A stretch of DNA of 64,000 bases from Candidatus Siliceabacter maunaloa. GTDB lineage: Bacteria; Actinomycetota; Thermoleophilia; Solirubrobacterales; Solirubrobacteraceae. Of the stretch, positions 1 to 64,000 are shown one piece after another. The position numbers and the translations under genes are program-made. Location: NCBI GenBank assembly GCA_024330185.1, contig JANDLV010000008.1, forward strand, positions 1-64,000, in the 5' to 3' direction. Within the stretch, counting starts at the first letter, position 1; the number at the start of each line of letters is the position of its first letter. Below the pieces are notes generated by a model. That model searched no databases, was not told where the DNA came from, and worked only from the letters and a program-made list of their open reading frames with translations.

Positions 1-51
1 GGCAAGGGCAATCTCAGCCGGCGCTACCGCGCCGGGGCGCGGAAAACGGGG

Positions 52-1104
52 CTAGACGGTCCGGCGGGCGGACGCATCGTGGGCCGGGGCGTGGCCGTTC
101 CCCTCGGCCGGCGGGCCCTCCCGGTGCCAGACGGTCTGCTGGGGGAACGGGATCTCGATGCCCTCGGTGTCGAAGCGGCCCTTGATGCGCTCCAGCAGCG
201 ACCGACTGATGCGGAACTGCTGGCTGGGCGTCGTCTTGATGGTCAGGCGCAGCAGCACGCCGTTGGGGTTGAGGTTCTGCACGCCCCACATGTCGGGCTC
301 CTCGAGGATGTCGGTGTCCTCGCGCCACATCTCGTCGGCGGCGGTCTTCATTACCGCCTTCGCGTGCCCGATGTCGGACTCGTAGGCCACCTCGACGTCC
401 ATCAGCACGCGCGACCAGTGCTGGCTCTTGTTGCCCACCCGGCGGATCTCGCCGTTGGGCACGTGCCACACGGTGCCGTCCACGGAGCGCAGGCGCGTGG
501 TCCGCAGGCTCACCGCCTCCACCGTGCCGACGGTCTCCAGGTCGAGATCGACGACGTCTCCCACCCCGTACTGGTCCTCCACCAGGATGAACATGCCCGA
601 CAGGAAGTCCTGCACGAGCTTCTGGGAGCCGAAGCCCAGGGCGACGCCCAGGATGCCGGCGCCGGCCAGCAGCGGCGCGATGTTGACGCCGACGGCGCCG
701 AGGATCATGAAGCCGGCGATCAACCAGATGGCGAAGGTCGTGGCGCTGCGCAGGACGCTGGTCAGCGCCTCGATGCGCTGCTCGCCGCGCATGCTGGTCT
801 CCCCGGTCTCCAGGAAGGCCTCGGGCGTGCGCCGGCGCACACTGCTGCCCAGCCGCTCGCGGAGGCCGCCGGAGGACAGGTGGCGCAGCCCGCGCTTGAT
901 CATCCGGCGCGTCAGGCGATTGGCCACCCACGCCACCACGACGATGAGGAGGATGGTCAGCGGCGCGTCCAGCAGCCATTTGGCGGCCTGGGCGAACTGA
1001 GCGTTGCCGGTGGCCTCCAGGGCGGCGCGGCAGCCAGGGGCTGTCTCCTCCCCACACACGCGCATGAGGCGCTCCTCGGAGATCTGGGCGAGAAGGAACG
1101 GCAT
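52..1104 (-). CDS. MscS-family small-conductance mechanosensitive channel
   Basis: Predicted membrane channel that opens under membrane tension and releases solutes during osmotic downshock. From the ATG at 1104 the protein has 350 aa. A first membrane helix (LLDAPLTILLIVVVAWVAN) is followed by a basic loop, then two hydrophobic segments. The second contains the pore-helix signature AGILGVALGFGSQKLVQDF, typical of MscS TM3 with its Gly/Ala packing. A soluble beta domain follows (GVGDVVDLDLETVGTVEAV). An in-frame GTG at 1137 would add 11 residues; neither start has a convincing ribosome site. It is the last gene of the leftward series that includes coaD, but a 56-bp gap separates it from the coiled-coil gene. 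Confidence 0.9.
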   Translation of the reverse strand: MPFLLAQISEERLMRVCGEETAPGCRAALEATGNAQFAQAAKWLLDAPLTILLIVVVAWVANRLTRRMIKRGLRHLSSGGLRERLGSSVRRRTPEAFLETGETSMRGEQRIEALTSVLRSATTFAIWLIAGFMILGAVGVNIAPLLAGAGILGVALGFGSQKLVQDFLSGMFILVEDQYGVGDVVDLDLETVGTVEAVSLRTTRLRSVDGTVWHVPNGEIRRVGNKSQHWSRVLMDVEVAYESDIGHAKAVMKTAADEMWREDTDILEEPDMWGVQNLNPNGVLLRLTIKTTPSQQFRISRSLLERIKGRFDTEGIEIPFPQQTVWHREGPPAEGNGHAPAHDASARRTV

Positions 1105-1160
1105 CGCGCCGACCGTAGCAGCGCCGCCTGAGGGCACGGAGACCTCGCGTTTATGCGCGA

Positions 1161-1631
1161 CTACCGCGGGCTCAGCTCGCGCTCGTCGTCCTTGCCCTGC
1201 AGCCTGGTGCGACCGCGTTGCACGGCCGCGGTGAACTTCGAGAGGTTGACTTCGAGGGTGTTGAGGATCTCGTCGGCGTAGTCCTCGGCGCCCAGGCGGA
1301 TCTCACGCTCGCGGGCCCGCGCGTCGTCGATGATGTCCTCGGCGGCGCGCTCGGCCTGCTTGGTGACCTCCTCCTCGGCGATCAGCTGGGCCTGGCGCTC
1401 GCGGGCCTCCTTGACGATCCGCTCGGCCTCACGCTTGGCCTCGGCGAGCATCTCCTGGCGCTCCTTGACGATCCACCGCGCCTGCTTGATCTCCTCGGGG
1501 ATGGTCGCGCGCATCTGGTCGAGGAGGTCGTAGATCTCCTCCTTGTCCACCCGCACCGTGTCCGTGAGGGGCATCGGCTTGGCGTTGTGGACGAGGTCGT
1601 CGAGCTTGTCGATGAGTACGAGGACGTCCAT
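1161..1631 (-). CDS. DivIVA/ATP-synthase-b-like coiled-coil protein
   Basis: A 156-aa, highly charged, almost wholly helical protein. After a short N-terminal segment (MDVLVLIDKLDDLVHNAKPM) comes a long heptad-rich region dense in Ala, Glu, Lys and Arg (for example EAKREAERIVKEARERQAQ), as in DivIVA-type or ATP synthase b-type coiled coils. No membrane helix is seen, so a true F0 b subunit is unlikely. Similar short coiled-coil genes next to coaD are commonly annotated as cell-division initiation or ATPase-like proteins in actinobacteria. It lies 16 bp downstream of coaD and is probably cotranscribed. A role in septum or pole organisation is inference from the fold only. Confidence 0.75.
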   Translation of the reverse strand: MDVLVLIDKLDDLVHNAKPMPLTDTVRVDKEEIYDLLDQMRATIPEEIKQARWIVKERQEMLAEAKREAERIVKEARERQAQLIAEEEVTKQAERAAEDIIDDARAREREIRLGAEDYADEILNTLEVNLSKFTAAVQRGRTRLQGKDDERELSPR

Positions 1632-1647
1632 GGCAACCCTTCGTTCG

Positions 1648-2148
1648 TCAGCGCGCGAGCTGTTCCTTCAAGCGACCGACCACCGGAGCCGGCACCAGCC
1701 CGTCTATGTTCCCTCCGAAGGTCGCGAGCTCCTTGACTCCGCTCGAGCTGAGGAAACTGTACTGCGGGCTGGCCATGAGGTAGAGCGTGTCCACCTCGTC
1801 GGTCTGCATCCGGTTGAGCTGGTTCATCTCGAACTCGTACTCGAAGTCGGAGATCGCGCGCAGGCCCTTGACGATGGTGCGGGCCCCCTTGGCCAGCGCG
1901 AAGTCCACGATCAGGGTGGCGAACGGCTCGACCTCGACGTTGTCCAGGGCGGTGATCGCGCCCTCGATGAACGCGATGCGCTCCTCGACATCGAAGAGGT
2001 GGCGGCTCTTACGCACCGACGCGTTGACCACGCCGACGATCACCACGTCGAAGATCGTCGCCGCCCGGGCGATCACGTCGAGGTGGCCGTTGGTGATCGG
2101 GTCGTAGCTGCCAGGGCAGACGGCGATGCGGCGGGAATCAGGTGTCAT
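1648..2148 (-). CDS. coaD: Phosphopantetheine adenylyltransferase
   Basis: Transfers AMP from ATP to 4'-phosphopantetheine to give dephospho-CoA, the penultimate step of CoA synthesis. At 166 aa it has the normal family length. The N-terminal CPGSYDPITNGHLDVIARA holds the nucleotidyltransferase HxGH-type motif as T-N-G-H. Further conserved stretches are RGLRAISDFEYEFEMNQLN-like (here KGLRAISDFEYEFEMNQ) and the C-terminal YSFLSSSGVKELA, equivalent to the ISSTxVR region. The ATG start overlaps the rsmD stop by 11 bp, which fits translational coupling. The rsmD-coaD order is widespread in bacteria. Confidence 0.97.
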   Translation of the reverse strand: MTPDSRRIAVCPGSYDPITNGHLDVIARAATIFDVVIVGVVNASVRKSRHLFDVEERIAFIEGAITALDNVEVEPFATLIVDFALAKGARTIVKGLRAISDFEYEFEMNQLNRMQTDEVDTLYLMASPQYSFLSSSGVKELATFGGNIDGLVPAPVVGRLKEQLAR

Positions 2149-2707
2149 GGATGCGGATCAGCGTTTCCCCATACCGGCGCTCGTCGCTCACGGCCAGCCC
2201 GATGGCCAGCGGGGTGCGGCGATCGCTCTCGGCCACCACGCGGGCTCGGGGCGCGAGCACCGCGGGCAGGGCCTCGCGTAGCTGCGCCGCCAGCCCCACG
2301 GCCGGTCGGTAGGGAGGGTCGAGGAAGACCAGATCGTATGCATCGCCGCGCACCGCTGCGTCGCGGAGGGCGGCGGGAGCGTCGCGGCAGTGCACCGGGG
2401 CGTCCAGGCGCAGCGCCGCGAGGTTGGCCCGCACGGCCTCGACAGCGGGGCGTGCGCTGTCGACGAAGACCGCGCTCGCGGCCCCCCGCGAGAGCGCTTC
2501 GAGCCCCAGCGCGCCGGAGCCGGCGAAGAGGTCGAGGACGCGGGCGCCGGTGAGGAAGGGTGCGCCCTGGGCGCCCCCGGCCTTCCCGGCGCGCGCCTCG
2601 AGGATCGAGAAGAGGGCCTCCCGGACCCGATCGGACGTCGGGCGGGTGTCGCGACCGGCGGGAGCCACGAGCCCGCGGCCGCGGTGGGTGCCCGCGACGA
2701 TCCTCAC
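2138..2707 (-). CDS. rsmD: 16S rRNA (guanine966-N2)-methyltransferase
   Basis: SAM-dependent methyltransferase acting on G966 of 16S rRNA in the 30S subunit. From GTG at 2707 the product is 189 aa, beginning VRIVAGTHRGRGL, the characteristic RsmD N-terminus. The SAM-binding loop is DLFAGSGALGLEALSRGA and the catalytic motif is VFLDPPYRP (the N/DPPY motif of N-methyltransferases). The start was chosen because GTGA overlaps the recG stop by 4 bp and because RsmD proteins begin with R-I-(I/V)-x-G; the open frame continues upstream inside recG but that part is shadow. It overlaps coaD by 11 bp. Confidence 0.95.
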   Translation of the reverse strand: MRIVAGTHRGRGLVAPAGRDTRPTSDRVREALFSILEARAGKAGGAQGAPFLTGARVLDLFAGSGALGLEALSRGAASAVFVDSARPAVEAVRANLAALRLDAPVHCRDAPAALRDAAVRGDAYDLVFLDPPYRPAVGLAAQLREALPAVLAPRARVVAESDRRTPLAIGLAVSDERRYGETLIRIHDT

Positions 2708-4794
2708 GCCGCGACCGGCCCGGCCTCCGCGGCGGCCAGCGCGTCGGCCAGCAGCGCGTGCTCGGGGCCCTCGAGGTCGGGATCGGCCTCCAGGAGCGAT
2801 GCGGCGGTCGCGTGCGCGCGCTCCAATAGCGGCGCGTCGTCGGGCAGGCGCGCGGCGCGGAAGCGCGCGAGGCCCGACTGGCGCGTGCCGGTCAACTCTC
2901 CCTCGCCGCGCAGCGCGAGGTCGATCTCGGCCAGGGCGAAGCCGTCGCCGTGCTCGGCCAGTGCCCGCAGGCGCGGGGACTCCTTGGGCCCGAAGAGCAG
3001 GCACAGCGCGTCGTGCTTCCCGCGGCCGACGCGGCCGCGCAGCTGGTGAAGCTGGCTGATCCCGTAGCGCTCGGCGTCCTCGACGAGCATGACGGTGGCA
3101 TTTGGGACGTCGATGCCCACTTCGATAACCGTCGTGGCCACCAGCACGTCGGCGCCCCCGGAGGCGAAGGCCTCCATTGCCTGGGCCTTCGCGCGGGAGG
3201 AGAGCCGCCCGTGCAGGAGCACGACGTCGAAGTCGCGAAACGCGCCGGCGCTCAGGCGCTCGAACTCGGCGGTGGCCGCACGGGCAGCCAGCACCTCGGA
3301 CTCGGCCACCAGCGGGCAGACCACGAAGGCCTGGCGGCCGGCGCGCAGCTCCTCGCGGATGCGCTCGTACGCGCGCTCGCGCTCGCGCTCCCCGCTGGCG
3401 ACGTGGGTCGTGATCGGCCGCCGGCCGCGGGGCAGCTCACGCAGCGCGGTGACGTCCAACGCGCCGAAGGAGGCCAGGCGCAGCGTGCGCGGGATCGGCG
3501 TGGCCGTCATGTGCAGCACGTGGGGCGCCAGTCCCGGGCCCGCCTTGGCGTCCAGCGCCACGCGCTGGCGCACCCCGAAGCGGTGCTGCTCGTCGACCAC
3601 GGCGACGGCCAGGTCGCAGAAGGTCACGGCGTCCTCGATGAGCGCGTGCGTCCCCACGACGAGCGCGAGCTCGCCGCTGGCCAGCTTGCCAAGCAAGTCG
3701 GCGCGCCGGCCCGTCGGGGTGGAGCCGGTGAGCAGCGCCACGGAGAGATTGGCTCCCGGCATGAGGGCCTGGACGGTGGCGAAGTGCTGCTCGGCCAGCG
3801 TCTCGGTCGGCGCCATGAGCGCCGCCTGGCGCCCGTGCTCCACCGCGCGCAGCATCGCGTGCAGGGCCACGACCGTCTTGCCTGAGCCCACCTCGCCCAT
3901 GAGCAGGCGCTGCATCGGGCGTTGCGTCGCGAGGTCTGCATCGACCTCGTCCATCGCGCGATGCTGGTCACCGGTGGGAGCGAACGGGAGCTGCTCGTCG
4001 CGCCAGGCAGCGCTCAACGTGGGCGGGTCGCACAGCGCGACGGCCCGAAGCGCCGCGCGCCGCGCGGCACGCAGGCGCAGCTGCACGACCTGGTCGACCA
4101 GCAGCTCGTCGAAGGCCAGGCGCCGGCGGCCCGACTCGTGGTCGCCGAAGTGCGCGGCGGTCAACGCCGCGGGGACGTCGGGCAGGCCCTGGGCGGCTCG
4201 AAGCCGCCCGGGCAGGCGCTCGACCGCGTCGGCGACCGCGTGGCGATGCTCGCGCGCCAGCGCGGCGATCTGCGTGGAGCTGATGCCCTCGGTCGCGCGG
4301 TAGACGGCCATCGCCTTCGTCCCCCCCGCCGCCTCGTCGGTCGGGGCGTGCGAGCGCACGCGGAAGCGGTCGCGCCCCTGCACGTCGCCGTGGAGGATCA
4401 GACGGGTGCCGGGCGCGTAGCGGCGCTCGAGCCAGGGCTGGTTGAAGAACGCCGCCTTCATCACCCCGGTGGCGTCGGCAACGGTGGCCTCCACGAGCGG
4501 GCGCATCCCCCGCCGGCGCACGGGCCGCGAACGGATCGAGCGGACCTCGACGACCACGCTGGCCACCTCTCCTGGTGTGAGGGCGGCGAGGGTGCGCGCC
4601 TCGCCGCCCCCGCGCGGCAGATGGGCGAGCAGGTCGGCGACGGTGTGCAGCCCGAGGGCCCGCGCGGCATCGGCGGCCTTGGCCGGCTTGACCGTCAGCG
4701 GCGTCTCCAGGGCCGATGGCCGCGGCCAGCGGACCGGGGCGTCGCGCAGCGCCGCGTGGCTCAGCAGGTCGCGCGAGGCGAAGGCGGTCGGCAC
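2704..4794 (-). CDS. recG: ATP-dependent DNA helicase RecG
   Basis: Branch-migrating helicase that processes stalled replication forks and Holliday junctions. The N-terminal wedge/OB region contains LGLHTVADLLAHLPR, then the helicase core: Walker A MGEVGSGKTVVALHA, TPTETLAxQH-like APTETLAEQHF, the DExH box DEQHRFGVRQRVALDA, TATPIPRTL and motif VI QLRGRVGRGKHDALC. From the GTG at 4794 it is 696 aa, near the usual RecG length. A GTG at 4899 would add 35 residues of unusual composition, so I prefer 4794, without a clear ribosome site for either. It ends in a 4-bp overlap with rsmD. The upstream neighbour is the DAK2 gene, the arrangement seen around yloV-recG elsewhere. Confidence 0.94.
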   Translation of the reverse strand: MPTAFASRDLLSHAALRDAPVRWPRPSALETPLTVKPAKAADAARALGLHTVADLLAHLPRGGGEARTLAALTPGEVASVVVEVRSIRSRPVRRRGMRPLVEATVADATGVMKAAFFNQPWLERRYAPGTRLILHGDVQGRDRFRVRSHAPTDEAAGGTKAMAVYRATEGISSTQIAALAREHRHAVADAVERLPGRLRAAQGLPDVPAALTAAHFGDHESGRRRLAFDELLVDQVVQLRLRAARRAALRAVALCDPPTLSAAWRDEQLPFAPTGDQHRAMDEVDADLATQRPMQRLLMGEVGSGKTVVALHAMLRAVEHGRQAALMAPTETLAEQHFATVQALMPGANLSVALLTGSTPTGRRADLLGKLASGELALVVGTHALIEDAVTFCDLAVAVVDEQHRFGVRQRVALDAKAGPGLAPHVLHMTATPIPRTLRLASFGALDVTALRELPRGRRPITTHVASGERERERAYERIREELRAGRQAFVVCPLVAESEVLAARAATAEFERLSAGAFRDFDVVLLHGRLSSRAKAQAMEAFASGGADVLVATTVIEVGIDVPNATVMLVEDAERYGISQLHQLRGRVGRGKHDALCLLFGPKESPRLRALAEHGDGFALAEIDLALRGEGELTGTRQSGLARFRAARLPDDAPLLERAHATAASLLEADPDLEGPEHALLADALAAAEAGPVAA

Positions 4795-4923
4795 GCAGGG
4801 ATGATCGCGCGTGGAGCGGCGGGAGCCCCATTTCGCGGACGGGCCGCAGCCCCCCGCTTCGCTCCCCGCTCCCTCGATGCTGCTGTTCGCCGAGGTCACC
4901 GGCGGCGCGAAGCGGACGACCGC

Positions 4924-6585
4924 TCACTCAGCGGCCACCAGCCACCACCAGGCCACCTGTCCGCCCCGCTCGAGCTCGAGCTCGACGCCGTCGGGCGCCA
5001 GCGCCTCCACGCGCGGGCCGTCGAACGGGGCGTTCGCGCCCTCGAGCACGGTCAGCAGCTCGGCGCCCTCGGCCAGCCGGTCCAGCACAGTGCCCAGCGT
5101 CCGCTCGGGGTCACCCCAGGCGACGAGCACCTCGTCCACGTAGCCGACAGCCTCGCCGGCCGCGAAGCGCCCGTCCGCGTCGTCGCGGGCGGCGGGCGCG
5201 ACCCCGCCGGTGCGCATGCGCTCGAGCTCCGCGGCCATCGCTGCGGCGTTGTCGGCCGCGCGCGCGTCGGGGTCCAGGCGCAGGCTGACCGCCAGTCCCG
5301 CCTGCTGGGTGCGCGTGGGCACCACCTCGACCGTCTTGTCCGACAGCTCGGCCGCGCGCTCGGCGGACATGACCACGTTGGGGGAGTTGGGCAGCACGAC
5401 CACCTCCTCGGCGGGGACGTCGTGGATGCCAGCCAGCAGCTCGTAGGTCGACGGGTTGAGCGTCGCGCCGCCGTCCAGGACACGGACCGCTGGGCCCTCG
5501 AACAGCCGGGGCATGCCCTCCCCGCTGACCACGGCAAGCGTGCCACACCGGTGCGTCGCGGGGACGACGACCGGGCCCGCCGCGGCCGCCAGGCGGTGCG
5601 TGCGCGCGTCGACCTGAAGGGTCATGTCGGCCACGTCGAGATGCGAGACATCGCCCGCTCCGGCGAACAGGCCGGTGGCCGCCGCCGGGTCGTCGGTGTG
5701 GACGTGCACCTTGAGGGTGGCCTCGTCGCCCACCACGAGCACGGAGTCTCCCAGTGTCTCCAGCCGCGGCACCCACTCGGCGGCGTACAGCTCGCTCCCG
5801 GTGACAGCGAAGTTGGTGCAGTAGCGGAAGCTGGAGCTCTCGTGCTCGGGGTGGGTCACCCGAGCCGCCGCGTAGCGCTCGACGGGCGGCGGCTCGGTGC
5901 CGCGCAGGGCGGCGACCATCCCGGCGAAGAGGATGACCACCGCGTGGCCGCCGGCGTCCACGACGCCCGCGTCGCGCAGCACGGGCAGCAGCTCCGGGCC
6001 CCGGCGCACGGAGGCCTCGCCTGCCGCCAGCGCCGGCTCGAGCACATCGGCGATCAGTGCGTTCTGCACTTCGGGTGCGGCCTCGGGCCCAAGGGAGCGG
6101 TACTCCCGGTGGGCCAGCTCGGTGGCCACCCGCGTGGCCATCTCGCGCATCACCGTGAGGATGGTGCCCTCGGCCGGCGCGCGCACAGAGCCGTAGGCGC
6201 GATCGGCCGCGCGGGCCATGGCCGCCGCGATGAGCACGGGGTCGATCAACTCGCCCGGGCGGCTGATCAGCTCCTCGGCCGCGCCGCGGATGAGCTGGGA
6301 GAGGATGACGCCCGAGTTGCCACGCGCGCCCAGCAGAGCTGCGCGGGCGACGCGATCGACGATCTCGTCGCGGCCGACCTCGTCGAGGGAGCGGTCGCCC
6401 TCGCGCGCGAGCTCGTCGAGCTCCTCGCGCACGGCCCGCAGGGTGAGAACCATGTTGTCCCCCGTGTCCCCGTCGGCGACCGGGAAGACGTTGAGGTCGT
6501 TGACCTCCTGGCGGCGGGACTCCAGGTGCGCCAGAGCGCCGTCCACGACGGCGCCAAAGCGGATGAGGCTGGGATCGGCGGACAC
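4924..6585 (-). CDS. DAK2/DhaL-domain protein (YloV/FakA type)
   Basis: A 553-aa protein with an N-terminal DhaL-like kinase domain: NDLNVFPVADGDTGDNMVLT binds Mg-nucleotide in this family and GARGNSGVILSQLIRG is the second signature. The C-terminal half resembles the YloV/FakA regulatory part (LPNSPNVVMSAERAAELSD, VPTRTQQAGLAV). In Firmicutes FakA phosphorylates exogenous fatty acids bound to FakB (DegV family); no degV gene is seen here, so the substrate is inferred only from the family. GTG at 6585 is chosen because upstream sequence overlaps rpmB in another frame. It lies between rpmB and recG, a conserved neighbourhood. Confidence 0.9.
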   Translation of the reverse strand: MSADPSLIRFGAVVDGALAHLESRRQEVNDLNVFPVADGDTGDNMVLTLRAVREELDELAREGDRSLDEVGRDEIVDRVARAALLGARGNSGVILSQLIRGAAEELISRPGELIDPVLIAAAMARAADRAYGSVRAPAEGTILTVMREMATRVATELAHREYRSLGPEAAPEVQNALIADVLEPALAAGEASVRRGPELLPVLRDAGVVDAGGHAVVILFAGMVAALRGTEPPPVERYAAARVTHPEHESSSFRYCTNFAVTGSELYAAEWVPRLETLGDSVLVVGDEATLKVHVHTDDPAAATGLFAGAGDVSHLDVADMTLQVDARTHRLAAAAGPVVVPATHRCGTLAVVSGEGMPRLFEGPAVRVLDGGATLNPSTYELLAGIHDVPAEEVVVLPNSPNVVMSAERAAELSDKTVEVVPTRTQQAGLAVSLRLDPDARAADNAAAMAAELERMRTGGVAPAARDDADGRFAAGEAVGYVDEVLVAWGDPERTLGTVLDRLAEGAELLTVLEGANAPFDGPRVEALAPDGVELELERGGQVAWWWLVAAE

Positions 6586-6613
6586 GAGGGCCGGGCGGGC
6601 CGCTGCGCCGGCC

Positions 6614-6805
6614 CTAGACAGCCTTGGTGACCTTGCCGGCCTTGAGGCAGCGGGTGCAGACGTACACGCGCCGCGGCGCGGTGCCCACCAGGACCCGGAC
6701 CTTCTGCAGGTTCGGGTCGAACCGCCGCCGGGTGGCGACCATCGAATGGGAGCGGCTGTTGCCGAAGGCAGGGCCCTTCCCGCAGCTGTGACACACCTTG
6801 GCCAT
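6614..6805 (-). CDS. rpmB: 50S ribosomal protein L28
   Basis: Small basic protein of the large ribosomal subunit, 63 aa. The sequence opens [20 protein letters not shown] and ends [14 protein letters not shown]. The four cysteines (C5, C8 and the later C-x-x-C) make this the zinc-binding C+ form of L28, in contrast to zinc-independent paralogues used under zinc starvation in some actinobacteria. [11 protein letters not shown] is the typical central segment. It begins 109 bp from the divergent Ser/Thr kinase start and lies 28 bp upstream of the DAK2 gene, so it probably leads the leftward operon. Confidence 0.96.
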
Positions 6806-6914
6806 GGCGACGGGGCAGTGTAGAGAACCCGGCGCCTCCGCGGGCCACGGAGGCGACCGCCGCCGGGCCCCACGTTCTCATGCGTCGCTGTCGGGGTACG
6901 GGTATGAAGTGGGC

Positions 6915-8522
6915 GTGGCGACCGACATCACCCTCCCGGAGCGCTACCGCCTGCTCGGGCACATAGCCTCGGGAGGCATGGCCGCCGTCTACGCGGCCGA
7001 GGACCGCCTGCTCGAACGCCGGGTGGCGGTGAAGGTGCTGGCCGTCCATCTGGCGGCCGAATCGGGGGCCCAGGAGCGCTTCGCGCGTGAGGCGCGCGCG
7101 GCGGCCCGCGTCTCCGACCATCCCCACGTGGTGACCATCTACGACGTGGGCGAGCACGGGGGTCGCGCCTTCATGGTCATGGAGCACATGGCCGGGGGGA
7201 CCCTGGCCGACCGCCTGCGCGATGGTCGCCCGGCCCGCGAGGACGCCGTGCGCTGGCTGGGCGAGGCGGCCTCGGCGCTGGACACCGCCCACCGCGAGGA
7301 CATCGTCCACCGCGACGTCAAGCCCGCCAACCTGCTGCTGGACAGCCGCGACCGTCTGGCCGTGGGGGACTTCGGCATCGCGCGTCTGGCCGCCGACACC
7401 GCGATGACCCAGACGGGCATGGTGCTGGGCACCGCCGCCTACATCGCGCCCGAGCAGGCCATGGGCCACGAGGCCACGCGGGCCAGCGACCGCTACGCCC
7501 TCGCCGTGGTGGCCTACGAGCTGCTGACCGGCGAGCGCCCGTTCCGCTCGGGCACGGCGGCCTCCCAGGCCCGCCAGCACGTTGACGAAGAGCCGCCGCG
7601 CGCCTCGCAGGAGGCGCCTGACCTCCCCGCCGCGCTGGACGGCGTGCTCGCGCGCGGCATGGCCAAGGCCCCAGAGGACCGGCCCGCCTCGGCGCAGGAG
7701 CTGGCCGACGAGATCCGCGACGCGCTGGCGGGCGCCCCGGCGCCTCCCACAGCGTCCACGCACCGTGCGGCGGGGCTGGGCGCCGCGGCGGCGGGTGCGG
7801 GCGCTGGAGCTGCCGGCGCCGGGGCGGATGCGGGCACGCGGCGGCGCGAGCCGATCGTCGCGCGCCAGCCCGCGGCCGCCCGTCAGCCGGCGCCCGCCCG
7901 CGCGCCCGGCGGCCAGGTTGCTGCGCCCGAGCGGCGCGCCTCGCGGCGCTTCCCCATCCTCATCGCCGCCCTGCTGGCCGCGGGCATCCTGTCAGCGCTG
8001 GCCGTCGCGACCCTCGGCGGGGGTGACGAACCGGCGGCCACCACCGAGGACGAGCCTCCTGCGCAGACCGAGCCCGCCGAGGAACCCCGGGCCCAGGAGC
8101 CCGAGCCCGAGCCCGCACCGGCCGAGCCCGAGCCCGAGCCACAGGAATCCGACCTCTCCGGCGTCGACCCCGTCGCCCTCAACGACGAGGGCTACGACCT
8201 CTTCCTGGCGGGCAGCTACGCAGAGGCCGTGCCGCCGCTGCAGCGCAGCATCGGGGCCTTCGAGGCACAGGACCGCACGGGCGAGAAGGCCTACGCCTTC
8301 GCCCTGTTCAACCTCGGCTCGTCGCTCAACCGCTCAGGCCGCCCGCAGGAGGCCATCCCCTTCCTGGAGCGCCGCCTGGAGGTCGACCCAAACGAGCAGC
8401 CTGACACCGTCCGCGCCGAGCTGGCTGACGCGCGCGGCGAGTCAGGCGGCGGCCGGGGCCAAGGCCGTGGGCGTGGTGGCGACAACGACGACGACAAGGA
8501 CAAGGACAAGGACGACGACTAG
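6915..8522 (+). CDS. Membrane Ser/Thr protein kinase with C-terminal TPR region
   Basis: Eukaryote-type protein kinase, 535 aa from the GTG at 6915. Kinase domain (about 1-270): glycine loop IASGGMAAVYAAED, catalytic Lys in VAVKVL, HRDVKPANLLL, DFG in GDFGIARL and the APE-equivalent IAPEQ. An Ala/Pro/Arg-rich linker precedes one membrane helix (about 346-368, ILIAALLAAGILSALAVATL). Outside it come a Pro/Glu-rich spacer and a TPR-like region (GYDLFLAGSYAEAVPPLQRS, FNLGSSLNRSGRPQEAIPFL), and the protein ends in a Gly/Arg then Asp/Lys tail (DNDDDKDKDKDDD). PASTA repeats are absent, so muropeptide sensing as in PknB is not supported. It is divergent from rpmB; the upstream in-frame ATG at 6798 would overlap rpmB. 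Confidence 0.92.
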   Translation: MATDITLPERYRLLGHIASGGMAAVYAAEDRLLERRVAVKVLAVHLAAESGAQERFAREARAAARVSDHPHVVTIYDVGEHGGRAFMVMEHMAGGTLADRLRDGRPAREDAVRWLGEAASALDTAHREDIVHRDVKPANLLLDSRDRLAVGDFGIARLAADTAMTQTGMVLGTAAYIAPEQAMGHEATRASDRYALAVVAYELLTGERPFRSGTAASQARQHVDEEPPRASQEAPDLPAALDGVLARGMAKAPEDRPASAQELADEIRDALAGAPAPPTASTHRAAGLGAAAAGAGAGAAGAGADAGTRRREPIVARQPAAARQPAPARAPGGQVAAPERRASRRFPILIAALLAAGILSALAVATLGGGDEPAATTEDEPPAQTEPAEEPRAQEPEPEPAPAEPEPEPQESDLSGVDPVALNDEGYDLFLAGSYAEAVPPLQRSIGAFEAQDRTGEKAYAFALFNLGSSLNRSGRPQEAIPFLERRLEVDPNEQPDTVRAELADARGESGGGRGQGRGRGGDNDDDKDKDKDDD

Positions 8523-8845
8523 CGCGGCCACCGCTCAGGCTCGCGCTCGGGCACCGGCCGGCGCGGATGCTCGGGCCGGCGCGCGGGGGCCGGGTGCGCG
8601 TCGGCCAAGCGGCCGGGCTCGCGCAGGCGCGCCGGGGACCGCTCTGCGGTGGGCAGCGGCAGGCCTCCCGGCCCGAGGTAGGGCTCGGGAGGGCGCGGCG
8701 GCTCGGTGCCGTGGTCGTCGCGGGGCCACCAGCCGCGTAGCCCGTGGACGTCGTCCTCGGGGCCGATCATCGCCCAGACCAGGAAGCCGGCGCCCAGAAC
8801 ATGGACCAGCAAGGTCAGCCCGATGGCGATGAGCTGCGCCGACAT
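8519..8845 (-). CDS. Small single-pass membrane protein, Pro/Arg-rich tail
   Basis: A 108-aa predicted membrane protein not assigned to any family I know. Residues about 5-26 (LIAIGLTLLVHVLGAGFLVWAM) form one membrane helix. The remainder is hydrophilic and rich in Pro, Arg and Glu, as in disordered cytoplasmic or surface tails. A GGGAGG sequence touches the ATG directly, closer than normal, so the true start may differ. It follows ribH by 26 bp on the same strand and its end overlaps the kinase stop convergently by 4 bp. No function is proposed. Confidence 0.6.
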   Translation of the reverse strand: MSAQLIAIGLTLLVHVLGAGFLVWAMIGPEDDVHGLRGWWPRDDHGTEPPRPPEPYLGPGGLPLPTAERSPARLREPGRLADAHPAPARRPEHPRRPVPEREPERWPR

Positions 8846-8871
8846 CCTCCCGTCGGAGCCTACCCGGCCCG

Positions 8872-9293
8872 TCAGCCCTCCAGGCAGCGGCGCAGCGCCA
8901 CCATCGCCAGCACGGCCTCGGCCGCCGCCGCGCCCTGGTGGCGCTTCTCCCCGCCCGCCCGGGCCAGGGCCTGCTCCATGGTGTCGACCGTCAGCACGCC
9001 GAACGCACAGGGCACGCCGGAGCGAAGCGCCACGTCCTGCACCCCGCGGGCCGCCTCGCCGCACACGAAGTCGTAGTGATCGGTCTCGCCGCGGATGACC
9101 GCCCCGAGGCAGGCCACGCCCGCGTAGCGCCCGCTGCGGGCCGCGTAGAGCGCGGCGAGGGGCAGCTCGAAGGCGCCCGGCACGGTGAGCACGTCCACCG
9201 CGTGCGCGCCGTCCGTCTCGAAGACCTCCCGCGCACCGGCGACCAGGCGGTCGGCCAGGTCCTCGTAGAAGCGCGCGACCACGATGGCGAAGG

Positions 9294-9297
<4 letters not shown>
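8872..9297 (-). CDS. ribH: 6,7-dimethyl-8-ribityllumazine synthase
   Basis: Condenses 5-amino-6-ribitylamino-uracil with 3,4-dihydroxy-2-butanone 4-phosphate, the penultimate step of riboflavin synthesis. The 141-aa product shows the family stretches VARFYEDLADRLVAGA, VPGAFELPLAA (substrate loop), GAVIRGETDHYDFVCGEAARG with the catalytic His in TDHYDF, and VPCAFGVLTVDTMEQALARAG. Homologues assemble into pentamers or 60-mers. GTG at 9297 forms GTGA with the ribBA stop, so translation is probably coupled; the open frame further upstream is a shadow within ribBA. Confidence 0.96.
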
Positions 9298-10594
<1,297 letters not shown>

Positions 10595-10598
<4 letters not shown>

Positions 10599-11224
10599 GG
10601 TCGGTGGCTCCTCTCGGGGGGGTGCTCGGGGGGCGCAGCCCCCCGAGTGGCCAACTTCTCGACGTACTTGGCCAGCACGTCCACCTCCAGGTTCACGGGG
10701 TGGCCCGGCGCGACCGCGCCGAGCGTGGTGCGCTCCAGCGTCTCGGGGATCAGCGACACGCTGACTTCGTGCTCGGTCACTGCCGATACGGTCAGCGAGA
10801 CCCCGTCGACAGCGATCGAGCCCTTCTCGACGACGTAGCGCAGCAGCTCTTGCGGGAAACGGACCGTCACGATCCGTGCGAAGCCGTCCTCCTCGATCGC
10901 GGACACCTCCCCGACGCCGTCGACGTGTCCCTGCATGACGTGACCTCCCAAGCGGTCTCCAGCGCGCAGCGCGAGCTCGAGGTTGACGGTCGCGCCGGGC
11001 GCTACCGCGCGGAGCGAGGAGCGGCGCAGCGTCTCGTGCATCGCGTCGGCGGCGAAGCCCTCGCCGTCCACCCGGGTGGCGGTGAGGCAGACGCCGTTGA
11101 CCGCGACGCTGTCGCCCTCGGCCACCTCACCGACCAGCGCTGTGCGAAGGCGCAGGCGCACCCCGCCGGGGGCCGTGTCGACGGCGGTGACGGTGCCGAC
11201 GTCGCGGACCAGCCCAGTGAACAT
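10595..11224 (-). CDS. ribE: Riboflavin synthase alpha chain
   Basis: Dismutates two lumazine molecules into riboflavin and 5-amino-6-ribitylamino-uracil. The 209-aa protein has two repeated beta-barrel halves. The first begins MFTGLVRDVGTV with LTATRVDGEGFAADAMHETL, and the second holds GGHVMQGHVDGVGEV and DGVSLTVSAVTEHEVSVSLI. ATG follows the ribD stop directly (TGAATG when read on the minus strand) and the end overlaps ribBA by 4 bp, making ribD-ribE-ribBA-ribH a tightly coupled operon. Confidence 0.97.
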
Positions 11225-12355
11225 TCACCACTCCCGCAGACGGGCGCTGATCAGCAGGTCCTCGGCCACGCTCTCGCACTCCAGCGTGAGCGCGCGCAGC
11301 GCGTCGGCCACGCGCTCGGAGCCCTCGCCCTCGAGCGGATCGCGGGCGCTGCGCCCCCCCAGCAGGCGCGGCGCGAGGAACATGCGCACCTCGTCGATCT
11401 CCCCCGCGTCCAGGAAGGCACCCGCCAGGTGCGGCCCGCCCTCGAGCAGCAGCGAGGCCACGCCTGCGGCGCCGAGCTGGTCGAGCGCCGAGCGCACACG
11501 GGCGGGCTCGTGCTCCCCGGTGGCCACGATGACCTCGAGGCCCGCGTTCTCCAGCGCCTCGACGGCCTGGCGCGGGGCGGCACGCGAGACCACGACGGTG
11601 ACCGGGGGGTCGGGCCCGCCCGTCACCAGGTTGGAGGCGAGCGGCAGGCGCCCGAGGGAGTCGAAGACCACCCGGCGTGGCTGGCGCAGCGACGGAGCCG
11701 GGCTCTCGATCCGCGCGGTGAGCTGCGGGTCGTCGGCCAGCGCGGTGCCGATTCCGACCACGACGGCATCCATCCCCGCGCGCCAGTGGTGGGCGCGCAG
11801 GCGGCTGGACTCGCCGCTGATCCACTTGGAGTCGCCGGTGGTGGTGGCGACCTTGCCGTCGAGGGTCATCGCCGACTTGAAGAGCACCCACGGGCGCCCG
11901 GTGCGCGCGTGCTTGCGGAAGGGCTGGTTTAGCAGGCGGGCGCGCGCGGCCAGGTCGCCGTCGGCCACCTCGACATCCACGCCCTCGTCGCGCAGGATGC
12001 CCAGGCCTCGCCCGCTGGCCTTCGGGGAGGGATCGTCGGAGGCGACCACCACCCGGCCCAGGCCCGCGGCCAGTATGGCCTCCGTGCAGGGTGGCGTCTT
12101 CCCCGCGTGACAGCAGGGCTCCAGCGAGACGTAGAGCGTCGCACCCTGCAGATCGGCGCCGCCGGCGGCGCCGATCGCGGCGACCTCCGCGTGGGCCGCC
12201 CCGTAGCCGTCGTGCCAGCCCTCCCCCAGCATCTCGCCGTCGCGCGCGACCAGCGCGCCGACCAGCGGATTGGGGTGGACCCGCCCCTCCCCGTTGCGCG
12301 CGAGGTCGAGCGTGCGCTCGAGGAGCTGGCGGTCGGTGTCGGTGCGCAGGGCCAC
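11225..12355 (-). CDS. ribD: Bifunctional pyrimidine deaminase/reductase of riboflavin synthesis
   Basis: Deaminates and then reduces the pyrimidine intermediate after GTP ring opening. From GTG at 12355 it is 376 aa. The N-terminal deaminase carries the zinc signature HAEVAAIG and SLEPCCHAGKTPPC. The C-terminal reductase has KSAMTLDGKVATTTGDSKWIS for NADPH and substrate binding and a late LLLEGGPHLAGAFL. It is the first gene of the rib operon. In the 121 bp before the divergent DUF192 gene I see no FMN-riboswitch core, so regulation is not evident. The longer open frame to 12610 is not supported by family length. Confidence 0.96.
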   Translation of the reverse strand: MALRTDTDRQLLERTLDLARNGEGRVHPNPLVGALVARDGEMLGEGWHDGYGAAHAEVAAIGAAGGADLQGATLYVSLEPCCHAGKTPPCTEAILAAGLGRVVVASDDPSPKASGRGLGILRDEGVDVEVADGDLAARARLLNQPFRKHARTGRPWVLFKSAMTLDGKVATTTGDSKWISGESSRLRAHHWRAGMDAVVVGIGTALADDPQLTARIESPAPSLRQPRRVVFDSLGRLPLASNLVTGGPDPPVTVVVSRAAPRQAVEALENAGLEVIVATGEHEPARVRSALDQLGAAGVASLLLEGGPHLAGAFLDAGEIDEVRMFLAPRLLGGRSARDPLEGEGSERVADALRALTLECESVAEDLLISARLREW

Positions 12356-12476
12356 GCCACCCGAAGGATAGGGGCGAGTCGCCGGCGTCGGTGGGCAGGC
12401 ACAGCCGGGCGGGACCCGCGCCATCCGCGGGCGTCGCAACCCGTACTCTGGCCCGGATGGCAACTGGTCGCGCGAG

Positions 12477-12866
12477 GTGACCGACACGGCCGCCCAGCGC
12501 CTGGAGGGTCTACCCGTGCGCGATCTGCCCGGCGGACGGCGGATGTTCAGTGCTGAGGACCGGCGCGCGAGGATGCGCGGGCTGGCCGGACTCGACGACC
12601 TGCCGGTCAACTGGGCGCTGCACCTCGCGCCGTGTCGCTCGATTCATACCGTCGGGATGCGCTTCCCCCTCGGTCTCGTCTGGCTGGACGGGGCCGGCGC
12701 CGTGGTCCGCGTCGACGAGACGGTGCCCCCTCGCCGCCTGCGCACCTGCCTGCGCGCGCGCAGCGTGGTGGAGACACGCGCCGGCGAGGCCTCCGCCTTC
12801 GCCCGGCTGGTTGCGGGCGAGCCGGCCAGCTCCGTCTCAGCTCAGCAGCCCCCGGGCAGCCGGTAG
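12477..12866 (+). CDS. DUF192-family protein
   Basis: A 129-aa DUF192 protein of unknown function. The hallmark region is WALHLAPCRSIHTVGMRFPLGLVWLD, where the C-x-x-I-H-T-x-x-M core is conserved in the family, followed by a hydrophobic beta strand and VVRVDETVPP. The family also includes archaeal and exported bacterial forms; no signal peptide is seen here. GTG at 12477 is used; an ATG at 12457 is out of frame. It is divergent from ribD (121 bp) and its last 25 bp overlap the end of the convergent glycosyltransferase gene. Confidence 0.8.
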   Translation: MTDTAAQRLEGLPVRDLPGGRRMFSAEDRRARMRGLAGLDDLPVNWALHLAPCRSIHTVGMRFPLGLVWLDGAGAVVRVDETVPPRRLRTCLRARSVVETRAGEASAFARLVAGEPASSVSAQQPPGSR

Positions 12867-14680
12867 ATCGTCATCTCCGGGCCCGGGCGGTAGTAGGCCA
12901 GCGGGTAGAAGTTGAAGGCGAAGTCGAAGTTGAACTCCACCGGGCCACGGCCCTCCACGTAGGGCGAGGCCTGGTAGACGATCTCCCCCTGGTTCTCCAG
13001 CGCTGCGTAGAACGACGCGGCGTTGGGGACCTTCTGGGGCTCGACCTCGCCGCGCCCGCGCTGGGTGGAGCCCGAGACGACGTAGCAGACACCCTGGTCC
13101 TCCCACTCGTCGACCAGCTCGGGGCGCACGATGCGCTGATAGTCCTCGATGTTGACCACCACGCCGGTACCCGAGCGGTCCAGCTCACGGCCCGTCTCGG
13201 GGTCGATGTAGGACCGGGTCACCGGATACTTGACCCAGCGCCGCCCGGTGCCGGTCACCGGCGAGGGGTCGCCCAGGTCGGTGGCCCACGCGTCGGGCAC
13301 CACCGGCTCCACGGCGATCTTCTCGCCGATCGGCACGTTGGCCACCATCCAGTCGCGGGCCAGGTTGCGGGTGTCCTCGCGCGACAGGACCAGGCCGCTG
13401 TGCAGCGAGTAGACCAGGCCCTGCCCGCACAGCGCGATGACCGCGACGGCCAGCAACGTCGGGCGCAGCGCCGGGCGCCGCGCGCCCAGACGGTCGGCGA
13501 CGTGCAGCGCGGCCCAGGCGGCCAGCAGGCACACGAACGGGAAGATGGGCAGCAGCCAGCGCCCGAAGAAGCGGTCCTGGAAGCCCATGAAGGCCAGGTA
13601 CAGCAACGGCACCGGCACGACGACCCAGGCCAGGCGGCGGTCGTGCAACCACAGGGCGCCGGCACCGGCGGCCGCCGCGGCGAGCGGGACCCACCCCAGG
13701 CCCCAGCTGATGGACCACAGGTAGTACAGCCAGCCGTTGTCCTGCGTGGCGCCCAGCTTGCCCGCCCCCTCCGAGGAGGCCTCGGTCTGGTGGACGATGT
13801 CGTCCCAGAAGGCGTTGAAGTCCAAGATCACGTACGGGTTGGCCACCACGAAGGCCACCAGGCCGACCAGGCCGGCCAATGCCACGCCGCGCACCGCGGT
13901 CACGCGGGCGGCCGGCAGCGAGCGGGCCAGGGCGGCCCGCCCGGCGGGGGCGGTGAACTGCATCGCGCCGGCGCCCAGGATGGCCAGCAGCACGATGCCG
14001 CCGGTGTACTTCGTCGCGCACGCCAGCCCCAGGCCCGCGCCCGCAACCACGTAGTCGCGGGTGCGGCCATGGCGCAGGATCCCCGCCGCGCCCCACAGCG
14101 CGACGCACACCGGCAGCAGCGTCACCGCGTCGTTGAGGGCGAGGTGCGAATAGAAGACGGGCAGGAAGGCGACGGACAGCAGCCCGGCGGCCAGCAGGCC
14201 CACCCGCCGGTCGTCGAACAGCCTCGCGCCGACCAGGTAGAGCACCCACACCGCCAGCGTGCTGAGCACGGCCGCCACGACGCGCGCGACGATCCACACC
14301 TCGGTCGGGTCGGTGGCGAAGGTCGAGGAGACGCCCTCGCGTCCGCCGAAGACCACCGCGAAGACCAGGTGCAGCACGTACGTGTAGGCGGGCGGGTTGA
14401 CGAAGTAGTCCGGGTTCCACTGGTGGCCGAAGATGCCGATCGCGTTGGGCACGAAGTGAGCGTTCTCGTCGGCGTTGTAGGCGTAGGGCAGCCCGTGATC
14501 GACCCCCCACACCCTCAGGAACAGGGCGCCGATCAGCAGCGCGCCGACCCACAGCGCCCAGGGGCGGGCGCGGTGGTGACTCACCGAAGGGGCCGCCGCC
14601 GCGGGCGGCGGCGCAACCGGGGCCTGCCGATGTCCCCGGAGGTCGACGCGGCGCGACGAAGGAGCCTCAACAGTTGACAT
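12842..14680 (-). CDS. GT39-like integral membrane glycosyltransferase
   Basis: A 612-aa polytopic membrane protein of the GT-C superfamily (ArnT/PMT_2 type), which use lipid-phosphate sugars and act outside the cytoplasmic membrane. The first external loop after TM1 carries the acidic pair in YAYNADENAHFVPNAIG, equivalent to the catalytic Asp-Glu of this fold. About ten hydrophobic segments follow, with the loop HLALNDAVTLLPV typical of the family, then a soluble C-terminal domain of about 170 residues. Its start overlaps the stop of the next upstream gene by 14 bp, indicating an operon with that second membrane glycosyltransferase. Donor and acceptor are unknown. Confidence 0.82.
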   Translation of the reverse strand: MSTVEAPSSRRVDLRGHRQAPVAPPPAAAAPSVSHHRARPWALWVGALLIGALFLRVWGVDHGLPYAYNADENAHFVPNAIGIFGHQWNPDYFVNPPAYTYVLHLVFAVVFGGREGVSSTFATDPTEVWIVARVVAAVLSTLAVWVLYLVGARLFDDRRVGLLAAGLLSVAFLPVFYSHLALNDAVTLLPVCVALWGAAGILRHGRTRDYVVAGAGLGLACATKYTGGIVLLAILGAGAMQFTAPAGRAALARSLPAARVTAVRGVALAGLVGLVAFVVANPYVILDFNAFWDDIVHQTEASSEGAGKLGATQDNGWLYYLWSISWGLGWVPLAAAAAGAGALWLHDRRLAWVVVPVPLLYLAFMGFQDRFFGRWLLPIFPFVCLLAAWAALHVADRLGARRPALRPTLLAVAVIALCGQGLVYSLHSGLVLSREDTRNLARDWMVANVPIGEKIAVEPVVPDAWATDLGDPSPVTGTGRRWVKYPVTRSYIDPETGRELDRSGTGVVVNIEDYQRIVRPELVDEWEDQGVCYVVSGSTQRGRGEVEPQKVPNAASFYAALENQGEIVYQASPYVEGRGPVEFNFDFAFNFYPLAYYRPGPEMTIYRLPGGC

Positions 14681-16289
14681 AGGCCCCGTAGTACGTGCTC
14701 ACTGCGGCCCGTTCGTAGCCCGGCAGCGGGAGGTTGTGGCGCACCTCGCTGCTCTCGTCGGGCAGGGCCTGGGAGAAGACGGCCTGGCGGCCGTGCACGA
14801 GCAGCGAGACGCCGCGGTCCAAGCGCCCGGCGCTGTCGGGGTCACTGCGCGCGACGACCTGCCCGGGCGGCAGGTCCAGGATCCAGCGCACGTCGGGGAT
14901 CAGCTTGTGGTTGGGCACGCTCACGGGTCCGCAGGCCAGGGCGGCGCGCACGTCGGGCGCCTCGAGCACCTGCTCGAGCGACGCACGCCATTGCCCCCGG
15001 AAGGCCAGTTCGCTGTCGAGCCGCGCGAGGTTCACTCTGGTGGCAGTGAACACCACGCCGCCGAGGACGATGCACACGGCCCCGGCGATCCAGACGCGGC
15101 GCGCCCAGGTTCCCGGGTTGAGCATCGTCCAGCCCGCGATGGCCACCCCCGCGAAGAGCATGACCATGAGCGAGGGGACCAGCAGGTAGCGGGCGATGAC
15201 CGACAGGCCGGCCAGCCCGACGGCCGCGAAGGTGCCCACTCCCGCCAGGAAGAGGCCCAGCGGCATGCGCAGGCGCGTGGGCGCCAGCCACGCGGCCAGG
15301 CCCAGCCCCAGGACTCCGGCGATCACGACGGGGAACTTGTCGAGGTCGATCAGGAAGGCCCACAGCGCGCCCGGCACCGCCTCGATGCCCTTGGCGCGGC
15401 CCAGCTCGGCGGCCAGCTCGGTGGTCCCGGTGAACGAGAAGAGGGGGTCGCCGGTTACCAGGAGGTCGGTCGTCGCCCAGATGACCGGCGCGGCGCCGAC
15501 CAGCAACGCCCAGGCCGCGCGGCGGCCCGGGCTCGGCGCGTCCGCACGCGGCCAGGCCACCCACAGCCAGTACAGGCCGCCCAGCAGCCACGCCTCGGGG
15601 CGCAGGAGGCCGGCCAGGGCGAGGATGACCAGCACCGAGGTCCCGCGGGAGGGGTGCCGAAAGCGGCGGGTCGGCGGCAACGACGCCGTTGGTCCATGGC
15701 CGCTTGAGGCGGGTCCCCCGGCCGTCTTCCAGCTGCGCATCTCCAGGACGCCCGCCCATACGACCATGGCCAGGAAGGCCGGGTCGATGTAGCCGCGGGC
15801 GGCCAGGAAGGCGAAGTCGAAGCGCGTGAGCAGGAGGGCTGCGGCCGCGGCGCCGACCAGCGGAGTGAAGGCCAGCTTGCCCATCGTGTACAGGCCGGCG
15901 GCCAGGGCCACGAACGAGGCGATGCACAGCCCGACCCAGACCCGGGCGCCCACGTCGCCCAGCGGCGAGAGGACCGCCCCGACGACGATGGCCAGCGGAT
16001 GCTCGGTCGGCGCGCGGTAGGCCTCGAAGGACAGCGGCTGGAGGTCGAGCAGCTCGCGGCCCCAGACGATCGAGTAGATCGAGTCGTAGGTGGGGTAGGT
16101 CGGGTAGACGAGGAACCCGATCACGGCGAGCAGCGACACCACGAGCAGGCCGCCGCGCTCGAGCATGCGCAGGCGCGTCGAGGACGGCGAGGTGGGCTCG
16201 TACCCTTCCTGGCCGTCCTGCGGCGCGCTCCCGGCCCGGCCGTCGGCCCTCGCGTAGCCGCGCGGGCCGCTGAGCGTCGCGCTCTCCAT
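14667..16289 (-). CDS. GT-C-type membrane protein, probable glycosyltransferase
   Basis: A 540-aa protein with a hydrophilic N-terminus (about 45 aa) and roughly ten membrane segments, for example GLLVVSLLAVIGFLVYPTYP and VLGLGLAAWLAPTRLRMPLG. The loop after TM1 (YDSIYSIVWGRELLDLQP, RAPTEHPLAIVVGAVL) resembles the first external loop of GT-C glycosyltransferases, and a soluble tail follows. No strict catalytic signature could be assigned, so the enzymatic role is inferred from topology and from pairing with the GT39-like gene. ATG at 16289 is preferred because the open frame beyond it runs into the divergent GT2 gene. No Shine-Dalgarno is visible. Confidence 0.7.
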   Translation of the reverse strand: MESATLSGPRGYARADGRAGSAPQDGQEGYEPTSPSSTRLRMLERGGLLVVSLLAVIGFLVYPTYPTYDSIYSIVWGRELLDLQPLSFEAYRAPTEHPLAIVVGAVLSPLGDVGARVWVGLCIASFVALAAGLYTMGKLAFTPLVGAAAAALLLTRFDFAFLAARGYIDPAFLAMVVWAGVLEMRSWKTAGGPASSGHGPTASLPPTRRFRHPSRGTSVLVILALAGLLRPEAWLLGGLYWLWVAWPRADAPSPGRRAAWALLVGAAPVIWATTDLLVTGDPLFSFTGTTELAAELGRAKGIEAVPGALWAFLIDLDKFPVVIAGVLGLGLAAWLAPTRLRMPLGLFLAGVGTFAAVGLAGLSVIARYLLVPSLMVMLFAGVAIAGWTMLNPGTWARRVWIAGAVCIVLGGVVFTATRVNLARLDSELAFRGQWRASLEQVLEAPDVRAALACGPVSVPNHKLIPDVRWILDLPPGQVVARSDPDSAGRLDRGVSLLVHGRQAVFSQALPDESSEVRHNLPLPGYERAAVSTYYGAYVNC

Positions 16290-16311
16290 GAGATTGGAAT
16301 ACTGACGGGTC

Positions 16312-17370
16312 TTGAAGCTCATCATCCAGATTCCCTGCTTCAACGAGGAGGCTCAGCTCCCCGCCACGCTGGCGGACCTTCCGCGCACCGTCCCGGGCTT
16401 CGACCAGGTCGAGTGGCTGGTCGTCGACGACGGCTCCACCGACCGCACCATCGAGGTCGCGAGGGCGGGGGGCGTGGACCACATCGTGCGCCTGACCAAC
16501 AACAAGGGGCTGGCCGCCGGCTTCCAGGCGGGCCTGGACGCCTGCCTGAAGCTGGGTGCCGACGTCATCGTGAACACCGATGCGGACAACCAGTATGACG
16601 GGCGCGACATACCCAAGCTGGTGGGCCCCATCGTCGACGGGCGCGCCGATATGGTCGTGGGGGATCGCGAGGTCATGACCATCGAGCACTTCTCGCCGCT
16701 GAAGAAGATCCTGCAGCGGCTGGGTTCGTGGGTGGTGCGCCAAGCGTCGCAGACGTCGGTGCCCGACACGACCTCGGGCTTCCGAGCCTACAACCGTGAG
16801 GCCGCGATCCAGATGGCCGTGGTCTCGAAGTTCACCTACACCCTCGAGACGATCATCCAGGCGGGCAAGCTGCTGGTGGCCACCGCCCACGTCCCGATCC
16901 GCACCAACGAGCAGACGCGCGAGTCACGCCTGTTCCCGTCGATGTGGTCCTACGTGCGCCGCAACGGCGTCGCGCTCTTCCGCATCTACGCGCAGTACGA
17001 GCCGCTGAAGGTCTTCATGACCGCGGCGCTGCTCGCGGCCCTGCCCGCCACCGCGCTGTGGATCCGCTGGTTCGTCTTCTACCTGGAGGGCGAGGGCGCG
17101 GGCAACGTGCAGTCGCTCATCCTGGGCGCGGTGCTCTTCGTCGCCTCGATGGTGCTGGCCGCGTTGGGCGTGATCGGCGACCTGCTGGCCGCGCAGCGCA
17201 CGATGGCCCAACGCACGTTCGAACGGGTGCGGCGCATCGAGCTGCAACTCGGCGTGGAGCCCTCGCACTACGAGCCCGGCGCGCGCCCGACAGGCCACGC
17301 GCCGACGACCGGCGCCGACTCCGGCGCGGCCACGGGCAAGACAGGGGAGCGCGAGGCGGTACGCCTGTGA
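16312..17370 (+). CDS. GT2 glycosyltransferase with C-terminal membrane helices
   Basis: A 352-aa family 2 glycosyltransferase resembling dolichol-/polyprenyl-phosphate sugar transferases. The GT-A fold shows IQIPCFNEEAQLP at the start, EWLVVDDGSTDRTIEVA for nucleotide-sugar binding, the metal-binding DAD-type motif in VNTDADNQYDG, and a later SGFRAYNREAA. Two hydrophobic helices (about 230-285) anchor the C-terminus. The TTG at 16312 is the only plausible full-length start because an in-frame TGA lies at 16303. It probably makes a lipid-linked sugar donor for the divergent GT-C enzymes. Its stop overlaps the methyltransferase start (GTGA). Confidence 0.9.
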   Translation: MKLIIQIPCFNEEAQLPATLADLPRTVPGFDQVEWLVVDDGSTDRTIEVARAGGVDHIVRLTNNKGLAAGFQAGLDACLKLGADVIVNTDADNQYDGRDIPKLVGPIVDGRADMVVGDREVMTIEHFSPLKKILQRLGSWVVRQASQTSVPDTTSGFRAYNREAAIQMAVVSKFTYTLETIIQAGKLLVATAHVPIRTNEQTRESRLFPSMWSYVRRNGVALFRIYAQYEPLKVFMTAALLAALPATALWIRWFVFYLEGEGAGNVQSLILGAVLFVASMVLAALGVIGDLLAAQRTMAQRTFERVRRIELQLGVEPSHYEPGARPTGHAPTTGADSGAATGKTGEREAVRL

Positions 17371-18053
17371 CGCCGGTTCACGATCGCCTGGAAGGCGAGC
17401 GGCCGTCTCAGGGGAGCCGGCCGGATGCCGGCTCGGGGATCACCTATGACCGTGAGGGCACGGTGACGGGGAACACCTACGACAAGTACGGCTCCACCAA
17501 CCCGGTGGTCAAGCGGCTCATGGCCCGCTTCCACGGCACGCTGGACGAGCTGTTCGCCCGGGCCGACCCGCAGTCGCTGCTGGACGTGGGCTGCGGTGAG
17601 GGGGTGCTGACCCACGAGTGGGCGGTGCGCCTCGGTGATCGCCGCGTGGTCGGCATCGACCTCGACGATCCCCATCTGCACGCGCAGTGGGAGGGCCGCC
17701 GCGCGCTCAACCTCGACTACCGCGTGATGAAGGCGCAGGAGCTGCCCTTCGCCGACGGGGAGTTCGACTGCGCGACGGCCATCGAGGTGCTGGAGCATGT
17801 GCCCGACGCCGCGCACACCGTCGCCGAGATGGCCCGCGTGGCGCAGCGCCACCTGCTGGTCTCCGTGCCGCGCGAGCCGCTCTGGCGCGGGCTCAACGTG
17901 GCGCGGGGCGCCTACCTCAAGGAGCTGGGCAACACGCCGGGCCACGTGAACCACTGGTCCAAGCGGAGCTTCGTGGAGCTCCTCTCTCGCCACGGGACGG
18001 TCGTCGAAGCGCGCTCGCCCTTCCCGTGGACGATGCTACTTGTCCAGCTCTAG
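17367..18053 (+). CDS. SAM-dependent methyltransferase, surface glycan cluster
   Basis: A 228-aa class I methyltransferase. Motif I is LLDVGCGEGVLTHEWA, the acidic residue after strand 2 is in VVGIDLDD, and later motifs are FDCATAIEVLEHVPDAAHTV and HLLVSVPREP. The N-terminus (NTYDKYGSTNPVVKRLM) resembles methyltransferases found in glycan clusters. GTG at 17367 forms a 4-bp overlap with the GT2 stop and sets the start; the longer open frame upstream is a shadow. Substrate is unknown; methylation of a sugar or lipid-linked glycan is inferred from its neighbours (GT2, flippase). Confidence 0.87.
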   Translation: MTPVHDRLEGERPSQGSRPDAGSGITYDREGTVTGNTYDKYGSTNPVVKRLMARFHGTLDELFARADPQSLLDVGCGEGVLTHEWAVRLGDRRVVGIDLDDPHLHAQWEGRRALNLDYRVMKAQELPFADGEFDCATAIEVLEHVPDAAHTVAEMARVAQRHLLVSVPREPLWRGLNVARGAYLKELGNTPGHVNHWSKRSFVELLSRHGTVVEARSPFPWTMLLVQL

Positions 18054-18120
18054 GGGTGCCGAAGGCGGCCAGGTACCACGCGGCAGCGAGGGCCGTAGTA
18101 GCCGCCTGAGGCGGGCCCCC

Positions 18121-19353
18121 GTGGGTTCTACCGGGAGCTACGGCCGCGGCGCGCGGGTCCTGAGCGTCGGGCTGGCGCTGACCGGCGTCGTCACGCTGGC
18201 CTACTTCGTCCTGGCCACCTACGCGCTGGATCGCCGGGAGTACGGCGCGGTGTCGCTGCTGTGGTCCATCACCTTCATCGTCGCGACGGTCATCTACCGC
18301 CCGATCGAGCAGCTCCTGGCGCGGACGGTGGCGCGCGGACACGAGTTCGGCCGGGTGCCCGCGCTCATCCAGGGCGGCTTCGCGCTGGGCTTCCTGGTCG
18401 TCGCGCTGGCGCTGCGCGGCCCGCTCGTGGAGCTGCTCAACGGCTCGCAGGCCCTGTACTGGATCCTCGTGGCCGCGGTCCTGGCCTACGCGGCCAGCTA
18501 CTTCGCCCGCGGCTACCTGGCGGGCAGCGGGCGCTTCGAGCTCTACGGGGGCCTCGTGTTCGTGGAGGCCACGAGCCGGGTGCTCTTCCCCCTGGCGGTG
18601 GTGCTGGGCGTAGCGGGGGGCCAGACGGCGGTCGCGCTGGGCATCGCCGCCGCCCCGGTGCTCTCGCTGCTGGTCGTGCCCTGGGCACTGAGGCGGCGGG
18701 CGCGCACCGCGGAGGCGGCCGAGGAGGCGCGCGGCGCGGAGGCGGCCCGGGGGGCACTGTCGCTGCGCACGGGCACGGGGTTCGCGGGCAGCGTCCTGGT
18801 CATCTCGGCCGCCGAGCAGACCCTGATCAACGCGGCGGTCCTGACCACCCAGGCCGCAGCGCCGCTGCTGGTCGGCGTGGTGTTCAACGCGCTGCTCATC
18901 GTCCGCGCGCCGCTGCAGCTCTTCCAGGCCGTGCAGGGCTCGCTGCTCCCCCACCTGGCCAACGCACAGGCGGACGAGTTCACCCGCGCGCTGCGGGTCA
19001 CGGTCCTGGCCATCGCCGGCTTCGCCGGGGCCGTCGCGCTGGGCCTGCTGGCCGTCGGGCCGCTGGTCATGGGTGTCTTCGACATCGACTACGACTACGG
19101 CCGCCTCGGGCTGGCGGCCCTCGGCCTGGGCATGGGCTTCCACCTGGTCGCGGGGACCCTCAACCAGGCCGCGCTGGCCCGCGACCGCGGCGGGCGGGCC
19201 GCGGCCGCGTGGGTGGTGGCCGCCGTGGCCTTCGTGGTGTGGCTGCTGGCGCCCGTGGTCGACGACCCCGTACTGCGGGTGGAGGTCGGCTACCTCGGCG
19301 CGACGGTCGGTCTGGCGGCCATGCTCGGGATGACGCTGCGTCGCGGCGGGTAG
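18121..19353 (+). CDS. Polysaccharide flippase-like membrane protein (MATE/Wzx superfamily)
   Basis: A polytopic membrane protein of about 410 aa with twelve or so hydrophobic segments arranged as in oligosaccharide flippases. The conserved opening (RVLSVGLALTGVVTLAYFVLA, then LDRREYGAVSLLWSITFIV) and LLARTVARGHEFG match the family. It probably moves lipid-linked glycans across the membrane. GTG at 18121 is preferred; an in-frame TTG at 18040 would overlap the methyltransferase by 14 bp but adds a low-complexity Ser/Arg/Gly stretch. It completes the GT2-methyltransferase-flippase operon; the CNNM gene follows 11 bp after. Confidence 0.82.
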   Translation: MGSTGSYGRGARVLSVGLALTGVVTLAYFVLATYALDRREYGAVSLLWSITFIVATVIYRPIEQLLARTVARGHEFGRVPALIQGGFALGFLVVALALRGPLVELLNGSQALYWILVAAVLAYAASYFARGYLAGSGRFELYGGLVFVEATSRVLFPLAVVLGVAGGQTAVALGIAAAPVLSLLVVPWALRRRARTAEAAEEARGAEAARGALSLRTGTGFAGSVLVISAAEQTLINAAVLTTQAAAPLLVGVVFNALLIVRAPLQLFQAVQGSLLPHLANAQADEFTRALRVTVLAIAGFAGAVALGLLAVGPLVMGVFDIDYDYGRLGLAALGLGMGFHLVAGTLNQAALARDRGGRAAAAWVVAAVAFVVWLLAPVVDDPVLRVEVGYLGATVGLAAMLGMTLRRGG

Positions 19354-19364
19354 CCTCGCCCGAC

Positions 19365-20674
19365 ATGGCCGTCGGGCTCATCGCCGCTCTCGTGCTCGTG
19401 CTCGCCAACGGCTTCTTCGTCGCGTCGGAGTTCGCGATCGCCCGCCTGCGCCCGACCCAGGTCGAGGGTGCCATCGAGCGGGGCCGCCCGGGCGCGAAGT
19501 CGGCCAAGCACGCCGTGGAGCACATCGACGCCTACCTGTCGGCCTGCCAGCTCGGCATCACGCTCTCCTCGCTGGGCCTGGGGGCGCTCGGCGAGCCCGC
19601 CTTCCACGATCTGCTCGAGCCCCTGTTCGGCGACGACACGCGCATCTTCTCCGTCGGCCTGGCCACCATCGTCGCGTTCTCGATCATCACCACGCTGCAC
19701 GTCGTGATCGGGGAGCTGTCGCCCAAGAGCCTGGCCATCGCGCGAACCGAGCCCACTGCGATGATCCTCGCCCCCTGATGCGGGCCTTCTACCTGGCCAC
19801 CAAGCCCGTGGTGGACCTCTTCAACGGCATGGGCAACCTGCTGCTCAAGCCCTTCGGCGTGCCGCCCGCCAGCGAGGCCGGCAGCCAGCCCCACAGTGAG
19901 GACGAGCTGCGGACCCTGTTGCACGAGAGCTCCGAGAAGGGGCTCATCCAGGTCGAGGAGCAGCGCGTGACCGAGGCCGCCCTGCTCTACGGCGACCGCC
20001 GCGCCCGTGAGGTCATGAAGCCCCGACCCGAGGTGGTGCACCTCACGACCGACCAGGATCTCGCGGAGGCCGGGCGGCTGGTCGTGGAGACCGGGCACAC
20101 CCGGTTCCCGCTCTGCGGCCCCGACGGCGGCCTGGATTCCGCCACCGGCGTGGTCAACGCCAAGGACCTCCTGCAGGCCTACGTCGAGGGGCGCGACACC
20201 ACGCTGCGCGACGTGAGCCGCCCGGTGATGCAGGTGAGCGAGGCCGCGCTGATCGACGAACTGCTGCGCGACATGCGCCGGCGGCGGATGCACATGGCCG
20301 TGGTCGTCGACGAGCACGGCACCGCCACCGGCCTGGTGACCATCGAGGACGTCCTCGAGGAGATCGTCGGCGAGATCGAGGACGAGTTCGACACCGACCA
20401 CGATCCGCTCGTGCGCCGCGAGGACGGGATGTGGATGGTGGACGGGCAGGCCGACCTGCGCACGCTCGGCGAGGAGCTGGGCCTCGAGATCGATGATCAC
20501 CACGAGGCCACCATCAGCGGGCACCTGCTCGAGAAGCTGGGCCGCATCCCGGAGGTCGGAGAGACGCTCGAGATAGAGGGCCGGCAGGTGGAGATCACCC
20601 GGGTGGGCGAGGCTCGGATCGACCAGCTTCGCGTTCCGGTGGAGAGCCCAGCGCCCGATCATCCGAGCGGATGA
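19365..20674 (+). pseudogene. CNNM/CorC (HlyC) family protein, split by a -1 frameshift
   Basis: Two adjacent frames together encode one CNNM-type protein. Frame one (19365-19778) gives the DUF21 membrane domain, with GLGALGEPAFHDLLEPLF and HVVIGELSPKSLAIARTEP. Frame two (19778-20674) continues with RAFYLATKPVVDLFNGMGN, a CBS pair (REVMKPRPEVVHLTTDQDL to VTIEDVLEEIVGEIEDEFD) and the CorC/HlyC C-terminal domain. The break is at a run of five C (19771-19775) followed by TGATG: one extra C would restore a continuous A-P-L-M-R-A reading. It may be a sequencing error, a real mutation, or two coupled polypeptides sharing the ATG in TGATG. Members export Mg or Co ions or have unclear roles. Confidence 0.85.
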
Positions 20675-21701
20675 TCGGCACGGCGGCGTTTACCACCGCC
20701 ATGATCGGCACCGCCACCACCGCCCCGATGATCCCGGCGACCACCCCGCCCGTGGTCACGGCGAGCAGGATGCCCACCGGGTGCAGGTGCGTCGTGCGCC
20801 CCACGACCAGCGGGTAGAGGATGTTGCCCTCGATGACCTGCACGACGAGCACGGCCAGCACCACGAGCAGCGCGGCCACGACGCCGTTGCTGACCAGGGC
20901 GACCAAGGCCGCCACCGCGCCGGCGGTGAAGGCCCCCGCGTAGGGGACGAAGGCGGCGACGAAGGTCAGGACGGCCAGCGGGATGACCAGGGGCACCCCG
21001 ATGATGGCCAGGGCCACGCCGATGAAGGTCGCGTCGAAGGTGGCCACGAAGCCGATGCCCCGCACGTACTGGCTCAGGGCGGTCCACGAGGCCTCTCCCA
21101 CGAGCTGCGCGGTCGGCTGGCCGCGCTCGCCGAAGAGCCTGGTCACCCAGGCCCAGATCAGCGGGCCGTCCTTGATGAAGAAGAAGAGCAGCACCAGGAC
21201 GATGGCGGTTCCGGCGAGCACCTCGCCGACCAGCAGGGCGCCGCTGAGCACGCCCGAGGCGATCGCGTCCAGGCTGTTGGCCAGGCGCTGCTCGGCCTCG
21301 CGGATGGTCTCCTGGGCCTCGAACTGGCTGAGCCCCAGCGGCCCCTCCACCAGCAGGTCGCCCAGCTCGCCGATTCCGGCCTGCACGGAGGCCACGAGAT
21401 CGGTCAGCTCGTCGATGACCGCGGGCACGACGAGGTAGATCGCGCCCGCGAGCACGCCGACGCCGCCCAGGAAGACCGCAACGGAGGCCAGCAGGTCGGG
21501 CACCCCCCGGCGGCGTAGCCGCTGGGCCAGCGGGTGCAGCAGGGTGCTGAGCAGGACCGCGATGAACAGCGGGAGCACCACCAGGCGGATCTCCCACAGA
21601 ACGAAGGCGACCAGCGCGATGGCCAGGACGACCACGAGCAGGCGCCAGCTCAGGTTCGACACCGCGACGAGCCCGCGGTGGCGCCGCGGCGGGCGATCCA
21701 T
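20595..21701 (-). CDS. AI-2E family (PerM-like) transporter
   Basis: A 368-aa membrane protein of the AI-2E/PerM family, whose members export AI-2 or move ions, or have unknown substrates. About eight helices are seen, with the characteristic periplasmic-loop region (QAGIGELGDLLVEGPLGLSQ) and the conserved FVPYAGAFTAGAVAAL and EGNILYPLVVGRTTHLHPV near the C-terminus. ATG at 21701 overlaps the zinc-ribbon stop (ATGA). Its last 80 bp overlap the end of the convergent CNNM frame; both reading frames look genuine there, although the C-terminal tail (RSDDRALG onward) is poorly conserved in type. Confidence 0.88.
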   Translation of the reverse strand: MDRPPRRHRGLVAVSNLSWRLLVVVLAIALVAFVLWEIRLVVLPLFIAVLLSTLLHPLAQRLRRRGVPDLLASVAVFLGGVGVLAGAIYLVVPAVIDELTDLVASVQAGIGELGDLLVEGPLGLSQFEAQETIREAEQRLANSLDAIASGVLSGALLVGEVLAGTAIVLVLLFFFIKDGPLIWAWVTRLFGERGQPTAQLVGEASWTALSQYVRGIGFVATFDATFIGVALAIIGVPLVIPLAVLTFVAAFVPYAGAFTAGAVAALVALVSNGVVAALLVVLAVLVVQVIEGNILYPLVVGRTTHLHPVGILLAVTTGGVVAGIIGAVVAVPIMAVVNAAVPIIRSDDRALGSPPEREAGRSEPRPPG

Positions 21702-21922
21702 CAGATCGGCTGGAGCATCGAGGCGCCGCAGGCGTTGCACTCCAGCGTGGCCTGAGAGGACATGCGCACGATGGTGGAGTGCTCGCCGCAGTTCTCGCAC
21801 ACCGAGGTCAGCTCGAAGCGGTGCAGGCAGTAGACGCAGCGGTAGCGGCCGGGCACGTTGGCCGGGCGCAACCACGGCTCGTGGCAGTTGGGGCATTCGA
21901 GCCCGACCCGGTCGTCAGCCAT
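21701..21922 (-). CDS. Double zinc-ribbon protein, 73 aa
   Basis: A 73-aa protein with four C-x-x-C knuckles at residues 10-13 (CPNC), 29-32 (CVYC), 42-45 (CENC) and 62-65 (CNAC). The spacing fits two tandem zinc ribbons. No catalytic domain is present, so a nucleic-acid or protein-binding adaptor is the most that can be said. It begins 8 bp inside the rsmB end and shares ATGA with the AI-2E-type gene, so it belongs to the def-fmt-rsmB chain. The position suggests a link with translation or RNA modification, but that is inference. Confidence 0.8.
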   Translation of the reverse strand: MADDRVGLECPNCHEPWLRPANVPGRYRCVYCLHRFELTSVCENCGEHSTIVRMSSQATLECNACGASMLQPI

Positions 21923-23213
21923 CGCGGCCAGTGTGACGCAGCAGGGTGATGGAGAACCCGTCCGTGGCGTCGCGGTGCGGCCAGACCGTGCGCCGGTGGA
22001 CCACCTCGAGCTCGGGGCGCCGCGCGATGAGGGCCTCGACCGGGCCGTCGGTCTCGGCCGGGTTCAGCGTGCAGACCGCGTAGGCCAGGGTGCCCCCGGG
22101 CGCCAGCGCGGTGGCGCCGGTGCTCAGGATCGCCGTCTGCTGGGCGACGAGCCCGCGCGCGCTCTCGGGTGAGGCCCGCCAGCGCACGTCGGGACGGTGA
22201 CGCAGGGTGCCCAGGCCGCTGCACGGCGGGTCTACGAGCACGCGGTCATAGCCCGTGCCCGCGTCGTCGTGGGCCGCGTCCGCCACTCGGACCCGCACGG
22301 GCGGGGTCGCGCGCAGGCGCGCGACGGTGCGCTCGAGGGCCCGGGCCCTCCCGGCGTGGCGCTCGACGGCCACCACCTCGCCGTCGCCGCCCATGAGCGC
22401 GGCCAGGTGGGTGGTCTTCCCCCCCGGCGCGGCGCACAGGTCGAGCACGCGCTCGCCGGGGCGCGGCGCGAGGAGCGCACCGACCAGCATGGCCCCGCGG
22501 GATTGGGGCATGAAGAGCCCCTCCCTCCACAGCGGCGAGCCGTGGGCGTCGAACGGTCCGTCGATCACGAGCCCCTCGGGCAGCTCGGGATCCGGCGCCG
22601 GGTGGGACGGGACGGGCATCCGGCGCGCCAGTGCCTCGCGGTCGCCGACCAGCGTGTTCGCACGCAGCGCGTGCTCGGCGGGCTCGTTGGCCGCGACCAT
22701 GAGCGCACGGGCGGTGTCGGGCCCATAGGCCGCCCACCACAGGGTGGCGATCCAGTCGGGCAGCGAGTGGCGCAGAGCGGCCTCGTGAGCCGTCGTCTGC
22801 GGCAGGGCATCCACGAGCGCGCGCCCCTCTCGCGTCGTCCGGCGCAGCACGGCGTTGACCAGCCCGTGCCCGCCCGACCGTGCCGCCCTGACCAGCTCCA
22901 CGCTCTCGGTCACCGCCGCGTACTCGGCCACGCCGTCGAGGAACAGGAGCTGGAAGAGGCCCAGGCGCAGCGCCGTGCGAGTGGGGGCGTCGAGGCGCTG
23001 CGGCGGGCGGGCCAGGCGTTCGATGACGTGGTCCAGCGTGCGCGCGCGCTGGACGGTCCCGAAGGCGAGTTGCTGGGCCAGGGCGCGCTCGCGCGGCTCC
23101 AGGCCCCGCGTCTCCCCGTGCAGCGCGCGATCCGCATAGGCGCCCTGCTCGAAGACCCGGTGCACGACTGCGTAGGCCGCGCGCCGTGCGGGCGTCGGCT
23201 CCGAGCGGCTCAC
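21915..23213 (-). CDS. rsmB: 16S rRNA (cytosine967-C5)-methyltransferase
   Basis: Methylates C967 of 16S rRNA. From GTG at 23213 the protein is 432 aa. The N-terminal NusB-like RNA-binding domain (AAYAVVHRVFEQGAYADRAL, TVQRARTLDHVIERLA) is followed by the SAM domain with LDLCAAPGGKTTHLAALM, VLVDPPCSGLGTLRHRPDV and the catalytic-cysteine motif YAVCTLNPAET. GTG at 23213 makes a GTGA overlap with the stop of the 56-aa gene, so I prefer it over the GTG at 23234. The order def-fmt-rsmB is common in bacteria. Confidence 0.95.
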   Translation of the reverse strand: MSRSEPTPARRAAYAVVHRVFEQGAYADRALHGETRGLEPRERALAQQLAFGTVQRARTLDHVIERLARPPQRLDAPTRTALRLGLFQLLFLDGVAEYAAVTESVELVRAARSGGHGLVNAVLRRTTREGRALVDALPQTTAHEAALRHSLPDWIATLWWAAYGPDTARALMVAANEPAEHALRANTLVGDREALARRMPVPSHPAPDPELPEGLVIDGPFDAHGSPLWREGLFMPQSRGAMLVGALLAPRPGERVLDLCAAPGGKTTHLAALMGGDGEVVAVERHAGRARALERTVARLRATPPVRVRVADAAHDDAGTGYDRVLVDPPCSGLGTLRHRPDVRWRASPESARGLVAQQTAILSTGATALAPGGTLAYAVCTLNPAETDGPVEALIARRPELEVVHRRTVWPHRDATDGFSITLLRHTGRDG

Positions 23214-23380
23214 CCGCGCGAGGGCTCTTCCCACAGCATGTGCTCGACGCCGCGCATCGTCAGGATGCGTGCGAGCTTGGTCGGCTTGGCGCCGACGCGC
23301 TGTGCGGCTTCCGCGAGGCGTTCGTGACGTCGAGGGCGTCGCGTGACGAAGCGGGGCGATGTGTCACCGCGGCGAGTCAC
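23210..23380 (-). CDS. Unrecognised 56-aa protein between fmt and rsmB
   Basis: A short gene that fills the gap between fmt and rsmB exactly. Its GTG (23380) lies in a GTGA overlap with the fmt stop, and its TGA (23210-23212) lies in a GTGA overlap with the rsmB start. The product is basic, 56 aa, with an Arg-rich N-terminus (FVTRRPRRHERLAEAAQRVG) and a helix-turn-helix-like segment (GAKPTKLARILTMRGVEHML) ending EEPSRG. The K-x-x-K-L-A-R-I-L run resembles a short DNA- or RNA-binding helix, but I recognise no family. Double coupling to two translation genes argues strongly that it is real. Confidence 0.75.
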   Translation of the reverse strand: MTRRGDTSPRFVTRRPRRHERLAEAAQRVGAKPTKLARILTMRGVEHMLWEEPSRG

Positions 23381-24252
23381 GAACCGGGCAGGCCGCGGCC
23401 CCGGAGGAAGGCGGCGGCGTCCATCGGGCGCCCGCCGGGCGGCTGCACCTCGAGCAGCTCGAGCGCGCCGAGCAGCAGCCGCCCCTCGCGGGCGACCACG
23501 TGCTCGGAGGCTTCTCCCTCAGTGATCCTGGCTCGTAGTACACCGAGGTACGAGCCGTCGGCCAGCAGCGCGCGGGCCCCCACGTGCGGGTGCAGCGCGC
23601 GGACCACCCTCTCGGCGACGACCGCGTCCGAGCCGGAGAGGGTGCGGTCGCCGGGGCCGATCTTCTCGGCGTAGGTGACGCCATCCTCGGGCTGGTCGGC
23701 GAACGCAGGGCGCTCGGTCAGCGCCCGCAGCAGCAGCTCGGCGCCCAGTTCCTCCAGGCGCGCGGCCAGCGTGGCGTAGGTGTCGTCGGGAGCGATCGGC
23801 ACCCCGACCGATAGGCACACCGGCCCGCTGTCCAGGCCCGCGGTCAGGCGCATGATGCTCACGCCGGTGGTCGCGTCGCCCGCCATGATGGCCCGCTCCA
23901 GAGGCGCGGCGCCGCGCCAGCGCGGCAGCAGCGACGGGTGCACGTTGAGCAGCTCGTGCTCGGACAGCAACGGCTCGCGGATCAGGGCGCCGAAGGCGCA
24001 CACCACGACGGTCTCGGGCGCTGCTGCGGCGATGCGGGCACGGGCGGCCTCGCCGTTGACCGACTCGGGCTGGTCGAGCTCCAGGCCCAGCGCGCGGGCG
24101 GCCCGGGCCACGGGGGGCGCCTGCTCGCGCCGACCGCGGCCGCCCCGGCGGTTGGGGCGGGTGACGACGAGGGCGGGCCGGTGCGGGGAGGCGGCCAGCC
24201 GCTCGAGGAGCCCCGCGGCGAAGGCCGACGTGCCCAGGAACGCCGTCCTCAC
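23377..24252 (-). CDS. fmt: Methionyl-tRNA formyltransferase
   Basis: Formylates initiator Met-tRNA using 10-formyltetrahydrofolate. From GTG at 24252 the product is 291 aa, slightly short for the family. It opens with RTAFLGTSAFAAGLLERL and carries the folate/catalytic region ELLNVHPSLLPRWRGAAPLE with the conserved Asn-His, followed by TGVSIMRLTAGLDSGPV with the catalytic Asp. The C-terminal OB-fold tRNA-binding domain is present but compact. The start lies in a 4-bp GTGA overlap with def, the classic partner that later removes the formyl group. Confidence 0.95.
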   Translation of the reverse strand: MRTAFLGTSAFAAGLLERLAASPHRPALVVTRPNRRGGRGRREQAPPVARAARALGLELDQPESVNGEAARARIAAAAPETVVVCAFGALIREPLLSEHELLNVHPSLLPRWRGAAPLERAIMAGDATTGVSIMRLTAGLDSGPVCLSVGVPIAPDDTYATLAARLEELGAELLLRALTERPAFADQPEDGVTYAEKIGPGDRTLSGSDAVVAERVVRALHPHVGARALLADGSYLGVLRARITEGEASEHVVAREGRLLLGALELLEVQPPGGRPMDAAAFLRGRGLPGS

Positions 24253-24878
24253 GCGGCGGAGGCGGCGTGGTGCTGCTCGCCGGACCCACCTTCGGTGTGT
24301 ACCCCACGCATCTTGCGCATGGCCGCCTTGCGCTGGTCGCGCGATGTGCGGTCGAGGATCAGCACGCCGTCGAGGTGGTCCATCTCGTGCTGGATGACCC
24401 GCGCCTCCAGGCCGGAGGCCTCGACGAGCAGCTCGTCGCCGTACTCGTCGCTGGCGCGTACGCGCACGTGTATGGGTCGCTCGACGTCGACGTGCACGCC
24501 GGGCAGGCTCAGGCACCCCTCCTCGGCGGTCTCCTTGTCGCGGCTGCTCCACTCGATCCGCGGGTTGACCAGCGCTGCGGGGGGGCCCTCGGAGGCGATT
24601 CGATAGACGAGCAGGCGGTGCGGGATGCCGACCTGGGGGGCGGCCAGCCCGATGCCCAGCGCGTCGCCCATGATGGCGCCCATCTGACGGACCTCCTCCC
24701 GCAGGGCGTCATCGAAGCGGTCGACGGCGCGACCCTCCGAGCGCAGGACCGGGTCGCCGAAGTGGCGGATGAGGCCCAGGGCCTCCTGGCGCCGCGCGGC
24801 CACCTCGGGAGGAAGGGTGGGGGTCTGCGCAGGGTCGGGCCCCTCAGGGTCGATCTGCTCGTGGTGCTCCTCGGCCAT
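24249..24878 (-). CDS. def: Peptide deformylase
   Basis: Metalloprotease removing the formyl group from nascent proteins. The 209-aa product has all three deformylase motifs: GIGLAAPQVG, EEGCLSLPGV with the metal-binding Cys, and QHEMDHLDGVLILD with the HExxH metal ligands. It carries an extra N-terminal acidic segment of about 20 residues (AEEHHEQIDPEGPDPAQ) and a His-rich tail (GSGEQHHAASAA). ATG at 24878 is chosen; the open frame to 24941 adds an unlikely leader. It is coupled to fmt by a 4-bp overlap and lies 65 bp downstream of priA. Confidence 0.96.
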   Translation of the reverse strand: MAEEHHEQIDPEGPDPAQTPTLPPEVAARRQEALGLIRHFGDPVLRSEGRAVDRFDDALREEVRQMGAIMGDALGIGLAAPQVGIPHRLLVYRIASEGPPAALVNPRIEWSSRDKETAEEGCLSLPGVHVDVERPIHVRVRASDEYGDELLVEASGLEARVIQHEMDHLDGVLILDRTSRDQRKAAMRKMRGVHTEGGSGEQHHAASAA

Positions 24879-24943
24879 CGCCTTTCGGATTGTACGAGCC
24901 GCGGGACCCGGCTCGGGCAGCCACGTGACGGCCCTCGCCACCC

Positions 24944-27055
24944 CTACTGCGGGTCGACGTCCACGCTGAAAGCCACCGCGCGGTGGGCGCGGTCGGCGTC
25001 GGCCCGCGCCACCGCGGCGCCCACCGCGGCGATCGTGCCGGCGCGGTCGGTCGCCTTGACCACGAGCTGGCTGCGTTCGCGACGGCGCAGGCGGAACAGG
25101 GGCGCGGGGCCCAGCACCCGGGCCCCGGGCGGCTCGCCCAGCGCCTCACGCACGGCGCCCGCCGCCGCCGCCGCGCCGCCGGTGCGCTCGGGCGCCGAGC
25201 AGACCACGCGGATCAGGTCGCTGAAGGGCGGGTAGCGCAGCGCCTCGCGACGGGCCAGCTCCCCGGTCAGGAAGGCATCGGCGTCGTGGCGCGCCGCGGC
25301 GGCGATGGCCGGGGAGTCGGGCTCCAACGTCTGGACGAGCACGCGACCCGAGCGCCCGCGGCCCGCCCGGCCGGCGAGCTGGGTGACCAGTGAGAAGGTG
25401 CGCTCCTCGGCGCGGAAGTCCGGGAAGCGCAGGGTGGCGTCGGCGTCGACCACCACGCCCAGCCCCACGTCGGGGAAGTCGTGACCCTTGGCCACCACCT
25501 GCGTGCCCAGCAGCACCCCGTGGGGGGCGGCGGCGAAGGCGGCCAGCACGGGACCGGCCGCACCGGCGTCGGCATCCAGGCGAAAGACCTCCAGGCCCAG
25601 GGCGCGCAGCTCGGACCCCAGCCGCTCGGTGCCCGTCCCGTGGCGGGCCAGTGATACCGACCCGCAGTCGGGACACGTCTCCGGCACCCGCTCGCGGTGG
25701 CCGCAGTGGTGGCAGGCCATCGTCCCCGCCGCGCGGTGGAGGACCAGTGCCACGTCGCAGTCCGGGCAGCGCCAGCCGCGCCCGCACGAGCGGCACTCGA
25801 GGAAGTTGGACCAACCGCGTCGGTTGAGCAGCACGATGGCCTTGGGCTCGTCGGCCAGCGCGTGGAGGCTGCGCGGGTGCAGCGCGGCGGTGCTGTCGCG
25901 CATGTCGACCACCTCGACGGGGGGCAGCGGGCGGCCGTCCACCCGCTCGGGCAGGCGCAGGCGGCGCAGCGCGTGGACGCTCTCGGGCCGCGGGGTGGCA
26001 CTGCCGGCCACCAGCACCGCCCCGGCCTGTGCGGCGCGGCGCGCGGCCACCCCGCGGGCGTCGTAGCGCGGGTCGCCCTCGTGCTTGTAGGAGGCCTCGT
26101 GCTCCTCGTCGACCACGATCAGCCCCAGGTCGGCCAGCGGCGCGAAGACGGCCGAGCGCGGCCCCACGCAGACCCGCGCCTCGCCGCGGCGCAGGCGCAG
26201 CCATTCGTCGTGGCGCTCCCCGTCGGACAGGCGGGAGTGCAACACGGCCACCGTGTCGCCGAAGCGGGCCACGAAGCGCGTGACGATCTGCGGGGTGAGC
26301 GCGATCTCGGGCACCAGGACGATGGCGCCGCACCCGCGCTGCAGCGCCGCGCCGGCCGCGCGGAGGTAGACCTCGGTCTTGCCCGACCCGGTGACACCGT
26401 GCAGCAGCAGCGCCTCGTGCCCGCCCGCCGCGACCGCCGCCTCCACCTCGCCGAGCACCCCGGCCTGCGCGGGGGTCAGCTCCGGCGCCCGGTGCGCCGC
26501 GGCGCCGACCGCGGAGTGGATGACGACCCGCCGCCGCGCGCGCGGAGCGATGGCGACCAGCCCCCGCTTCTCCAGGCGGCGCAGCGCCGCGAGGTCGTCG
26601 CCGGCGAAGCGCGGCAGCGAGGCCAGCAGCGCGCGCTGGCTGTCGGTGAGGCGCGGTGGGGCGCCCTGCGGTGTGCTCTCCCCGCGTGCCCCGGGTGCCG
26701 CCTGCGCCCACAGCGCGGTGCGCTCGCGCGTACCCGCCGGAGGCAGCATCAGCCCCACCGCGCGGGCGAACGTCGAGCAGTACTCCCGGGCCATCCAGCC
26801 CGCCAGGTCGATCAGGTCGGCGGGCAGGCTGCGGTCGAGCACCCGCAAGGGCGCGGCCAGGCGCTCGGTGGGCAGCTCGCTGTGGGCGGCCAGGCCGACG
26901 ACCACCCCGTCGACCTCGCGTCCGGCGAAGGGGACGCGCAGCAGCGCGCCCACCTCCACGCCGTCGGGGCGCAGGTAGTCGAACGGCCCGCGCAGGGCGC
27001 GGGCCGTGGTCAGGGGTTCGACCTTGGCGATGGCGGGCACGGGGCCCGCCATCAT
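24944..27055 (-). CDS. priA: Primosomal protein N' (replication restart helicase)
   Basis: Restarts stalled replication forks. About 703 aa from an ATG at 27055 (the next codon is also ATG). The N-terminal DNA-binding region includes RGPFDYLRPDGVEVGALLRV and VDGVVVGL. The helicase core has Walker A GVTGSGKTEVYLRAAGA and the DEEH box VVDEEHEASYKHEGDPRY. The zinc-binding domain is intact: ECRSCGRGWRCPDCD, then CHHCGHRERVPETCPDCGS, eight cysteines in four pairs. Unlike many actinobacterial PriA-like proteins that have lost helicase motifs, this one looks competent. It lies 10 bp after metK. Confidence 0.95.
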   Translation of the reverse strand: MMAGPVPAIAKVEPLTTARALRGPFDYLRPDGVEVGALLRVPFAGREVDGVVVGLAAHSELPTERLAAPLRVLDRSLPADLIDLAGWMAREYCSTFARAVGLMLPPAGTRERTALWAQAAPGARGESTPQGAPPRLTDSQRALLASLPRFAGDDLAALRRLEKRGLVAIAPRARRRVVIHSAVGAAAHRAPELTPAQAGVLGEVEAAVAAGGHEALLLHGVTGSGKTEVYLRAAGAALQRGCGAIVLVPEIALTPQIVTRFVARFGDTVAVLHSRLSDGERHDEWLRLRRGEARVCVGPRSAVFAPLADLGLIVVDEEHEASYKHEGDPRYDARGVAARRAAQAGAVLVAGSATPRPESVHALRRLRLPERVDGRPLPPVEVVDMRDSTAALHPRSLHALADEPKAIVLLNRRGWSNFLECRSCGRGWRCPDCDVALVLHRAAGTMACHHCGHRERVPETCPDCGSVSLARHGTGTERLGSELRALGLEVFRLDADAGAAGPVLAAFAAAPHGVLLGTQVVAKGHDFPDVGLGVVVDADATLRFPDFRAEERTFSLVTQLAGRAGRGRSGRVLVQTLEPDSPAIAAAARHDADAFLTGELARREALRYPPFSDLIRVVCSAPERTGGAAAAAGAVREALGEPPGARVLGPAPLFRLRRRERSQLVVKATDRAGTIAAVGAAVARADADRAHRAVAFSVDVDPQ

Positions 27056-27065
27056 CGCTGGGCGG

Positions 27066-28295
<1,230 letters not shown>

Positions 28296-28305
28296 CCGGC
28301 CAACC

Positions 28306-29634
28306 CTACCGGGTGCTCGCCGCCCTACGCCGGTGAGCGCCCTCCACGAAGTCGATGATCACCGGCACGCCGTCGAGACCGAAGCGCGCGCGCAGGCGGT
28401 TCTCCAGGTAGTAGGCGTAGTCGCGGGTGAGCCGCGCACGGCTGTTGACCTGGATGGCGAAGCGCGGCGGCGCTGTCTCCACCTGCGCCGCGTAGAGCAG
28501 GCGCAGGCGGTGGCCCTGGCGTGCCGGGGGCTGGCGCGCCTGCACGGCCTCCCCCAGCCAGCGGTTGAGCTGCGGGGTGGGCACGCGGGTGCGCCGCCGG
28601 TCGCCCAGCGCCAGCGCCTCGCGCAGCAGCCGGTCGACGTTGCGCCCGGTCGTCGCGCTGGTCGTCAGCACCCGCGGGCGCAGGCGCAGCTTGCGGGCCA
28701 CGCGGGCGCGCTCGTGGTCCAGACCCTCCTCGTCCATCGTCCCCAGGTCCCACTTGTTGAGCACCATGGCCGTGGCACAGCCGGCGCCCATGGCCAGCTC
28801 TGCCACCCGCTGGTCCTGGGCGGTGACGCCGTCGGCGGCGTCGCAGACGACGAGCGCCACGTCGGCGCGCTCGGCCGCCCGCTGGGAGCGCAGCACGGTG
28901 TAGTACTCGACGGACTCCTGCACCTTGGACTGGCGGCGCATGCCCGCGGTGTCGACCAGGATCACGCGCCGGCCGTCGATCTCCATGGGCAGGTCGATGG
29001 CGTCGCGCGTGGTGCCCGCGACCTCGGAGACGACGACCCGCTCGGAGCCCACGAAGCGATTGACCAGCGACGACTTGCCGACGTTGGGGCGCCCCAGGAC
29101 GGCCAGGCGCAGCGTGTCGTCGGCCTCCTGCGCGGCGTCGCCCTCGGACGGCAGCAGCTCGACCAGGCGGTCGAGCAGGTCGCCGCTGCCCAGGCCCTGG
29201 GCGGCCGAGACCGCCACCGGGTCGCCCAGGCCCAGGGCGTGGAAGTCCGCGGCCAGCGCGAGGTCGCCCACGCCGTCGACCTTGTTGGCGGCCACCAGCA
29301 CCGGCAGGCGCGAGCGGCGCAGCAGGTCGGCCATCTCCTCGTCGCCCGGGCGCAGGCCCGCCCGCGCGTCGACGACCAGCACCGCCACCTGGGCGTCGGC
29401 CAGCGCCGCGCGCGCCTGGTCGCGGATGGAGCCCGCGATCGGGTCGGGATCCAGCGCGTCCATGCCGCCGGTGTCCACGAGCAGGAAGCGCCGCCCGTTC
29501 CACTCGCAGGCGATCTCGTGACGGTCCCGGGTGATGCCCGAGCGCTCGTGTACGACCGCCGTACGCGTCCCGCTGAGGCGGTTGACCAGCGACGACTTGC
29601 CGACGTTGGGATAGCCGACGACGGCGACCTTCAT
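28306..29634 (-). CDS. der: Ribosome-assembly GTPase Der (EngA)
   Basis: Essential GTPase with two tandem G domains that acts in 50S subunit assembly. The 442-aa product shows G1 motifs [14 protein letters not shown] (residue about 8) and [14 protein letters not shown] (about 180), G3 DTGG and DTAG, and NKVD and NKWD for guanine recognition. The C-terminal KH-like domain contains [24 protein letters not shown] at 29634 lies in an ATGA overlap with the stop of an upstream VapC-type toxin gene, so expression of this essential protein is tied to translation of the toxin reading frame. Confidence 0.97.
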
Positions 29635-30011
29635 CGCAGGTCGACGACGTCGACGAGGTCGTCCAGCGCGATGATCTCCGGGTCGCCGGTCCACACCGGC
29701 GCGCGGTGACGCTGACCGGTGGCGACGCAGAAGGCGTCGGCGTAGGAGAGTCGATGCTCCGCCTTGAGCGCCGCTGCCGCCATCACCAACGGGGGATCCG
29801 GCGTCTCGGCCTCGACCAGGGGCAACAGCGAGCTCAAGGCGGCGTCCGCCGCCGGCCGTCCACGGCGCTTGATGGCGTTGTAGAAGGACTCACCGAGGTT
29901 GATCCACGACACGACCACGTGCTCCTCCTCGAGGGCACGCTCGACGCGGTCTGCGGCGTCCTCGTCGCCGAACAGTGCCGTGACTGCCCAGGCGTCAAGG
30001 ACGATCGTCAC
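29631..30011 (-). CDS. VapC-type PIN-domain toxin
   Basis: A 126-aa PIN-domain ribonuclease, the toxin half of a VapBC-like pair. The acidic active-site positions are recognisable: Asp in [15 protein letters not shown], Glu in [13 protein letters not shown], Asp in [13 protein letters not shown] and Asp in [15 protein letters not shown] at 30011 lies in a GTGA overlap with the antitoxin stop. The family cleaves tRNA or rRNA when antitoxin is lost; the target here is unknown. The stop overlaps the der ATG by 4 bp, an unusual position for a toxin gene. Confidence 0.88.
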
Positions 30012-30292
30012 CCGCTTGACCGCTGTAGGTCGCGCAGGCACCACTCCTCGATGCGCATCTCGTCTCTGGCCATCTCCCACCGATGCTCGGCCTCGAGCGT
30101 GCGGGTGAGCGGCTGGGGATCCCCCGGATCGGCCAGGATCCCGCGCGGCTGGCGTGCGGGCGGGGCCTTGCGGATCGCCACCTCCTCGCCGTCGCCGGTG
30201 ACCTCGACCTCGTCACCGGGACGAATGCCGAGCCGCTCGCGGACGGCCTTGGGCAGGACGACCTGCCCCTTGGGTCCGACCTTGTAGGTCAT
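30008..30292 (-). CDS. AbrB/SpoVT-type antitoxin of the VapBC pair
   Basis: A 94-aa protein with an N-terminal swapped-hairpin AbrB DNA-binding domain (MTYKVGPKGQVVLPKAVRER, LGIRPGDEVEVTGDGEEVAI) and a C-terminal tail (LTRTLEAEHRWEMARDEMRI) of the kind that wraps the PIN toxin. It overlaps the toxin gene by 4 bp and lies 5 bp after cmk, so the pair sits inside the housekeeping chain and has no obvious room for its own promoter outside cmk coding sequence. Confidence 0.88.
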   Translation of the reverse strand: MTYKVGPKGQVVLPKAVRERLGIRPGDEVEVTGDGEEVAIRKAPPARQPRGILADPGDPQPLTRTLEAEHRWEMARDEMRIEEWCLRDLQRSSG

Positions 30293-30297
30293 ACCGG

Positions 30298-30897
30298 TCA
30301 GTCTAACCGACGTGCCAGCGCCACGATCGCGGCGACGACCTCGTCGATGGACAGCCCGCTGGTGTCGACCTCCACTGCGTCGGGCGCGGCACGCAGCGGC
30401 GAGTCCTGGCGGGCGGCGTCGCGCTCGTCGCGCACCGCCTGCTCGCGCTCGACGATGGCCGGGTCGGCGCCCATCTGCGCGGCCCGCCGGCGCGCGCGCT
30501 CGCTCGGGTCGGCGACCAGGAAGACCTTGAGCTCGGCGTCGGGCGCCACCACCGTCCCGATGTCACGCCCCTCGGCCACCCAGTCGCCGCTGCGCATGAG
30601 CGCCTGCTGGGTTGCCACGAGCGCCCGGCGCACAGCCGGGTCGGCGGCCACCACAGACGCCTGCTCGCTGACGTCGGGGGCACGGATGGCGGTCGTGACG
30701 TCTTCCCCATCCAGACGCACGCCGTCGCCCAACTCGATCGTCGCGCCGGCCGGGTCGGGGTGGCCCCGCAGCCCGGCCAGCGCCACCGCGCGGTACATCG
30801 CCCCCGTGTCCAGGTAGGTGAAGCCCAGCGTCGCCGCCACGGCCCGGGCAACCGTGGACTTGCCCGCGCCGGCGGGGCCGTCGATGGCGATGCGCAT
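30298..30897 (-). CDS. cmk: Cytidylate kinase
   Basis: Phosphorylates CMP and dCMP. From ATG at 30897 the protein is 199 aa, shorter than the usual 220-230. It opens MRIAIDGPAGAGKSTVARAV with the P-loop, continues YLDTGAMYRAVALAGL, and has EGRDIGTVVAPDAELKVFLV and ERARRRAAQMGAD. An upstream GTG at 30963 would add 22 residues of doubtful character. In many genomes cmk directly follows aroA and precedes der; here aroA lies 14 kb away at 44850-46154 on the same strand, separated by a mobile island. Confidence 0.94.
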   Translation of the reverse strand: MRIAIDGPAGAGKSTVARAVAATLGFTYLDTGAMYRAVALAGLRGHPDPAGATIELGDGVRLDGEDVTTAIRAPDVSEQASVVAADPAVRRALVATQQALMRSGDWVAEGRDIGTVVAPDAELKVFLVADPSERARRRAAQMGADPAIVEREQAVRDERDAARQDSPLRAAPDAVEVDTSGLSIDEVVAAIVALARRLD

Positions 30898-31199
30898 GCC
30901 TGGAATCTCGCAGAGAGGACAGGGTGCAGTCGCCCAGTGCTGCTTACCAGCGGCGGGCCGCACCAGCCCGCTGTTCAGGGACCGCCGCTCAGCCGCTCGC
31001 AGAAGTCGGGTGCGCGATGTTGCGGCTGGCCTTCGTACCGCTACGCAGCTGAACCACCACCCGTGCGGACCGCATCGCGTAGGGTCGCCGGGGCTCCCAC
31101 ACGAGGAACCTTGGGTTCGCGCGGTGATCGCAACACGGGCCTTGGTGTGGAGGGCGGCGAAGGGGCTGTCCGTGGTGGCTGGTTGGGTGGTGTCGGTCG
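30898..31199. other. Intergenic left edge of the accessory island
   Basis: About 300 bp between the cmk start and the truncated PIN remnant. No gene, tRNA or convincing terminator is seen. Two overlapping frames are open on the minus strand, but their composition (Arg, Pro, Ser strings) is that of high-GC shadow frames. The promoter for the cmk-der chain should lie here if the island disconnected it from aroA. Confidence 0.5.
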
Positions 31200-31415
31200 C
31201 CGCGAGGTCGGTGTTTGCGGCGAGGCGTTCGAAGTCGGCGTCGTAGTGCAGGATCGACGCTCCGTGGTCTTCGGCGACCGCGGCGATGAGGTAGTCGAGC
31301 GGGGGAACCCCGAGGTGTTGGTGGGCGGCGCGCAGCTGGTGCTGCAGGTCGGTGGCGCGCCGCTCGGCACGCTCGATGATCCACAGCCACGGCAGCTCAA
31401 CTGGATCGACTGGGG
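31200..31415 (-). pseudogene. Truncated VapC-type PIN toxin (C-terminal remnant)
   Basis: The minus-strand frame beginning LWIIERAERRATDLQHQLRA continues HQHLGVPPLDYLIAAVAEDH and GASILHYDADFERLAANTD, which is the C-terminal third of a PIN-domain toxin: the catalytic Asp in PLDYLIAA and the D-x-D-F motif are preserved. The N-terminal half with the first active-site Asp and the start is missing. The break coincides with the edge of the IS fragment at about 31434, so the gene was probably truncated by that insertion or a later deletion. Confidence 0.7.
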
Positions 31416-31433
31416 GACGGTCGCGACCGGCTC

Positions 31434-32189
31434 GTGTCTTACACGGTCGCCCGCAAGGCGCTAGCGGATCGCCAGCCGATCATCTCGATCGACTGCAAGA
31501 AGAAGGAGCTGGTCGGTGATTTCAAGAACGCCGGGCGCGAATGGCGGCCCAAGGGCGAGCCCGAGCTCGTGCGCGTGCACGTCGGGATCGATCACGACAC
31601 CGCGCAGTTCGCGGTCAACTCGACGATGCGCCGGAACTGCAGATCACGATCGGGGTGCTGGCGCCCCTCCCTGGTCTTCGCGTTGGCTTGCAGGCTGTAG
31701 CCCAGCGACCGCAGCAGCTTCGCGACCGTCACGTACTCGACCTGATGACCGCGCTCGCGCAGCCCGCCGGCGAGATGACGCACGCTCTTTGAGGTCCACA
31801 ACAACAACGACTCCGGGTCCCCGCGACGGTCCTCGTCAACGAGCCGCTCGAGATCGACCAGCAACTTCGGATCGGTCTCGCTCAACGCCTTACGTCCACC
31901 GCCCGGCTTGCGGACCCGCCCCGCCCCGATCGACTCCCCGCCCTCAAGCTCACCGATCCCCCTTACGGATCGTGTCGACCGCCATCCCCGTCGTCCGCGC
32001 CGTCGCAGCGATCCCGCCACGCCCCGCGGCGATGGCCTCCGATGCCGCCCACAACCGCCGCTGACGCTCGTTGAACTCACCCGCCAACGCACGGAACTTC
32101 ACGCCGATCACAACCTCGTCAACCACACCCCCCAGATTCGACGCCGCGAGCAGCCGAAACTGCTGACCTATTTATGAACAAGCCCTAAC
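31434..32189. mobile_element. Rearranged ISAzo13-family transposase relic
   Basis: Two pieces of one transposase point in opposite directions. On the plus strand, 31438-31620 encodes ADRQPIISIDCKKKELVGDF and then VRVHVGIDHDTAQFAV; compared with the copy at 43.9-44.8 kb it lacks the intervening DFPDKKLGKAVPYG-type segment. On the minus strand, 31622-32092 encodes the N-terminal part: KPGGGRKALSETDPKLLVDL, LLWTSKSVRHLAGGLRERGH and LRSLGYSLQANAKTREGRQH. The pieces meet near 31621. A terminal sequence GGGCTTGTTCATAAAT (minus strand, ending at about 32186) resembles an IS end and is flanked by TAA. Nothing here can encode an active enzyme. Confidence 0.75.
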
Positions 32190-32204
32190 GCTAGCTCTCG
32201 CAGC

Positions 32205-32325
32205 GTGGCCAGCGAGCATCCCGTCGACGTCGACGCGTTTCTCGCCCGGCCGCTGGTCGCGCGTGTCGCGGCCGCAGGGCCGTCGGGTTCGCCCGGTCTG
32301 GTTCGGCCCTGCTTGTGGCGACCGA
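32205..32325 (+). pseudogene. N-terminal remnant of a PPOX/pyridoxamine-oxidase-like gene
   Basis: From GTG 32205 the frame reads VASEHPVDVDAFLARPLVAR followed by VAAAGP, and after a one-base shift VRPVWFG, which is the recognisable N-terminus of FMN- or F420-binding split-barrel (PPOX) proteins. The rest is absent: it runs into the end of the convergent ABM gene at 32331. The remnant marks the left border of the intact island operon. Confidence 0.55.
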
Positions 32326-32330
32326 CGTGC

Positions 32331-32639
32331 TCACGGTGTAGCCGAAACCTCGCGCGCGACCTCGACAAGCGCGTGTGCCTTCACGTCGCTGATGTACCGG
32401 AAACAGTCGGCTACTTCGGGTATATTCGAGGCACCTTGGGCGGCCGCCTCGGCCCGCTCACGGCTCTCCCACACGAGCACGTCCGTCCACTCCTCGCCGC
32501 CGAGCGGGGCGAGCCGAGCGCTCACCAAGCCGGGGAAGCTCGCGGCGAGCGTCGTGATCGCGCGCTCCCACGCGTCCAACAGCCCCCGCTCGTCCTCGGA
32601 GCGAACGGTGAACTGACTCACCTCAAGCGCCTCGGACAC
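32331..32639 (-). CDS. ABM-fold (antibiotic biosynthesis monooxygenase-like) protein
   Basis: A 102-aa protein of the dimeric ferredoxin-like ABM fold: VSQFTVRSEDERGLLDAW, FPGLVSARLAPLGGEEWTDV, LVWESRERAEAAAQGAS and ADCFRYISDVKAHAL. Members include cofactor-free monooxygenases and haem-degrading enzymes; the catalytic type cannot be told here. GTG at 32639 is chosen because GGGAGG sits 8 nt upstream; an in-frame GTG at 32648 touches that site. It begins 61 bp after the ligase gene and is the probable last gene of the island operon, with tailoring of the pathway product as the plausible role. Confidence 0.72.
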   Translation of the reverse strand: MSEALEVSQFTVRSEDERGLLDAWERAITTLAASFPGLVSARLAPLGGEEWTDVLVWESRERAEAAAQGASNIPEVADCFRYISDVKAHALVEVAREVSATP

Positions 32640-32700
32640 GGCGAGCACCTCCCGAATCGACCAAACGGCTCGATCAACGCATTGCGCTCTTCAGGCGAGG

Positions 32701-34089
32701 TCATGAAGCCAAAGGGACAAAGCGCCTGAGTTTACCTGTCTGACCATGGCGATCGATGCGATCGACGACCATGATATTCACCGCCGGATGTCGCAAGCCA
32801 AGCCCGTCCAAGATCTTCTCGATCCTCTGAGTCAAATCTGGTCCAATTGCGGAGTCGGCCCGCACGACGATGTCGACGCCGCTGCACGACTGGCGCACCT
32901 GATATTCGATGATAGCGCGCGCCTCGGTCAGCACCGATCGAAACACTTGGGGGTGTACCACAACCCCGCCCTGGTAACAAAAGCTGTCATCGAGACGCCC
33001 CTGAATGTGGCCAATACGTCGCCCAGTCCATGGTCCAGGATTAGGTTCCTCGAGAAACATCACCTCGTCGGTGATCTCATAGCGTATTATCGGCAGTACG
33101 CTGTTGACCACGTTCGTCACAAAAACGCGGTCGGCTCGGTCTCCGGGCAATACTGGGCGTCCTTCAGCATCCACTGGCTCGATCACGCTGAGGTCTTCGG
33201 CTATGACTAGGCCGGGATTGACACCATCAGAGGCGGCAAGGGTTCCCACCTCTGTCGCCCCCCAGATGTCGCAGATCGTGGCACCGAATGCAGTCTGAAG
33301 AAGGGCTTCGCTCTCCGGCAGAAGGGGCTCGCCAGCGGTCATGATCTGTATTGGCCGGGCATGGAGGCGGCCAGCGAGCTTCTCTACTGCAAGCGCATGA
33401 AGCGTCGACGGATAGCTTCCCAGCATCCCTGGGTCGAGGTCGTTGAGCGCACTCACCAAGCTCGGCAAGGGCTCATGGGGCGAAAAGAGGTGGATTGGAT
33501 TTTGCGCTTGCGAAAAGCAGTAGATGGCTGCAGCCGAGCCATGCACCGGACTAGCCGCACCGATTCTTGCCGTGGCCAGTGAGCCGGCCAGGATGGGCAC
33601 GCGGGCGTTGCCGCCCACATTGGCGGCCAGCCAGCCGGCAAAGTCCCAGACCATGACCGCTCGGTGGCCGGTCGAGCCTCCGGTAGCCATTACGTGGTAC
33701 TCGTCGAGCAGATAGGCTGGTTCGCCACCCTCAAGGAAGTCGAGGTGAGAGAATGCCATCTCTAGAGAGAGACGTCGATCCGTGACAATGTCGTCCCAGT
33801 GGGTCATCAGATCCGCTTTGGTCATTGGCGGCACGGAGGTGAGGTCCCCTCCACTGAGAGTCTCGGTATCGACGTGAGCGAGTCGCTCGGCGTGCCAGGG
33901 CGAGTGGACCTTGGCATGGTGGACCAGCGCGCGCAGCCGCTCGTCCCGCAGAGCCCACAGCCGGCTCAGCGGCCAAGTCAATTTTTCCACCTCGCTCGGC
34001 ATGCGCGCCTGGAAGGCTTGCACGTGGCGCTGCCGTTTGAGCTCGTAGTCGTCGCGCCCGGCTTCGACGTCTCTTCGCGGGTCGCTCAC
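32701..34089 (-). CDS. AMP-forming acyl ligase (phenylacetate-CoA ligase/CapK-like)
   Basis: A 462-aa adenylate-forming enzyme of the PaaK/CapK branch. The phosphate-binding loop is VMATGGSTGHRAVMVWD, the aromatic-Gly-x-T-E motif is DIWGATEVGTLAASDG, the hinge Asp region is GHIQGRLDDSFCYQGG with VVVHPQVF, and the C-terminal catalytic Lys is in GQTGKLRRFVPL. It should activate a carboxylic acid as acyl-AMP and pass it to CoA, an amine or another acceptor. GTG at 34089 lies in a GTGA overlap with the methyltransferase stop. There is no carrier protein gene nearby, which argues against a standard NRPS loading step. Confidence 0.85.
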   Translation of the reverse strand: MSDPRRDVEAGRDDYELKRQRHVQAFQARMPSEVEKLTWPLSRLWALRDERLRALVHHAKVHSPWHAERLAHVDTETLSGGDLTSVPPMTKADLMTHWDDIVTDRRLSLEMAFSHLDFLEGGEPAYLLDEYHVMATGGSTGHRAVMVWDFAGWLAANVGGNARVPILAGSLATARIGAASPVHGSAAAIYCFSQAQNPIHLFSPHEPLPSLVSALNDLDPGMLGSYPSTLHALAVEKLAGRLHARPIQIMTAGEPLLPESEALLQTAFGATICDIWGATEVGTLAASDGVNPGLVIAEDLSVIEPVDAEGRPVLPGDRADRVFVTNVVNSVLPIIRYEITDEVMFLEEPNPGPWTGRRIGHIQGRLDDSFCYQGGVVVHPQVFRSVLTEARAIIEYQVRQSCSGVDIVVRADSAIGPDLTQRIEKILDGLGLRHPAVNIMVVDRIDRHGQTGKLRRFVPLAS

Positions 34090-34889
34090 GGCATCTCCGC
34101 CGACCAGGTGCCCTTGACAGCTACGCCCAAGATCAGCGCTCCACCGCCCAGCCAGTGCCAACGGATCAAGCGACGGTCGATGGCAGTGGCCAGACGGTAG
34201 TACCAACGCACCCCAGGTATCGTGCGAGGCACCCCGAGGCTTCCTAGGAGCATCGTCGTTGCCAGCGAGCGCCAGCAAAGCGTCCGGGGCAGCGCCTCGC
34301 GCAGCTCCCCGCGGGAAAGCGGGCGCTCATGGGCGGATTGCCCTCCCTCGAGCGGTGGTGTGGCGGGCGCCAGTCGAGCCAGCAGTCGCTCGAGCGGCCC
34401 GAAAGCCCAGTCCGCGTAGTCCGCGTTCGGCTCCCTCACCACCAGTACCCCCCCAGGGCGGACGACACGTGCGGCCTCTGCAAGAACCTCCGGCCAATCG
34501 GGCACATGATGAAGCACCCCGCTACAGACGACTGCGTCGAACACGCCGTCCTCGACGGGCAAGTGTCGGGCGTCCGCTTGGATTAGTGTGCACCGGTCCA
34601 GCGGCAGCTTCTGTGCCGCAACTCGCAGCATGCCCGAGGAGTGATCAACCCCGACGACGGTGCGCCCCGCTGCCGCCAACGCCTCGCTCACTCGTCCAGT
34701 ACCACAGCCGACGTCGAGCACTACGCCTGCGGTCAGCGAGACTATCGCCGGAAGGATCCAAGCCTCCGCTGAGCGAAGGGGCTCCTCCTTGACGTAATCG
34801 TCGTAACGGTCTGCCTGCGCGTCGTGCGAGGCGCGATCATTTCGCGTTATGTCCTCGACCTGCTGACGACTCTCACGGGTCACCGTCAT
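34086..34889 (-). CDS. SAM-dependent class I methyltransferase (island operon)
   Basis: A 267-aa methyltransferase of the UbiE/Methyltransf_11 type. Motif I is VVLDVGCGTGRVSEALAAAG, followed by GVDHSSGMLRVAAQKL, DARHLPVEDGVFDAVVCSGV and HHVPDWPEVLAEAARVVRPG. A C-terminal extension of about 100 residues has a hydrophobic stretch (LATTMLLGSLGVPRTIPG) and ends with GGGALILGVAVKGTW. ATG at 34889 forms ATGA with the upstream gene and the stop forms GTGA with the ligase gene. Substrate unknown; the operon suggests methylation of the peptide or acid product. Confidence 0.88.
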   Translation of the reverse strand: MTVTRESRQQVEDITRNDRASHDAQADRYDDYVKEEPLRSAEAWILPAIVSLTAGVVLDVGCGTGRVSEALAAAGRTVVGVDHSSGMLRVAAQKLPLDRCTLIQADARHLPVEDGVFDAVVCSGVLHHVPDWPEVLAEAARVVRPGGVLVVREPNADYADWAFGPLERLLARLAPATPPLEGGQSAHERPLSRGELREALPRTLCWRSLATTMLLGSLGVPRTIPGVRWYYRLATAIDRRLIRWHWLGGGALILGVAVKGTWSAEMP

Positions 34890-35956
34890 GGCGGCGCGAC
34901 CACCGAAGTAACAACGCCTTCGAACCACGCACGGTCCATGCGCGGGCCGGCACTGGTCAACAGCAGGCCTCGGACGCCGCGAGTTTCATCCTGCCAGATT
35001 GCCTCGTGCGGGCCGAATCGATGATCGACGAAGGCGACCTCCACTCCGTCGCCGTTGGGTATCACCGTGTCGAAGGTGCAAGGGTGCGCTTCAGTCCGAG
35101 ACGGTAGGTCGATTCTGCCACAACCGGCCCACTGGGCCACAATGCGCACCTCGCGTCCTCGATACTCGCCGCTCGTAAAGAGCACTTCGACCTCCCTGGC
35201 GTCGCCCGTGCTACCGAACAACGCTGCCGAATCGAAGCGAAAGCCCGAGGGGGACTGAAGGTCGAGTCTGGGCATTCCCCACGAGCCGACGACGTCCTGA
35301 TCGTCCGTCCAGATGTAGGTCTCATCCTCAGGACGCCGGAAGCGGAACAGACCATGCGGCGGATCTACGAGGCGCGGACGGAACCGGGCCCAGTAGCTGA
35401 GCCGAGCAAAGCTTTGCTGCCCCAGCAGAGCCAGATGCGTCGGAGAAACCGGCTCTAGTGTCCGATAGAGGGTGACGATCTCCTCGTCGGAAAACGTGCC
35501 TGCGAGGACTGACAGCTCGCAGGACGTTCGGTAGATACGAGCATACGCCCCCCGGTGCCCCATGTAATCGGTGCCGAGCCATACGACGTAATCCGGGTGA
35601 ATCGGTTCCGCCCAAGTCGGTCCGCCCCACAGGCATGGTTGGTCCGCCGCCGCGGGCGCCCAGTCGTATAGGAACTCCTTGACGCGGAGCTTACGGCCCT
35701 TCCCCGCGATCTCGAACCGATAGGAAGATGGGTTCCCCTCGCTCCACGGTGATCGACTCCCTGCAGAGCCAGCCGGTCGTCCCGGGCAGCACTCCGGCCT
35801 TAGCGTCTGCGTCACGATCGTGGTTTCGGGCGGCAGCCCTCGCGGGACCAGCACCGGAAAGTTGCACCAGACTTGCGCCTCATCCGCGGCCATAGGTGTG
35901 ACCCTCGCCTCCGGCGAGGTGGGGTCCTTGACCGTCCGAGGCTGCCAGTCGCTCAC
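34886..35956 (-). CDS. Unrecognised 356-aa protein of the island operon
   Basis: No family is recognised with confidence. The protein is soluble, with no signal peptide or membrane helix, and rich in Trp, Arg and Pro. The first half contains SYRFEIAGKGRKLRVKEFLY, a DWAPAAADQPCLWGG segment and SCELSVLAGTFSDEEIVTLY, which resembles the short beta-alpha units of DUF4245/DUF4367-like domains. The second half has a similar beta-rich rhythm (LDLQSPSGFRFDSAALFG, GREVRIVAQWAGCGRIDLPS). Six or so cysteines are scattered (WCNF, ECCPG, PCLWG, AGCGR). GTG at 35956 overlaps the binding-protein stop by 4 bp and ATGA couples it to the methyltransferase. It could be a binding partner or a new enzyme. Confidence 0.8.
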   Translation of the reverse strand: MSDWQPRTVKDPTSPEARVTPMAADEAQVWCNFPVLVPRGLPPETTIVTQTLRPECCPGRPAGSAGSRSPWSEGNPSSYRFEIAGKGRKLRVKEFLYDWAPAAADQPCLWGGPTWAEPIHPDYVVWLGTDYMGHRGAYARIYRTSCELSVLAGTFSDEEIVTLYRTLEPVSPTHLALLGQQSFARLSYWARFRPRLVDPPHGLFRFRRPEDETYIWTDDQDVVGSWGMPRLDLQSPSGFRFDSAALFGSTGDAREVEVLFTSGEYRGREVRIVAQWAGCGRIDLPSRTEAHPCTFDTVIPNGDGVEVAFVDHRFGPHEAIWQDETRGVRGLLLTSAGPRMDRAWFEGVVTSVVAPP

Positions 35957-37641
35957 GGTGCGACCGCGTGGTGACGGATGCGGAAGCTTGCGAAGTCGAA
36001 AACGTTGGCGACGCCGCCTAGGCACCGTCCGCCCTGCCACCTGTCACGGTAGTTGAGGTAACTTACCTTACCAGGTACGAACAGGTGGGTTTGGTGGTGG
36101 ATCGCCAGTGCGGCGAGCTCGCGATAGCAGCGGTGTGCTTGCACGGCAGACTCGGCGTGGCGCGCTTCACTGACCAACCGATTGGCGCCCGGAAGGCGAA
36201 GGCCGAGTTTGGCAGGCAGCAGCGAATCTTCTGCGAGAAGTTGAGATGCGAAGGTGTAGGGATCTGGGTAGTCAGCGTCCCAGCCAATCCACGCTATAGG
36301 ACAGCGGGCTGCGTACAGCAAAGACACTAGCCTGCCTAGCGGTAGCGCCCGAACAGTCATACGACAGTCTGGGAAAAGCGAGCTGAAGCCCGCGGCGTGA
36401 ATCTGTGCGGCGCGCATCCTGGCGTAGTTCCCAGCGTGGGTGTAGGCGACAAGCCTCACGCCGCCCCTCGTAACGTCGCCATTCCACGCTCTGGCCAAGT
36501 GGAAACGCGCTCTGTCGAGATCGAAGCAGAACTCGGGCACAGGGCCGTCAGCCAGCGAGGGGCGTGGGAACGGGCCATAGTGTTCAATTCCTGGACCGCA
36601 CAGGGCCTCCTCACAGAACGAGCCATGGTCGAAGCAGAAAGCGAGAGCGAGGCGAAAGTCGCGGTCCGACAGAGTATCCGGACGCATTCCCTGGCCATCG
36701 AAGCGGGCAGACCCCACCGCTTCGCATTGCTTGTTCAGCTTGTATGTCAAAAAGCCCAAGGGATTCACATGCCACTCATCTGGGTCCTCCTCGAGAAGCA
36801 GATTGGGCACGTCGCGTATACGTCGCAGAGACTCGGGCTGACAGATAGCCACGTCGCTGTACCCGCGAGTGAAAGCGGTTTCCCGCTCGATTCGGTCATC
36901 CTCCGAGACGAGCTCGACCTGCTTTGCGGCCGGTAGTTGGCCCCAGTAGCGTTCGTTTCGCCCGAACCGAACCACGCGCTTCTGCCGGTTCCAACTCTCC
37001 AACCTAAAGGGGCCCGTCCCGTTGGTCCGCGCTCGAAGAGCCGTCTGCTCGGGGAACAGGTAGTCCTCAAGACTTTCAGGTGTCCCGTCCCATTCGCCTT
37101 GAGCCACAGCCCAGTCCCGACGGAGAACCAGTGACCAATTGGCAAGCAGCGCGATGAACGGCGCGAACGGCTCGGCCAAGGTGACGGCCACGGTCGAGCC
37201 ACGCAGCTGAATTCGATCGAGTGCTGGTGCGATGTCGCTACCGACGGGCGCGGCCACTCGTCGACCCAGCAGTGCCTCCAGCCAGAGTGCCGAAGGACCC
37301 TGAGCGGTCACGATGGTTCGCCTGAGCGAATAGACCACGTCCGTCGGAGTAATCACATGACCGCTGTGGTCGCAGATATCCGCGCGTATCGCCACCCGAT
37401 ACTCGACCTCACCGCCCGTGATGGTCCTCGCGGTAGGCAGTTTGGCGGCTAGCCAAGGGAGCAGGCCACCTTGGCGAGGGCGGTAACGCACTAACGGCTC
37501 GTAGACATTCAACACGACATGTCTACTGCTGCTGTCGTAGGCAGCGTGGGGATCGCACGTCACAGGATCGTCGAACACTCCGATCGTGAGCTTCGGGCAA
37601 TCGCTGGTGGCGAGCCCTACTTCGTCGTCAAGCGCCTTCAT
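35953..37641 (-). CDS. SBP_bac_5-type oligopeptide-binding-like protein without signal peptide
   Basis: A 562-aa member of the family 5 solute-binding proteins (DppA/OppA fold). Family features: LTIGVFDDPVTCDPHAAYDS near the start, LNVYEPLVRYRPRQGG, GTGPFRLESWNRQKRVVRFG, RNERYWGQLP, DRDFRLALAFCFDH and GWDADYPDPYTFASQLL. The N-terminus (MKALDDEVGLATSDCPKLT) has no signal peptide or lipobox, and no ABC permease or ATPase gene is in the window. The protein is therefore probably cytoplasmic and would bind a peptide or peptide-like intermediate rather than serve import. ATG at 37641 overlaps the SUMF1-gene stop (ATGA). Confidence 0.87.
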   Translation of the reverse strand: MKALDDEVGLATSDCPKLTIGVFDDPVTCDPHAAYDSSSRHVVLNVYEPLVRYRPRQGGLLPWLAAKLPTARTITGGEVEYRVAIRADICDHSGHVITPTDVVYSLRRTIVTAQGPSALWLEALLGRRVAAPVGSDIAPALDRIQLRGSTVAVTLAEPFAPFIALLANWSLVLRRDWAVAQGEWDGTPESLEDYLFPEQTALRARTNGTGPFRLESWNRQKRVVRFGRNERYWGQLPAAKQVELVSEDDRIERETAFTRGYSDVAICQPESLRRIRDVPNLLLEEDPDEWHVNPLGFLTYKLNKQCEAVGSARFDGQGMRPDTLSDRDFRLALAFCFDHGSFCEEALCGPGIEHYGPFPRPSLADGPVPEFCFDLDRARFHLARAWNGDVTRGGVRLVAYTHAGNYARMRAAQIHAAGFSSLFPDCRMTVRALPLGRLVSLLYAARCPIAWIGWDADYPDPYTFASQLLAEDSLLPAKLGLRLPGANRLVSEARHAESAVQAHRCYRELAALAIHHQTHLFVPGKVSYLNYRDRWQGGRCLGGVANVFDFASFRIRHHAVAP

Positions 37642-39092
37642 GAACGTCCCACGGCTTCCGCGACGCATCCGTCTGGCCAAGGCCGCTGGTCCGCCGGTCG
37701 CGGGCAGTCACAGACGCAGCGGAAACCGTTTTCGAAATGACGGTCAGTCAACAGGTCACGTCCCCGGAAGGCCACGGAGGTCAGCTCGGGGAGCGAACTC
37801 CACGTGCCACCACGGATCACCGGATAGGAGCGCCAGTCATAAACAACGTCTAAAGCGTCCCTCTTGCCGACGTCTGGTTCGAGGGCGTTGCGCGAGAAGA
37901 AACTAGAAGCTGTCCATTCCCACGCATTGCCCGCCATGCCGCAGACCCCGAAAGGGCTCACGTTGCCCGCATCGTCAACTGGCACCGTCAGCGTCGCGCT
38001 GAGATCTTCGTTTAGCTCCAGAAGACGGGACCGCCACGCGGTTATGCTGCTTGGACTGCCCCCGAGCACGTCGGAGTGGCACCGCACCTGAGACGGATCG
38101 AAGGCATCGCCCCATGGGAAGACACGATCGTCGTCGCCCTGGGCGGCGCGCTGCCATTCACCCTCCGTGGGAAGCCTCTTGCCAGACCAGGCGGCAAACG
38201 CGTAGGCCTCGAACCAGTCCACCCCTGTGGCTGGGTGGCGGGTCTGAAATCGGAGGTCCAAAAGCGTGTTTCTGACATGAAGCTTGCCCGGTGGTTCGCT
38301 GGGATGGCACAACGCGTGACTCCGCGCCGCTTCCGTAGCCGCAAACTCGTCGTACTCAGCCACAGTCACTTGGTGAGCATCAATCCAGAATCCCGCGACA
38401 GCCGTGGACCAAGGTTCCTGCACATCCGACCAATCGAAGACGCGGGACAGTGCAGCAAGCCCCGGCGGAACCGCGAAGCGCACCTTTCCTTCAGGAATGA
38501 ACAACATCCCCGAGTCATCATGCTGAGGATGCGCGACAGACGGCGGTGGGGGTGATGGCTCGACAAAGCTTGTGGGGAACTCGTGGGTGCCATCGAAGAG
38601 TCGGGATTCGATGTCGCCGAGGACCTCGGTGTCGTCGGTCCCCACGATTCGGACGATGGCGTTCAAGACCATCGCGTGGCCTATGCCGACTGGCTTCCCG
38701 GCTTGAGTCCTCAACCGGTCGCTCGCACTGCCCACGAGCAGCAACAGGTCACGAAGCGCGCCCTGAACGCGGAGGTCGCCAGCGAGACGGATCGCTTCAA
38801 ACGCGACGAAATCCTCGGGATCGTGGGTGAGCCACGTGACTGCGGCTGACACCTCGTCCTCGTTGACCTCGACAAATTGGCTGAGTCTCCCCAGTACCGT
38901 GCGGCGAACCCAGGGGTCAGGGTGCATGGCGGCGACGCCGCAAAGCTCTCCCACCTCTCCCGATGTCGGCCTGCTCGCTGTGATGAGTCGTTGTAGTTCA
39001 TCCAGCCGGTGCCGGTGGGTCTCCGTATCGGAAGGTTGAAGATCTGCAGGAGCCGGGAAATCGTCTAGAAAGGAAGTGATGCGCGTGATCAA
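37638..39092 (-). CDS. HEAT-repeat/SUMF1-domain fusion protein
   Basis: A 484-aa two-part protein. Residues about 35-165 look like HEAT repeats (HPDPWVRRTVLGRLSQF, DPEDFVAFEAIRLAGDLRV). Residues about 195-465 form a SUMF1 (formylglycine-generating/EgtB-type) domain: GFWIDAHQVTVAEYDEF, HPATGVDWFEAYAFAAWSGK, RLPTEGEWQRAAQGDD, FGVCGMAGNAWEWTAS and the final VIRGGTWSSLPELTSVAFRG, GFRCVC. The two catalytic cysteines of true FGE should sit in the RGGSxxCxxxxC segment, but that segment here has W-S-S-L-P-E-L-T. Sulfatase activation is therefore unlikely. Only the TTG at 39092 gives full length, since an in-frame TGA lies just upstream. Confidence 0.86.
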   Translation of the reverse strand: MITRITSFLDDFPAPADLQPSDTETHRHRLDELQRLITASRPTSGEVGELCGVAAMHPDPWVRRTVLGRLSQFVEVNEDEVSAAVTWLTHDPEDFVAFEAIRLAGDLRVQGALRDLLLLVGSASDRLRTQAGKPVGIGHAMVLNAIVRIVGTDDTEVLGDIESRLFDGTHEFPTSFVEPSPPPPSVAHPQHDDSGMLFIPEGKVRFAVPPGLAALSRVFDWSDVQEPWSTAVAGFWIDAHQVTVAEYDEFAATEAARSHALCHPSEPPGKLHVRNTLLDLRFQTRHPATGVDWFEAYAFAAWSGKRLPTEGEWQRAAQGDDDRVFPWGDAFDPSQVRCHSDVLGGSPSSITAWRSRLLELNEDLSATLTVPVDDAGNVSPFGVCGMAGNAWEWTASSFFSRNALEPDVGKRDALDVVYDWRSYPVIRGGTWSSLPELTSVAFRGRDLLTDRHFENGFRCVCDCPRPADQRPWPDGCVAEAVGRS

Positions 39093-39330
39093 ATCAACCA
39101 GCTTTCTACTGCAGAATCACGGGAACGGCTCGATCATCGCGATTGCCGCTTCCCATCGCTATTTCCGCTTCCAGATGCCCTCGGGTTCGGCACGTTATGA
39201 CAGCGAGACAAAGCGCTGCCATAAACGGCTTCGGAGACGCGCGTTAAGTCGGCGGCGCAAGGACGCAATGCCGAAGCTCAAGGCCTCCCCACGCGCCCAT
39301 GCGCCCACCGAAACTAGCTCGCTCAACGTA
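39093..39330. other. Gap between the 26-codon gene and the HEAT-SUMF1 gene
   Basis: A 238-bp stretch inside the transcript predicted from 39455. A 43-codon minus-strand frame (39195-39326, TTG start) and several shorter ones exist but lack Shine-Dalgarno sites. No terminator with a T run is seen. It may hold regulatory RNA structure between the small gene and the enzymes. Confidence 0.4.
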
Positions 39331-39411
39331 CTACCACTTGGTGGCGGGCATGCGAAGAGCCGGGGTAATCCGCTCGTCCCTAGCCCGCTGCCACTGACGC
39401 GACCATGTCAC
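39331..39411 (-). CDS. 26-codon peptide gene, first gene of the island operon
   Basis: A small open frame in the operon direction with GTG at 39411 and TAG at 39331-39333. The peptide begins (M)TWSRQWQRARDER, continues ITPALRM and ends PATKW; it has three Trp, five Arg and no Cys. A perfect AGGAGGTGA lies at 39420-39428 with an 8-nt spacer to the GTG, and a sigma70-like promoter lies 50 bp upstream. Together these make translation very likely. It may be a precursor peptide for the downstream enzymes, with a C-terminal Lys-Trp as a possible site of modification. An alternative is a Trp-codon leader controlling the operon, as Trp codons stand at positions 3, 7 and 26. No family is recognised. 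Confidence 0.7.
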   Translation of the reverse strand: MTWSRQWQRARDERITPALRMPATKW

Positions 39412-39419
39412 GATTTAGC

Positions 39420-39428
39420 TCACCTCCT
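39420..39428 (-). promoter_or_regulatory. Perfect Shine-Dalgarno for the 26-codon gene
   Basis: Read on the minus strand the sequence is AGGAGGTGA, fully complementary to the 16S rRNA 3' end, with an 8-nt spacer (GCTAAATC) to the GTG at 39411. It is the strongest ribosome site I found in the window and fixes GTG, not the ATG at 39406, as the start; that ATG frame closes after eight codons. Confidence 0.8.
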
Positions 39429-39461
39429 CTCGTGCTTTGTCGTTGGCCAAGGGCAAACGCG

Positions 39462-39489
39462 ATCTTACCAACCTGGCACCTGGCGTCAA
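39462..39489 (-). promoter_or_regulatory. Predicted sigma70-like promoter of the island operon
   Basis: Minus strand: TTGACG at 39489-39484, a 16-nt spacer and TAAGAT at 39467-39462. Expected transcription start is near 39455, giving a short 5' leader of about 27 nt before the Shine-Dalgarno. The match to TTGACA is 5 of 6 and to TATAAT 4 of 6. It is the only such pair noticed upstream of the small gene. Confidence 0.55.
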
Positions 39490-39723
39490 GGCCGTGTCGG
39501 TGCCGGGCCCCTGCTCCACCGCCTCGGCGCTCATCCCACATGACCTCACACAGCGCATAGGCGTCGGTACTCTCGTCGAAGTTGACGCCCAGCGCTCGAA
39601 AGTCAGAATTCGGGTCAGACCGTGATTCCTGAGTAAGCCGTCTGCGGCGGGGGTTGTTGGTCTGTCCGGGCCGGTTGGCAGCGTGTGTCTCGTCGGGTTT
39701 GCAGGCGATCGAGGAGGCGCACC

Positions 39724-40635
39724 GTGTCAGTGAAGTCGGAGGCCAAGGTCAAGCGACGTGCGAAGCGCGGTCGGCCGGGGTCGGTTGGGTCGGGCGCCGC
39801 GCATCGAGGTCGTCGCCGACGACGAGACGCTCACGCCGTTGGCGGTTCGGCGGTGGTCGGTGAGTTGGCGCGCCGCTTGGAGCTCATACCGGCGCTGGAT
39901 CGCGCGATCGAGACCGCCGCCAGGGTCGGCGGTCTGGAGGCGGTCAAGCAGCGCGCCCGGGGCTGCTCGCCGGGTCAGCTGCTGGTCACGGTCGCGGAGT
40001 CGATGCTGTGTGGTGGGGACTCGATGCTCGACCTCGAGCGCCTGCGTGGCGACCAGGCGGGCGCCGAGCTGCGCGCGGTGGGCGAGGTGCCGGCAGCGTC
40101 GACGGCGTGCCAGCTCGCCCAGCGCTATCGGCCCACGCATCTGCGCGCGGCCGAAGCGGCGTTCGCGCGCTGTGCCAACGCGATGGACGCCCAGATCGGC
40201 CGCGCCCCGGATGGGCCGGTGACGCTGGACTTCGACTCCACCGGCGTGGAGGTCTATGGGCGCCAGAAGAAGGGCACCGGGGTCAACTATCAGGGCCAGC
40301 TGGCCTACCAGCCGCTGCTGTGCTCGTGGGCCCAACGCGGCCGGCTGCTGGCCAGCGAGTTCATCGCGCTGCTGTGCTGCTGCCTGATCGAGCGCCAGCT
40401 GCGCAACGCGATGAACCGCGAGCAGATCACGCAGCTCCCGCTCTACCCCGAAGACCGCGCCTGCACCGCGCCGACCGCAGTCCGCATCTTCGACCACCTC
40501 GCCCCGCTCCAACGCCACCACCTGATCCGTGACGGCCAAGCAGTGCAGACCTTCGAACCGCAGCTCACACCGCTACAAGCGCAGCTACTGGACCTGCTCG
40601 GCGTTCCCGTCAGCGCCTACACCAGCAACCCCTGA
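39724..40635 (+). mobile_element. Chimeric transposase: IS1380-type N-terminus, IS1634-like C-terminus
   Basis: One open frame joins parts of two unrelated DDE transposases. The first two thirds are IS1380-like: KSEAKVKRRAKRGRPG, GCSPGQLLVTVAESMLCGGD, DLERLRGDQAGAELRAVGEV and VTLDFDSTGVEVYGRQKKGT with the catalytic Asp region. From about residue 210 the sequence becomes the C-terminus of an IS1634/IS4-like enzyme: FIALLCCCLIERQLRNAMNR, PLYPEDRACTAPTAVRIFDH and LTPLQAQLLDLLGVPVSAY. The switch is at LLAS-EFIALL. Near the start a pair of compensating shifts hides the normal segment APRIEVVADDETLTPLA. The product lacks a complete catalytic core and is a deletion fusion. Confidence 0.7.
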
Positions 40636-40684
40636 CCCACCGTCGATCCGCGCTGACGTGGGGCCGGAGACGGCCCCCGAGAAG

Positions 40685-41040
40685 CGCGGAAAGGGAGACG
40701 CCAGATTGGGCAGTCCCGCTATGAGACCCCCGTGGCCGATCTTGCAGAAGGTGCGCCGCGCGATGGCCGCTTCCGAGCGAGAGCACCTGCCCGACCAGAT
40801 CGAGGTCGACGAGTGCTGGATTGGCGGCGTCGAACCGGGCCAGAACGGCCCTGAACCCGGCGGAAGACGCTCGTGGCCGCGGCCATCGAGGTCCGCGGGG
40901 GCGGCTCGGGACGCCTGCGCTTGGCGGCGGTGGCCGACGCCTCGGGCCCCACCCTGCAGACGTTCGCTACCAGACCGTTGCGCCGGGGGCCACCCGTGCA
41001 CACCGACGGGCTGGCGCAGCTATAACAAGATCGGGCGCAG
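40685..41040 (+). mobile_element. IS1595-family transposase fragment
   Basis: Pieces in two or three frames: LQKVRRAMAASEREHLPDQI and EVDECWIGGVEPGQ (the zinc-less DDE N-terminal part with the first catalytic Asp), then after a frameshift KTLVAAAIEVRGGGSGRLRL and AAVADASGPTLQTFA, then a third shift with TPTGWRSYNKIG. Both ends of the gene are missing and no inverted repeats were found. It is a remnant that shares the transposon-rich strip 39.7-41.0 kb with the chimeric element. Confidence 0.7.
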
Positions 41041-41050
41041 GAGCTATGGC

Positions 41051-41554
41051 CTACCCGCTCGTGGAGTAGGAGAAGAGCCGCTCGGGCCCTATCTCGAGTA
41101 AGGCGACCGCCCAGTCGGGCGGATCGTAATAGCGCTCGCGCCAGCGGCGCTCGAGGCAGCCTCGAACTGTGTCCAGTGCTTCATCCTCGTGGATTCGCAC
41201 CGGCCCCTCAACCGTGACTGCGGTATGGGTGCGCGTCTCGTCACCGCCGGCTGTCACGTCCTCCATGACGACAAGCGACGCCCACGGAAGCGCACGGACG
41301 TTCCGCAGCCGGGCGCCGCGAACGGTGGCGACCCAGAAGCCGCCGTCTTCCACGAGGAACCCGACCGGTGCTGCCAAGGGCCGGCCGTCGGACCGCCCGG
41401 TAGCGAGGACCGCGTAGCGAACGCGCTCGAGAAACGACTGGAGACCGACGGCATCGAGCGCGCTTTCCTCCGGCCATGTGGTGCGAGGAGGATGTGCGTT
41501 GGCATAGCTCCGCCGCTGTACTTCCGCCAGCGTCTCCGCGTCTTTCGTCCTCAT
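41051..41554 (-). CDS. Pyridoxamine 5'-phosphate oxidase-like split-barrel protein
   Basis: A 167-aa FMN-binding split-barrel protein (PNPOx/PPOX-like). Typical strands are RYAVLATGRSDGRPLAAPVG, GFLVEDGGFWVATVRGARLR, NVRALPWASLVVMEDV and VTVEGPVRIHEDEALDTVRG. Family members bind flavin or F420 and reduce varied substrates; which one cannot be told. It is the only apparently intact single gene in the right half of the island and has no operon partner: IS fragments flank it on both sides. Start ATG at 41554. Confidence 0.78.
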   Translation of the reverse strand: MRTKDAETLAEVQRRSYANAHPPRTTWPEESALDAVGLQSFLERVRYAVLATGRSDGRPLAAPVGFLVEDGGFWVATVRGARLRNVRALPWASLVVMEDVTAGGDETRTHTAVTVEGPVRIHEDEALDTVRGCLERRWRERYYDPPDWAVALLEIGPERLFSYSTSG

Positions 41555-41892
41555 CGACCACGCTCCCCTGTCGAGGCCGAGGGCGGACGTCGCGGTCCTG
41601 TAACTACCCGCCCCCTCTGAACCCCACTCGCCGGCAGCGTATCGCTTCGCGTTACAGGACGTCGATGTCGACTACTGGAGCAACGTCGGTGCGCCAGGTC
41701 TCGTGGATCGGCCACCTCCGCCAGGCGAAGATCTGCTCGGTTCGCTGCGGGAGCGGCCCCCGCCGGACCACCCCGGTCGCGACGGCCGCTCCCGTCCGGC
41801 GCCCTTCCTTGGGCCGCCCCCCGTCTTGCACTACGCCGACACCGCAAATGCCGTCTATCGGCGAGCCCGCCAAGCCAACGCGGAGATCGGCG
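41555..41892. other. Unassigned stretch before the ISAzo13 element
   Basis: No complete gene. On the plus strand a frame reads FALQDVDVDYWSNVGAPG and, near the right end, VLHYADTANAVYRRARQANA, the second part resembling a strand-helix unit of VOC (glyoxalase-like) proteins. It is open into the IS end at 41893. It may be the fragment of a gene cut by the insertion; the evidence is weak. Confidence 0.3.
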
Positions 41893-42419
41893 TAAGGGTT
41901 CGTGAATCATCAACTGCGTGGTTTGCGGTGGTTATGTAGAGGACTGCCAGCTCGGGCGGCGAATCCGGGGATCGTGAGCGAGGAGCCAGCGAGGCTGCGG
42001 GAGATCTCGGCGCGGCTGGCGCAGGCGAGGATCGGCGAGCGCTGGCGGCGTTTGGGCCGGAGTGCGACAAGCGGCGGCGGCGTTTGTGGGCGGCGGCGGA
42101 GGCGCGCTCGCACGGGCCGGGGGGCGTTGTGGCGATCGCGCGGGCGACGGGGATTGGCGAGGATACGGTACGTCGCGGGCTGGCTGAGCTTGAGAGCGAC
42201 GAACGCCCGCAAGCGGCCGCGTCAGGCGTGCTGGGGGCGGCCGGCGGCCGCTGACGCAGACCGATCCAACGATCGTGGCCGACCTGGAGCGGCTGGTGGA
42301 CCCGGCCACGCGCGGTGATCCCGAGTCGCTGTTGCGCTGGACGTCCAAGAGCCTGGCGCACCTTGCCGGTGAGGTGTGTCTGACTCAACGCGACAGATCG
42401 GGGAGTTGATTAGCCCGCA

Positions 42420-43445
42420 TCAGCGGGCCCCCGGCGGTTGGTGTTGGTCGCGCTGCTTGCGATGGTAGGCGATTCGGCGTCGGCGGGCGCGGTAGAGGCC
42501 GGCGCGGCGTGTTCGACGGATCTGGGGTCCGCGGCCTTGGTGTTCGTCGTCGGGGGTGACGTAGCCGATTCCGGCGTGTAGGCGCACGGTGTTGTACTCG
42601 ATGCGGACGATGGCCAGCTCGGCGCGCAGGACGGCGGGGTCGGCGATCGCTTCGAGGTGGGGCCAGTCGGCCTTGATGTGGCTGAACAGGCTCTCGATCC
42701 AGGCCTGGTCGGTCGGGGTGCCCGGTCGCCCGAAGTGCTGGGCGATCGCGCACATGGCCATGAACTCGCGCGTGGACCCCGAGGTCATCTGGGGCCCGTT
42801 GTCGCTGACGGCCAGCAGCAGCGGGCGGGCGGGATGGTCGAGGGTGGGGTCGGCCAGGGCGTCCTGACGGGCCTCGACGTGCTCGAGCAGCCCCTCGATC
42901 GCCAGCGCGTCGGTGAAGGCGACCTGGACCTGGGTGGTGGTCTCCTCGCCCGAGACGACCTCGCAGATCCACTTGCGCGTCACGAGGTCCATGACGGTGA
43001 TCACCGCGACGCGGGGGCAGGCGGTGAAGCGCGTCGTGTCATAGATCCAGATCGAGTTGGGCTCGTAGTCGGCCCAGTCGGGAAACGGGCGGCGCTGCGA
43101 TCGCCCGGCCCGCCGGGGCCGACGCAGAATGAGGCCGTGAGCAGCCAGAACGCGGCGGACCGTGGCCGGCGAGACCCACACCAGCCCTTGGTAGGAGCCG
43201 CGGTGAGCGAGCTTGCGATGCGAGCGGTCGATCTCGCCCCACGCCTCGAACAGCGCGATGATCGCGTCCTGCTCGCAGGCCAACAGGCCGTGCACCGCAT
43301 GCCCGCCGGGCCCAAGGTCGGCCAGGGTGCCGTCTGCGCGGCGCTGATGCCAGCGCCACGCCCTGGCCTCACCCAGCTCGAGGTAGGCGCAGGCGCGGCG
43401 GTGCCCCCAGCCCGCCGCTGTGGCCTCTTCGATGAGCTCCAGCAC
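42420..43445 (-). CDS. IS3-like OrfB integrase-core transposase
   Basis: A 341-aa DDE transposase. The HTH_21-like N-terminus (WGHRRACAYLELGEARAWRW) is followed by the rve core: YEPNSIWIYDTTRFTACPRV with the first Asp, VSDNGPQMTSGSTREFMAMC with the second, and GTPTDQAWIESLFSHIKADW with the Glu. In the family OrfB is made by -1 frameshifting from OrfA, and the frame is indeed open upstream of the ATG at 43445. Since orfA is broken, a functional fusion protein is doubtful although OrfB itself is intact. Confidence 0.82.
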   Translation of the reverse strand: MLELIEEATAAGWGHRRACAYLELGEARAWRWHQRRADGTLADLGPGGHAVHGLLACEQDAIIALFEAWGEIDRSHRKLAHRGSYQGLVWVSPATVRRVLAAHGLILRRPRRAGRSQRRPFPDWADYEPNSIWIYDTTRFTACPRVAVITVMDLVTRKWICEVVSGEETTTQVQVAFTDALAIEGLLEHVEARQDALADPTLDHPARPLLLAVSDNGPQMTSGSTREFMAMCAIAQHFGRPGTPTDQAWIESLFSHIKADWPHLEAIADPAVLRAELAIVRIEYNTVRLHAGIGYVTPDDEHQGRGPQIRRTRRAGLYRARRRRIAYHRKQRDQHQPPGAR

Positions 43446-43469
43446 GCCCGCCTTGGTGGCCGCGCGACG

Positions 43470-43820
43470 CGACGAGGGATGCGGCCACTCAGTCCCAACG
43501 CCCTTTTCCCTCCGCGAGCATCAACCGCACGCCCATCTCCTTGAGCGCCTCGGACAGCCGGGCGATCGGGCAGCTGCCAGCTCACGATCGACGCCGCCGG
43601 CCTTGACGCCGGGGCGCGACGAGGCCAGCGCCTCCAGCGCGCCCGCCTTGGCGACCTGGCGCAGCTTCATCACCGTCGAGCGATCGACGCCCGCGCGGTC
43701 GGCGGCCTCGCTGATCGTGGCCTCGCCACGCAGCAAGCCGATCCAGATCTCATACTTCTGCGACGGCGACAGAAACCGCTTGCGACGACGGCCCCCGCCC
43801 TGTGATCCTTGCTCGGTCAT
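43470..43820 (-). pseudogene. IS3-like OrfA with an internal frameshift
   Basis: The ATG at 43820 opens MTEQGSQGGGRRRKRFLSPS and a helix-turn-helix, EIWIGLLRGEATISEAADRA with VDRSTVMKLRQVAKAG. After ELAAAR the frame breaks: the original reading terminates soon, while one base away the expected continuation IARLSEALKEMGVRLMLAEG appears and ends G-K-G-R-W-D. A single-base change therefore separates the DNA-binding part from its leucine-rich tail. Confidence 0.7.
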
Positions 43821-43931
43821 CCAGCACTCCTCCTCGAAGAGCCGAAGACCCTGCCAGATGCGGGCTAATCAACTCCCCTATCTGTCGCATTGAGTTGAGT
43901 CAGACGCAAACCACCCGGGGCGCTGGGCGAG

Positions 43932-44779
43932 ATGGGCCATCAGGTGTCTGATCACACCGTCGGCAAGCTGCTGCGCGGACTGGGCTACCGGCTGCAGGCC
44001 AACCGCAAGACGCGCGAGGGCAGCGATCATCCCGACCGCGACCGGCAGTTCGAGCACATCGACCAGACCGCCCGGACGGCGATCGCCGCGGGCCAGCCGG
44101 TGATCAGCGTCGACACCAAAAAGAAGGAGCTCGTCGGCACCTACAAGGCGATCGGGCGCGAGTACGAGCCCGGCGGCAGGCCGGTCGAGGTCAACACGCA
44201 CGACTTCCCCGACAAGAAGCTCGGCAAGGCCGTGCCCTACGGGATCTACGACCTTGCCGGCAACGAGGCGTTCGTGTCGGTCGGGATCAGCGCCGACACC
44301 GCCCAGTTCTCGGTCGCCAGCATCCGCGCCTGGTGGCAGCACCTCGGCCGCGAGCGCTACCCCGACGCCACTCAGCTGACGATCACCGCCGACTGCGGCG
44401 GCTCCAACGGCAACCGCACACGCCTGTTCAAGGTCGAGCTGCAGCAGCTGGCCGACGACACGGGCCTATAGATCGAGGTCTGCCACTTCCCGCCCGGCAC
44501 CAGCAAGTGGAACCAGATCGAACACCGCCTGTTCTCGCACATCGGCCAGAACTGGCGCGGACGGCCGCTGACCAGCTACGAGGTGATCGTCGACCTGATC
44601 GCGGCGACCACGACCACGACCGGCCTGAAGGTCTACGCCCGCCTCGACGAACACGAATACCCAAGAAGATCACCGCCACCGACCAACAGCTCACCGACGT
44701 CAAGATCGCCCGCCGCGACTGGCACCCCGAATGGAACTACCTCATCACGCCCCACCAGCACAACGGACCCGACCCTTGA
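43932..44779 (+). pseudogene. ISAzo13 transposase, C-terminal part with stop and frameshift
   Basis: Continues the interrupted transposase: LQANRKTREGSDHPDRDRQF, QPVISVDTKKKELVGTYKAI (first catalytic Asp), NTHDFPDKKLGKAVPYGIYD and TQLTITADCGGSNGNRTRLF (second Asp). A TAG at 44469-44471 stops it. Reading on gives IEVCHFPPGTSKWNQIEHRL, containing the usual catalytic Glu region, and after another shift at about 44655 KKITATDQQLTDVKIARRDW and the end at 44779. Nonfunctional. Confidence 0.8.
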
Positions 44780-44849
44780 CCACTTCGCCACAAACCGCAG
44801 TTGATGATTCCCGAACCCTAACCCCTAGCCGACGACCTTCGGAAGGCGA

Positions 44850-46154
44850 CTACCGCGCCACCAGCCTCGAGAGATCCTCGGTGAACCTCGGATAGGAGAC
44901 CGCGGCCGCCTCCATCCCCACGACCTCGACGCCCTCGCGGGAGGCGAGGCCGGCGATCGCGCCGGCCATGGCCAGGCGGTGGTCCCCGCGTGCGTCCAGC
45001 GTGCCGCCGCGCAGGCCGCCGGTGCCGGTGACCGCGAAGCCGTCGTCCGTGGCCTCGATGCTCGCTCCCAGGCCGCGCAGGCCCTCCACCACCCCGGCGA
45101 TGCGGTCGGACTCCTTGACGCGCAGCTCGGCGGCGCCCCGCACGACGGTCTCGCCCTCTGCGAAGCAGCCCAGCAGCGCGACGAGGGGCAGCTCGTCGAT
45201 GGCCAGCGGCACCTCGTCGGCCTCGACCACCGTGCCCGCCAATGGCGCCGTACGCACGTCGAGCTCGCTGACGGGCTCCGCGGTGGGGATGTCGTCGCCC
45301 ACCGGCTCCTCGAGCTCGCCGACCACGACGGCGCCCATGCGCGCAGCGATGCGCAGGAAGCCGGTGCGCGTCCAGTTGACGCCCACGTCGCGCACCACGA
45401 TCTTCGAGCGGGGCACGATCGCCGCGGCGGCCACCATGAAGGCCGCCGAGGAGGCGTCGCCGGGCACGCGCACCGACTCCAGCTCGAGCTCGTCGCAGTT
45501 GGTGACCGTCACCTGACGCCCGTCGCGGTGCACCGACACGGCCGCGGCGCGCAGCAGGCGCTCGGTGTGGTCGCGGCTGGGCGCCGGCTCGGTCACGGTG
45601 GTGACCCCGTCGGCGGCCAGGCCGGCCAGCAGCACGCACGACTTGACCTGGGCGCTGGCCACGGGGAGGTCGTAGGCGATCGAGCGCAGGCGCACCCCGT
45701 GGACGGTGAAGGGCGGATAGCGCCCGTCGGTGGCCTCGATGCGCGCGCCCATGCGCTCCAGCGGCTCGACCACCCGGTCGACCGGGCGGCGACGGATGGA
45801 CGCATCGCCGTCCAGTGTGTAGGTCCGCCCCGCCTGGGAGGCCAGCCAGCCGGGCAGCAGGCGCATCAGCGTGCCCGCGTTGCCCACGTCTATGGACCCA
45901 TCGGCCTCGCGCGCCTCACGCAGGCCGCTGCCGCGCACCACCACGTCGCCCTCCTCGTGGACCTCCACCAGCGCCCCCAGCGCACGAAGGGCGTCAAGGG
46001 TGCTCGTGGTGTCGGCCGCGCGCAGGTAGTTGGTCACGCGCACGGGCTGGTCGTGCATCGCCGCCAGCAGCGCGGCGCGGTGGGAGACCGACTTGTCCGG
46101 CGGCGCCGTGATCTCGCCGCGCAGCCGCCCGGAGGGCTCGAAACGGGTGTTCAC
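44850..46154 (-). CDS. aroA: 5-enolpyruvylshikimate-3-phosphate synthase
   Basis: Sixth step of the shikimate pathway. The 434-aa product shows PPDKSVSHRAALLAAMHDQP at the start, DVGNAGTLMRLLPGWLAS (PEP/glyphosate-binding region), SAQVKSCVLLAGLAADG, the acidic IDELPLVALLG and RVKESDRIAGVVEGL. GTG at 46154 lies in a GTGA overlap with tyrA. It is the last gene of the aromatic operon as it stands; the ISAzo13 end is only 29 bp beyond its stop. In relatives cmk usually follows directly, suggesting the operon was cut here. Confidence 0.97.
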   Translation of the reverse strand: MNTRFEPSGRLRGEITAPPDKSVSHRAALLAAMHDQPVRVTNYLRAADTTSTLDALRALGALVEVHEEGDVVVRGSGLREAREADGSIDVGNAGTLMRLLPGWLASQAGRTYTLDGDASIRRRPVDRVVEPLERMGARIEATDGRYPPFTVHGVRLRSIAYDLPVASAQVKSCVLLAGLAADGVTTVTEPAPSRDHTERLLRAAAVSVHRDGRQVTVTNCDELELESVRVPGDASSAAFMVAAAAIVPRSKIVVRDVGVNWTRTGFLRIAARMGAVVVGELEEPVGDDIPTAEPVSELDVRTAPLAGTVVEADEVPLAIDELPLVALLGCFAEGETVVRGAAELRVKESDRIAGVVEGLRGLGASIEATDDGFAVTGTGGLRGGTLDARGDHRLAMAGAIAGLASREGVEVVGMEAAAVSYPRFTEDLSRLVAR

Positions 46155-47254
46155 GTGGTGACCGGCTGGCCGCCGTCGGCGAGCAGCCTCGCCGCCCGGT
46201 CGGCCGTGGCCGCTGCGACCCAGAGGGTCACCACGCCGTTGCGACCGTCGGGCGAGGGGCTGAGCGACATGTCCGAGATGTTGACGCCTCCGCGCCCCAG
46301 GGTGAGGGCCAGTTCGGCGATGACCCCCGGGCGGTTGGGCACGGCGACGCGCAGCAGCGCTGTCGGTCCGCCGAAGGCGCCCGCCTCCAGCAGGGCGCGG
46401 CGCTGTGCGGCGGCCTCCTCCTGCCACGCCTCCAGCGCCGGACGGTCGCCCTCGGTGAGGCGCTTGCGAGCGTCGGCCAGCGCCGCAACGGCCTCATCGA
46501 TGGCCTCCACCAGGGCGTCGGCGTTGGCCAGGTAGATGTCGGGCCACAAGGCCGGGTTGGCCCCCGCCACGCGCGTCGTGTCGCGGAAGGAGGGCCCGGT
46601 GGCGGGCAGGCTGTGCTCCTCGCCGGCAGCACGCGCGGCCTGGCCCACCAGCACGTTGGCCAGCACGTGGGGCAGGTGGGAGACGGTCGCCACGAGGCGG
46701 TCGTGGGTGGCGGCGTCGATGGTCACCGGATGGGCGCCCAGGCCGCTGACCAGCCGGTGGGCGCGCTCCAGCAGCGTCCCCCGCGTGCGGGCGGTGGGCG
46801 TGAGGTACCAGGTGGCGTCGGCGAACAGGCTCTCCCGGGCGGCGCCGATCCCCGCGGACTCCGCTCCGGCCAGCGGGTGGCCACCGACGTAGCGGGAGTC
46901 GTCGTGGGCAGCCACCAGCGCGCGCTTGGTGGAGCCCACATCGGTGACCAGGCAATCGGGGCCTGCGGCGGTCAGCGTCGCGCCCAGCGCCCCGTCCAGG
47001 ACGCCCAGCGGGGCGGCGACCACCGCCGCGTCGGCGCCGTCGAGGGCCTCCCGGAGGCTGGCGTGCACCGAGGGTACGGCGGAGAAGGACGGCGAGCCCT
47101 CGTCGCCCGCCGACGGCGCGGCGAACCGCCTCGCCGCCGCCTCCCGCGCCCCCTCGTCGGGGTCGTAGGCGCTCACGTGCGCGCCGAGGCGGGCACTCGC
47201 GGCCAGCGCCACCGAGCCGCCGATGAGCCCGGCGCCGACGACCGCGACCCTCAC
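46151..47254 (-). CDS. tyrA: Prephenate dehydrogenase with C-terminal ACT domain
   Basis: Oxidises prephenate (or arogenate) to the tyrosine precursor. From GTG at 47254 it is 367 aa. The NAD loop is VAVVGAGLIGGSVALAA, followed by VTDVGSTKRALVAAHDDSRY, GGHPLAGAESAGIGAARESL and SHLPHVLANVLV. Residues about 300-365 form an ACT domain (RVAVPNRPGVIAELALTLGR, GGVNISDMSLSPS), which suggests feedback control by an aromatic amino acid. It is coupled to DAHP synthase and aroA by 4-bp overlaps. Confidence 0.95.
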   Translation of the reverse strand: MRVAVVGAGLIGGSVALAASARLGAHVSAYDPDEGAREAAARRFAAPSAGDEGSPSFSAVPSVHASLREALDGADAAVVAAPLGVLDGALGATLTAAGPDCLVTDVGSTKRALVAAHDDSRYVGGHPLAGAESAGIGAARESLFADATWYLTPTARTRGTLLERAHRLVSGLGAHPVTIDAATHDRLVATVSHLPHVLANVLVGQAARAAGEEHSLPATGPSFRDTTRVAGANPALWPDIYLANADALVEAIDEAVAALADARKRLTEGDRPALEAWQEEAAAQRRALLEAGAFGGPTALLRVAVPNRPGVIAELALTLGRGGVNISDMSLSPSPDGRNGVVTLWVAAATADRAARLLADGGQPVTT

Positions 47255-48330
47255 GCGGCCGCGCGCCGACCCCGCACCGCACCGGCGAGCCCGTCCAGCA
47301 CGCCGACCGTCGCGTCCCAGTCCATGCACGCGTCGGTGATCGACTGCCCGTAGGTCAGCGGCCCTCCGGCCTCGAGATCCTGACAGCCGGCGACGAGGAA
47401 GGACTCGAGCATCACGCCGACGATGGCCCGGTTGCCGGCCGCGACCTGGGCGCCGATCTCCGCGGCCACCGCCGGCTGGCGCTCATGGTTCTTGCCGCTG
47501 TTGCCGTGCGACGCGTCGACGACCAGGCGCTCGGGCAGGCCAGCGCTGCGCAGCCTCTCCAGTGCCGAGGCGACGCCGTCGGCGTCGTGGTTCGGCGCGC
47601 CGCCGCCGCGGAGGATCACGTGGCCGTCCGGGTTGCCGCTCGTGTGCAGGATCGCGGGGACCCCCCGGGCGTCGACGCCCGCGAAGGCGTGCTGGGCCGC
47701 CGCGGCGCGCACGGCGTCGACGGCCACCTGCACGTTTCCGTCGGTGCGGTTCTTGAAGCCCACCGGCATCGACAGGCCCGACCCGAGCTGGCGGTGGGTC
47801 TGGCTCTCGGTCGTCCGCGCGCCGATCGCGCCCCACGCGACCGTGTCGGAGATGTACTGGGGCGTGATCGGGTCCAGCCACTCGACGCCGACCGGGAGGC
47901 CGAGGGCGAGGACCTCGAGCAGCAGCTCGCGGGCGGTCGACAGGCCGGTGTCGACGTCGAAGGTGCCGTCGAGGTGAGGATCGTTGATCAAGCCCTTCCA
48001 CCCCGTCGTGGTCCGGGGCTTCTCGAAGTAGACGCGCATGGCCACGAACAGGTCGGTGGCGAGCTCCCGCGCCCTGGCGCTCAGCCGGCGCGCGTACTCG
48101 AGGGCCGCCTCGGCGTCGTGGACGCTGCACGGACCCACGACGACGAGCAGGCGGTCGTCGACGCCCTCGAGGATGGCGGTGGTCTGCTCGCGATGGCTGA
48201 CGACCTGCTCGGCCTGCTCGTCGGCGAGCGGGAGGCGCTCGAGGATCCGCGCGGGGGTGGTCAGCGGCACGACGCGTGCGATGCGCCGGTCGCGGACGCC
48301 ATCGTGTCGGCGCACGTCGGTCACGGACAT
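47251..48330 (-). CDS. DAHP synthase, type I (AroF/G/H-like)
   Basis: Commits phosphoenolpyruvate and erythrose 4-phosphate to aromatic synthesis. The 359-aa protein has the type I signatures VVGPCSVHDAEAALEYARRL, MRVYFEKPRTTTGWKGLIND, LPVGVEWLDPITPQYISD and VGFKNRTDGNVQVAVDA. Actinobacteria often use the type II plant-like enzyme instead, so a type I copy leading the tyrA-aroA operon is notable. A 20-codon aromatic leader and hairpins precede it. Stop overlaps the tyrA GTG by 4 bp. Confidence 0.95.
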   Translation of the reverse strand: MSVTDVRRHDGVRDRRIARVVPLTTPARILERLPLADEQAEQVVSHREQTTAILEGVDDRLLVVVGPCSVHDAEAALEYARRLSARARELATDLFVAMRVYFEKPRTTTGWKGLINDPHLDGTFDVDTGLSTARELLLEVLALGLPVGVEWLDPITPQYISDTVAWGAIGARTTESQTHRQLGSGLSMPVGFKNRTDGNVQVAVDAVRAAAAQHAFAGVDARGVPAILHTSGNPDGHVILRGGGAPNHDADGVASALERLRSAGLPERLVVDASHGNSGKNHERQPAVAAEIGAQVAAGNRAIVGVMLESFLVAGCQDLEAGGPLTYGQSITDACMDWDATVGVLDGLAGAVRGRRAAA

Positions 48331-48451
48331 GGCTTCTTCTCGGTGGTCACGCTACGAGATCCTTTCGAAAACGCCTGCGAGGACAGTACGGAGAACTGCG
48401 GTCCTGCGACGCTCGGCATGAAAGAGGTGCAGCGGGCGAGGAGCCGAGCGC
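48331..48451 (-). promoter_or_regulatory. Probable attenuator between leader peptide and DAHP synthase
   Basis: Two hairpins can form in the 121-nt leader. One pairs 48443-48450 with 48410-48417 (CGCTCGGC with GCCGAGCG, 8 perfect pairs, 25-nt loop). The second pairs 48401-48405 with 48380-48384 (AGGAC with GTCCT on the minus strand) with further pairing inside, and is followed after a few bases by TTTT, weakly terminator-like. The arrangement after an aromatic-rich leader fits ribosome-mediated attenuation; competing structures were not computed. Confidence 0.5.
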
Positions 48452-48514
48452 CTAGCTAAATCGCCAGGCGGCGAACAGCGGGAGATACCAGCGGCTGCTC
48501 GCGAGACGGTCCAT
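48452..48514 (-). CDS. 20-aa aromatic leader peptide of the DAHP synthase operon
   Basis: ATG at 48514 to TAG at 48452-48454. The peptide starts MDRLASS and ends RWYLPLFAAWRFS, so six of the last thirteen residues are aromatic (2 Trp, 1 Tyr, 2 Phe in RWYLPLFAAWRF, with codons TGG, TAT, TTC, TGG, TTT). Counting exactly, these are five aromatic codons. Such density just before the gene for the first aromatic enzyme is the hallmark of an attenuation leader. It begins 12 nt after the hisC-like stop, in the same frame, and has no obvious Shine-Dalgarno, so reinitiation by ribosomes finishing hisC is possible. Confidence 0.62.
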   Translation of the reverse strand: MDRLASSRWYLPLFAAWRFS

Positions 48515-48526
48515 GCGTGATTCAGC

Positions 48527-49636
48527 TTAGAGGACCGCGCGCAGGGCGTCGAGGAAGCGGGTGTTCTCGGCCTCGGTGCCGTAGGTGACGCGCAGCGCGC
48601 CATCGCGGCCCAGGGCGGTCCCGGCGCGCACCAGGACCCCGCGGTCGCGCAGGCCGACGACCACCTCGGGCTCGAGCTGCGCGGCGCGCTCGGGGTCGCG
48701 GTCCACGTCGAACCACGCGAAGTTGGCCTGCGACCGCGCCGGGTCGAGACCCAGTGCGCGCAGGCCCTCCTCCACCTCGACACGAGCCATCACGGTGCGC
48801 TCGACGCGCTGCGCCACGGTGTCCTGGTGGCGCAGCGCCTCGGCTGCCGCCGCCTGCGCGGCGACGTTGCAGAAGAAGGGTTGGCGGACCTGGTCGAGCG
48901 CCTGGACCATCCCCTCGCTGCCACACAGCCCGTAGCCCACGCGCAGGCCGGCCAGGCCGTAGACCTTGGAGAAGGTGCGCAGGAGCACGAGGTTCGGGTG
49001 GTTGTCCAGGAGGTCGATGGTCGTGTCGGGGTCGTCGAGGACGTTGAACTCGCAGTAGGCCTCGTCGAGGATCACCACGACGTGGCGCGGGAGGTCGGCC
49101 ACGAAGGCGGCGACCTGCGCGGCGGGCAGGGCGGTCGAGGTGGGGTTGTTGGGGTTGCAGACGATCACCAGACGCGTGGCCACGGTGACCTCGCCGGCCA
49201 TGGCGTCCAGGTCGTGGCCGTGCTCGGCGTCCAGCGGCACGGTGATCGCCGTGGCCCCCGAGGCCGCCGCGAGGTGCGGGTAGACGCTGAACGACGGCCA
49301 GGCGTGCACCAGCTCGGCGCCGGGCTCCAGCAACGCCTCCCCCGCCGCGAGCAGCACGTCGCACGACCCGTTGCCGATGGCGATCCGGCTCGAGGGCACC
49401 CCGGTGCGGTCGCTCAGCGCGGCGCGCAGGCGGGCGTTGGAGGGGTCGGGGTAGCGATGGGCGGTCATCGTCGCGCGCTGGACCGCCTCTAGCGCCTGTG
49501 GCACCGGCCCGAAGGGCGTCTCGTTGGAGGCCAGCATCGCGACGTCGTCGGGCAGCGCATAGCCGCCGGCGACCGGGTAGCGGGGCAGGCGTGCGATGCG
49601 CTGGGAGAACTCCATGAGGGTTTCGTCTGCGGTCAT
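48527..49636 (-). CDS. HisC-like PLP aminotransferase
   Basis: A 369-aa fold-type I aminotransferase of the histidinol-phosphate/aromatic subgroup. It opens with PVAGGYALPDDVAMLASNETPF and has RLVIVCNPNNPTSTALP, ILDEAYCEFN, the PLP lysine in LRTFSKVYGLAGLRVGY, and an arginine near the end (GALRVTYGT). Position between aroH and the DAHP synthase/tyrA/aroA genes suggests it transaminates phenylpyruvate, 4-hydroxyphenylpyruvate or prephenate, though a histidine role cannot be excluded. ATG at 49636 follows aroH by 24 bp. Confidence 0.9.
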   Translation of the reverse strand: MTADETLMEFSQRIARLPRYPVAGGYALPDDVAMLASNETPFGPVPQALEAVQRATMTAHRYPDPSNARLRAALSDRTGVPSSRIAIGNGSCDVLLAAGEALLEPGAELVHAWPSFSVYPHLAAASGATAITVPLDAEHGHDLDAMAGEVTVATRLVIVCNPNNPTSTALPAAQVAAFVADLPRHVVVILDEAYCEFNVLDDPDTTIDLLDNHPNLVLLRTFSKVYGLAGLRVGYGLCGSEGMVQALDQVRQPFFCNVAAQAAAAEALRHQDTVAQRVERTVMARVEVEEGLRALGLDPARSQANFAWFDVDRDPERAAQLEPEVVVGLRDRGVLVRAGTALGRDGALRVTYGTEAENTRFLDALRAVL

Positions 49637-49660
49637 CGCAAGCGAGGACCTCCGACGACG

Positions 49661-50026
49661 TTACTGGGCCCCCTCCAGGTCCAGGCGCAGCCGCCGCGCC
49701 TCGCCCAGGTAGACGTGCTGGGGGCGGTGCTCCTCGGGCGCGTGGTAGTGCATGAGCACGCGCACGACGCGGGGCATGGCGCCGGGGACCTCGATCTCCC
49801 GCGCACAGAGCAGCGGCACGGCGCTGAAGCCGTTCTCCCGCGCGGCCACGGCGGGGAACTCGGCCGTCAGGTCACCGGTGACGGTGAAGAGGGCGCTGAC
49901 CACGTCGTCCGGGCGCAGGGCGTTGCGCTCGAGGATCTCGCGCAGCAGCGTGGCGGTCGCGTCGAGGATGGCCTCGCGCTCGTCGGCGACGACGTCGGTG
50001 GCTCCGCGCAGGGCGAACAGGCGCAT
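49661..50026 (-). CDS. aroH: Monofunctional chorismate mutase, AroH class
   Basis: Rearranges chorismate to prephenate. The 121-aa protein belongs to the trimeric AroH class: MRLFALRGATDVVADEREAI with the active-site Arg in ALRGAT, NALRPDDVVSALFTVTGDL, EFPAVAARENGF and GAMPRVVRVLMHYH. It matches Bacillus AroH in length and layout and differs from the all-helical AroQ class more common in actinobacteria. ATG at 50026 follows the pseudouridine synthase gene by 4 bp. Confidence 0.93.
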   Translation of the reverse strand: MRLFALRGATDVVADEREAILDATATLLREILERNALRPDDVVSALFTVTGDLTAEFPAVAARENGFSAVPLLCAREIEVPGAMPRVVRVLMHYHAPEEHRPQHVYLGEARRLRLDLEGAQ

Positions 50027-50030
50027 GCCC

Positions 50031-50723
50031 TCATGCTCGCAGGCGCTCGACCTCGGCAGGCGTGAGACGGCGCCAGCGCCCGGAGGCGAGCCCGCGAAGG
50101 TCCAACGGGCCGAAGCGGGTTCGCTCCAGCGCCTGCACGGAGTGGCCGACCGCGTCGCACATGCGCTTGACCTGGCGCTTGCGCCCCTCGCGCAGGGTGA
50201 GCTCCAGCAGGCCCGCGCGCACCTCGCGCACCCCCGCGGGAGCGGTGCGCCCGTCCTCCAGTTCGACCCCCTCACGTAGCGCGCGCAGGGCGCGCGGGCT
50301 CAGCCGCCCCCCGGCCACCCGCGCGCGGTAGGTGCGAGGCAGCTCGTAGCGGGGATGGAGCAGGCGCTCGGCGAGCTCTCCGTCGTTGGTCAGCAGGAGC
50401 AGCCCGGTGGTGTCGACGTCCAGCCGCCCGACCGGGTACAGCCGCGCCCCGGGAAGGTCGACCAGGTCCACGACTGTGCGCCGCCCATGGGTGTCGCGGG
50501 CGGTCGATACCACGCCCGACGGCTTGTTGAGCGCCACGACCACGCGCTCCTCGGGGCCCTCCAGCATGCGGCCGTCCACCGCGACGCCGCTGGTTGCGTC
50601 GACATCACGCGCCGGGTCGGTGATCACCTCCCCGCCGACCGTCACCCGCCCGGCCCGAACCACATCCTCCGCGGCCCGCCGTGAGGCCACCCCGGCGTGG
50701 GCGAGGAACTTGGCCAGGCGCAC
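50031..50723 (-). CDS. rRNA pseudouridine synthase (RsuA/RluB family)
   Basis: A 230-aa RNA pseudouridine synthase. An N-terminal S4 RNA-binding domain (VRLAKFLAHAGVASRRAAED) is followed by the catalytic domain with ALNKPSGVVSTARDTHGRRT and the active-site Asp in YPVGRLDVDTTGLLLLTNDG, then TLREGRKRQVKRMCDAVGH. In many Gram-positives the gene next to scpAB is rluB; here scpAB lies 5 kb away. GTG at 50723 fits the S4 start; an in-frame TTG at 50750 would add nine residues. It heads the minus-strand aromatic operon. Confidence 0.92.
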   Translation of the reverse strand: MRLAKFLAHAGVASRRAAEDVVRAGRVTVGGEVITDPARDVDATSGVAVDGRMLEGPEERVVVALNKPSGVVSTARDTHGRRTVVDLVDLPGARLYPVGRLDVDTTGLLLLTNDGELAERLLHPRYELPRTYRARVAGGRLSPRALRALREGVELEDGRTAPAGVREVRAGLLELTLREGRKRQVKRMCDAVGHSVQALERTRFGPLDLRGLASGRWRRLTPAEVERLRA

Positions 50724-50843
50724 GCGGGTGGAGGGTACGAGCCGGCGCAATCGGGAGCCGGCGGGCGATCCCGGCCGGCGCGGCGACTGGCGCGAGTTGG
50801 CCCGGGGGCCGAGGCCCGGCGCCGCGCCACTAGCCTCGCCTCC

Positions 50844-51893
50844 ATGGACCTCGAGCTCCTCGAGACCACGCTGCGCGACGCCGGCGAGCCGGCCTACCGC
50901 GCCCGCCAGGTCTGGGAGTGGACCGCGCGCGGGGCGGCCGGCTACGACGTGATGACCAACCTCCCGCGGGGCCTGCGTGAGCGACTGGCCCTCGAGGTGC
51001 CCTTCTCAACGCTGACCGTCCAGAGCGAGGCGCGCTCGCGCGACGGCACGGTCAAGACGCTCTTCCACGCCGGCGATGGCCGTGCCGTCGAGGCGGTGCT
51101 CATGCGCTACCGCGACGGGCGGCGCTCGGTGTGCCTGTCCTCCCAGTCGGGCTGCCCGCTGACCTGCACCTTCTGCGCGACGGGCACGATGCGCTTCGGG
51201 CGCAACCTCACGACGTCGGAGGTTCTCGACCAGGCGCTGCACTTCCGCCGCCTCGAGGCGATCGACCACGTCGTGTTCATGGGCATGGGCGAGCCGATGA
51301 TGAACCTCGACGCCGTGCTCGCGGCGTGCCGGCGGCTGCCCGCCACGGGGGTCACCCACCGGCGCACGGCGATCTCCACGGTGGGGTGGATCCCGGGCAT
51401 AGAGCGCCTCACCGGGGCCGGCATGCCGCTGCGCCTGGCCCTCTCCCTGCACGCCGCCGACGACGCGCTGCGCACGCAGCTCATGCCGGTCAACGAGCGC
51501 TACCCGCTGGCCGACGTGCTGGCCGCGTGCCGCGCGTACTTCGAGGTCACCCGGCGCACCGTCTTCATCGAGTACGTGATGCTCGCCGGGGTCAACGACC
51601 GCCACGAGCAGGCCCTGGCGCTGGTCGACGTGCTCGACCCGCGGGCCTTCAAGGTCAACCTCATCCCCTACAACCCCACGGGGGCCTTCGACGGCTCGGG
51701 GCGCGGAGCGATCGACGCCTTCAGGGCGGTGCTGGAGGAGCATGGCCTGCGCGCCACCGTGCGCCTCACCCGGGGAGCGGACATCGCCGCCGCCTGCGGC
51801 CAGCTCGCAGCCGCTCAGCCCCCGCCTGTACCGGTGCCGCCGGAGGCGGCCCCGGTGAAACGGGAGCGCAGCGCGAGCACGTTGGCCACGTAG
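50844..51893 (+). CDS. rlmN: Dual-specificity RNA methyltransferase RlmN
   Basis: Radical-SAM enzyme that methylates A2503 of 23S rRNA and A37 of some tRNAs. The 349-aa protein has the iron-sulfur motif SGCPLTCTFCATGTMRFGRN (C-x3-C-x2-C), VVFMGMGEPMMNLDAV, STVGWIPGI and LALSLHAADDALRTQLMP. The conserved C-terminal methylated Cys is in RGADIAAACGQLA. A Pro-rich tail of about 25 residues extends past the usual end and overlaps the convergent transglycosylase gene by 79 bp. ATG at 50844. Confidence 0.95.
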   Translation: MDLELLETTLRDAGEPAYRARQVWEWTARGAAGYDVMTNLPRGLRERLALEVPFSTLTVQSEARSRDGTVKTLFHAGDGRAVEAVLMRYRDGRRSVCLSSQSGCPLTCTFCATGTMRFGRNLTTSEVLDQALHFRRLEAIDHVVFMGMGEPMMNLDAVLAACRRLPATGVTHRRTAISTVGWIPGIERLTGAGMPLRLALSLHAADDALRTQLMPVNERYPLADVLAACRAYFEVTRRTVFIEYVMLAGVNDRHEQALALVDVLDPRAFKVNLIPYNPTGAFDGSGRGAIDAFRAVLEEHGLRATVRLTRGADIAAACGQLAAAQPPPVPVPPEAAPVKRERSASTLAT

Positions 51894-52771
51894 CGCTGGG
51901 TGTCGTCGTACATGCCGATGCGGCGCACCGAGGCCATGCCCTGGTAATAGCCGGCGGCCGCCAGTGACGGGTCGCCGCCGGCCATGTCCAGCATGCGCTT
52001 GAGGTAGAGCACGCCCGCGTGGACGTTGTCCAGCGGCGCGTCGGGGTCCAGCGTGCGCCGGGCCAGGTTGCCCTGCACCCAGGTCCACGTACCGGGCATG
52101 ACCTGCATGACCCCGCGCGCGTTGGCCGAGGAGACCACGGCGTTGTTGAACCCGCTCTCCTGGTAGGCGATCGCCGTGGCCAGGCCGGGTGGCACGCCGT
52201 GCTGGTTGGCGATCTGCGCGATCTGGTCGGCGCTGACCGACCCGCCGGTCGGCGCGGGGGAAGTGCCCTCGACGACCTCCGTGGCCGGCTCGGGCTCGGC
52301 CCGGGCGTCGCCCGGCCCACCCTGGGCGCCGGTGGGCAGCTTGATCGCGGTCCCCGAGACCAGCGGCGCCGCGGCGCCGAGGCCGTTCATGGCGACAAGG
52401 GCCTCGACGGTCGACCCATACTGGGCGGCGAGGGCGCTCAGCGTGTCGCCGGGCTGAACGGTGTAGGCACCCATGGCGCCGGGGGCCTGCGCCTCGGGGG
52501 CGCCGTCGATCTGCGTGGCGACCGCGGGCGCTGCGGCCCCCTCCGCCACGGGCGCGGTGTCGTCGGGCAGCGTGATCGTGCTCCCGGCGATGACCCGGGC
52601 GTCGGGCAGCAGACCGTTGGCCGTGGCTACGTCGGCCGGTGCGCGGCCGTTGGCCCGGGCGATGCCCCAGAGGGTGTCGCCGGGTGCAACGGTGATCGTG
52701 TCTTGTGCCTGGGCGGTGGCCGGGGTGACGGCCAGCGCACCGAGGGCGAGCAGCATCGAGCGTCGGCGCAT
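51815..52771 (-). CDS. Secreted lytic transglycosylase with two LysM domains
   Basis: Peptidoglycan-active secreted enzyme, 318 aa. A signal peptide (MRRRSMLLALGALAVTPATA, cleavage after AQA) is followed by LysM 1 (ITVAPGDTLWGIARANGRAP), LysM 2 (YTVQPGDTLSALAAQYGSTV) and an SLT domain from about residue 180 with the catalytic Glu in ATAIAYQESGFNNAVVSSAN and ARGVMQVMPGTWTWVQ. It should cleave glycan strands during wall growth or resuscitation. ATG at 52771 has a GCAGGAGAT ribosome site. A 122-bp structured leader precedes it. Confidence 0.9.
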   Translation of the reverse strand: MRRRSMLLALGALAVTPATAQAQDTITVAPGDTLWGIARANGRAPADVATANGLLPDARVIAGSTITLPDDTAPVAEGAAAPAVATQIDGAPEAQAPGAMGAYTVQPGDTLSALAAQYGSTVEALVAMNGLGAAAPLVSGTAIKLPTGAQGGPGDARAEPEPATEVVEGTSPAPTGGSVSADQIAQIANQHGVPPGLATAIAYQESGFNNAVVSSANARGVMQVMPGTWTWVQGNLARRTLDPDAPLDNVHAGVLYLKRMLDMAGGDPSLAAAGYYQGMASVRRIGMYDDTQRYVANVLALRSRFTGAASGGTGTGGG

Positions 52772-52893
52772 CGGATCTCCTGCGTCGTCGGGGGTTGGCC
52801 TGCTCGGTTCGTCGCCCCCGTTGGGGCACCCCCCGGATGCGCTGGGTTACGACACCCTGCAACGGCTCGTGCGCACGGCTGGCGCACCGGCGC
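52772..52893 (-). other. GC-rich structured leader before the transglycosylase gene
   Basis: The 122 bp between GT4 and the transglycosylase contain several pairable blocks on the minus strand (GGGTGTCGTAACCC; GGGGGGTGCCCC; CGGGGGCGACG with later CCCCCGACG) and GACGAACCGAGCAGG. C-di-AMP (ydaO) riboswitches commonly precede wall hydrolases in actinobacteria, and parts recall that motif, but I cannot align the full conserved core. Treated as a possible riboswitch only. Confidence 0.25.
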
Positions 52894-54264
52894 TCAGACC
52901 GCGGCCCGCGCGGTGGCGGCGGCCTCCAGAACGCCAGCCAGGCGCTCGGTCAGCGCCGGCCAGCCGTAGCGCGCCCGCGCGGTCTCGCGCGCGGCGGCAC
53001 CCCGGCTGGCGCGGGCGGCCGGGTCGCGCAGGACCTCCACCAGCGCGGCGGCGAGGCCGTCGCGGTCGTCGGGCTCCACCAGCCAGCCCGTGACGCCGTC
53101 CTGCACGATCTCCGCGGGGCCGAAGCGGTTCACGGCCACCGCGGGCAGCGCGCAGGCCATGCCCTCCACGAGCACGGCGCCGAACTGCTCGCGCACCGAG
53201 GCCAGCACCTGGGCGTCGGCGGCGGAGAGGAAGGCGGCCAGGGCGTCGTGATCGTGCCAGCCGGCCAGGAACACGTCGGGGGCGCCGGTGCGCTCGATCG
53301 CCTCCAGCGGGTGCTCGCCCTCCCACTCCCCGGGGTGGCCGCCCAGGAGCACCAGCGCACCGGGCGCCTCCCGGCGCGCCAGCGCGAAGGCCTCGACGAG
53401 CAGCGACAGGCGCTTGACGGCAGTGAACCGCCCAACGGCCAGGAGCACCGGCCCGCGCAGCAGCGCGTCGAGCTGCTCGGGGTCATAGCGCACGCTGCCC
53501 GTCCCCTCGCCCGGCGCCCAGCCGCGCGGCTCGTCCGCCAGCCACCGGCGCCAATGGGCGGCGCGGTCGACGTCCACCCGGCGCATGACGGCGGGGTCGA
53601 ACCCGTTGGGCACGTGCACGCAGCGACGGGGGTCGATGCCCAGCAGCCCGGCCGCGCGGGCCACCTGGCCGGGCGAGATGACCACGATGGCCGCGCAGCG
53701 CTGCGCCCACGTGCGCATGCGCTCCAGCCAGGCCGCGGCGTGCGGCCAGCCGGGCGGCGGCCCGTCGGCGATGGCCTCGAGCATGAGCAGCTCGGTGCCG
53801 TGCAGATGCCCGACGACCGGCGTGGCGGGCGCGACCCGGGCGGCGGCCTCGTGGATCGGCGTGAGGTGGTGGAGGTGGAGCACGTCGGCGTCCTCGACGC
53901 CCGCATCGAGCAGTGCGGCGGCCCAGGCAGCGACCTGGCGCTCGTAGGCGGCGTCGTCCAAGGCGGCGCAGACGCGGTCGGGCGCGCCGGGGCGGTCCTC
54001 GTAGGAGGGGTGCATGGGTGCGGCGCCGCCGGGGGGATCCATCGGGTCGGGGGCGGCCAGCGCGGGCGCGAAGTCGACAGCGCGCACGTCGAGCCCCGCG
54101 TAGAAGCGGTGCGCGTCGCCGTGGCCGTCGAGGTCGCAGCGCGATCCCGAGAGGACGGTGACCTCCCAGCCGTGGTCGGCCAGGCCGGCGGCCAGGGCAC
54201 GGGCGACGTGCGCCGACCCGCCCCGGGGGAAGAACTGCAGGGCACAGAGCACGCGGCCGGGCAC
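52894..54264 (-). CDS. GT4-family glycosyltransferase
   Basis: A retaining GT-B glycosyltransferase, 456 aa. The acceptor-side N-terminus is LCALQFFPRGGSAHVARALA with VTVLSGSRCDLDG. The donor domain has LLAVGRFTAVKRLSLLVEAF and the signature VREQFGAVLVEGMACALPAV followed by VNRFGPAEIVQDGVTGWLVE, with the E-x7-E-like acidic residues. Two low-complexity inserts (around residues 75-90 and 245-260) are unusual. GTG at 54264 or 54252 could start it. Sugar and acceptor unknown; cytoplasmic. Confidence 0.88.
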   Translation of the reverse strand: MPGRVLCALQFFPRGGSAHVARALAAGLADHGWEVTVLSGSRCDLDGHGDAHRFYAGLDVRAVDFAPALAAPDPMDPPGGAAPMHPSYEDRPGAPDRVCAALDDAAYERQVAAWAAALLDAGVEDADVLHLHHLTPIHEAAARVAPATPVVGHLHGTELLMLEAIADGPPPGWPHAAAWLERMRTWAQRCAAIVVISPGQVARAAGLLGIDPRRCVHVPNGFDPAVMRRVDVDRAAHWRRWLADEPRGWAPGEGTGSVRYDPEQLDALLRGPVLLAVGRFTAVKRLSLLVEAFALARREAPGALVLLGGHPGEWEGEHPLEAIERTGAPDVFLAGWHDHDALAAFLSAADAQVLASVREQFGAVLVEGMACALPAVAVNRFGPAEIVQDGVTGWLVEPDDRDGLAAALVEVLRDPAARASRGAAARETARARYGWPALTERLAGVLEAAATARAAV

Positions 54265-54355
54265 GCCGGGGATTGTGGCGTGTGCGGTGAAGGTGGTGTG
54301 AACGCGGGCGCCGCCCGGAGGGCCATCACGATTTCTCCGGGGGCCACCGCCGGCC

Positions 54356-55144
54356 TCAGCGCGGCGTGAACATGAGCGCCGTCACGACGGGGCGCCCGCC
54401 CGCGATCGGCGTCCCGTGGCCCTCGCGCGGCATGTTGACCAGCGCGCCGCCGGCCACCAGCGAGGTGGAGCCGCCGCCGTCGAGGTTCAGCGCGTGGTCG
54501 GCGCCCAGGGCCACGAGCAGCCGCGACAGCTCGCCCAGGGTCAGGCCGGCGTCGCTGGCCGTGCGCCCGTCGCAGGCCACCGCGAGCAGGCAGTCCCCGG
54601 CCAGGGCGAGCGCAGCGCGCGGATGGCGCCCGGCGGTGATGTCGGAGTCGAACTGGTGCGCGGCGGCCGAGAAGCCCTCGGGGTCCTCCCCGTCGCGGGT
54701 CACCGGCCGGCCGTCCTGCACGAGCAGCGGCCCGGCCTGCAGCAGCTCCCCGCTCGGCGCGACGTCCAGCTCGTGGCGACGGGCGATCGTGACCCGGCCG
54801 CGGTGGGCCTGCACGCAGGCGCGCACCGCGCCCCACGGCGCGGCGAAGGGCACGCTCGGGCGCGCGATGCCGCGCGTGCGCACGTCGCCCAGCGCGGCAC
54901 CGTCGGCGCGCACGAAGAAGCCGCCGACGATCGCCTCGTCGACGCCCCGCGCCGCGCACCAGGCCGCCAGCGGCCGCGGCGGGTGGAGCCGCACGACCCG
55001 CACCGAGGTCTGCGCGAGCGCGTGCTGGGCGACATGGACGGTCGTCGTCGCCCCATCGGCGAGGGGCACCAGCAGGCGCTCAAGGTGCGCTGGTGGGGCA
55101 GCGGGGCGAGCGCGCAGCGCAGCGACAGCGGCCACGCGACGCAC
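54356..55144 (-). CDS. Phosphodiester glycosidase (NAGPA) domain protein
   Basis: A 262-aa protein whose end matches the phosphodiester glycosidase (NAGPA/DUF2233) family: LSRLLVALGADHALNLDGGG and STSLVAGGALVNMP with GGRPVVTALMF. Earlier family parts are AIVGGFFVRADGAALGDVRT and FSAAAHQFDSDITAGRHP. Bacterial members remove sugar-phosphate decorations or have unknown roles. No signal peptide is seen, unlike most secreted members. GTG at 55144; 91 bp separate it from the GT4 gene. Confidence 0.82.
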   Translation of the reverse strand: MRRVAAVAALRARPAAPPAHLERLLVPLADGATTTVHVAQHALAQTSVRVVRLHPPRPLAAWCAARGVDEAIVGGFFVRADGAALGDVRTRGIARPSVPFAAPWGAVRACVQAHRGRVTIARRHELDVAPSGELLQAGPLLVQDGRPVTRDGEDPEGFSAAAHQFDSDITAGRHPRAALALAGDCLLAVACDGRTASDAGLTLGELSRLLVALGADHALNLDGGGSTSLVAGGALVNMPREGHGTPIAGGRPVVTALMFTPR

Positions 55145-55187
55145 CGTAGGCGCGTGCCCGGACAGTGGGGTGAAGAGGTGGTGACCG

Positions 55188-55216
55188 TTGACTGGTAGGG
55201 TACGTATCCGTACGCT
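55188..55216 (+). promoter_or_regulatory. Promoter-operator of the second AbrB/PIN pair, probably leaderless
   Basis: TTGACT at 55188-55193, a 17-bp spacer and TACGCT at 55211-55216 form a sigma70-like promoter. The ATG at 55223 lies seven bases after the -10 box, where transcription should begin, so the mRNA is probably leaderless. An inverted repeat, GTACG-TATC-CGTAC (55200-55213), overlaps the spacer and -10 and is a good candidate operator for autorepression by the AbrB-type antitoxin. Confidence 0.6.
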
Positions 55217-55222
55217 GAGGGT

Positions 55223-55453
55223 ATGAAAACCACCGTCTCCGAACGCGGTCAGATCACCATCCCCAAGGGGATCCGGGACCGGCTCGGCATCAGACCCGGT
55301 CAGGTCCTCGAATTCTCGGCCGACGAAGGCCGACTCGTCGCGACCAAGAGCGCGCGGCGCGATCCGGTGGATGCCGTCTACGGCATCCTCGGGCGGGAGG
55401 GCTCCACCGATGACGTCATCTCGGCGCTGCGCGGTGAGCCCGACAGCCTGTGA
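55223..55453 (+). CDS. AbrB/MazE-type antitoxin
   Basis: A 76-aa AbrB-like protein. Its N-terminus is the standard swapped-hairpin DNA-binding domain (MKTTVSERGQITIPKGIRDR, LGIRPGQVLEFSADEGRLVA); the C-terminal tail (DPVDAVYGILGREGSTDDVI) should neutralise the PIN toxin. Unlike the antitoxin at 30 kb, this pair stands alone with its own promoter. The stop overlaps the toxin GTG by 4 bp. Divergent from the phosphodiester glycosidase gene. Confidence 0.88.
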   Translation: MKTTVSERGQITIPKGIRDRLGIRPGQVLEFSADEGRLVATKSARRDPVDAVYGILGREGSTDDVISALRGEPDSL

Positions 55454-55857
55454 TCTCCGCCGTGGACACGAACGTCCTCCTGGACGTCTTCCAGCCCGAC
55501 CCCTCCTTCGGCCCTGCCTCGGCGCTGGCCCTGCGCGACGCGATGCGCGAGGGCAGCCTCATCGCCTGCGACGTCGTCTGGGCTGAGGTAGGCGCCCACT
55601 TCGACAGCCGTCAAGCAGCGGGCCACGCCCTCGGGGAGCTGGAGGTCGACTTCTCGGCACCAACCGTGTTCAGCTCCATCGAGGCGGGCGTCGTCCAGCG
55701 CGAGTACCGTCAGCGCGGAGGAAGCCGCGAGCGGGTGATCGCGGACTTCCTGATCGGTGCCCACGCGCAGCTCGCCGCCGACCGACTCCTCACCCGCGAC
55801 CGCGGCTTCTTCCGCTCCTACTTCCCCGCGCTCACCGTCATCGACCCCTCCGCATAG
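55450..55857 (+). CDS. PIN-domain (VapC-type) toxin
   Basis: A 135-aa PIN ribonuclease with the acidic residues AVDTNVLLDVFQPD (Asp), DVVWAEVGAHFDS (Glu), VIADFLIGAHAQLAADRLLT (Asp) and RDRGFFRSYFP (Asp). GTG at 55450 lies in a GTGA overlap with the antitoxin. Its stop lies only 1 bp from the convergent scpB stop codon at 55858. Target RNA unknown. Confidence 0.88.
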   Translation: MISAVDTNVLLDVFQPDPSFGPASALALRDAMREGSLIACDVVWAEVGAHFDSRQAAGHALGELEVDFSAPTVFSSIEAGVVQREYRQRGGSRERVIADFLIGAHAQLAADRLLTRDRGFFRSYFPALTVIDPSA

Positions 55858-56445
55858 TCAGCCCTCGGGCGCGCCCGTGCCCGCGCGGGCCTCTCCGGCG
55901 CGCAGGAGGCGGTCGCGCAGGTCGGCCTCCTCCTCGGGCGAGGGGTCCCAGGCGCGGACCTCGGGCAGTGCCTTGAGCGAGTCGAGCCCGAAGAGGCGCA
56001 GGAACAGCGGCGTCGTACGCAGGAGCACGGCGCCGAACTGGGAGCGCCCGGCCTCCTCGACCAGGCCGCGCTCCAGCAGCGTGGCCGAGGCCGACTCGGC
56101 GCTGACGCCGCGGATGCGGGTGATCTCGGGGCGGGAGACCGGCTGCAGGTAGGCCACGATGGCCAGCGTCTCGGCCTGCGCGGGGGTCAGCGGCGGCGTG
56201 CGGGGCCGGGCCAGGAGACGGCGCGCGGCGGGCTCGGCGACCGGGTCGGTGGCCAGCGCGATCCCGCCGGCCACGCGCTTGAGCTGCAGGCCGCGCGCGC
56301 CCGGAGCGTACTGCTCGTCCAGCTCGCGCAGGGCGGCCTCGACCTCGTCGGCGTCGGCCTCGGCGGCCTCGGCCAGATCGGCGAGAGCCACAGGGTCGGG
56401 TGAGAGGAAGAGGAGCGCCTCGACGATCCGGGCCAGGTCCGTCAC
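55858..56445 (-). CDS. scpB: Segregation and condensation protein B
   Basis: Winged-helix subunit of the SMC-ScpA-ScpB condensin. The 195-aa product has the tandem winged-helix pattern: RIVEALLFLSPDPVALADLA, GGIALATDPVAEPAARRLL, TPAQAETLAIVAYLQPVSRP and EITRIRGVSAESASATLLER. GTG at 56445 lies in a 4-bp overlap with scpA and replaces the longer open frame, which runs inside scpA. A Glu/Arg tail follows the second domain. Confidence 0.93.
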   Translation of the reverse strand: MTDLARIVEALLFLSPDPVALADLAEAAEADADEVEAALRELDEQYAPGARGLQLKRVAGGIALATDPVAEPAARRLLARPRTPPLTPAQAETLAIVAYLQPVSRPEITRIRGVSAESASATLLERGLVEEAGRSQFGAVLLRTTPLFLRLFGLDSLKALPEVRAWDPSPEEEADLRDRLLRAGEARAGTGAPEG

Positions 56446-57191
56446 GACACCGCCCGGGCCGGCGAAGCAGGAAGCGGCGTGATCGCGATGTCGCCGAACG
56501 GCAGATCCTGCGCCCATGTAGCCTCGCCGGACTTGTAGAGTTCCAGCAGCGCGAACAGGGTCACCGCAACGGTCACCCGGTCGGCGCCGCGCACCGCGTC
56601 GTCGAACGAGCACGCGCCGCGGCGCAACAGCCCGCGCAGGTGCCCAAGACGCTCGGCCACGGTGACCCGCGGGACCGCGAGGTGGCGCAGGTCGAGCTTG
56701 GCGGGCATGCGCAGGAGGCCGCCCAACGCCCTGGCGAGCTGCTCGCTGCGGTAGACGCCCGCCGGCAGCTCCTGCTCGGTGGAGCGGCGCAGCGCGGCGG
56801 GCAGCGGCGCAGCGCGGTAGCGCACGCCCTCCTCGCCGGCCAGGCGCTCGTGGAGGTGCGCGGCCGCGGCGCGGTAGCGCTGGGCCTCCAGCATCCTCGC
56901 CAGCAGCTCCTCGGCGGCCTCCTGGGGCTCGAGGTCCAACAGGTCCTCGTCGTCGCGCGGGAGCATCAGCCGCGACTTGAGCTCGAGCACCGCGGCGATG
57001 AGCACGAGGAACTCCGTGGCCGCCTCGAGATCCAGGTCCCCGCGAGCCTCGAGATGGTCGAGGTAGGCCAGCACGACCTCGGCCAGCTCGACCTCGAGCA
57101 GGTCGACCTCCTCGCGCAGCACGAGCGTGAGCAGAAGGTCGAAGGGCCCGGAGAAGACCTCCAGGTCGAGCTCGAGCGCGGCGAGCGACAC
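56442..57191 (-). CDS. scpA: Segregation and condensation protein A (kleisin)
   Basis: Bridges the SMC heads in the bacterial condensin. From GTG at 57191 the product is 249 aa. The N-terminal SMC-neck-binding segment is ELDLEVFSGPFDLLLTLVLR with EVDLLEVELAEVVLAYLDHL, followed by ELKSRLMLPRDDEDLLDLEP. The C-terminal winged helix is VTVAVTLFALLELYKSGEA. Coupled to scpB by GTGA. The start upstream of this (open to 57281) crosses the trpS stop region and is unlikely. Confidence 0.93.
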   Translation of the reverse strand: MSLAALELDLEVFSGPFDLLLTLVLREEVDLLEVELAEVVLAYLDHLEARGDLDLEAATEFLVLIAAVLELKSRLMLPRDDEDLLDLEPQEAAEELLARMLEAQRYRAAAAHLHERLAGEEGVRYRAAPLPAALRRSTEQELPAGVYRSEQLARALGGLLRMPAKLDLRHLAVPRVTVAERLGHLRGLLRRGACSFDDAVRGADRVTVAVTLFALLELYKSGEATWAQDLPFGDIAITPLPASPARAVS

Positions 57192-57243
57192 CGGGGCGCA
57201 GATTACACCCCGACCACCCCGGCGCGGTCGACGTGGGAGCGCC

Positions 57244-58275
57244 TCAGCGCGCCCGCGGCGGGCCGACGCCCATGGCCTCACGCACGTCGGCCAGCGTCTC
57301 GCGCGCGATCACGCGCGCCTTCTCCGCGCCCGCGGCAAGGGCCTGCTCCAGCGCCGCCTCGTCGCCGCGCAGCTCGAGGTAGCGCTCGCGCACCGGCGCC
57401 AGCGCCTCGACGACCGCCTCGGCCGCCGCCACCTTGAGGTCCCCGTACCCACGCGCACCGGCGAGATCTGCCTCGACCTGCTCCGGCGTCATCCCGCGCA
57501 CCGCGGCCATGATCTCGATCAGGTTGCTGACCCCGGGCTTGTCGGGCGCGCGGTGGAGCTCGTTGCCCGAGTCCGTGACCGCGCGCTTGAACTTCTTCAC
57601 GATCGCGTCGGGTTCGTCGAGGACGTAGACCGTCCCCTGCTCGCTGCCCCCGGTCGTGGACATCTTGCGCTCGGGCTCCTGCAGATCGCGCACGCGCGCC
57701 GCGACGGTCGGGATGCGGTGCTCGGGCACCACGAGCGTGCCCTCGCCGCCTGTCGCGCTCCGGGGGGAGCCCGGCGTCGGGAAGCGCGCGTTGAACCGGG
57801 TGGCCACGTCGCGCATGAGCTCCAGGTGCTCGCGCTGGTCCTCCCCCACCGGCACCTCCTCGGCGCGGTAGGCCAGCACGTCGGCGGCCTGGAGCACGGG
57901 GTAGAAGAGCAGACCGGCCGACACCAGCTCGCGCTGGACGGCCGACTTGTCGCGGAACTGGTGCATGCGGTTGAGCTCACCCAGGGCGGTGACCGAGCAC
58001 AGCAGCCAGCACAGCTCGGTGTGCTCGTGCACGTCGCCCTGGCGAAAGAGGATGCACCGCGCCGGATCGAGCCCGGCGGCCAGGAGGATCGCCGCCGTGT
58101 CCAGCGTCCGCTGGCGAAGCCGCACCGGCTCGTAGGCCACCGTCGTGGCGTGCAGATCGACGATGCAGTAAATCGCCTCGCCCCGGTCCTGGCCCTCGAC
58201 GTACTGCACGATCGCTCCCAGGTAGTTGCCCAGGTGCTTGCGCCCGGTCGGCTGGATACCCGAGAAGATGCGCAT
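57244..58275 (-). CDS. trpS: Tryptophanyl-tRNA synthetase
   Basis: Charges tRNA-Trp. From ATG at 58275 the enzyme is 343 aa. The class I HIGH motif is SGIQPTGRKHLGNYLGA, CIVDLHATTV follows, and the KMSKS loop is PERKMSTTGGSEQGTVYVLD. KPGVSNLIEIMAAVRGMTPE is the usual late segment. A GC-rich insert before KMSKS (FPTPGSPRSATGGEGTLVVP) is slightly long. Divergent from the serine hydrolase (30 bp between starts) and upstream of scpA by 52 bp. Confidence 0.96.
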   Translation of the reverse strand: MRIFSGIQPTGRKHLGNYLGAIVQYVEGQDRGEAIYCIVDLHATTVAYEPVRLRQRTLDTAAILLAAGLDPARCILFRQGDVHEHTELCWLLCSVTALGELNRMHQFRDKSAVQRELVSAGLLFYPVLQAADVLAYRAEEVPVGEDQREHLELMRDVATRFNARFPTPGSPRSATGGEGTLVVPEHRIPTVAARVRDLQEPERKMSTTGGSEQGTVYVLDEPDAIVKKFKRAVTDSGNELHRAPDKPGVSNLIEIMAAVRGMTPEQVEADLAGARGYGDLKVAAAEAVVEALAPVRERYLELRGDEAALEQALAAGAEKARVIARETLADVREAMGVGPPRAR

Positions 58276-58305
58276 GAGGGGCGGCAGACTACGTCGGTTC
58301 ACACG

Positions 58306-59232
58306 ATGACCACCCCGGGAGGCGCAATCGCGGCGAGGCTTCGCGCCGTGACGCGCTCCCGCACCGCTGCGGTCACCAGCCTCGTCACCACCGCGGCGAT
58401 CGCGCTCGCGATCGTCGCGGCTTCTGTGCCGGCCGGCTCGGCGCGGCTCTCCGAGTCAGCCGCCGCCACCGCGGAGCCCCCGGCGCGGCTGGCCGATCTC
58501 GGCACCCTGGCCGCCCTGCCCGCTCCCGCGCCGCCATCGCCCCCGAGCAGGCCGACCGATGCCGATGTCGCCGCAGCGCGCGAGTTCGCTCTCGATCGCC
58601 AGGGCACAGTCTCCTTCGCGGTGACCAGCACACGCGGGTTCGTGCGGGGGCACGAGCGCACGCGCACGGCCCCGTCGGCCAGCATCGTGAAGGCGCCGCT
58701 ACTCATCGCCGCGCTGCGCGAGGTCGGGGACGACCCGCTGCCCGCCGACCTCGAGGCGCTGCTGGAGCCGATGATCCGCGCCTCGGACAACGCCGCCGCC
58801 GTCGCGGTGCACGCCAGGATCGGCGACGCCGCCATCGTCCGGCTGGCCGACAGGGCGCAGCTGAGCCGCCTCGACACGGCTGCGGGCCTGTTCGAGACCC
58901 GCGTGGCGGCCAGCGACCTCGCCCGCCTGTTCGTCAACCTGCACGAGCTCCTCCCGAGCCGCCACCGCGGGGAGGCGGAGGCGCTGCTGGCCGGCGTGGT
59001 GCCCTGGCAGCGGTGGGGCCTGCCCGCCGCGCTCCCCGGCCGCGTCGTGATGTTCAAGGGCGGGTGGCGCCAGGACATCGTCCACCAGGCGGGCGTCGTG
59101 CTGGTGGGCGAGCGGCGCGTGGGCATCGCCGTGCTGACCACGGGCAATCCCTCACAGGCCTACGGACGGGCGACCGTGGAGGGCGTGGCCCGCCGCCTGC
59201 TCGGGCGCGTGCCGCGCGACGACTCGGGGTAG
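58306..59232 (+). CDS. Secreted class A beta-lactamase-fold serine hydrolase
   Basis: A 308-aa protein with an N-terminal signal/anchor (VTSLVTTAAIALAIVAASVP) and a Pro/Ala spacer, then a class A beta-lactamase-like domain. S-x-x-K is in SASIVKAPLLIAALREVG, S-D-N in MIRASDNAAAVAVHARIG and the K-T/S-G equivalent in VVMFKGGWRQDIVHQAGV. The Glu166-type omega-loop residue of true beta-lactamases was not identified, so penicillin hydrolysis is not assured; a peptidase or inactive homologue is possible. ATG at 58306 follows the divergent trpS start by 30 bp. Confidence 0.83.
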   Translation: MTTPGGAIAARLRAVTRSRTAAVTSLVTTAAIALAIVAASVPAGSARLSESAAATAEPPARLADLGTLAALPAPAPPSPPSRPTDADVAAAREFALDRQGTVSFAVTSTRGFVRGHERTRTAPSASIVKAPLLIAALREVGDDPLPADLEALLEPMIRASDNAAAVAVHARIGDAAIVRLADRAQLSRLDTAAGLFETRVAASDLARLFVNLHELLPSRHRGEAEALLAGVVPWQRWGLPAALPGRVVMFKGGWRQDIVHQAGVVLVGERRVGIAVLTTGNPSQAYGRATVEGVARRLLGRVPRDDSG

Positions 59233-59242
59233 CGGTGCGGGG

Positions 59243-59734
59243 GTGAACCCCTCCCAGACGCCCACCCGCCCCCGCGACTACGCGGCGCTCAGCGCCGGCT
59301 TCGGCGCGCTGCTCGGCGCCCTTCTGCTCGCCTCACGAGACAAGGGCGACGAGCCGGTCCGCCCGGAGGAGTTGTTCAGCCTCGGAATCGCCACCTTCGC
59401 GCTGGCCAAGCTCGTCTCCAAGGAGAAGGCCGACGCGTGGCTGCGCGAGCCATTCGTCGATGAGGGGGAAGGCGAGCCCGAGCCCAGGGGCACCGGGCTG
59501 CGCCACGTGGTCGGCGAACTGCTCACCTGCACCCGCTGCACCGGCGTGTGGAGCGCGCTCGGGCTCGTCGCGCTGCGCGTGACCCATCCCGGCGAGAGCC
59601 GCATGGTCACCGCGCTCCTGGGCGCCAGCGCGGTCAACGACTTCGCCCAGGCCGGATTCACCTGGGCAGAGGCCCGCACCAACGCGGAGCAGGCCCGCGC
59701 TGCTCAGGCCGCCGTCGCGCCCTCGAGCGGCTGA
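59243..59734 (+). CDS. DUF1360-family membrane protein
   Basis: A 163-aa DUF1360 protein, function unknown. Characteristic parts are GIATFALAKLVSKEKADAWL, REPFVDEGEGEPEPRGTGLR and GELLTCTRCTGVWSALGLVA with the conserved C-T-x-C-x-G-x-W motif. Hydrophobic stretches near residues 15-33, 95-112 and 120-135 suggest a small membrane protein. Bacillus homologues are linked with spore coats, but no such role can be inferred here. GTG at 59243; the end overlaps gcvPB convergently by 31 bp. Confidence 0.85.
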   Translation: MNPSQTPTRPRDYAALSAGFGALLGALLLASRDKGDEPVRPEELFSLGIATFALAKLVSKEKADAWLREPFVDEGEGEPEPRGTGLRHVVGELLTCTRCTGVWSALGLVALRVTHPGESRMVTALLGASAVNDFAQAGFTWAEARTNAEQARAAQAAVAPSSG

Positions 59735-61215
59735 CGGATCACGGGTCGCTTGGCCGCTGCCGCCTCGTCCAACCGGCGCACGGGCGTGTCGTAGGGCGCG
59801 TTGCGGGCGATCTCGGGGTCCTGCGCGGCCTCGCGCAGGATCGCGGCGATGGCGTCGGCGAAGCCGTCGAGGGTCTCCTTGGTCTCGGTCTCCGTGGGCT
59901 CGATGAGCAGCGCCTCGTCGACCAGGAGCGGGAAGTAGACCGTCGGTGGGTGGAAGCCGAAGTCCAGCAGGCGCTTGGCCAGGTCGAGCGTCCTGATGCC
60001 CAGCTCGCGTTTCATCGGCGCGCCCGACAGGACGAACTCGTGCATGCACAGCGTTCCGAAGGCCAGCGGGAGGTGCTCGGCCACGCCGGCCTCCTTGAGG
60101 CGCGCGAGGAGGTAGTTGGCGTTGAGGACCGCCGTGACGCTGGCGTCGCGCAGCCCGTCGGCGCCCAGCGAGCAGATGTAGGCGTATGAGCGCACGAACG
60201 TGCCGTAGTTGCCCTGGAAGCCGCGCAGGCGCCCGATCGTCCTCGGGTGGTCGTCGCTGAGCGTGAAACCGCCCTCGTCGGTGCGCTCGACGCGCGGCAC
60301 CATGAGGTAGGGCTCGATGCGGTCGTTGACCGCGATCGGGCCGCTGCCCGGTCCGCCACCCCCGTGGGGCTGGGTGAAGGTCTTGTGCAGGTTGAAGTGC
60401 ACGATGTCGAAGCCCATGTCGCCCGGGCGGGTGACGCCCATGACGGCGTTGAGGTTCGCACCGTCGTAGTAGAGGACGCCGCCCGCGTCGCGCACGAGCG
60501 TAGTGATCTCCTCGATGTTGGGGTCGAAGATGCCCAGCGTGTTGGGGTTGGTGAGCATCAGGCAGGCCGTACGGGGCCCGGTCTTGGCGCGCAGGTCGTC
60601 CATGTCCACGCCGCCGTCGGCGTCGGTGGCCACCTTGACCACCTTCAGCCCGGCCATGGTCACGGTCGCCGGGTTGGTCCCGTGCGCGGTGTCGGGAGCC
60701 AGCACCTCGTCGCGCTCGTGGTCGTCGCGGTCGGCGTGGTAGGCGCGGGCCAGCAGCACGCCGGCCAGCTCGCCGTGGGAGCCCGCGCTGGGCTGCAGCG
60801 AGACGTGGGGCAGGCCGCTGACCTCGGCCAGGGCGTGCTCGAGGTTGAACATCAGCTCCAGGGCGCCCTGGGCGTGCTCGGGGTCCTGGAAGGGATGCAG
60901 GCGGGCGTGACCAGGGAGCGCGGCGACCCGCTCGTGCAGGCGCGGGTTGTGCTTCATCGTGCACGAGCCCAGCGGGTAGAAGCCCGAGTCCAGGTCGAAG
61001 TTGCGCTTGGAGAGGTTGACGTAGTGGCGCACCAGCTCGGGCTCGCTCACCTCGGGCAGGCGCGGGGCCTGCGTACGGCGAAAGCGGCCCGGGAGCGCGT
61101 CGTCGGGCGCGGGCGGGACTTCCAGCTCGGGCGCCGTGAACGCACGGCGCCCGGGGCGGCCCTTCTCGAAGATCGTGCGCGTGTCGTCCGCGGCGGCGGA
61201 GGGAGCGGCGGTCAT
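59704..61215 (-). CDS. gcvPB: Glycine dehydrogenase (decarboxylating) subunit 2
   Basis: Second half of the split P protein of the glycine cleavage system. The 503-aa subunit carries the PLP lysine in FDIVHFNLHKTFTQPHGGGG and GSGPIAVNDR; other conserved parts are FYPLGSCTMKHNPRLHERVA, VSLQPSAGSHGELAGVLLAR and ARDEVLAPDTAHGTNPATV-like VLAPDTAHGTNPATVTMAGL. It decarboxylates glycine together with GcvPA and passes aminomethyl to GcvH. ATG overlaps the gcvPA stop (ATGA). gcvT and gcvH are not in the window. Confidence 0.96.
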   Translation of the reverse strand: MTAAPSAAADDTRTIFEKGRPGRRAFTAPELEVPPAPDDALPGRFRRTQAPRLPEVSEPELVRHYVNLSKRNFDLDSGFYPLGSCTMKHNPRLHERVAALPGHARLHPFQDPEHAQGALELMFNLEHALAEVSGLPHVSLQPSAGSHGELAGVLLARAYHADRDDHERDEVLAPDTAHGTNPATVTMAGLKVVKVATDADGGVDMDDLRAKTGPRTACLMLTNPNTLGIFDPNIEEITTLVRDAGGVLYYDGANLNAVMGVTRPGDMGFDIVHFNLHKTFTQPHGGGGPGSGPIAVNDRIEPYLMVPRVERTDEGGFTLSDDHPRTIGRLRGFQGNYGTFVRSYAYICSLGADGLRDASVTAVLNANYLLARLKEAGVAEHLPLAFGTLCMHEFVLSGAPMKRELGIRTLDLAKRLLDFGFHPPTVYFPLLVDEALLIEPTETETKETLDGFADAIAAILREAAQDPEIARNAPYDTPVRRLDEAAAAKRPVIRQPLEGATAA

Positions 61216-62597
61216 GCGCCCACCCCCACGGCCTCGCCGGACCCACGGCCTGCGGCCGCGTGTGCCCCGGCGGCCACGGCCGCGCCCAGCACCTCGACCA
61301 GCCGATCGATGTCCTCGCGCGTGCGTCGCTCGGTGATGGCGACGAGCAGGCCGTCGTCCTCAAGCGGCAGGCCGGGGTTGATGCCCTGCTCGCGGCAGCG
61401 GGCCACGACGCGCTCCACGGGCGCGTCGAGCTTCAGCGCGAACTCCCGCACCACCGGCTGGTCGTGGAGCGTCTCCACGCCGTCCAGCGCCGTCAGCGTC
61501 TCGCGTGCGTAGTGGGTGCGGGCGAGGAGCAGTTCGCCGAGCTCCACCAGGCCCTCGCGGCCCAACCACGAGAGGTACACCACGCCGCCCAGCGCGTTGA
61601 GCGCCTGCGCGGTGCAGATGTTGGAGGTCGCCTTCTCGCGACGGATGTGCTGCTCGCGGGTCTGCAGCGTGAGCACGAAGCCGCGGCGTCCGTCGACGTC
61701 GCGGGTCTCCCCCGCTATGCGCCCCGGCATCTTGCGCATGTGGGCCTGCGTGGCGGCGAAGAAGCCGAAGGAGGGTCCGCCGAAGTCCAGGCGGTTGCCC
61801 AGCGTCTGGCCCTCCCCCACGCACAGGTCGGCGCCCTGGGCGCCTGGCGCCTCGAGGACGCCGAGGGTGAGCGGGTCGGCGGCGACCACGAGCAGCGCCC
61901 CGTGCTGGTGGGCCGCCTGCGCCAGCGCGGCGAGGTCCTCCACCGCGCCCAGGAAGTTGGGCTGCTGGACGAAGACCGCGGCGACGTCGGTGTCCAGGGC
62001 GGCGTGCAGGGCCTCGAGGTCGGTGGCACCGTCGCGCAGCGGGACCTCGTCCACGGTGGTCTGGTAGCCGATCGACAGCGTGCGCAGCGTCTCGCGGCTG
62101 TGGGGGTGGGTCCCCTCGGAGATCACGAAGCGCGGCCGGCCGCTGCTCTGGGCGGCCAGCCACCCTGCCGCGGCCAGGGCGCTGGGGCCCTCGTAGACGC
62201 TCGCGTTGGAGACCGGCAGGCCGGTCAGCTCGCTGATCGCCGTCTGGTACTCGAACATCACCTGCAACCCGCCCTGGCTGATCTCCGGCTGGTAGGGCGT
62301 GTAGGGCGTCAGGAACTCCGAGCGCTCCATCAACATGTCGATTACCGCCGGGACGTAGTGGTCGTACATCCCGGCGCCCAGGAACGTCACCTCGTCCTCG
62401 GTCGAGGCGTTGCGCGCGGCCAGCTCGCGCAGGTGCTCGTAGACGGCCTGCTCGGGAAGACCCGCCGGGAGGTCCAGCGGGCGGTCCAGGCGCAGCGCGG
62501 CCCCGATGGAGGCGAAGAGATCGTCCACGGACCCGACGCCGATGGCGTCGAGCATCTCGCGGAGATCCTGATCGGTGACGGCGGTGTAGCGGCTCAC
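61212..62597 (-). CDS. gcvPA: Glycine dehydrogenase (decarboxylating) subunit 1
   Basis: First half of the split P protein. From GTG at 62597 the product is 461 aa: TDQDLREMLDAIGVGSVDDL, EDEVTFLGAGMYDHYVPAVI, YTPYQPEISQGGLQVMFEYQ and SNASVYEGPSALAAAGWLAA are family hallmarks. The split PA/PB arrangement is typical of many Gram-positives. No glycine riboswitch core is visible in the short region upstream. Coupled by ATGA to gcvPB. Confidence 0.95.
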   Translation of the reverse strand: MSRYTAVTDQDLREMLDAIGVGSVDDLFASIGAALRLDRPLDLPAGLPEQAVYEHLRELAARNASTEDEVTFLGAGMYDHYVPAVIDMLMERSEFLTPYTPYQPEISQGGLQVMFEYQTAISELTGLPVSNASVYEGPSALAAAGWLAAQSSGRPRFVISEGTHPHSRETLRTLSIGYQTTVDEVPLRDGATDLEALHAALDTDVAAVFVQQPNFLGAVEDLAALAQAAHQHGALLVVAADPLTLGVLEAPGAQGADLCVGEGQTLGNRLDFGGPSFGFFAATQAHMRKMPGRIAGETRDVDGRRGFVLTLQTREQHIRREKATSNICTAQALNALGGVVYLSWLGREGLVELGELLLARTHYARETLTALDGVETLHDQPVVREFALKLDAPVERVVARCREQGINPGLPLEDDGLLVAITERRTREDIDRLVEVLGAAVAAGAHAAAGRGSGEAVGVGA

Positions 62598-62675
62598 CGA
62601 ACTGAGGCTAGTGAATGCGCCGCGGACGACGCCTCCCGGCGCAACTTCGTGACATGCAGCACGTTGACCGCTCAC

Positions 62676-63838
62676 GTGCGCGCGCTCGCGGTCATTCGGC
62701 TTCGCCATCGCGCTCCTCGCGGTACCCGCGGCGGCTCAGGCCTGCGAGCGCTCGAAGGAGGGTGAGCGCTACGAGGCCCGCAGCGGCCGCGCCTCGTCCA
62801 CCCAGGCCGAGCGCACGACGGTCGTGCTGTGTGATCGGCGGACCGGACGCGAGCGCGTCCTGCGACGTCGCAGCGTGGACCGGGGCGCCGACAGCGGCGT
62901 CACCTTCCACAGCGCAGCCGCCGCCGGCCGGCGCCTGGTGTGGACCGAGGAGCGCCGTTGGCGCGGCCGGGTGCGAGCGGTCCTCGTGGCGGCCCGCGCA
63001 ACCGACGGCAGCGTGTTCAGGCGCACCGAGCTTGCGCGCAACGAGACCGGCTTCGGTCTGCGCGAGCTGGATGCCGTGGTCACGCCCGGGGGCACGGTCG
63101 CGACATTCGTGCGGGTCTCAGCCGGCGACGACAGCGCCGGTCAGCGGCTCGTGCTCTACCGGGGCGGAGAGGAGGTCCGCGAGGTCACGCGTGGGAACCT
63201 CGCCTACCTCGGCCTGGAGGACGGGCGCACGCTGCGCTGGACCGACGGCGCGGATCGCGTGTACCGTGACCTCAACCCGCCGACGCGCAACAACGCAGGG
63301 TGCCCACGGCGGGAGCGCTCGAGCGCATTCTGATCAACGCTCGGTCGAGGTCACTGAGGCGCGCTACGGCGCCTTCGGCGAGATCGAGGTCATGCGGGCC
63401 TGTCTGCGTGACACCGGACGTGACCGTGTCGTCGGCCAGGCCTCGAGCTCGTTCGGCAGCGGCAGCGCGGTGGGCGGACCGCGCTCGGACGGGGATTGGA
63501 TCGCCCTCTACCGGGACGGCATCAGCCGGTACTACGGCTGCGAGTTCACCGAGATTGAGACGCTCAACCTGCGCACCGACCAGCGCGGCGCGCCGTTCGA
63601 CCTCCCCGGCTGCGAGACCCCGCGCGACGATGAGCCCGACGCGATCACCGACACCGGCGTGCTGGCCTACGTCGCGCAGAAGGAAGGCCGCTGGTCCGTC
63701 GTGGCCTTCGCGCCGGGCGGCGAGCAGCTCGACACTGGGCCGCCCGGCTCGATCACCAACCTGCGCGCGGAGGGCTCTATCCTGCGGTGGGAGAACGCCG
63801 GCCAGCCGCGCTCCGCGGAGGTCGAACCGGCGCCCTGA
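62676..63838 (+). pseudogene. Secreted beta-rich protein broken by two frameshifts
   Basis: Three frames join to one protein of unknown family. From GTG 62676 the frame gives VRALAVI; one base later the expected signal peptide continues GFAIALLAVPAAAQACERSK, then EARSGRASSTQAERTTVVLC, TDGSVFRRTELARNETGFGL and DGRTLRWTDGADRVYRDLN. At about 63300-63335 this frame stops and a second one carries on: RSVEVTEARYGAFGEIEVMR, YRDGISRYYGCEFTEIETLN, KEGRWSVVAFAPGGEQLD and the end at 63838. The repeating beta-strand rhythm suggests a propeller-like secreted protein. Two indels mean decay or sequence error. Confidence 0.6.
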
Positions 63839-63859
63839 CGGGCGTACCATCGTGTCGGG

Positions 63860-64000
63860 ATGGCGACGACGCGTCACATGACTGCGCAGGAGTTCTCACA
63901 GCTTCCCGACGACGGGCGTGTCCTGGAGCTGGTCGATGGCATCGTGGTCGAGGTGGAGCCGCCGCCGGGAATCCAGCACGAGTACGTGGTCTCGCGGGTC
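63860..64000 (+). CDS. Uma2-family (DUF820) endonuclease-like protein, partial
   Basis: The first 47 codons of a gene that continues beyond the window. ATG at 63860 gives MATTRHMTAQEFSQLPDDGR, then VLELVDGIVVEVEPPPGIQH and EYVVSRV. The E-L-V-D-G-x-x-V-E-x-x-P-P pattern and H near residue 40 are typical of the Uma2 family, which has a PD-(D/E)xK nuclease fold and occurs in many copies in actinobacteria and cyanobacteria, function unknown. The catalytic Asp and E-x-K lie beyond the edge. Confidence 0.75.
   Translation, partial: MATTRHMTAQEFSQLPDDGRVLELVDGIVVEVEPPPGIQHEYVVSRV

Follow-up and report, generated by a model that had tools for sequence, protein, structure and literature searches.

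An operon in the window, that is, the whole 64,000-nucleotide stretch of Candidatus Siliceabacter maunaloa DNA analysed here, likely specifies a RiPP-like or peptide-scaffold pathway of an undescribed class, in which a HEAT-repeat protein with a SUMF1-type domain (HEAT-SUMF1) devoid of the FGE cysteines would act at the Lys-Trp end of a short gene-encoded peptide. This reading is drawn from sequence comparison, above all from a short frame 5' of the enzyme gene that ends in Lys-Trp (KW), or in KW plus two residues, in 35 of 35 HEAT-SUMF1 operons, the window included. On balance, we also favor the view that these operons make a new class of ribosomal product, in which an encoded Lys-Trp core is joined to a HEAT-FGE-fold enzyme with chemistry new to that fold, and which would have spread horizontally among Actinomycetota and Alphaproteobacteria, with swaps of tailoring genes as the source of its diversity.

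Organization of the Operon

The operon lies on the minus strand and leads from a promoter-like site through a Shine-Dalgarno (SD) sequence and a 26-codon frame into six larger genes, ending at 32331 (Table 1). The promoter, SD, and short frame claimed in the preliminary description are all present, and the SD is strong; the promoter is a consensus match and weak evidence by itself, because shuffles yield 1.0 +/- 1.1 such sites versus the 2 observed in the region. The claim that five large genes are joined by ATGA or GTGA holds exactly, with four overlaps: ATGA at the SUMF1/SBP and P3/methyltransferase junctions, and GTGA at the SBP/P3 and methyltransferase/AMP-ligase junctions. The ABM gene has no overlap coupling, and its likely start, with an SD of its own, lies about 61 nt past the ligase stop. 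Pfam searches gave FGE-sulfatase at 3.7e-44, SBP_bac_5 at 5.9e-32, a match to Methyltransf_11, and a sub-threshold HEAT_2. The SUMF1-type, SBP, methyltransferase, and AMP-ligase assignments were thus recovered as described before, with ABM just below the Pfam cut-off; the earlier title named these domains correctly and omitted the third large gene, P3. A hydrophobic signal peptide is absent from the SBP, in line with the cytoplasmic location proposed for it. Among the Pfam/NCBIfam matches of the window operon, no known RiPP class enzyme was recognized.

The window operon looks like a horizontally acquired island. Its GC content is 0.61-0.67 versus 0.71-0.75 outside the island, and transposase genes, broken or whole (ISAzo13, IS1380, and IS3-like), flank the island on both sides. 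Sampling of 200 other genomes of the order turned up no P3, and 248 others of the class no HEAT-SUMF1, and hence the operon appears to have been acquired. The SUMF1 gene of the operon was found in no phage record. The PNPOx gene past a transposase remnant is possibly a detached member of the operon, because PNPOx genes recur in KW operons.

Table 1. Features of the operon region, with positions in the window and the basis of each assignment.
Feature	Position	Strand	Basis
Sigma-70-like promoter, TTGACG-16-TAAGAT	39462..39489	-	Consensus match only
Shine-Dalgarno GAGGAGGTGA, 8 nt before GTG 39411	39420..39429	-	Sequence
26-codon precursor-like peptide MTWSRQWQRARDERITPALRMPATKW, C-terminal Lys-Trp, GTG start	39331..39411	-	Sequence; equal-length relative in L048
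11-bp hairpin, peptide/SUMF1 intergenic	39195..39224	-	Weak at window
HEAT-repeat + SUMF1/FGE-sulfatase protein, 484 aa, TTG start; class-defining peptide partner	37638..39092	-	Domain, alignment, fold, and tree evidence
SBP_bac_5 oligopeptide-binding-like protein (SBP), without signal peptide	35953..37641	-	Pfam; not conserved across other KW operons
P3, family without Pfam/NCBIfam name	34886..35956	-	Profile scan, structure model
Class I SAM methyltransferase	34086..34889	-	Pfam/NCBIfam; weakly similar to L048 methyltransferase
PaaK-like AMP-forming acid ligase	32701..34089	-	NCBIfam partial matches, below cut-offs
Small ABM-fold protein	32331..32639	-	Just under Pfam cut-off; start GTG 32639 chosen by SD GGGAGGTG
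F420/PPOX-type (PNPOx) oxidoreductase, past transposase remnant	41051..41554	-	Weak similarity to L051 PNPOx, E 2e-4

Short Peptides Ending in Lys-Trp

P3, which lacks any Pfam/NCBIfam match, was the entry point to relatives. A P3 profile scan of 84,980 species genomes gave 35 loci, and further plasmid and genome loci were added by searching with the SUMF1 protein. On two Streptomyces plasmids, P3 relatives (40%) share an operon with HEAT-SUMF1 (32% identity to that of the window), and an unlisted frame, MSDRDFIETRDAKQECSKW, lies directly 5' of the HEAT-SUMF1 gene. After duplicate removal, the HEAT-SUMF1 operons numbered 35 including the window (22 groups when clustered at 90% SUMF1 identity, 16 when clustered at 80%), from both Actinomycetota and Alphaproteobacteria. 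The preliminary description had predicted short 5' frames ending in K-W in homologous operons; such frames precede the gene in 34 of the 34 other HEAT-SUMF1 operons (in L060 and L061 they were identified by eye, given a weak SD or start), and a ribosomal-peptide pathway therefore fits far better than a chance frame. The peptide of the S. xanthophaeus plasmid (L048) is MTYGSQWEKAASARSLKKRLPDADKW, that of the S. clavuligerus megaplasmid MTAEDFLGSREAGEAATKW, that of S. coelicoflavus MKTLRQWNALRSQRKGGVRPAGSHFKWAA, and that of Actinoallomurus MTDAQFLETREDEEVTKW. Two Streptomyces-family genomes have peptides ending in NTKWEG and TTKWEA, Stappia has a 40-mer ending in IAEKW, and the L061 peptide, whose start is uncertain, ends in QIVKW. 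Most peptides contain a single Trp, as the last or third-last residue. Some extend two residues past KW (WEA, WEG, and WAA), and the reacting C-terminus is therefore not necessarily Trp.

The closest relative of the window SUMF1 protein (48%) is encoded on the S. xanthophaeus plasmid, where the peptide also has exactly 26 residues, 9 of which match those of the window peptide without gaps; the similarity of the inner parts, with Met and KW excluded, was equalled in 46 of 100,000 shuffles. The two are paired in the SUMF1 tree (99/96), which clusters by peptide type into the window and L048 (26 aa), a KWAA group, the alphaproteobacterial 40-mers, and an FxxTRD group; its deep joins are unsure because the branches are long. 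Across the SUMF1 clades, the front part of the peptide varies and Lys-Trp is invariant, and a leader that shifts with the enzyme clade while Lys-Trp stays is the pattern of a leader-core precursor. Within a family of 19-residue peptides, dN/dS was about 0.5 over pairs.

The rule is specific to the HEAT-containing proteins. A scan for KW frames led by an SD (a 4-base match) found 29 in 1.79 million strand-bases, every one upstream of a HEAT-SUMF1 gene, and dinucleotide-shuffled upstream regions gave KW frames in 6 of 2880 cases. As controls, we used 42 SUMF1-fold loci without HEAT (0.48 million strand-bases). They come from viral contigs, and their match to the query covers the SUMF1 portion but not the HEAT repeats. 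None had a KW frame in the leader position, and the three chance KW frames at these loci were on the wrong strand (one) or within the SUMF1-fold gene by position (two). KW frames were also absent from the HEAT-less close SUMF1 relative (L062/L066) and from the second SUMF1 locus of the window's own genome. Since the controls without HEAT carry no KW frame in the leader position, the association concerns HEAT-SUMF1 and does not extend to SUMF1 proteins generally.

The HEAT-SUMF1 Protein

The C-terminal half of HEAT-SUMF1 has the FGE-sulfatase fold, with CalU17, EgtB, and FGE as the best solved relatives and ToxD also among the matches. FGE acts on a short peptide motif. Unlike FGE, the protein described here has an additional HEAT domain, and no sulfatase is encoded in the operon. 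The preliminary description had noted a SUMF1-type domain without FGE cysteines, and the alignment agrees: both copper cysteines are absent, with RGGTWSSLPELTSVAFRGRD in place of the two-Cys motif, and membership in FGE was rejected on this ground. The sulfoxide/selenoxide synthases EgtB, OvoA, and SenA share the C-terminal fold, but HEAT repeats here take the place of their DinB domain, which carries the iron ligands. Membership in EgtB or SenA was rejected because the NCBIfam equivalog scores are far under the cut-offs (73.5 bits versus 360 for EgtB and 75.9 versus 420 for SenA). CalU17, the top solved-structure match, and ToxD belong to natural-product clusters (calicheamicin and toxoflavin, respectively); the matched chains, however, have no HEAT domain, and we know of no KW peptide in either system.

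The HEAT-type proteins share conserved residues, among them HPD (263-265) and TDRHxE (449-454), which may belong to a site for metal or substrate. TDRHxE is missing from the second SUMF1 copy of L010 and from the HEAT-less relative. In Stappia, the SUMF1 gene overlaps a gene for a metal chaperone of the CobW type, a hint that the enzyme may contain metal. The predicted SUMF1 structure is of modest confidence (pLDDT 68), and hence we make no claim on active-site geometry.

Alternative Roles of the Peptide

The peptide could instead be a regulatory leader, as the preliminary description had also proposed, in which stalling at Lys or Trp codons would govern, via a downstream hairpin, how the enzyme genes are transcribed or translated. 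Most relatives do have a hairpin of 12-18 bp, usually right behind the peptide stop, which in most of those tested was matched by 0-1 of 100 shuffles, and the peptides of the window and L048 contain three and two Trp codons, respectively. The 11-bp hairpin of the window is not significant, with 13 of 100 shuffles equally good. Against regulation of this kind, most peptides have only one Trp, the hairpins rarely end in a T run, and no Rfam match was found; in addition, conservation of the front part is at the amino-acid level (FxxTRD), this part differs from one SUMF1 clade to another, and the peptide tracks HEAT-SUMF1 across very different downstream pathways. A Trp attenuator in particular is disfavored by the single Trp of most relatives, the missing Rfam match, and the lack of a terminator-like site between the window peptide and the SUMF1 gene. 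We consider a regulatory leader unlikely.

A two-part protein is another arrangement in which peptide and HEAT-SUMF1 would always occur together; the peptide would then stay unmodified and serve as a small subunit or activator of an enzyme acting on another substrate, with Lys-Trp as a mere docking tail. CalU17 and ToxD are SUMF1-fold proteins of pathways in which, to our knowledge, there is no peptide substrate. Such a subunit is nevertheless decidedly unlikely: two residues may come after KW, and the hairpin that separates the peptide gene from the enzyme gene in most operons would suggest different dosage rather than 1:1 subunits.

Pearlin biosynthesis (BhaA/BhaC1, ammosamide) likewise uses a short Trp-terminal peptide as the modification site, and BhaC1 carries out chemistry on the C-terminal Trp of a scaffold peptide whose front segment is required (PMC9850906). 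By analogy, the encoded peptide might be only a carrier, to which another enzyme appends further amino acids. This is very improbable, given that Trp is genetically encoded here, after Lys, that no PEARL/LanB-like gene was recognized in the loci examined, and that no BhaC1-like flavoenzyme was recognized in the window operon. The LanB-like family PF04738 had no match in the window's genome, but control genomes were equally without a match. A chance origin of the 26-codon frame, for which its GTG start and the occurrence of its exact sequence in a single genome might be cited, is effectively refuted by the cross-genome test and the similarity of the window and L048 peptides, and its probability is close to nil.

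A Putative Lys-Trp Maturation Pathway

The likely RiPP-like or peptide-scaffold pathway resembles known RiPP systems in several respects: a short ribosomal precursor is encoded before the enzyme gene, its leader varies while core residues are fixed, tailoring genes and a hairpin behind the precursor gene occur, and many relatives have an exporter. It differs in that no RiPP class enzyme was recognized and the constant enzyme is HEAT-SUMF1, which none of the papers found connects with RiPPs. The AsnB-like gene of Streptomyces KW operons recalls PesC, the asparagine-synthetase-like RiPP enzyme of nitrilobacillin, which acts on Asp-Asn termini together with MNIO enzymes (PMC13060819); the window operon, in contrast, has no AsnB-like gene.

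In the proposed pathway, the short gene would be translated into a 26-residue precursor with a Lys-Trp end, a step for which conservation is good evidence. The enzyme would then grip the variable leader with its N-terminal HEAT part and position Lys-Trp in the FGE-fold domain, which would modify it, probably by metal- and oxygen-dependent oxidation or bond formation without a copper-cysteine centre; the domain might also merely bind the peptide. The Lys-Trp piece would be tailored in the window by the methyltransferase, AMP-forming ligase, ABM protein, and P3, and elsewhere by enzymes such as those of the metallo-beta-lactamase (MBL) fold, asparagine-synthetase-like proteins, PLP aldolases, aldehyde dehydrogenases, PNPOx, and phytanoyl dioxygenase. 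A possible role for the cytoplasmic SBP is to carry an intermediate or product. Finally, a protease would free the Lys-Trp piece, and a transporter (MFS in many relatives) would export a small Lys/Trp-derived compound. Neither a dedicated protease nor a known RiPP enzyme was recognized, and the window operon has no MFS gene.

The KW operons are a probable new class within RiPP or scaffold-peptide biosynthesis. The peptides tested matched no NCBIfam model and are unlisted in the plasmid gene tables examined, which are incomplete. The open-access literature yielded no RiPP study that links SUMF1/EgtB-type proteins with peptides of this sort, and a subscription-only account may exist. If the class is real, a simple sequence rule (a HEAT-SUMF1 gene with an upstream frame ending in KW and stop) would uncover a whole family of overlooked biosynthetic pathways, possibly leading to Lys/Trp-derived small molecules of a new kind. 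The FGE/EgtB fold would gain a role in peptide maturation that goes past formylglycine and acts on Lys and Trp. One such operon lies on the megaplasmid of the industrial strain Streptomyces clavuligerus and is open to direct mutant analysis there.

Variable Operon Genes and P3

Downstream of the peptide and enzyme genes, the operons vary widely. In Streptomyces, Kineosporia, and Thermomonospora, the set comprises MBL-fold, esterase, AsnB-like, P3, aldehyde dehydrogenase, GntG aldolase, and PNPOx genes. S. xanthophaeus has MFS and methyltransferase genes; S. coelicoflavus, a phytanoyl dioxygenase, a second SUMF1, MFS, and PNPOx; and S. clavuligerus, an aldolase, an LLM flavin enzyme, PLP enzymes, PNPOx, and P450. 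PNPOx is combined with MFS in L063 and L064 and with a methyltransferase in L065, and the Stappia set is MBL, CobW, P3, and PNPOx. The five-gene order of the window was not found elsewhere, and the conserved core is the peptide and HEAT-SUMF1, often with P3. Relatives of the window SBP, AMP-ligase, and ABM protein were present in none of the fetched loci, and on plasmids those of the SBP and AMP-ligase were generic only. The earlier proposal that the SBP holds the peptide thus cannot be general; of the preliminary interpretation, the predicted KW frames were supported and the shared five-gene order was not.

P3 is found in many, not all, KW operons. As the defining gene of the class it was rejected, since it stands alone in haloarchaea, Chlamydiae, Brevibacterium, and Actinoalloteichus, and no HEAT-SUMF1 was found in genomes with a solitary P3, where searched. 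Comparison of the P3 fold with the PDB gave no usable match, and hhalign lent no support to P3 as two copies of one domain. The P3 model is confident (pLDDT 88) and predicts a mostly beta protein.

Additional features of the window operon and related loci

The window carries two copies, 75% identical, of an imperfect 32-nt repeat (core GCGWTGATCGAGCCGTT on the minus strand), one immediately 5' of the ABM start and the other immediately 5' of the SUMF1 start. At the AMP-ligase/ABM junction, a 28-codon frame, MTSPEERNALIEPFGRFGRCSPCPRRLR, has its start codon overlapping the stop codon of the AMP-ligase gene (ATGA) and terminates within the ABM gene. Transposase remnants and copies surround the operon.

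Coordinates of the features
Feature	Location	Positions	Strand
32-nt repeat, copy at ABM	window	32649-32680	
32-nt repeat, copy at SUMF1	window	39109-39140	
28-codon frame	window	32618-32704	-
IS1380, ISAzo13 and IS3-like transposases	window	39724-40632, 31595-32092, 42423-43445, 43932-44468	
Second SUMF1 gene	L010	15607-16947	
Second SUMF1 gene	L049	11138-12502	
Second SUMF1 gene	L050	10616-12406	
KW cluster, Streptomyces clavuligerus megaplasmid (L051)	NZ_CP065235.1	about 430033-438134	

In L010, L049 and L050, the KW operon (one with a short Lys-Trp-ending frame upstream of HEAT-SUMF1) contains a second, diverged SUMF1 gene, possibly a partner subunit; that of L010 has lost the TDRH motif. 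FAD monooxygenase, hemG-like and glutamine-hydrolase genes are common to the plasmid surroundings of two distinct KW operons (L049/L050 and L004/L007), as if both had been inserted into one and the same larger cluster. In the industrial strain S. clavuligerus, an apparently overlooked cluster combines KW peptide and HEAT-SUMF1 with a class II aldolase, an LLM flavin enzyme, two PLP enzymes, PNPOx and a P450. P3, an unnamed protein family whose predicted fold is confident, occurs on its own on haloarchaeal chromosomes and plasmids (L005, L006, L034-L040).

Follow-up and report, generated by a model that had tools for sequence, protein, structure and literature searches.

The precursor peptides of PQQ and mycofactocin, PqqA and MftA, are about 20 to 30 residues long, are encoded early in their operons, carry two conserved core residues, and are consumed into a small molecule. 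RiPPs of the MNIO (DUF692) type are reportedly short peptides modified by metal enzymes, and ammosamide is said to involve a pearlin-type carrier peptide. In the pearlins (3-thiaglutamate), the residue at the C-terminus of a ribosomally made carrier is reported to be where the chemistry takes place (PMC9303977).

A peptide encoded in the window, by which we mean the whole 64,000-nt stretch of Candidatus Siliceabacter maunaloa DNA analyzed here, resembles these systems and departs from each of them. Like PqqA and MftA, it is short, encoded early in an operon, and has two conserved residues, but its core is Lys-Trp (KW), its partner is a protein with HEAT-like and SUMF1 domains (HEAT-SUMF1), and no radical SAM or PqqD-like match was found among the operon proteins scanned. 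It is like the pearlins in the C-terminal-residue chemistry that we propose for a ribosomal carrier peptide; PEARL, however, adds a residue from an aminoacyl-tRNA, whereas Lys-Trp is encoded in the KW peptide, and there was no PEARL-like (LanB-like) protein among the Pfam matches of the operon. MNIO systems differ in that SUMF1/FGE is a separate protein family, and no DUF692 match appeared in the operon proteins scanned. Finally, FGE, EgtB, and CalU17 have the SUMF1 domain in common with the window protein, which differs in its HEAT-like N-terminus, in FGE cysteine columns that never hold Cys, and in its link to a tiny KW peptide. We consider the 26-codon ORF to be very probably a precursor or carrier peptide of a RiPP-like kind, with a Lys-Trp end that the HEAT-SUMF1 protein would modify.

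The peptide gene and its operon

The features discussed below are as follows.

41051..41554, minus strand: PNPOx-like protein, beyond an IS relic; cluster membership uncertain
39462..39489, minus strand: sigma-70-like promoter match, TTGACG-16-TAAGAT (consensus match only)
39420..39428, minus strand: ribosome site AGGAGGTGA, sole copy in the window
39331..39411, minus strand: KW peptide gene, 26 codons, GTG start, TAG stop; heads the operon
39334..39339, minus strand: codons of the terminal Lys-Trp, common to all 48 curated peptides
39255..39304, minus strand: imperfect stem-loop at the site equivalent to the relatives' hairpin; not significant in the window
37638..39092, minus strand: HEAT-like plus SUMF1/FGE-sulfatase domain protein (PF03781, E 3.7e-44), proposed modifying enzyme
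35953..37680, minus strand: SBP_bac_5 protein without an evident signal peptide; in a distant Bacillota bin (L040), its relative lies directly behind the KW peptide
34886..36040, minus strand: 384-aa protein without a Pfam or NCBIfam match
34086..34928, minus strand: class I SAM methyltransferase
32701..34278, minus strand: PaaK/F390-synthetase-like adenylating enzyme, below curated cutoffs
32331..32648, minus strand: ABM-domain-like protein, below the Pfam cutoff

The product of 39411-39331 on the minus strand, VTWSRQWQRARDERITPALRMPATKW, has 26 codons and is basic, since 5 Arg and 1 Lys stand against 1 Asp and 1 Glu, with Trp at positions 3, 7, and 26. Its ribosome site, AGGAGGTGA (39428-39420), precedes the GTG (39411-39409) by 8 nt, and the TAG lies at 39333-39331. 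The site occurs once in the 64 kb, both strands counted, and scores 9 matched bases, compared with 3 to 4 for the six genes downstream when their longest-ORF starts are taken. Thus, an earlier note on this DNA was correct in describing a basic peptide with three Trp residues, placed 8 nt from the best ribosome site in the window among genes with weak ones. The sigma-70-like promoter that it also described is present as a consensus match (39489-39462, minus strand), with TG preceding the second hexamer; its activity as the peptide promoter is plausible, because a 700-nt stretch holds two such sites where 0.2 would be expected, the second of them on the opposite strand. Separately, a 39-codon ATG ORF (39415-39534, minus strand) stops between the ribosome site and the GTG and may be a chance or truncated frame.

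Downstream of the peptide, the minus strand encodes, in order, the HEAT-SUMF1 protein, the SBP_bac_5 protein, the 384-aa protein, the methyltransferase, the PaaK-like protein, and the ABM-like protein, with the later genes overlapping. No protease was evident in the operon, and a PADLOC scan of five of its proteins returned methyltransferase-type matches only. The operon looks to have been acquired by transfer, because G+C drops to 61-67% in the run (32-40 kb) while most of the flanking kilobases that lie outside the relic zone have 71-76%, because transposase relics border the run, and because the 384-aa protein is confined to its own genome among kin. Specifically, that protein matched only the window's own genome, both among 151 kin genomes and, as a profile, among 399 genomes of the class; with no relative of it in the 150 other kin and 398 other class genomes, a close orthologue for comparison is absent. 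The HEAT-SUMF1 protein had only weak FGE-family matches among kin genomes, and a scan of viral contigs gave no close relatives. The relics upstream of the operon (39685-44471) are IS1380-, IS3/IS481-, and ISAzo13-like and may have cut off further cluster genes. The PNPOx-like protein beyond them is a possible outlying part of the cluster, as at least 16 of the 51 loci fetched have PNPOx-like genes (see below); it had no blastp match to the PNPOx-like genes of those loci.

The predicted fold of the 384-aa protein (mean pLDDT 74.9) had no PDB match at E 0.001, and relatives of the protein occur in 19 of the 51 fetched loci. Relatives also lie on haloarchaeal plasmids, where the two regions inspected have no annotated SUMF1 gene close by, and at one locus (L062, 10761-14609), a relative is contained in a single 1282-aa ORF with an asparagine-synthetase part.

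An unusual SUMF1 protein

The N-terminal part of the HEAT-SUMF1 protein matches designed alphaRep (HEAT-like) repeats by profile over residues about 40-166, while its HEAT_2 match (E 6e-4) is below the family cutoff. The best PDB profile matches of the SUMF1 part are CalU17, EgtB, and FGE. In the predicted model (mean pLDDT 71.5), the helical N-terminus is good, the catalytic part is weaker, and residues 388-451 are poor. Ten residues are invariant in 48 aligned proteins (His57, Asp91, Asp94, His263, Asp292, Glu392, Asp446, Arg451, His452, and Glu454). Alignment columns 433 and 438 are those that we take to correspond to the copper cysteines of FGE (C336 and C341 in the human enzyme). Column 433 is Ser in 47 of the 48 proteins, with Asn in the remaining one, and column 438 is Cys in none of the 48. 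Judged by these columns, the protein is not a canonical FGE. Further, it remains below the curated NCBIfam cutoffs for EgtB/OvoA/SenA (75.9 of 420 bits for SenA and 73.5 of 360 for EgtB).

A family of KW-ending peptides

To place the peptide among its relatives, we assembled 87 loci: 80 of the 304 from a genome scan with an alignment of seven SUMF1 proteins as the query, 6 plasmid loci, and the window. They were divided by whether the match covered the N-terminal part: 51, the window among them, are HEAT-type, and 36, among them L042, have other FGE-family genes. We then counted, in the 600 nt upstream, ORFs of 15-40 residues whose C-terminus is KW followed by 0-3 residues and whose ribosome site has at least 4 matched bases. 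Such an ORF was found at 45 of the 51 HEAT-type loci, many of which are Streptomyces and not independent, at none of the 36 others, and in 20 of 1020 random 600-nt segments of HEAT loci, into which a true peptide can fall. The random segments are the fairer control, because the 36 FGE controls come largely from other phyla. Among the three options named in the earlier note, a precursor peptide is strongly favored, and a Trp-sensing leader is disfavored on the grounds given below. The next commonest C-terminal dipeptides, TK and AA (17/51 each), are mostly residues flanking the W.

At three to four further HEAT-type loci, the KW peptide lies elsewhere, has a longer tail, or has a weaker site: L048 has a weak ribosome site, a haloarchaeon (L053) has a peptide ending in KWDAIT, and in L040 and L050, the peptide is elsewhere in the locus. 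No KW peptide was recognized in L057, and the KW-ending ORFs of L049 and L067, with unclear starts, were kept out of the curated list, which holds 48 peptides (33 distinct) from actinobacteria, one Bacillota bin, and one haloarchaeon. A tblastn search of plasmids with the window SUMF1 protein returned 234 records, of which 23 reached a coverage of 80% or more; identity stayed below 60% throughout. The six Streptomyces plasmid loci inspected all have a short ORF with a K-W or K-W-A-A end before the SUMF1 gene, unannotated as far as the incomplete plasmid gene table tells. None of the 7 of 48 peptides scanned (19-aa peptides being below the tool's length) matched a curated NCBIfam family, PqqA/MftA types included, and searches of an open-access literature collection gave no description of KW peptides beside SUMF1 genes. 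The family is widespread and apparently undescribed.

K-W is the only part common to all 48 peptides; T/S-K-W is common in some subtypes. The note's suggestion that a terminal P-A-T-K-W might be conserved therefore holds for K-W and not generally for P-A-T. Behind the Lys-Trp, tails vary (KW, KWAA, KWSA, KWTA, KWEA, KWD, and KWDAIT). The window peptide falls in a Trp-type group with L023, L031, L040, L053, and the KWAA group, laid out as W at position 6 or 7, a basic/polar stretch, and KW, while the other subtypes read M-x-x-x-x-F-I/L-x-S/T-R-D/E...KW in 19-21 residues. The window, L023, and L031 peptides have 26 codons each, with window identities of 8/26 and 7/26 to the latter two. By its sequence, the window peptide is a member of this family of KW-ending, precursor-like peptides: with a Trp-type profile built without it, the window ORF ranked first (E 8e-4; next 0.05) among the window's 930 small ORFs (15-45 aa, counting every start), and with an all-subtype profile, it ranked second (E 0.23).

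The relatives are under purifying selection. Synonymous changes exceed nonsynonymous ones in three subtypes (pN/pS of 0.34, 0.21, and 0.59), and the pair L023/L031 has pN 0.07 against pS 0.46. The claim is limited to the relatives, because substitutions between the window peptide and its nearest relatives are near saturation (pS 0.58-0.69, pN 0.54-0.57). The relatives show neither the stops nor the frameshifts that the note had proposed to look for; the frame, the ribosome site, the C-terminal K-W, and the N-terminal Trp of the close group are all kept.

The relatives' neighbors are natural-product genes; as in RiPPs, a short gene-encoded peptide is kept beside biosynthetic enzymes. In the 51 loci fetched from the HEAT list (L042 in, window out), genes called by a crude GC3-weighted method, longest-ORF calling having given shadow ORFs, included PhyH families (24 loci), MFS proteins (25), TAP-like hydrolases (18), and PNPOx-like clusters (16, with representatives checked and two clusters omitted as antisense shadow ORFs without a Pfam match). 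The distant Bacillota bin (L040) has SUMF1, SBP, and methyltransferase in common with the window, in the order SUMF1 (two pieces), methyltransferase, KW peptide, SBP_bac_5, PhyH, a second SUMF1, and MFS. Its SBP_bac_5 protein is 28.5% identical to that of the window, and neither has a signal peptide evident by eye in its first residues. The window SBP_bac_5 protein is encoded in an operon that has no permease genes; together with the place of its L040 relative directly behind the KW peptide, this suggests that it binds peptide in the cytoplasm.

Alternative explanations

A regulatory alternative is an attenuator, in which a ribosome stalling at the Lys or Trp codon would decide termination at a hairpin before the SUMF1 gene. 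Many relatives do have Trp as their final codon, and at 43 of 48 loci, the 120 nt that begin at the peptide stop contain a hairpin more stable than that of any of 25 shuffled versions (mean -34.9 kcal/mol, compared with -19.6 in an upstream control). However, most subtype B and C peptides have one Trp rather than a run, residues beyond K-W are also kept, the peptide is followed by an SBP gene in L040 and by an MFS gene in L050, and the operon is not one for Trp or Lys synthesis. Nor did a simple duplex test of the hairpin's 5' arm at 12 of the 48 loci give a clear competing antiterminator: the arm paired with upstream sequence about as well as with shuffled versions of it (the largest excess, in L046, was about 2 standard deviations) and, at 11 of the 12, more weakly than with its own 3' arm, the arm of L050 being ill-defined. 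The window itself failed the shuffle test, as did L053, L043, L062, and L054; its dinucleotide z was -0.48, and four relatives had values of -3.4 to -5.4. The search for a terminator-like stem with a T-run gave nothing in the window region, and the window had no Rfam match at the gathering score. We therefore regard attenuation as unlikely, and a precursor is preferred to a regulatory leader because the peptide belongs to the KW family beside an unusual SUMF1-type enzyme. The relatives' hairpin may instead be a partial terminator or mRNA stabilizer that favors an excess of precursor.

An unmodified small protein, that is, a short subunit or activator acting on HEAT-SUMF1 by binding only, would account for the near one-to-one co-occurrence with HEAT-SUMF1 and for the shared C-terminal motif; it sits poorly with the variable tail (KW to KWDAIT) and the biosynthetic surroundings, and we judge it as improbable as attenuation. 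With 930 short ORFs in the window, one might also fall by chance beside a chance match to a ribosome site, but the cross-species co-occurrence and the first rank of the ORF with the window left out of the profile make this very unlikely.

Proposed function and implications

In the precursor mechanism that we propose, the KW peptide, encoded first in the operon, would be made in excess from its strong ribosome site, and its N-terminal part (Q-W-x-x-A/x here; F-I/L-x-S/T-R-D/E in other subtypes) would serve as a recognition motif. The HEAT-like domain of the SUMF1 protein probably recognizes this N-terminus, and the SUMF1 domain, without the copper cysteines of FGE, may then modify the C-terminal Lys-Trp. 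Binding of the peptide probably falls to the SBP_bac_5 protein, which appears to be cytoplasmic, and the released Lys/Trp-derived unit could be finished or attached by the 384-aa protein, methyltransferase, PaaK-like ligase, and ABM-like protein. We infer the modification, its site, the role of each enzyme, and the product.

In S. coelicoflavus and Streptomyces sp. NBC_00525, the KW module lies inside larger regions with type II polyketide synthase genes; because of this position, we suggest that its product may be a unit added to aromatic polyketides. At L112-L116 (NZ_CP107979.1 and NZ_CP107835.1), KW modules are found in large plasmid-borne regions that carry type II PKS, sulfotransferase, cysC/cysD, and several FAD monooxygenase genes. 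More tentatively, and with somewhat less than even confidence, the peptides could form a new bacterial and archaeal precursor class, in which HEAT-SUMF1, with a metal site unlike that of FGE/EgtB (candidate His57, His263, and His452), oxidizes an encoded C-terminal Lys-Trp and so yields a dipeptide-derived unit, which Streptomyces would incorporate into aromatic polyketides.

A HEAT-SUMF1 gene together with a 19-31-codon ORF ending in KW offers a marker for this gene-cluster family, whose precursor had no annotation in the six plasmid records examined. If the proposed reading is true, RiPP chemistry would gain a further type of enzyme, and some of the orphan aromatic-polyketide clusters in Streptomyces may carry a ribosomally encoded building block.
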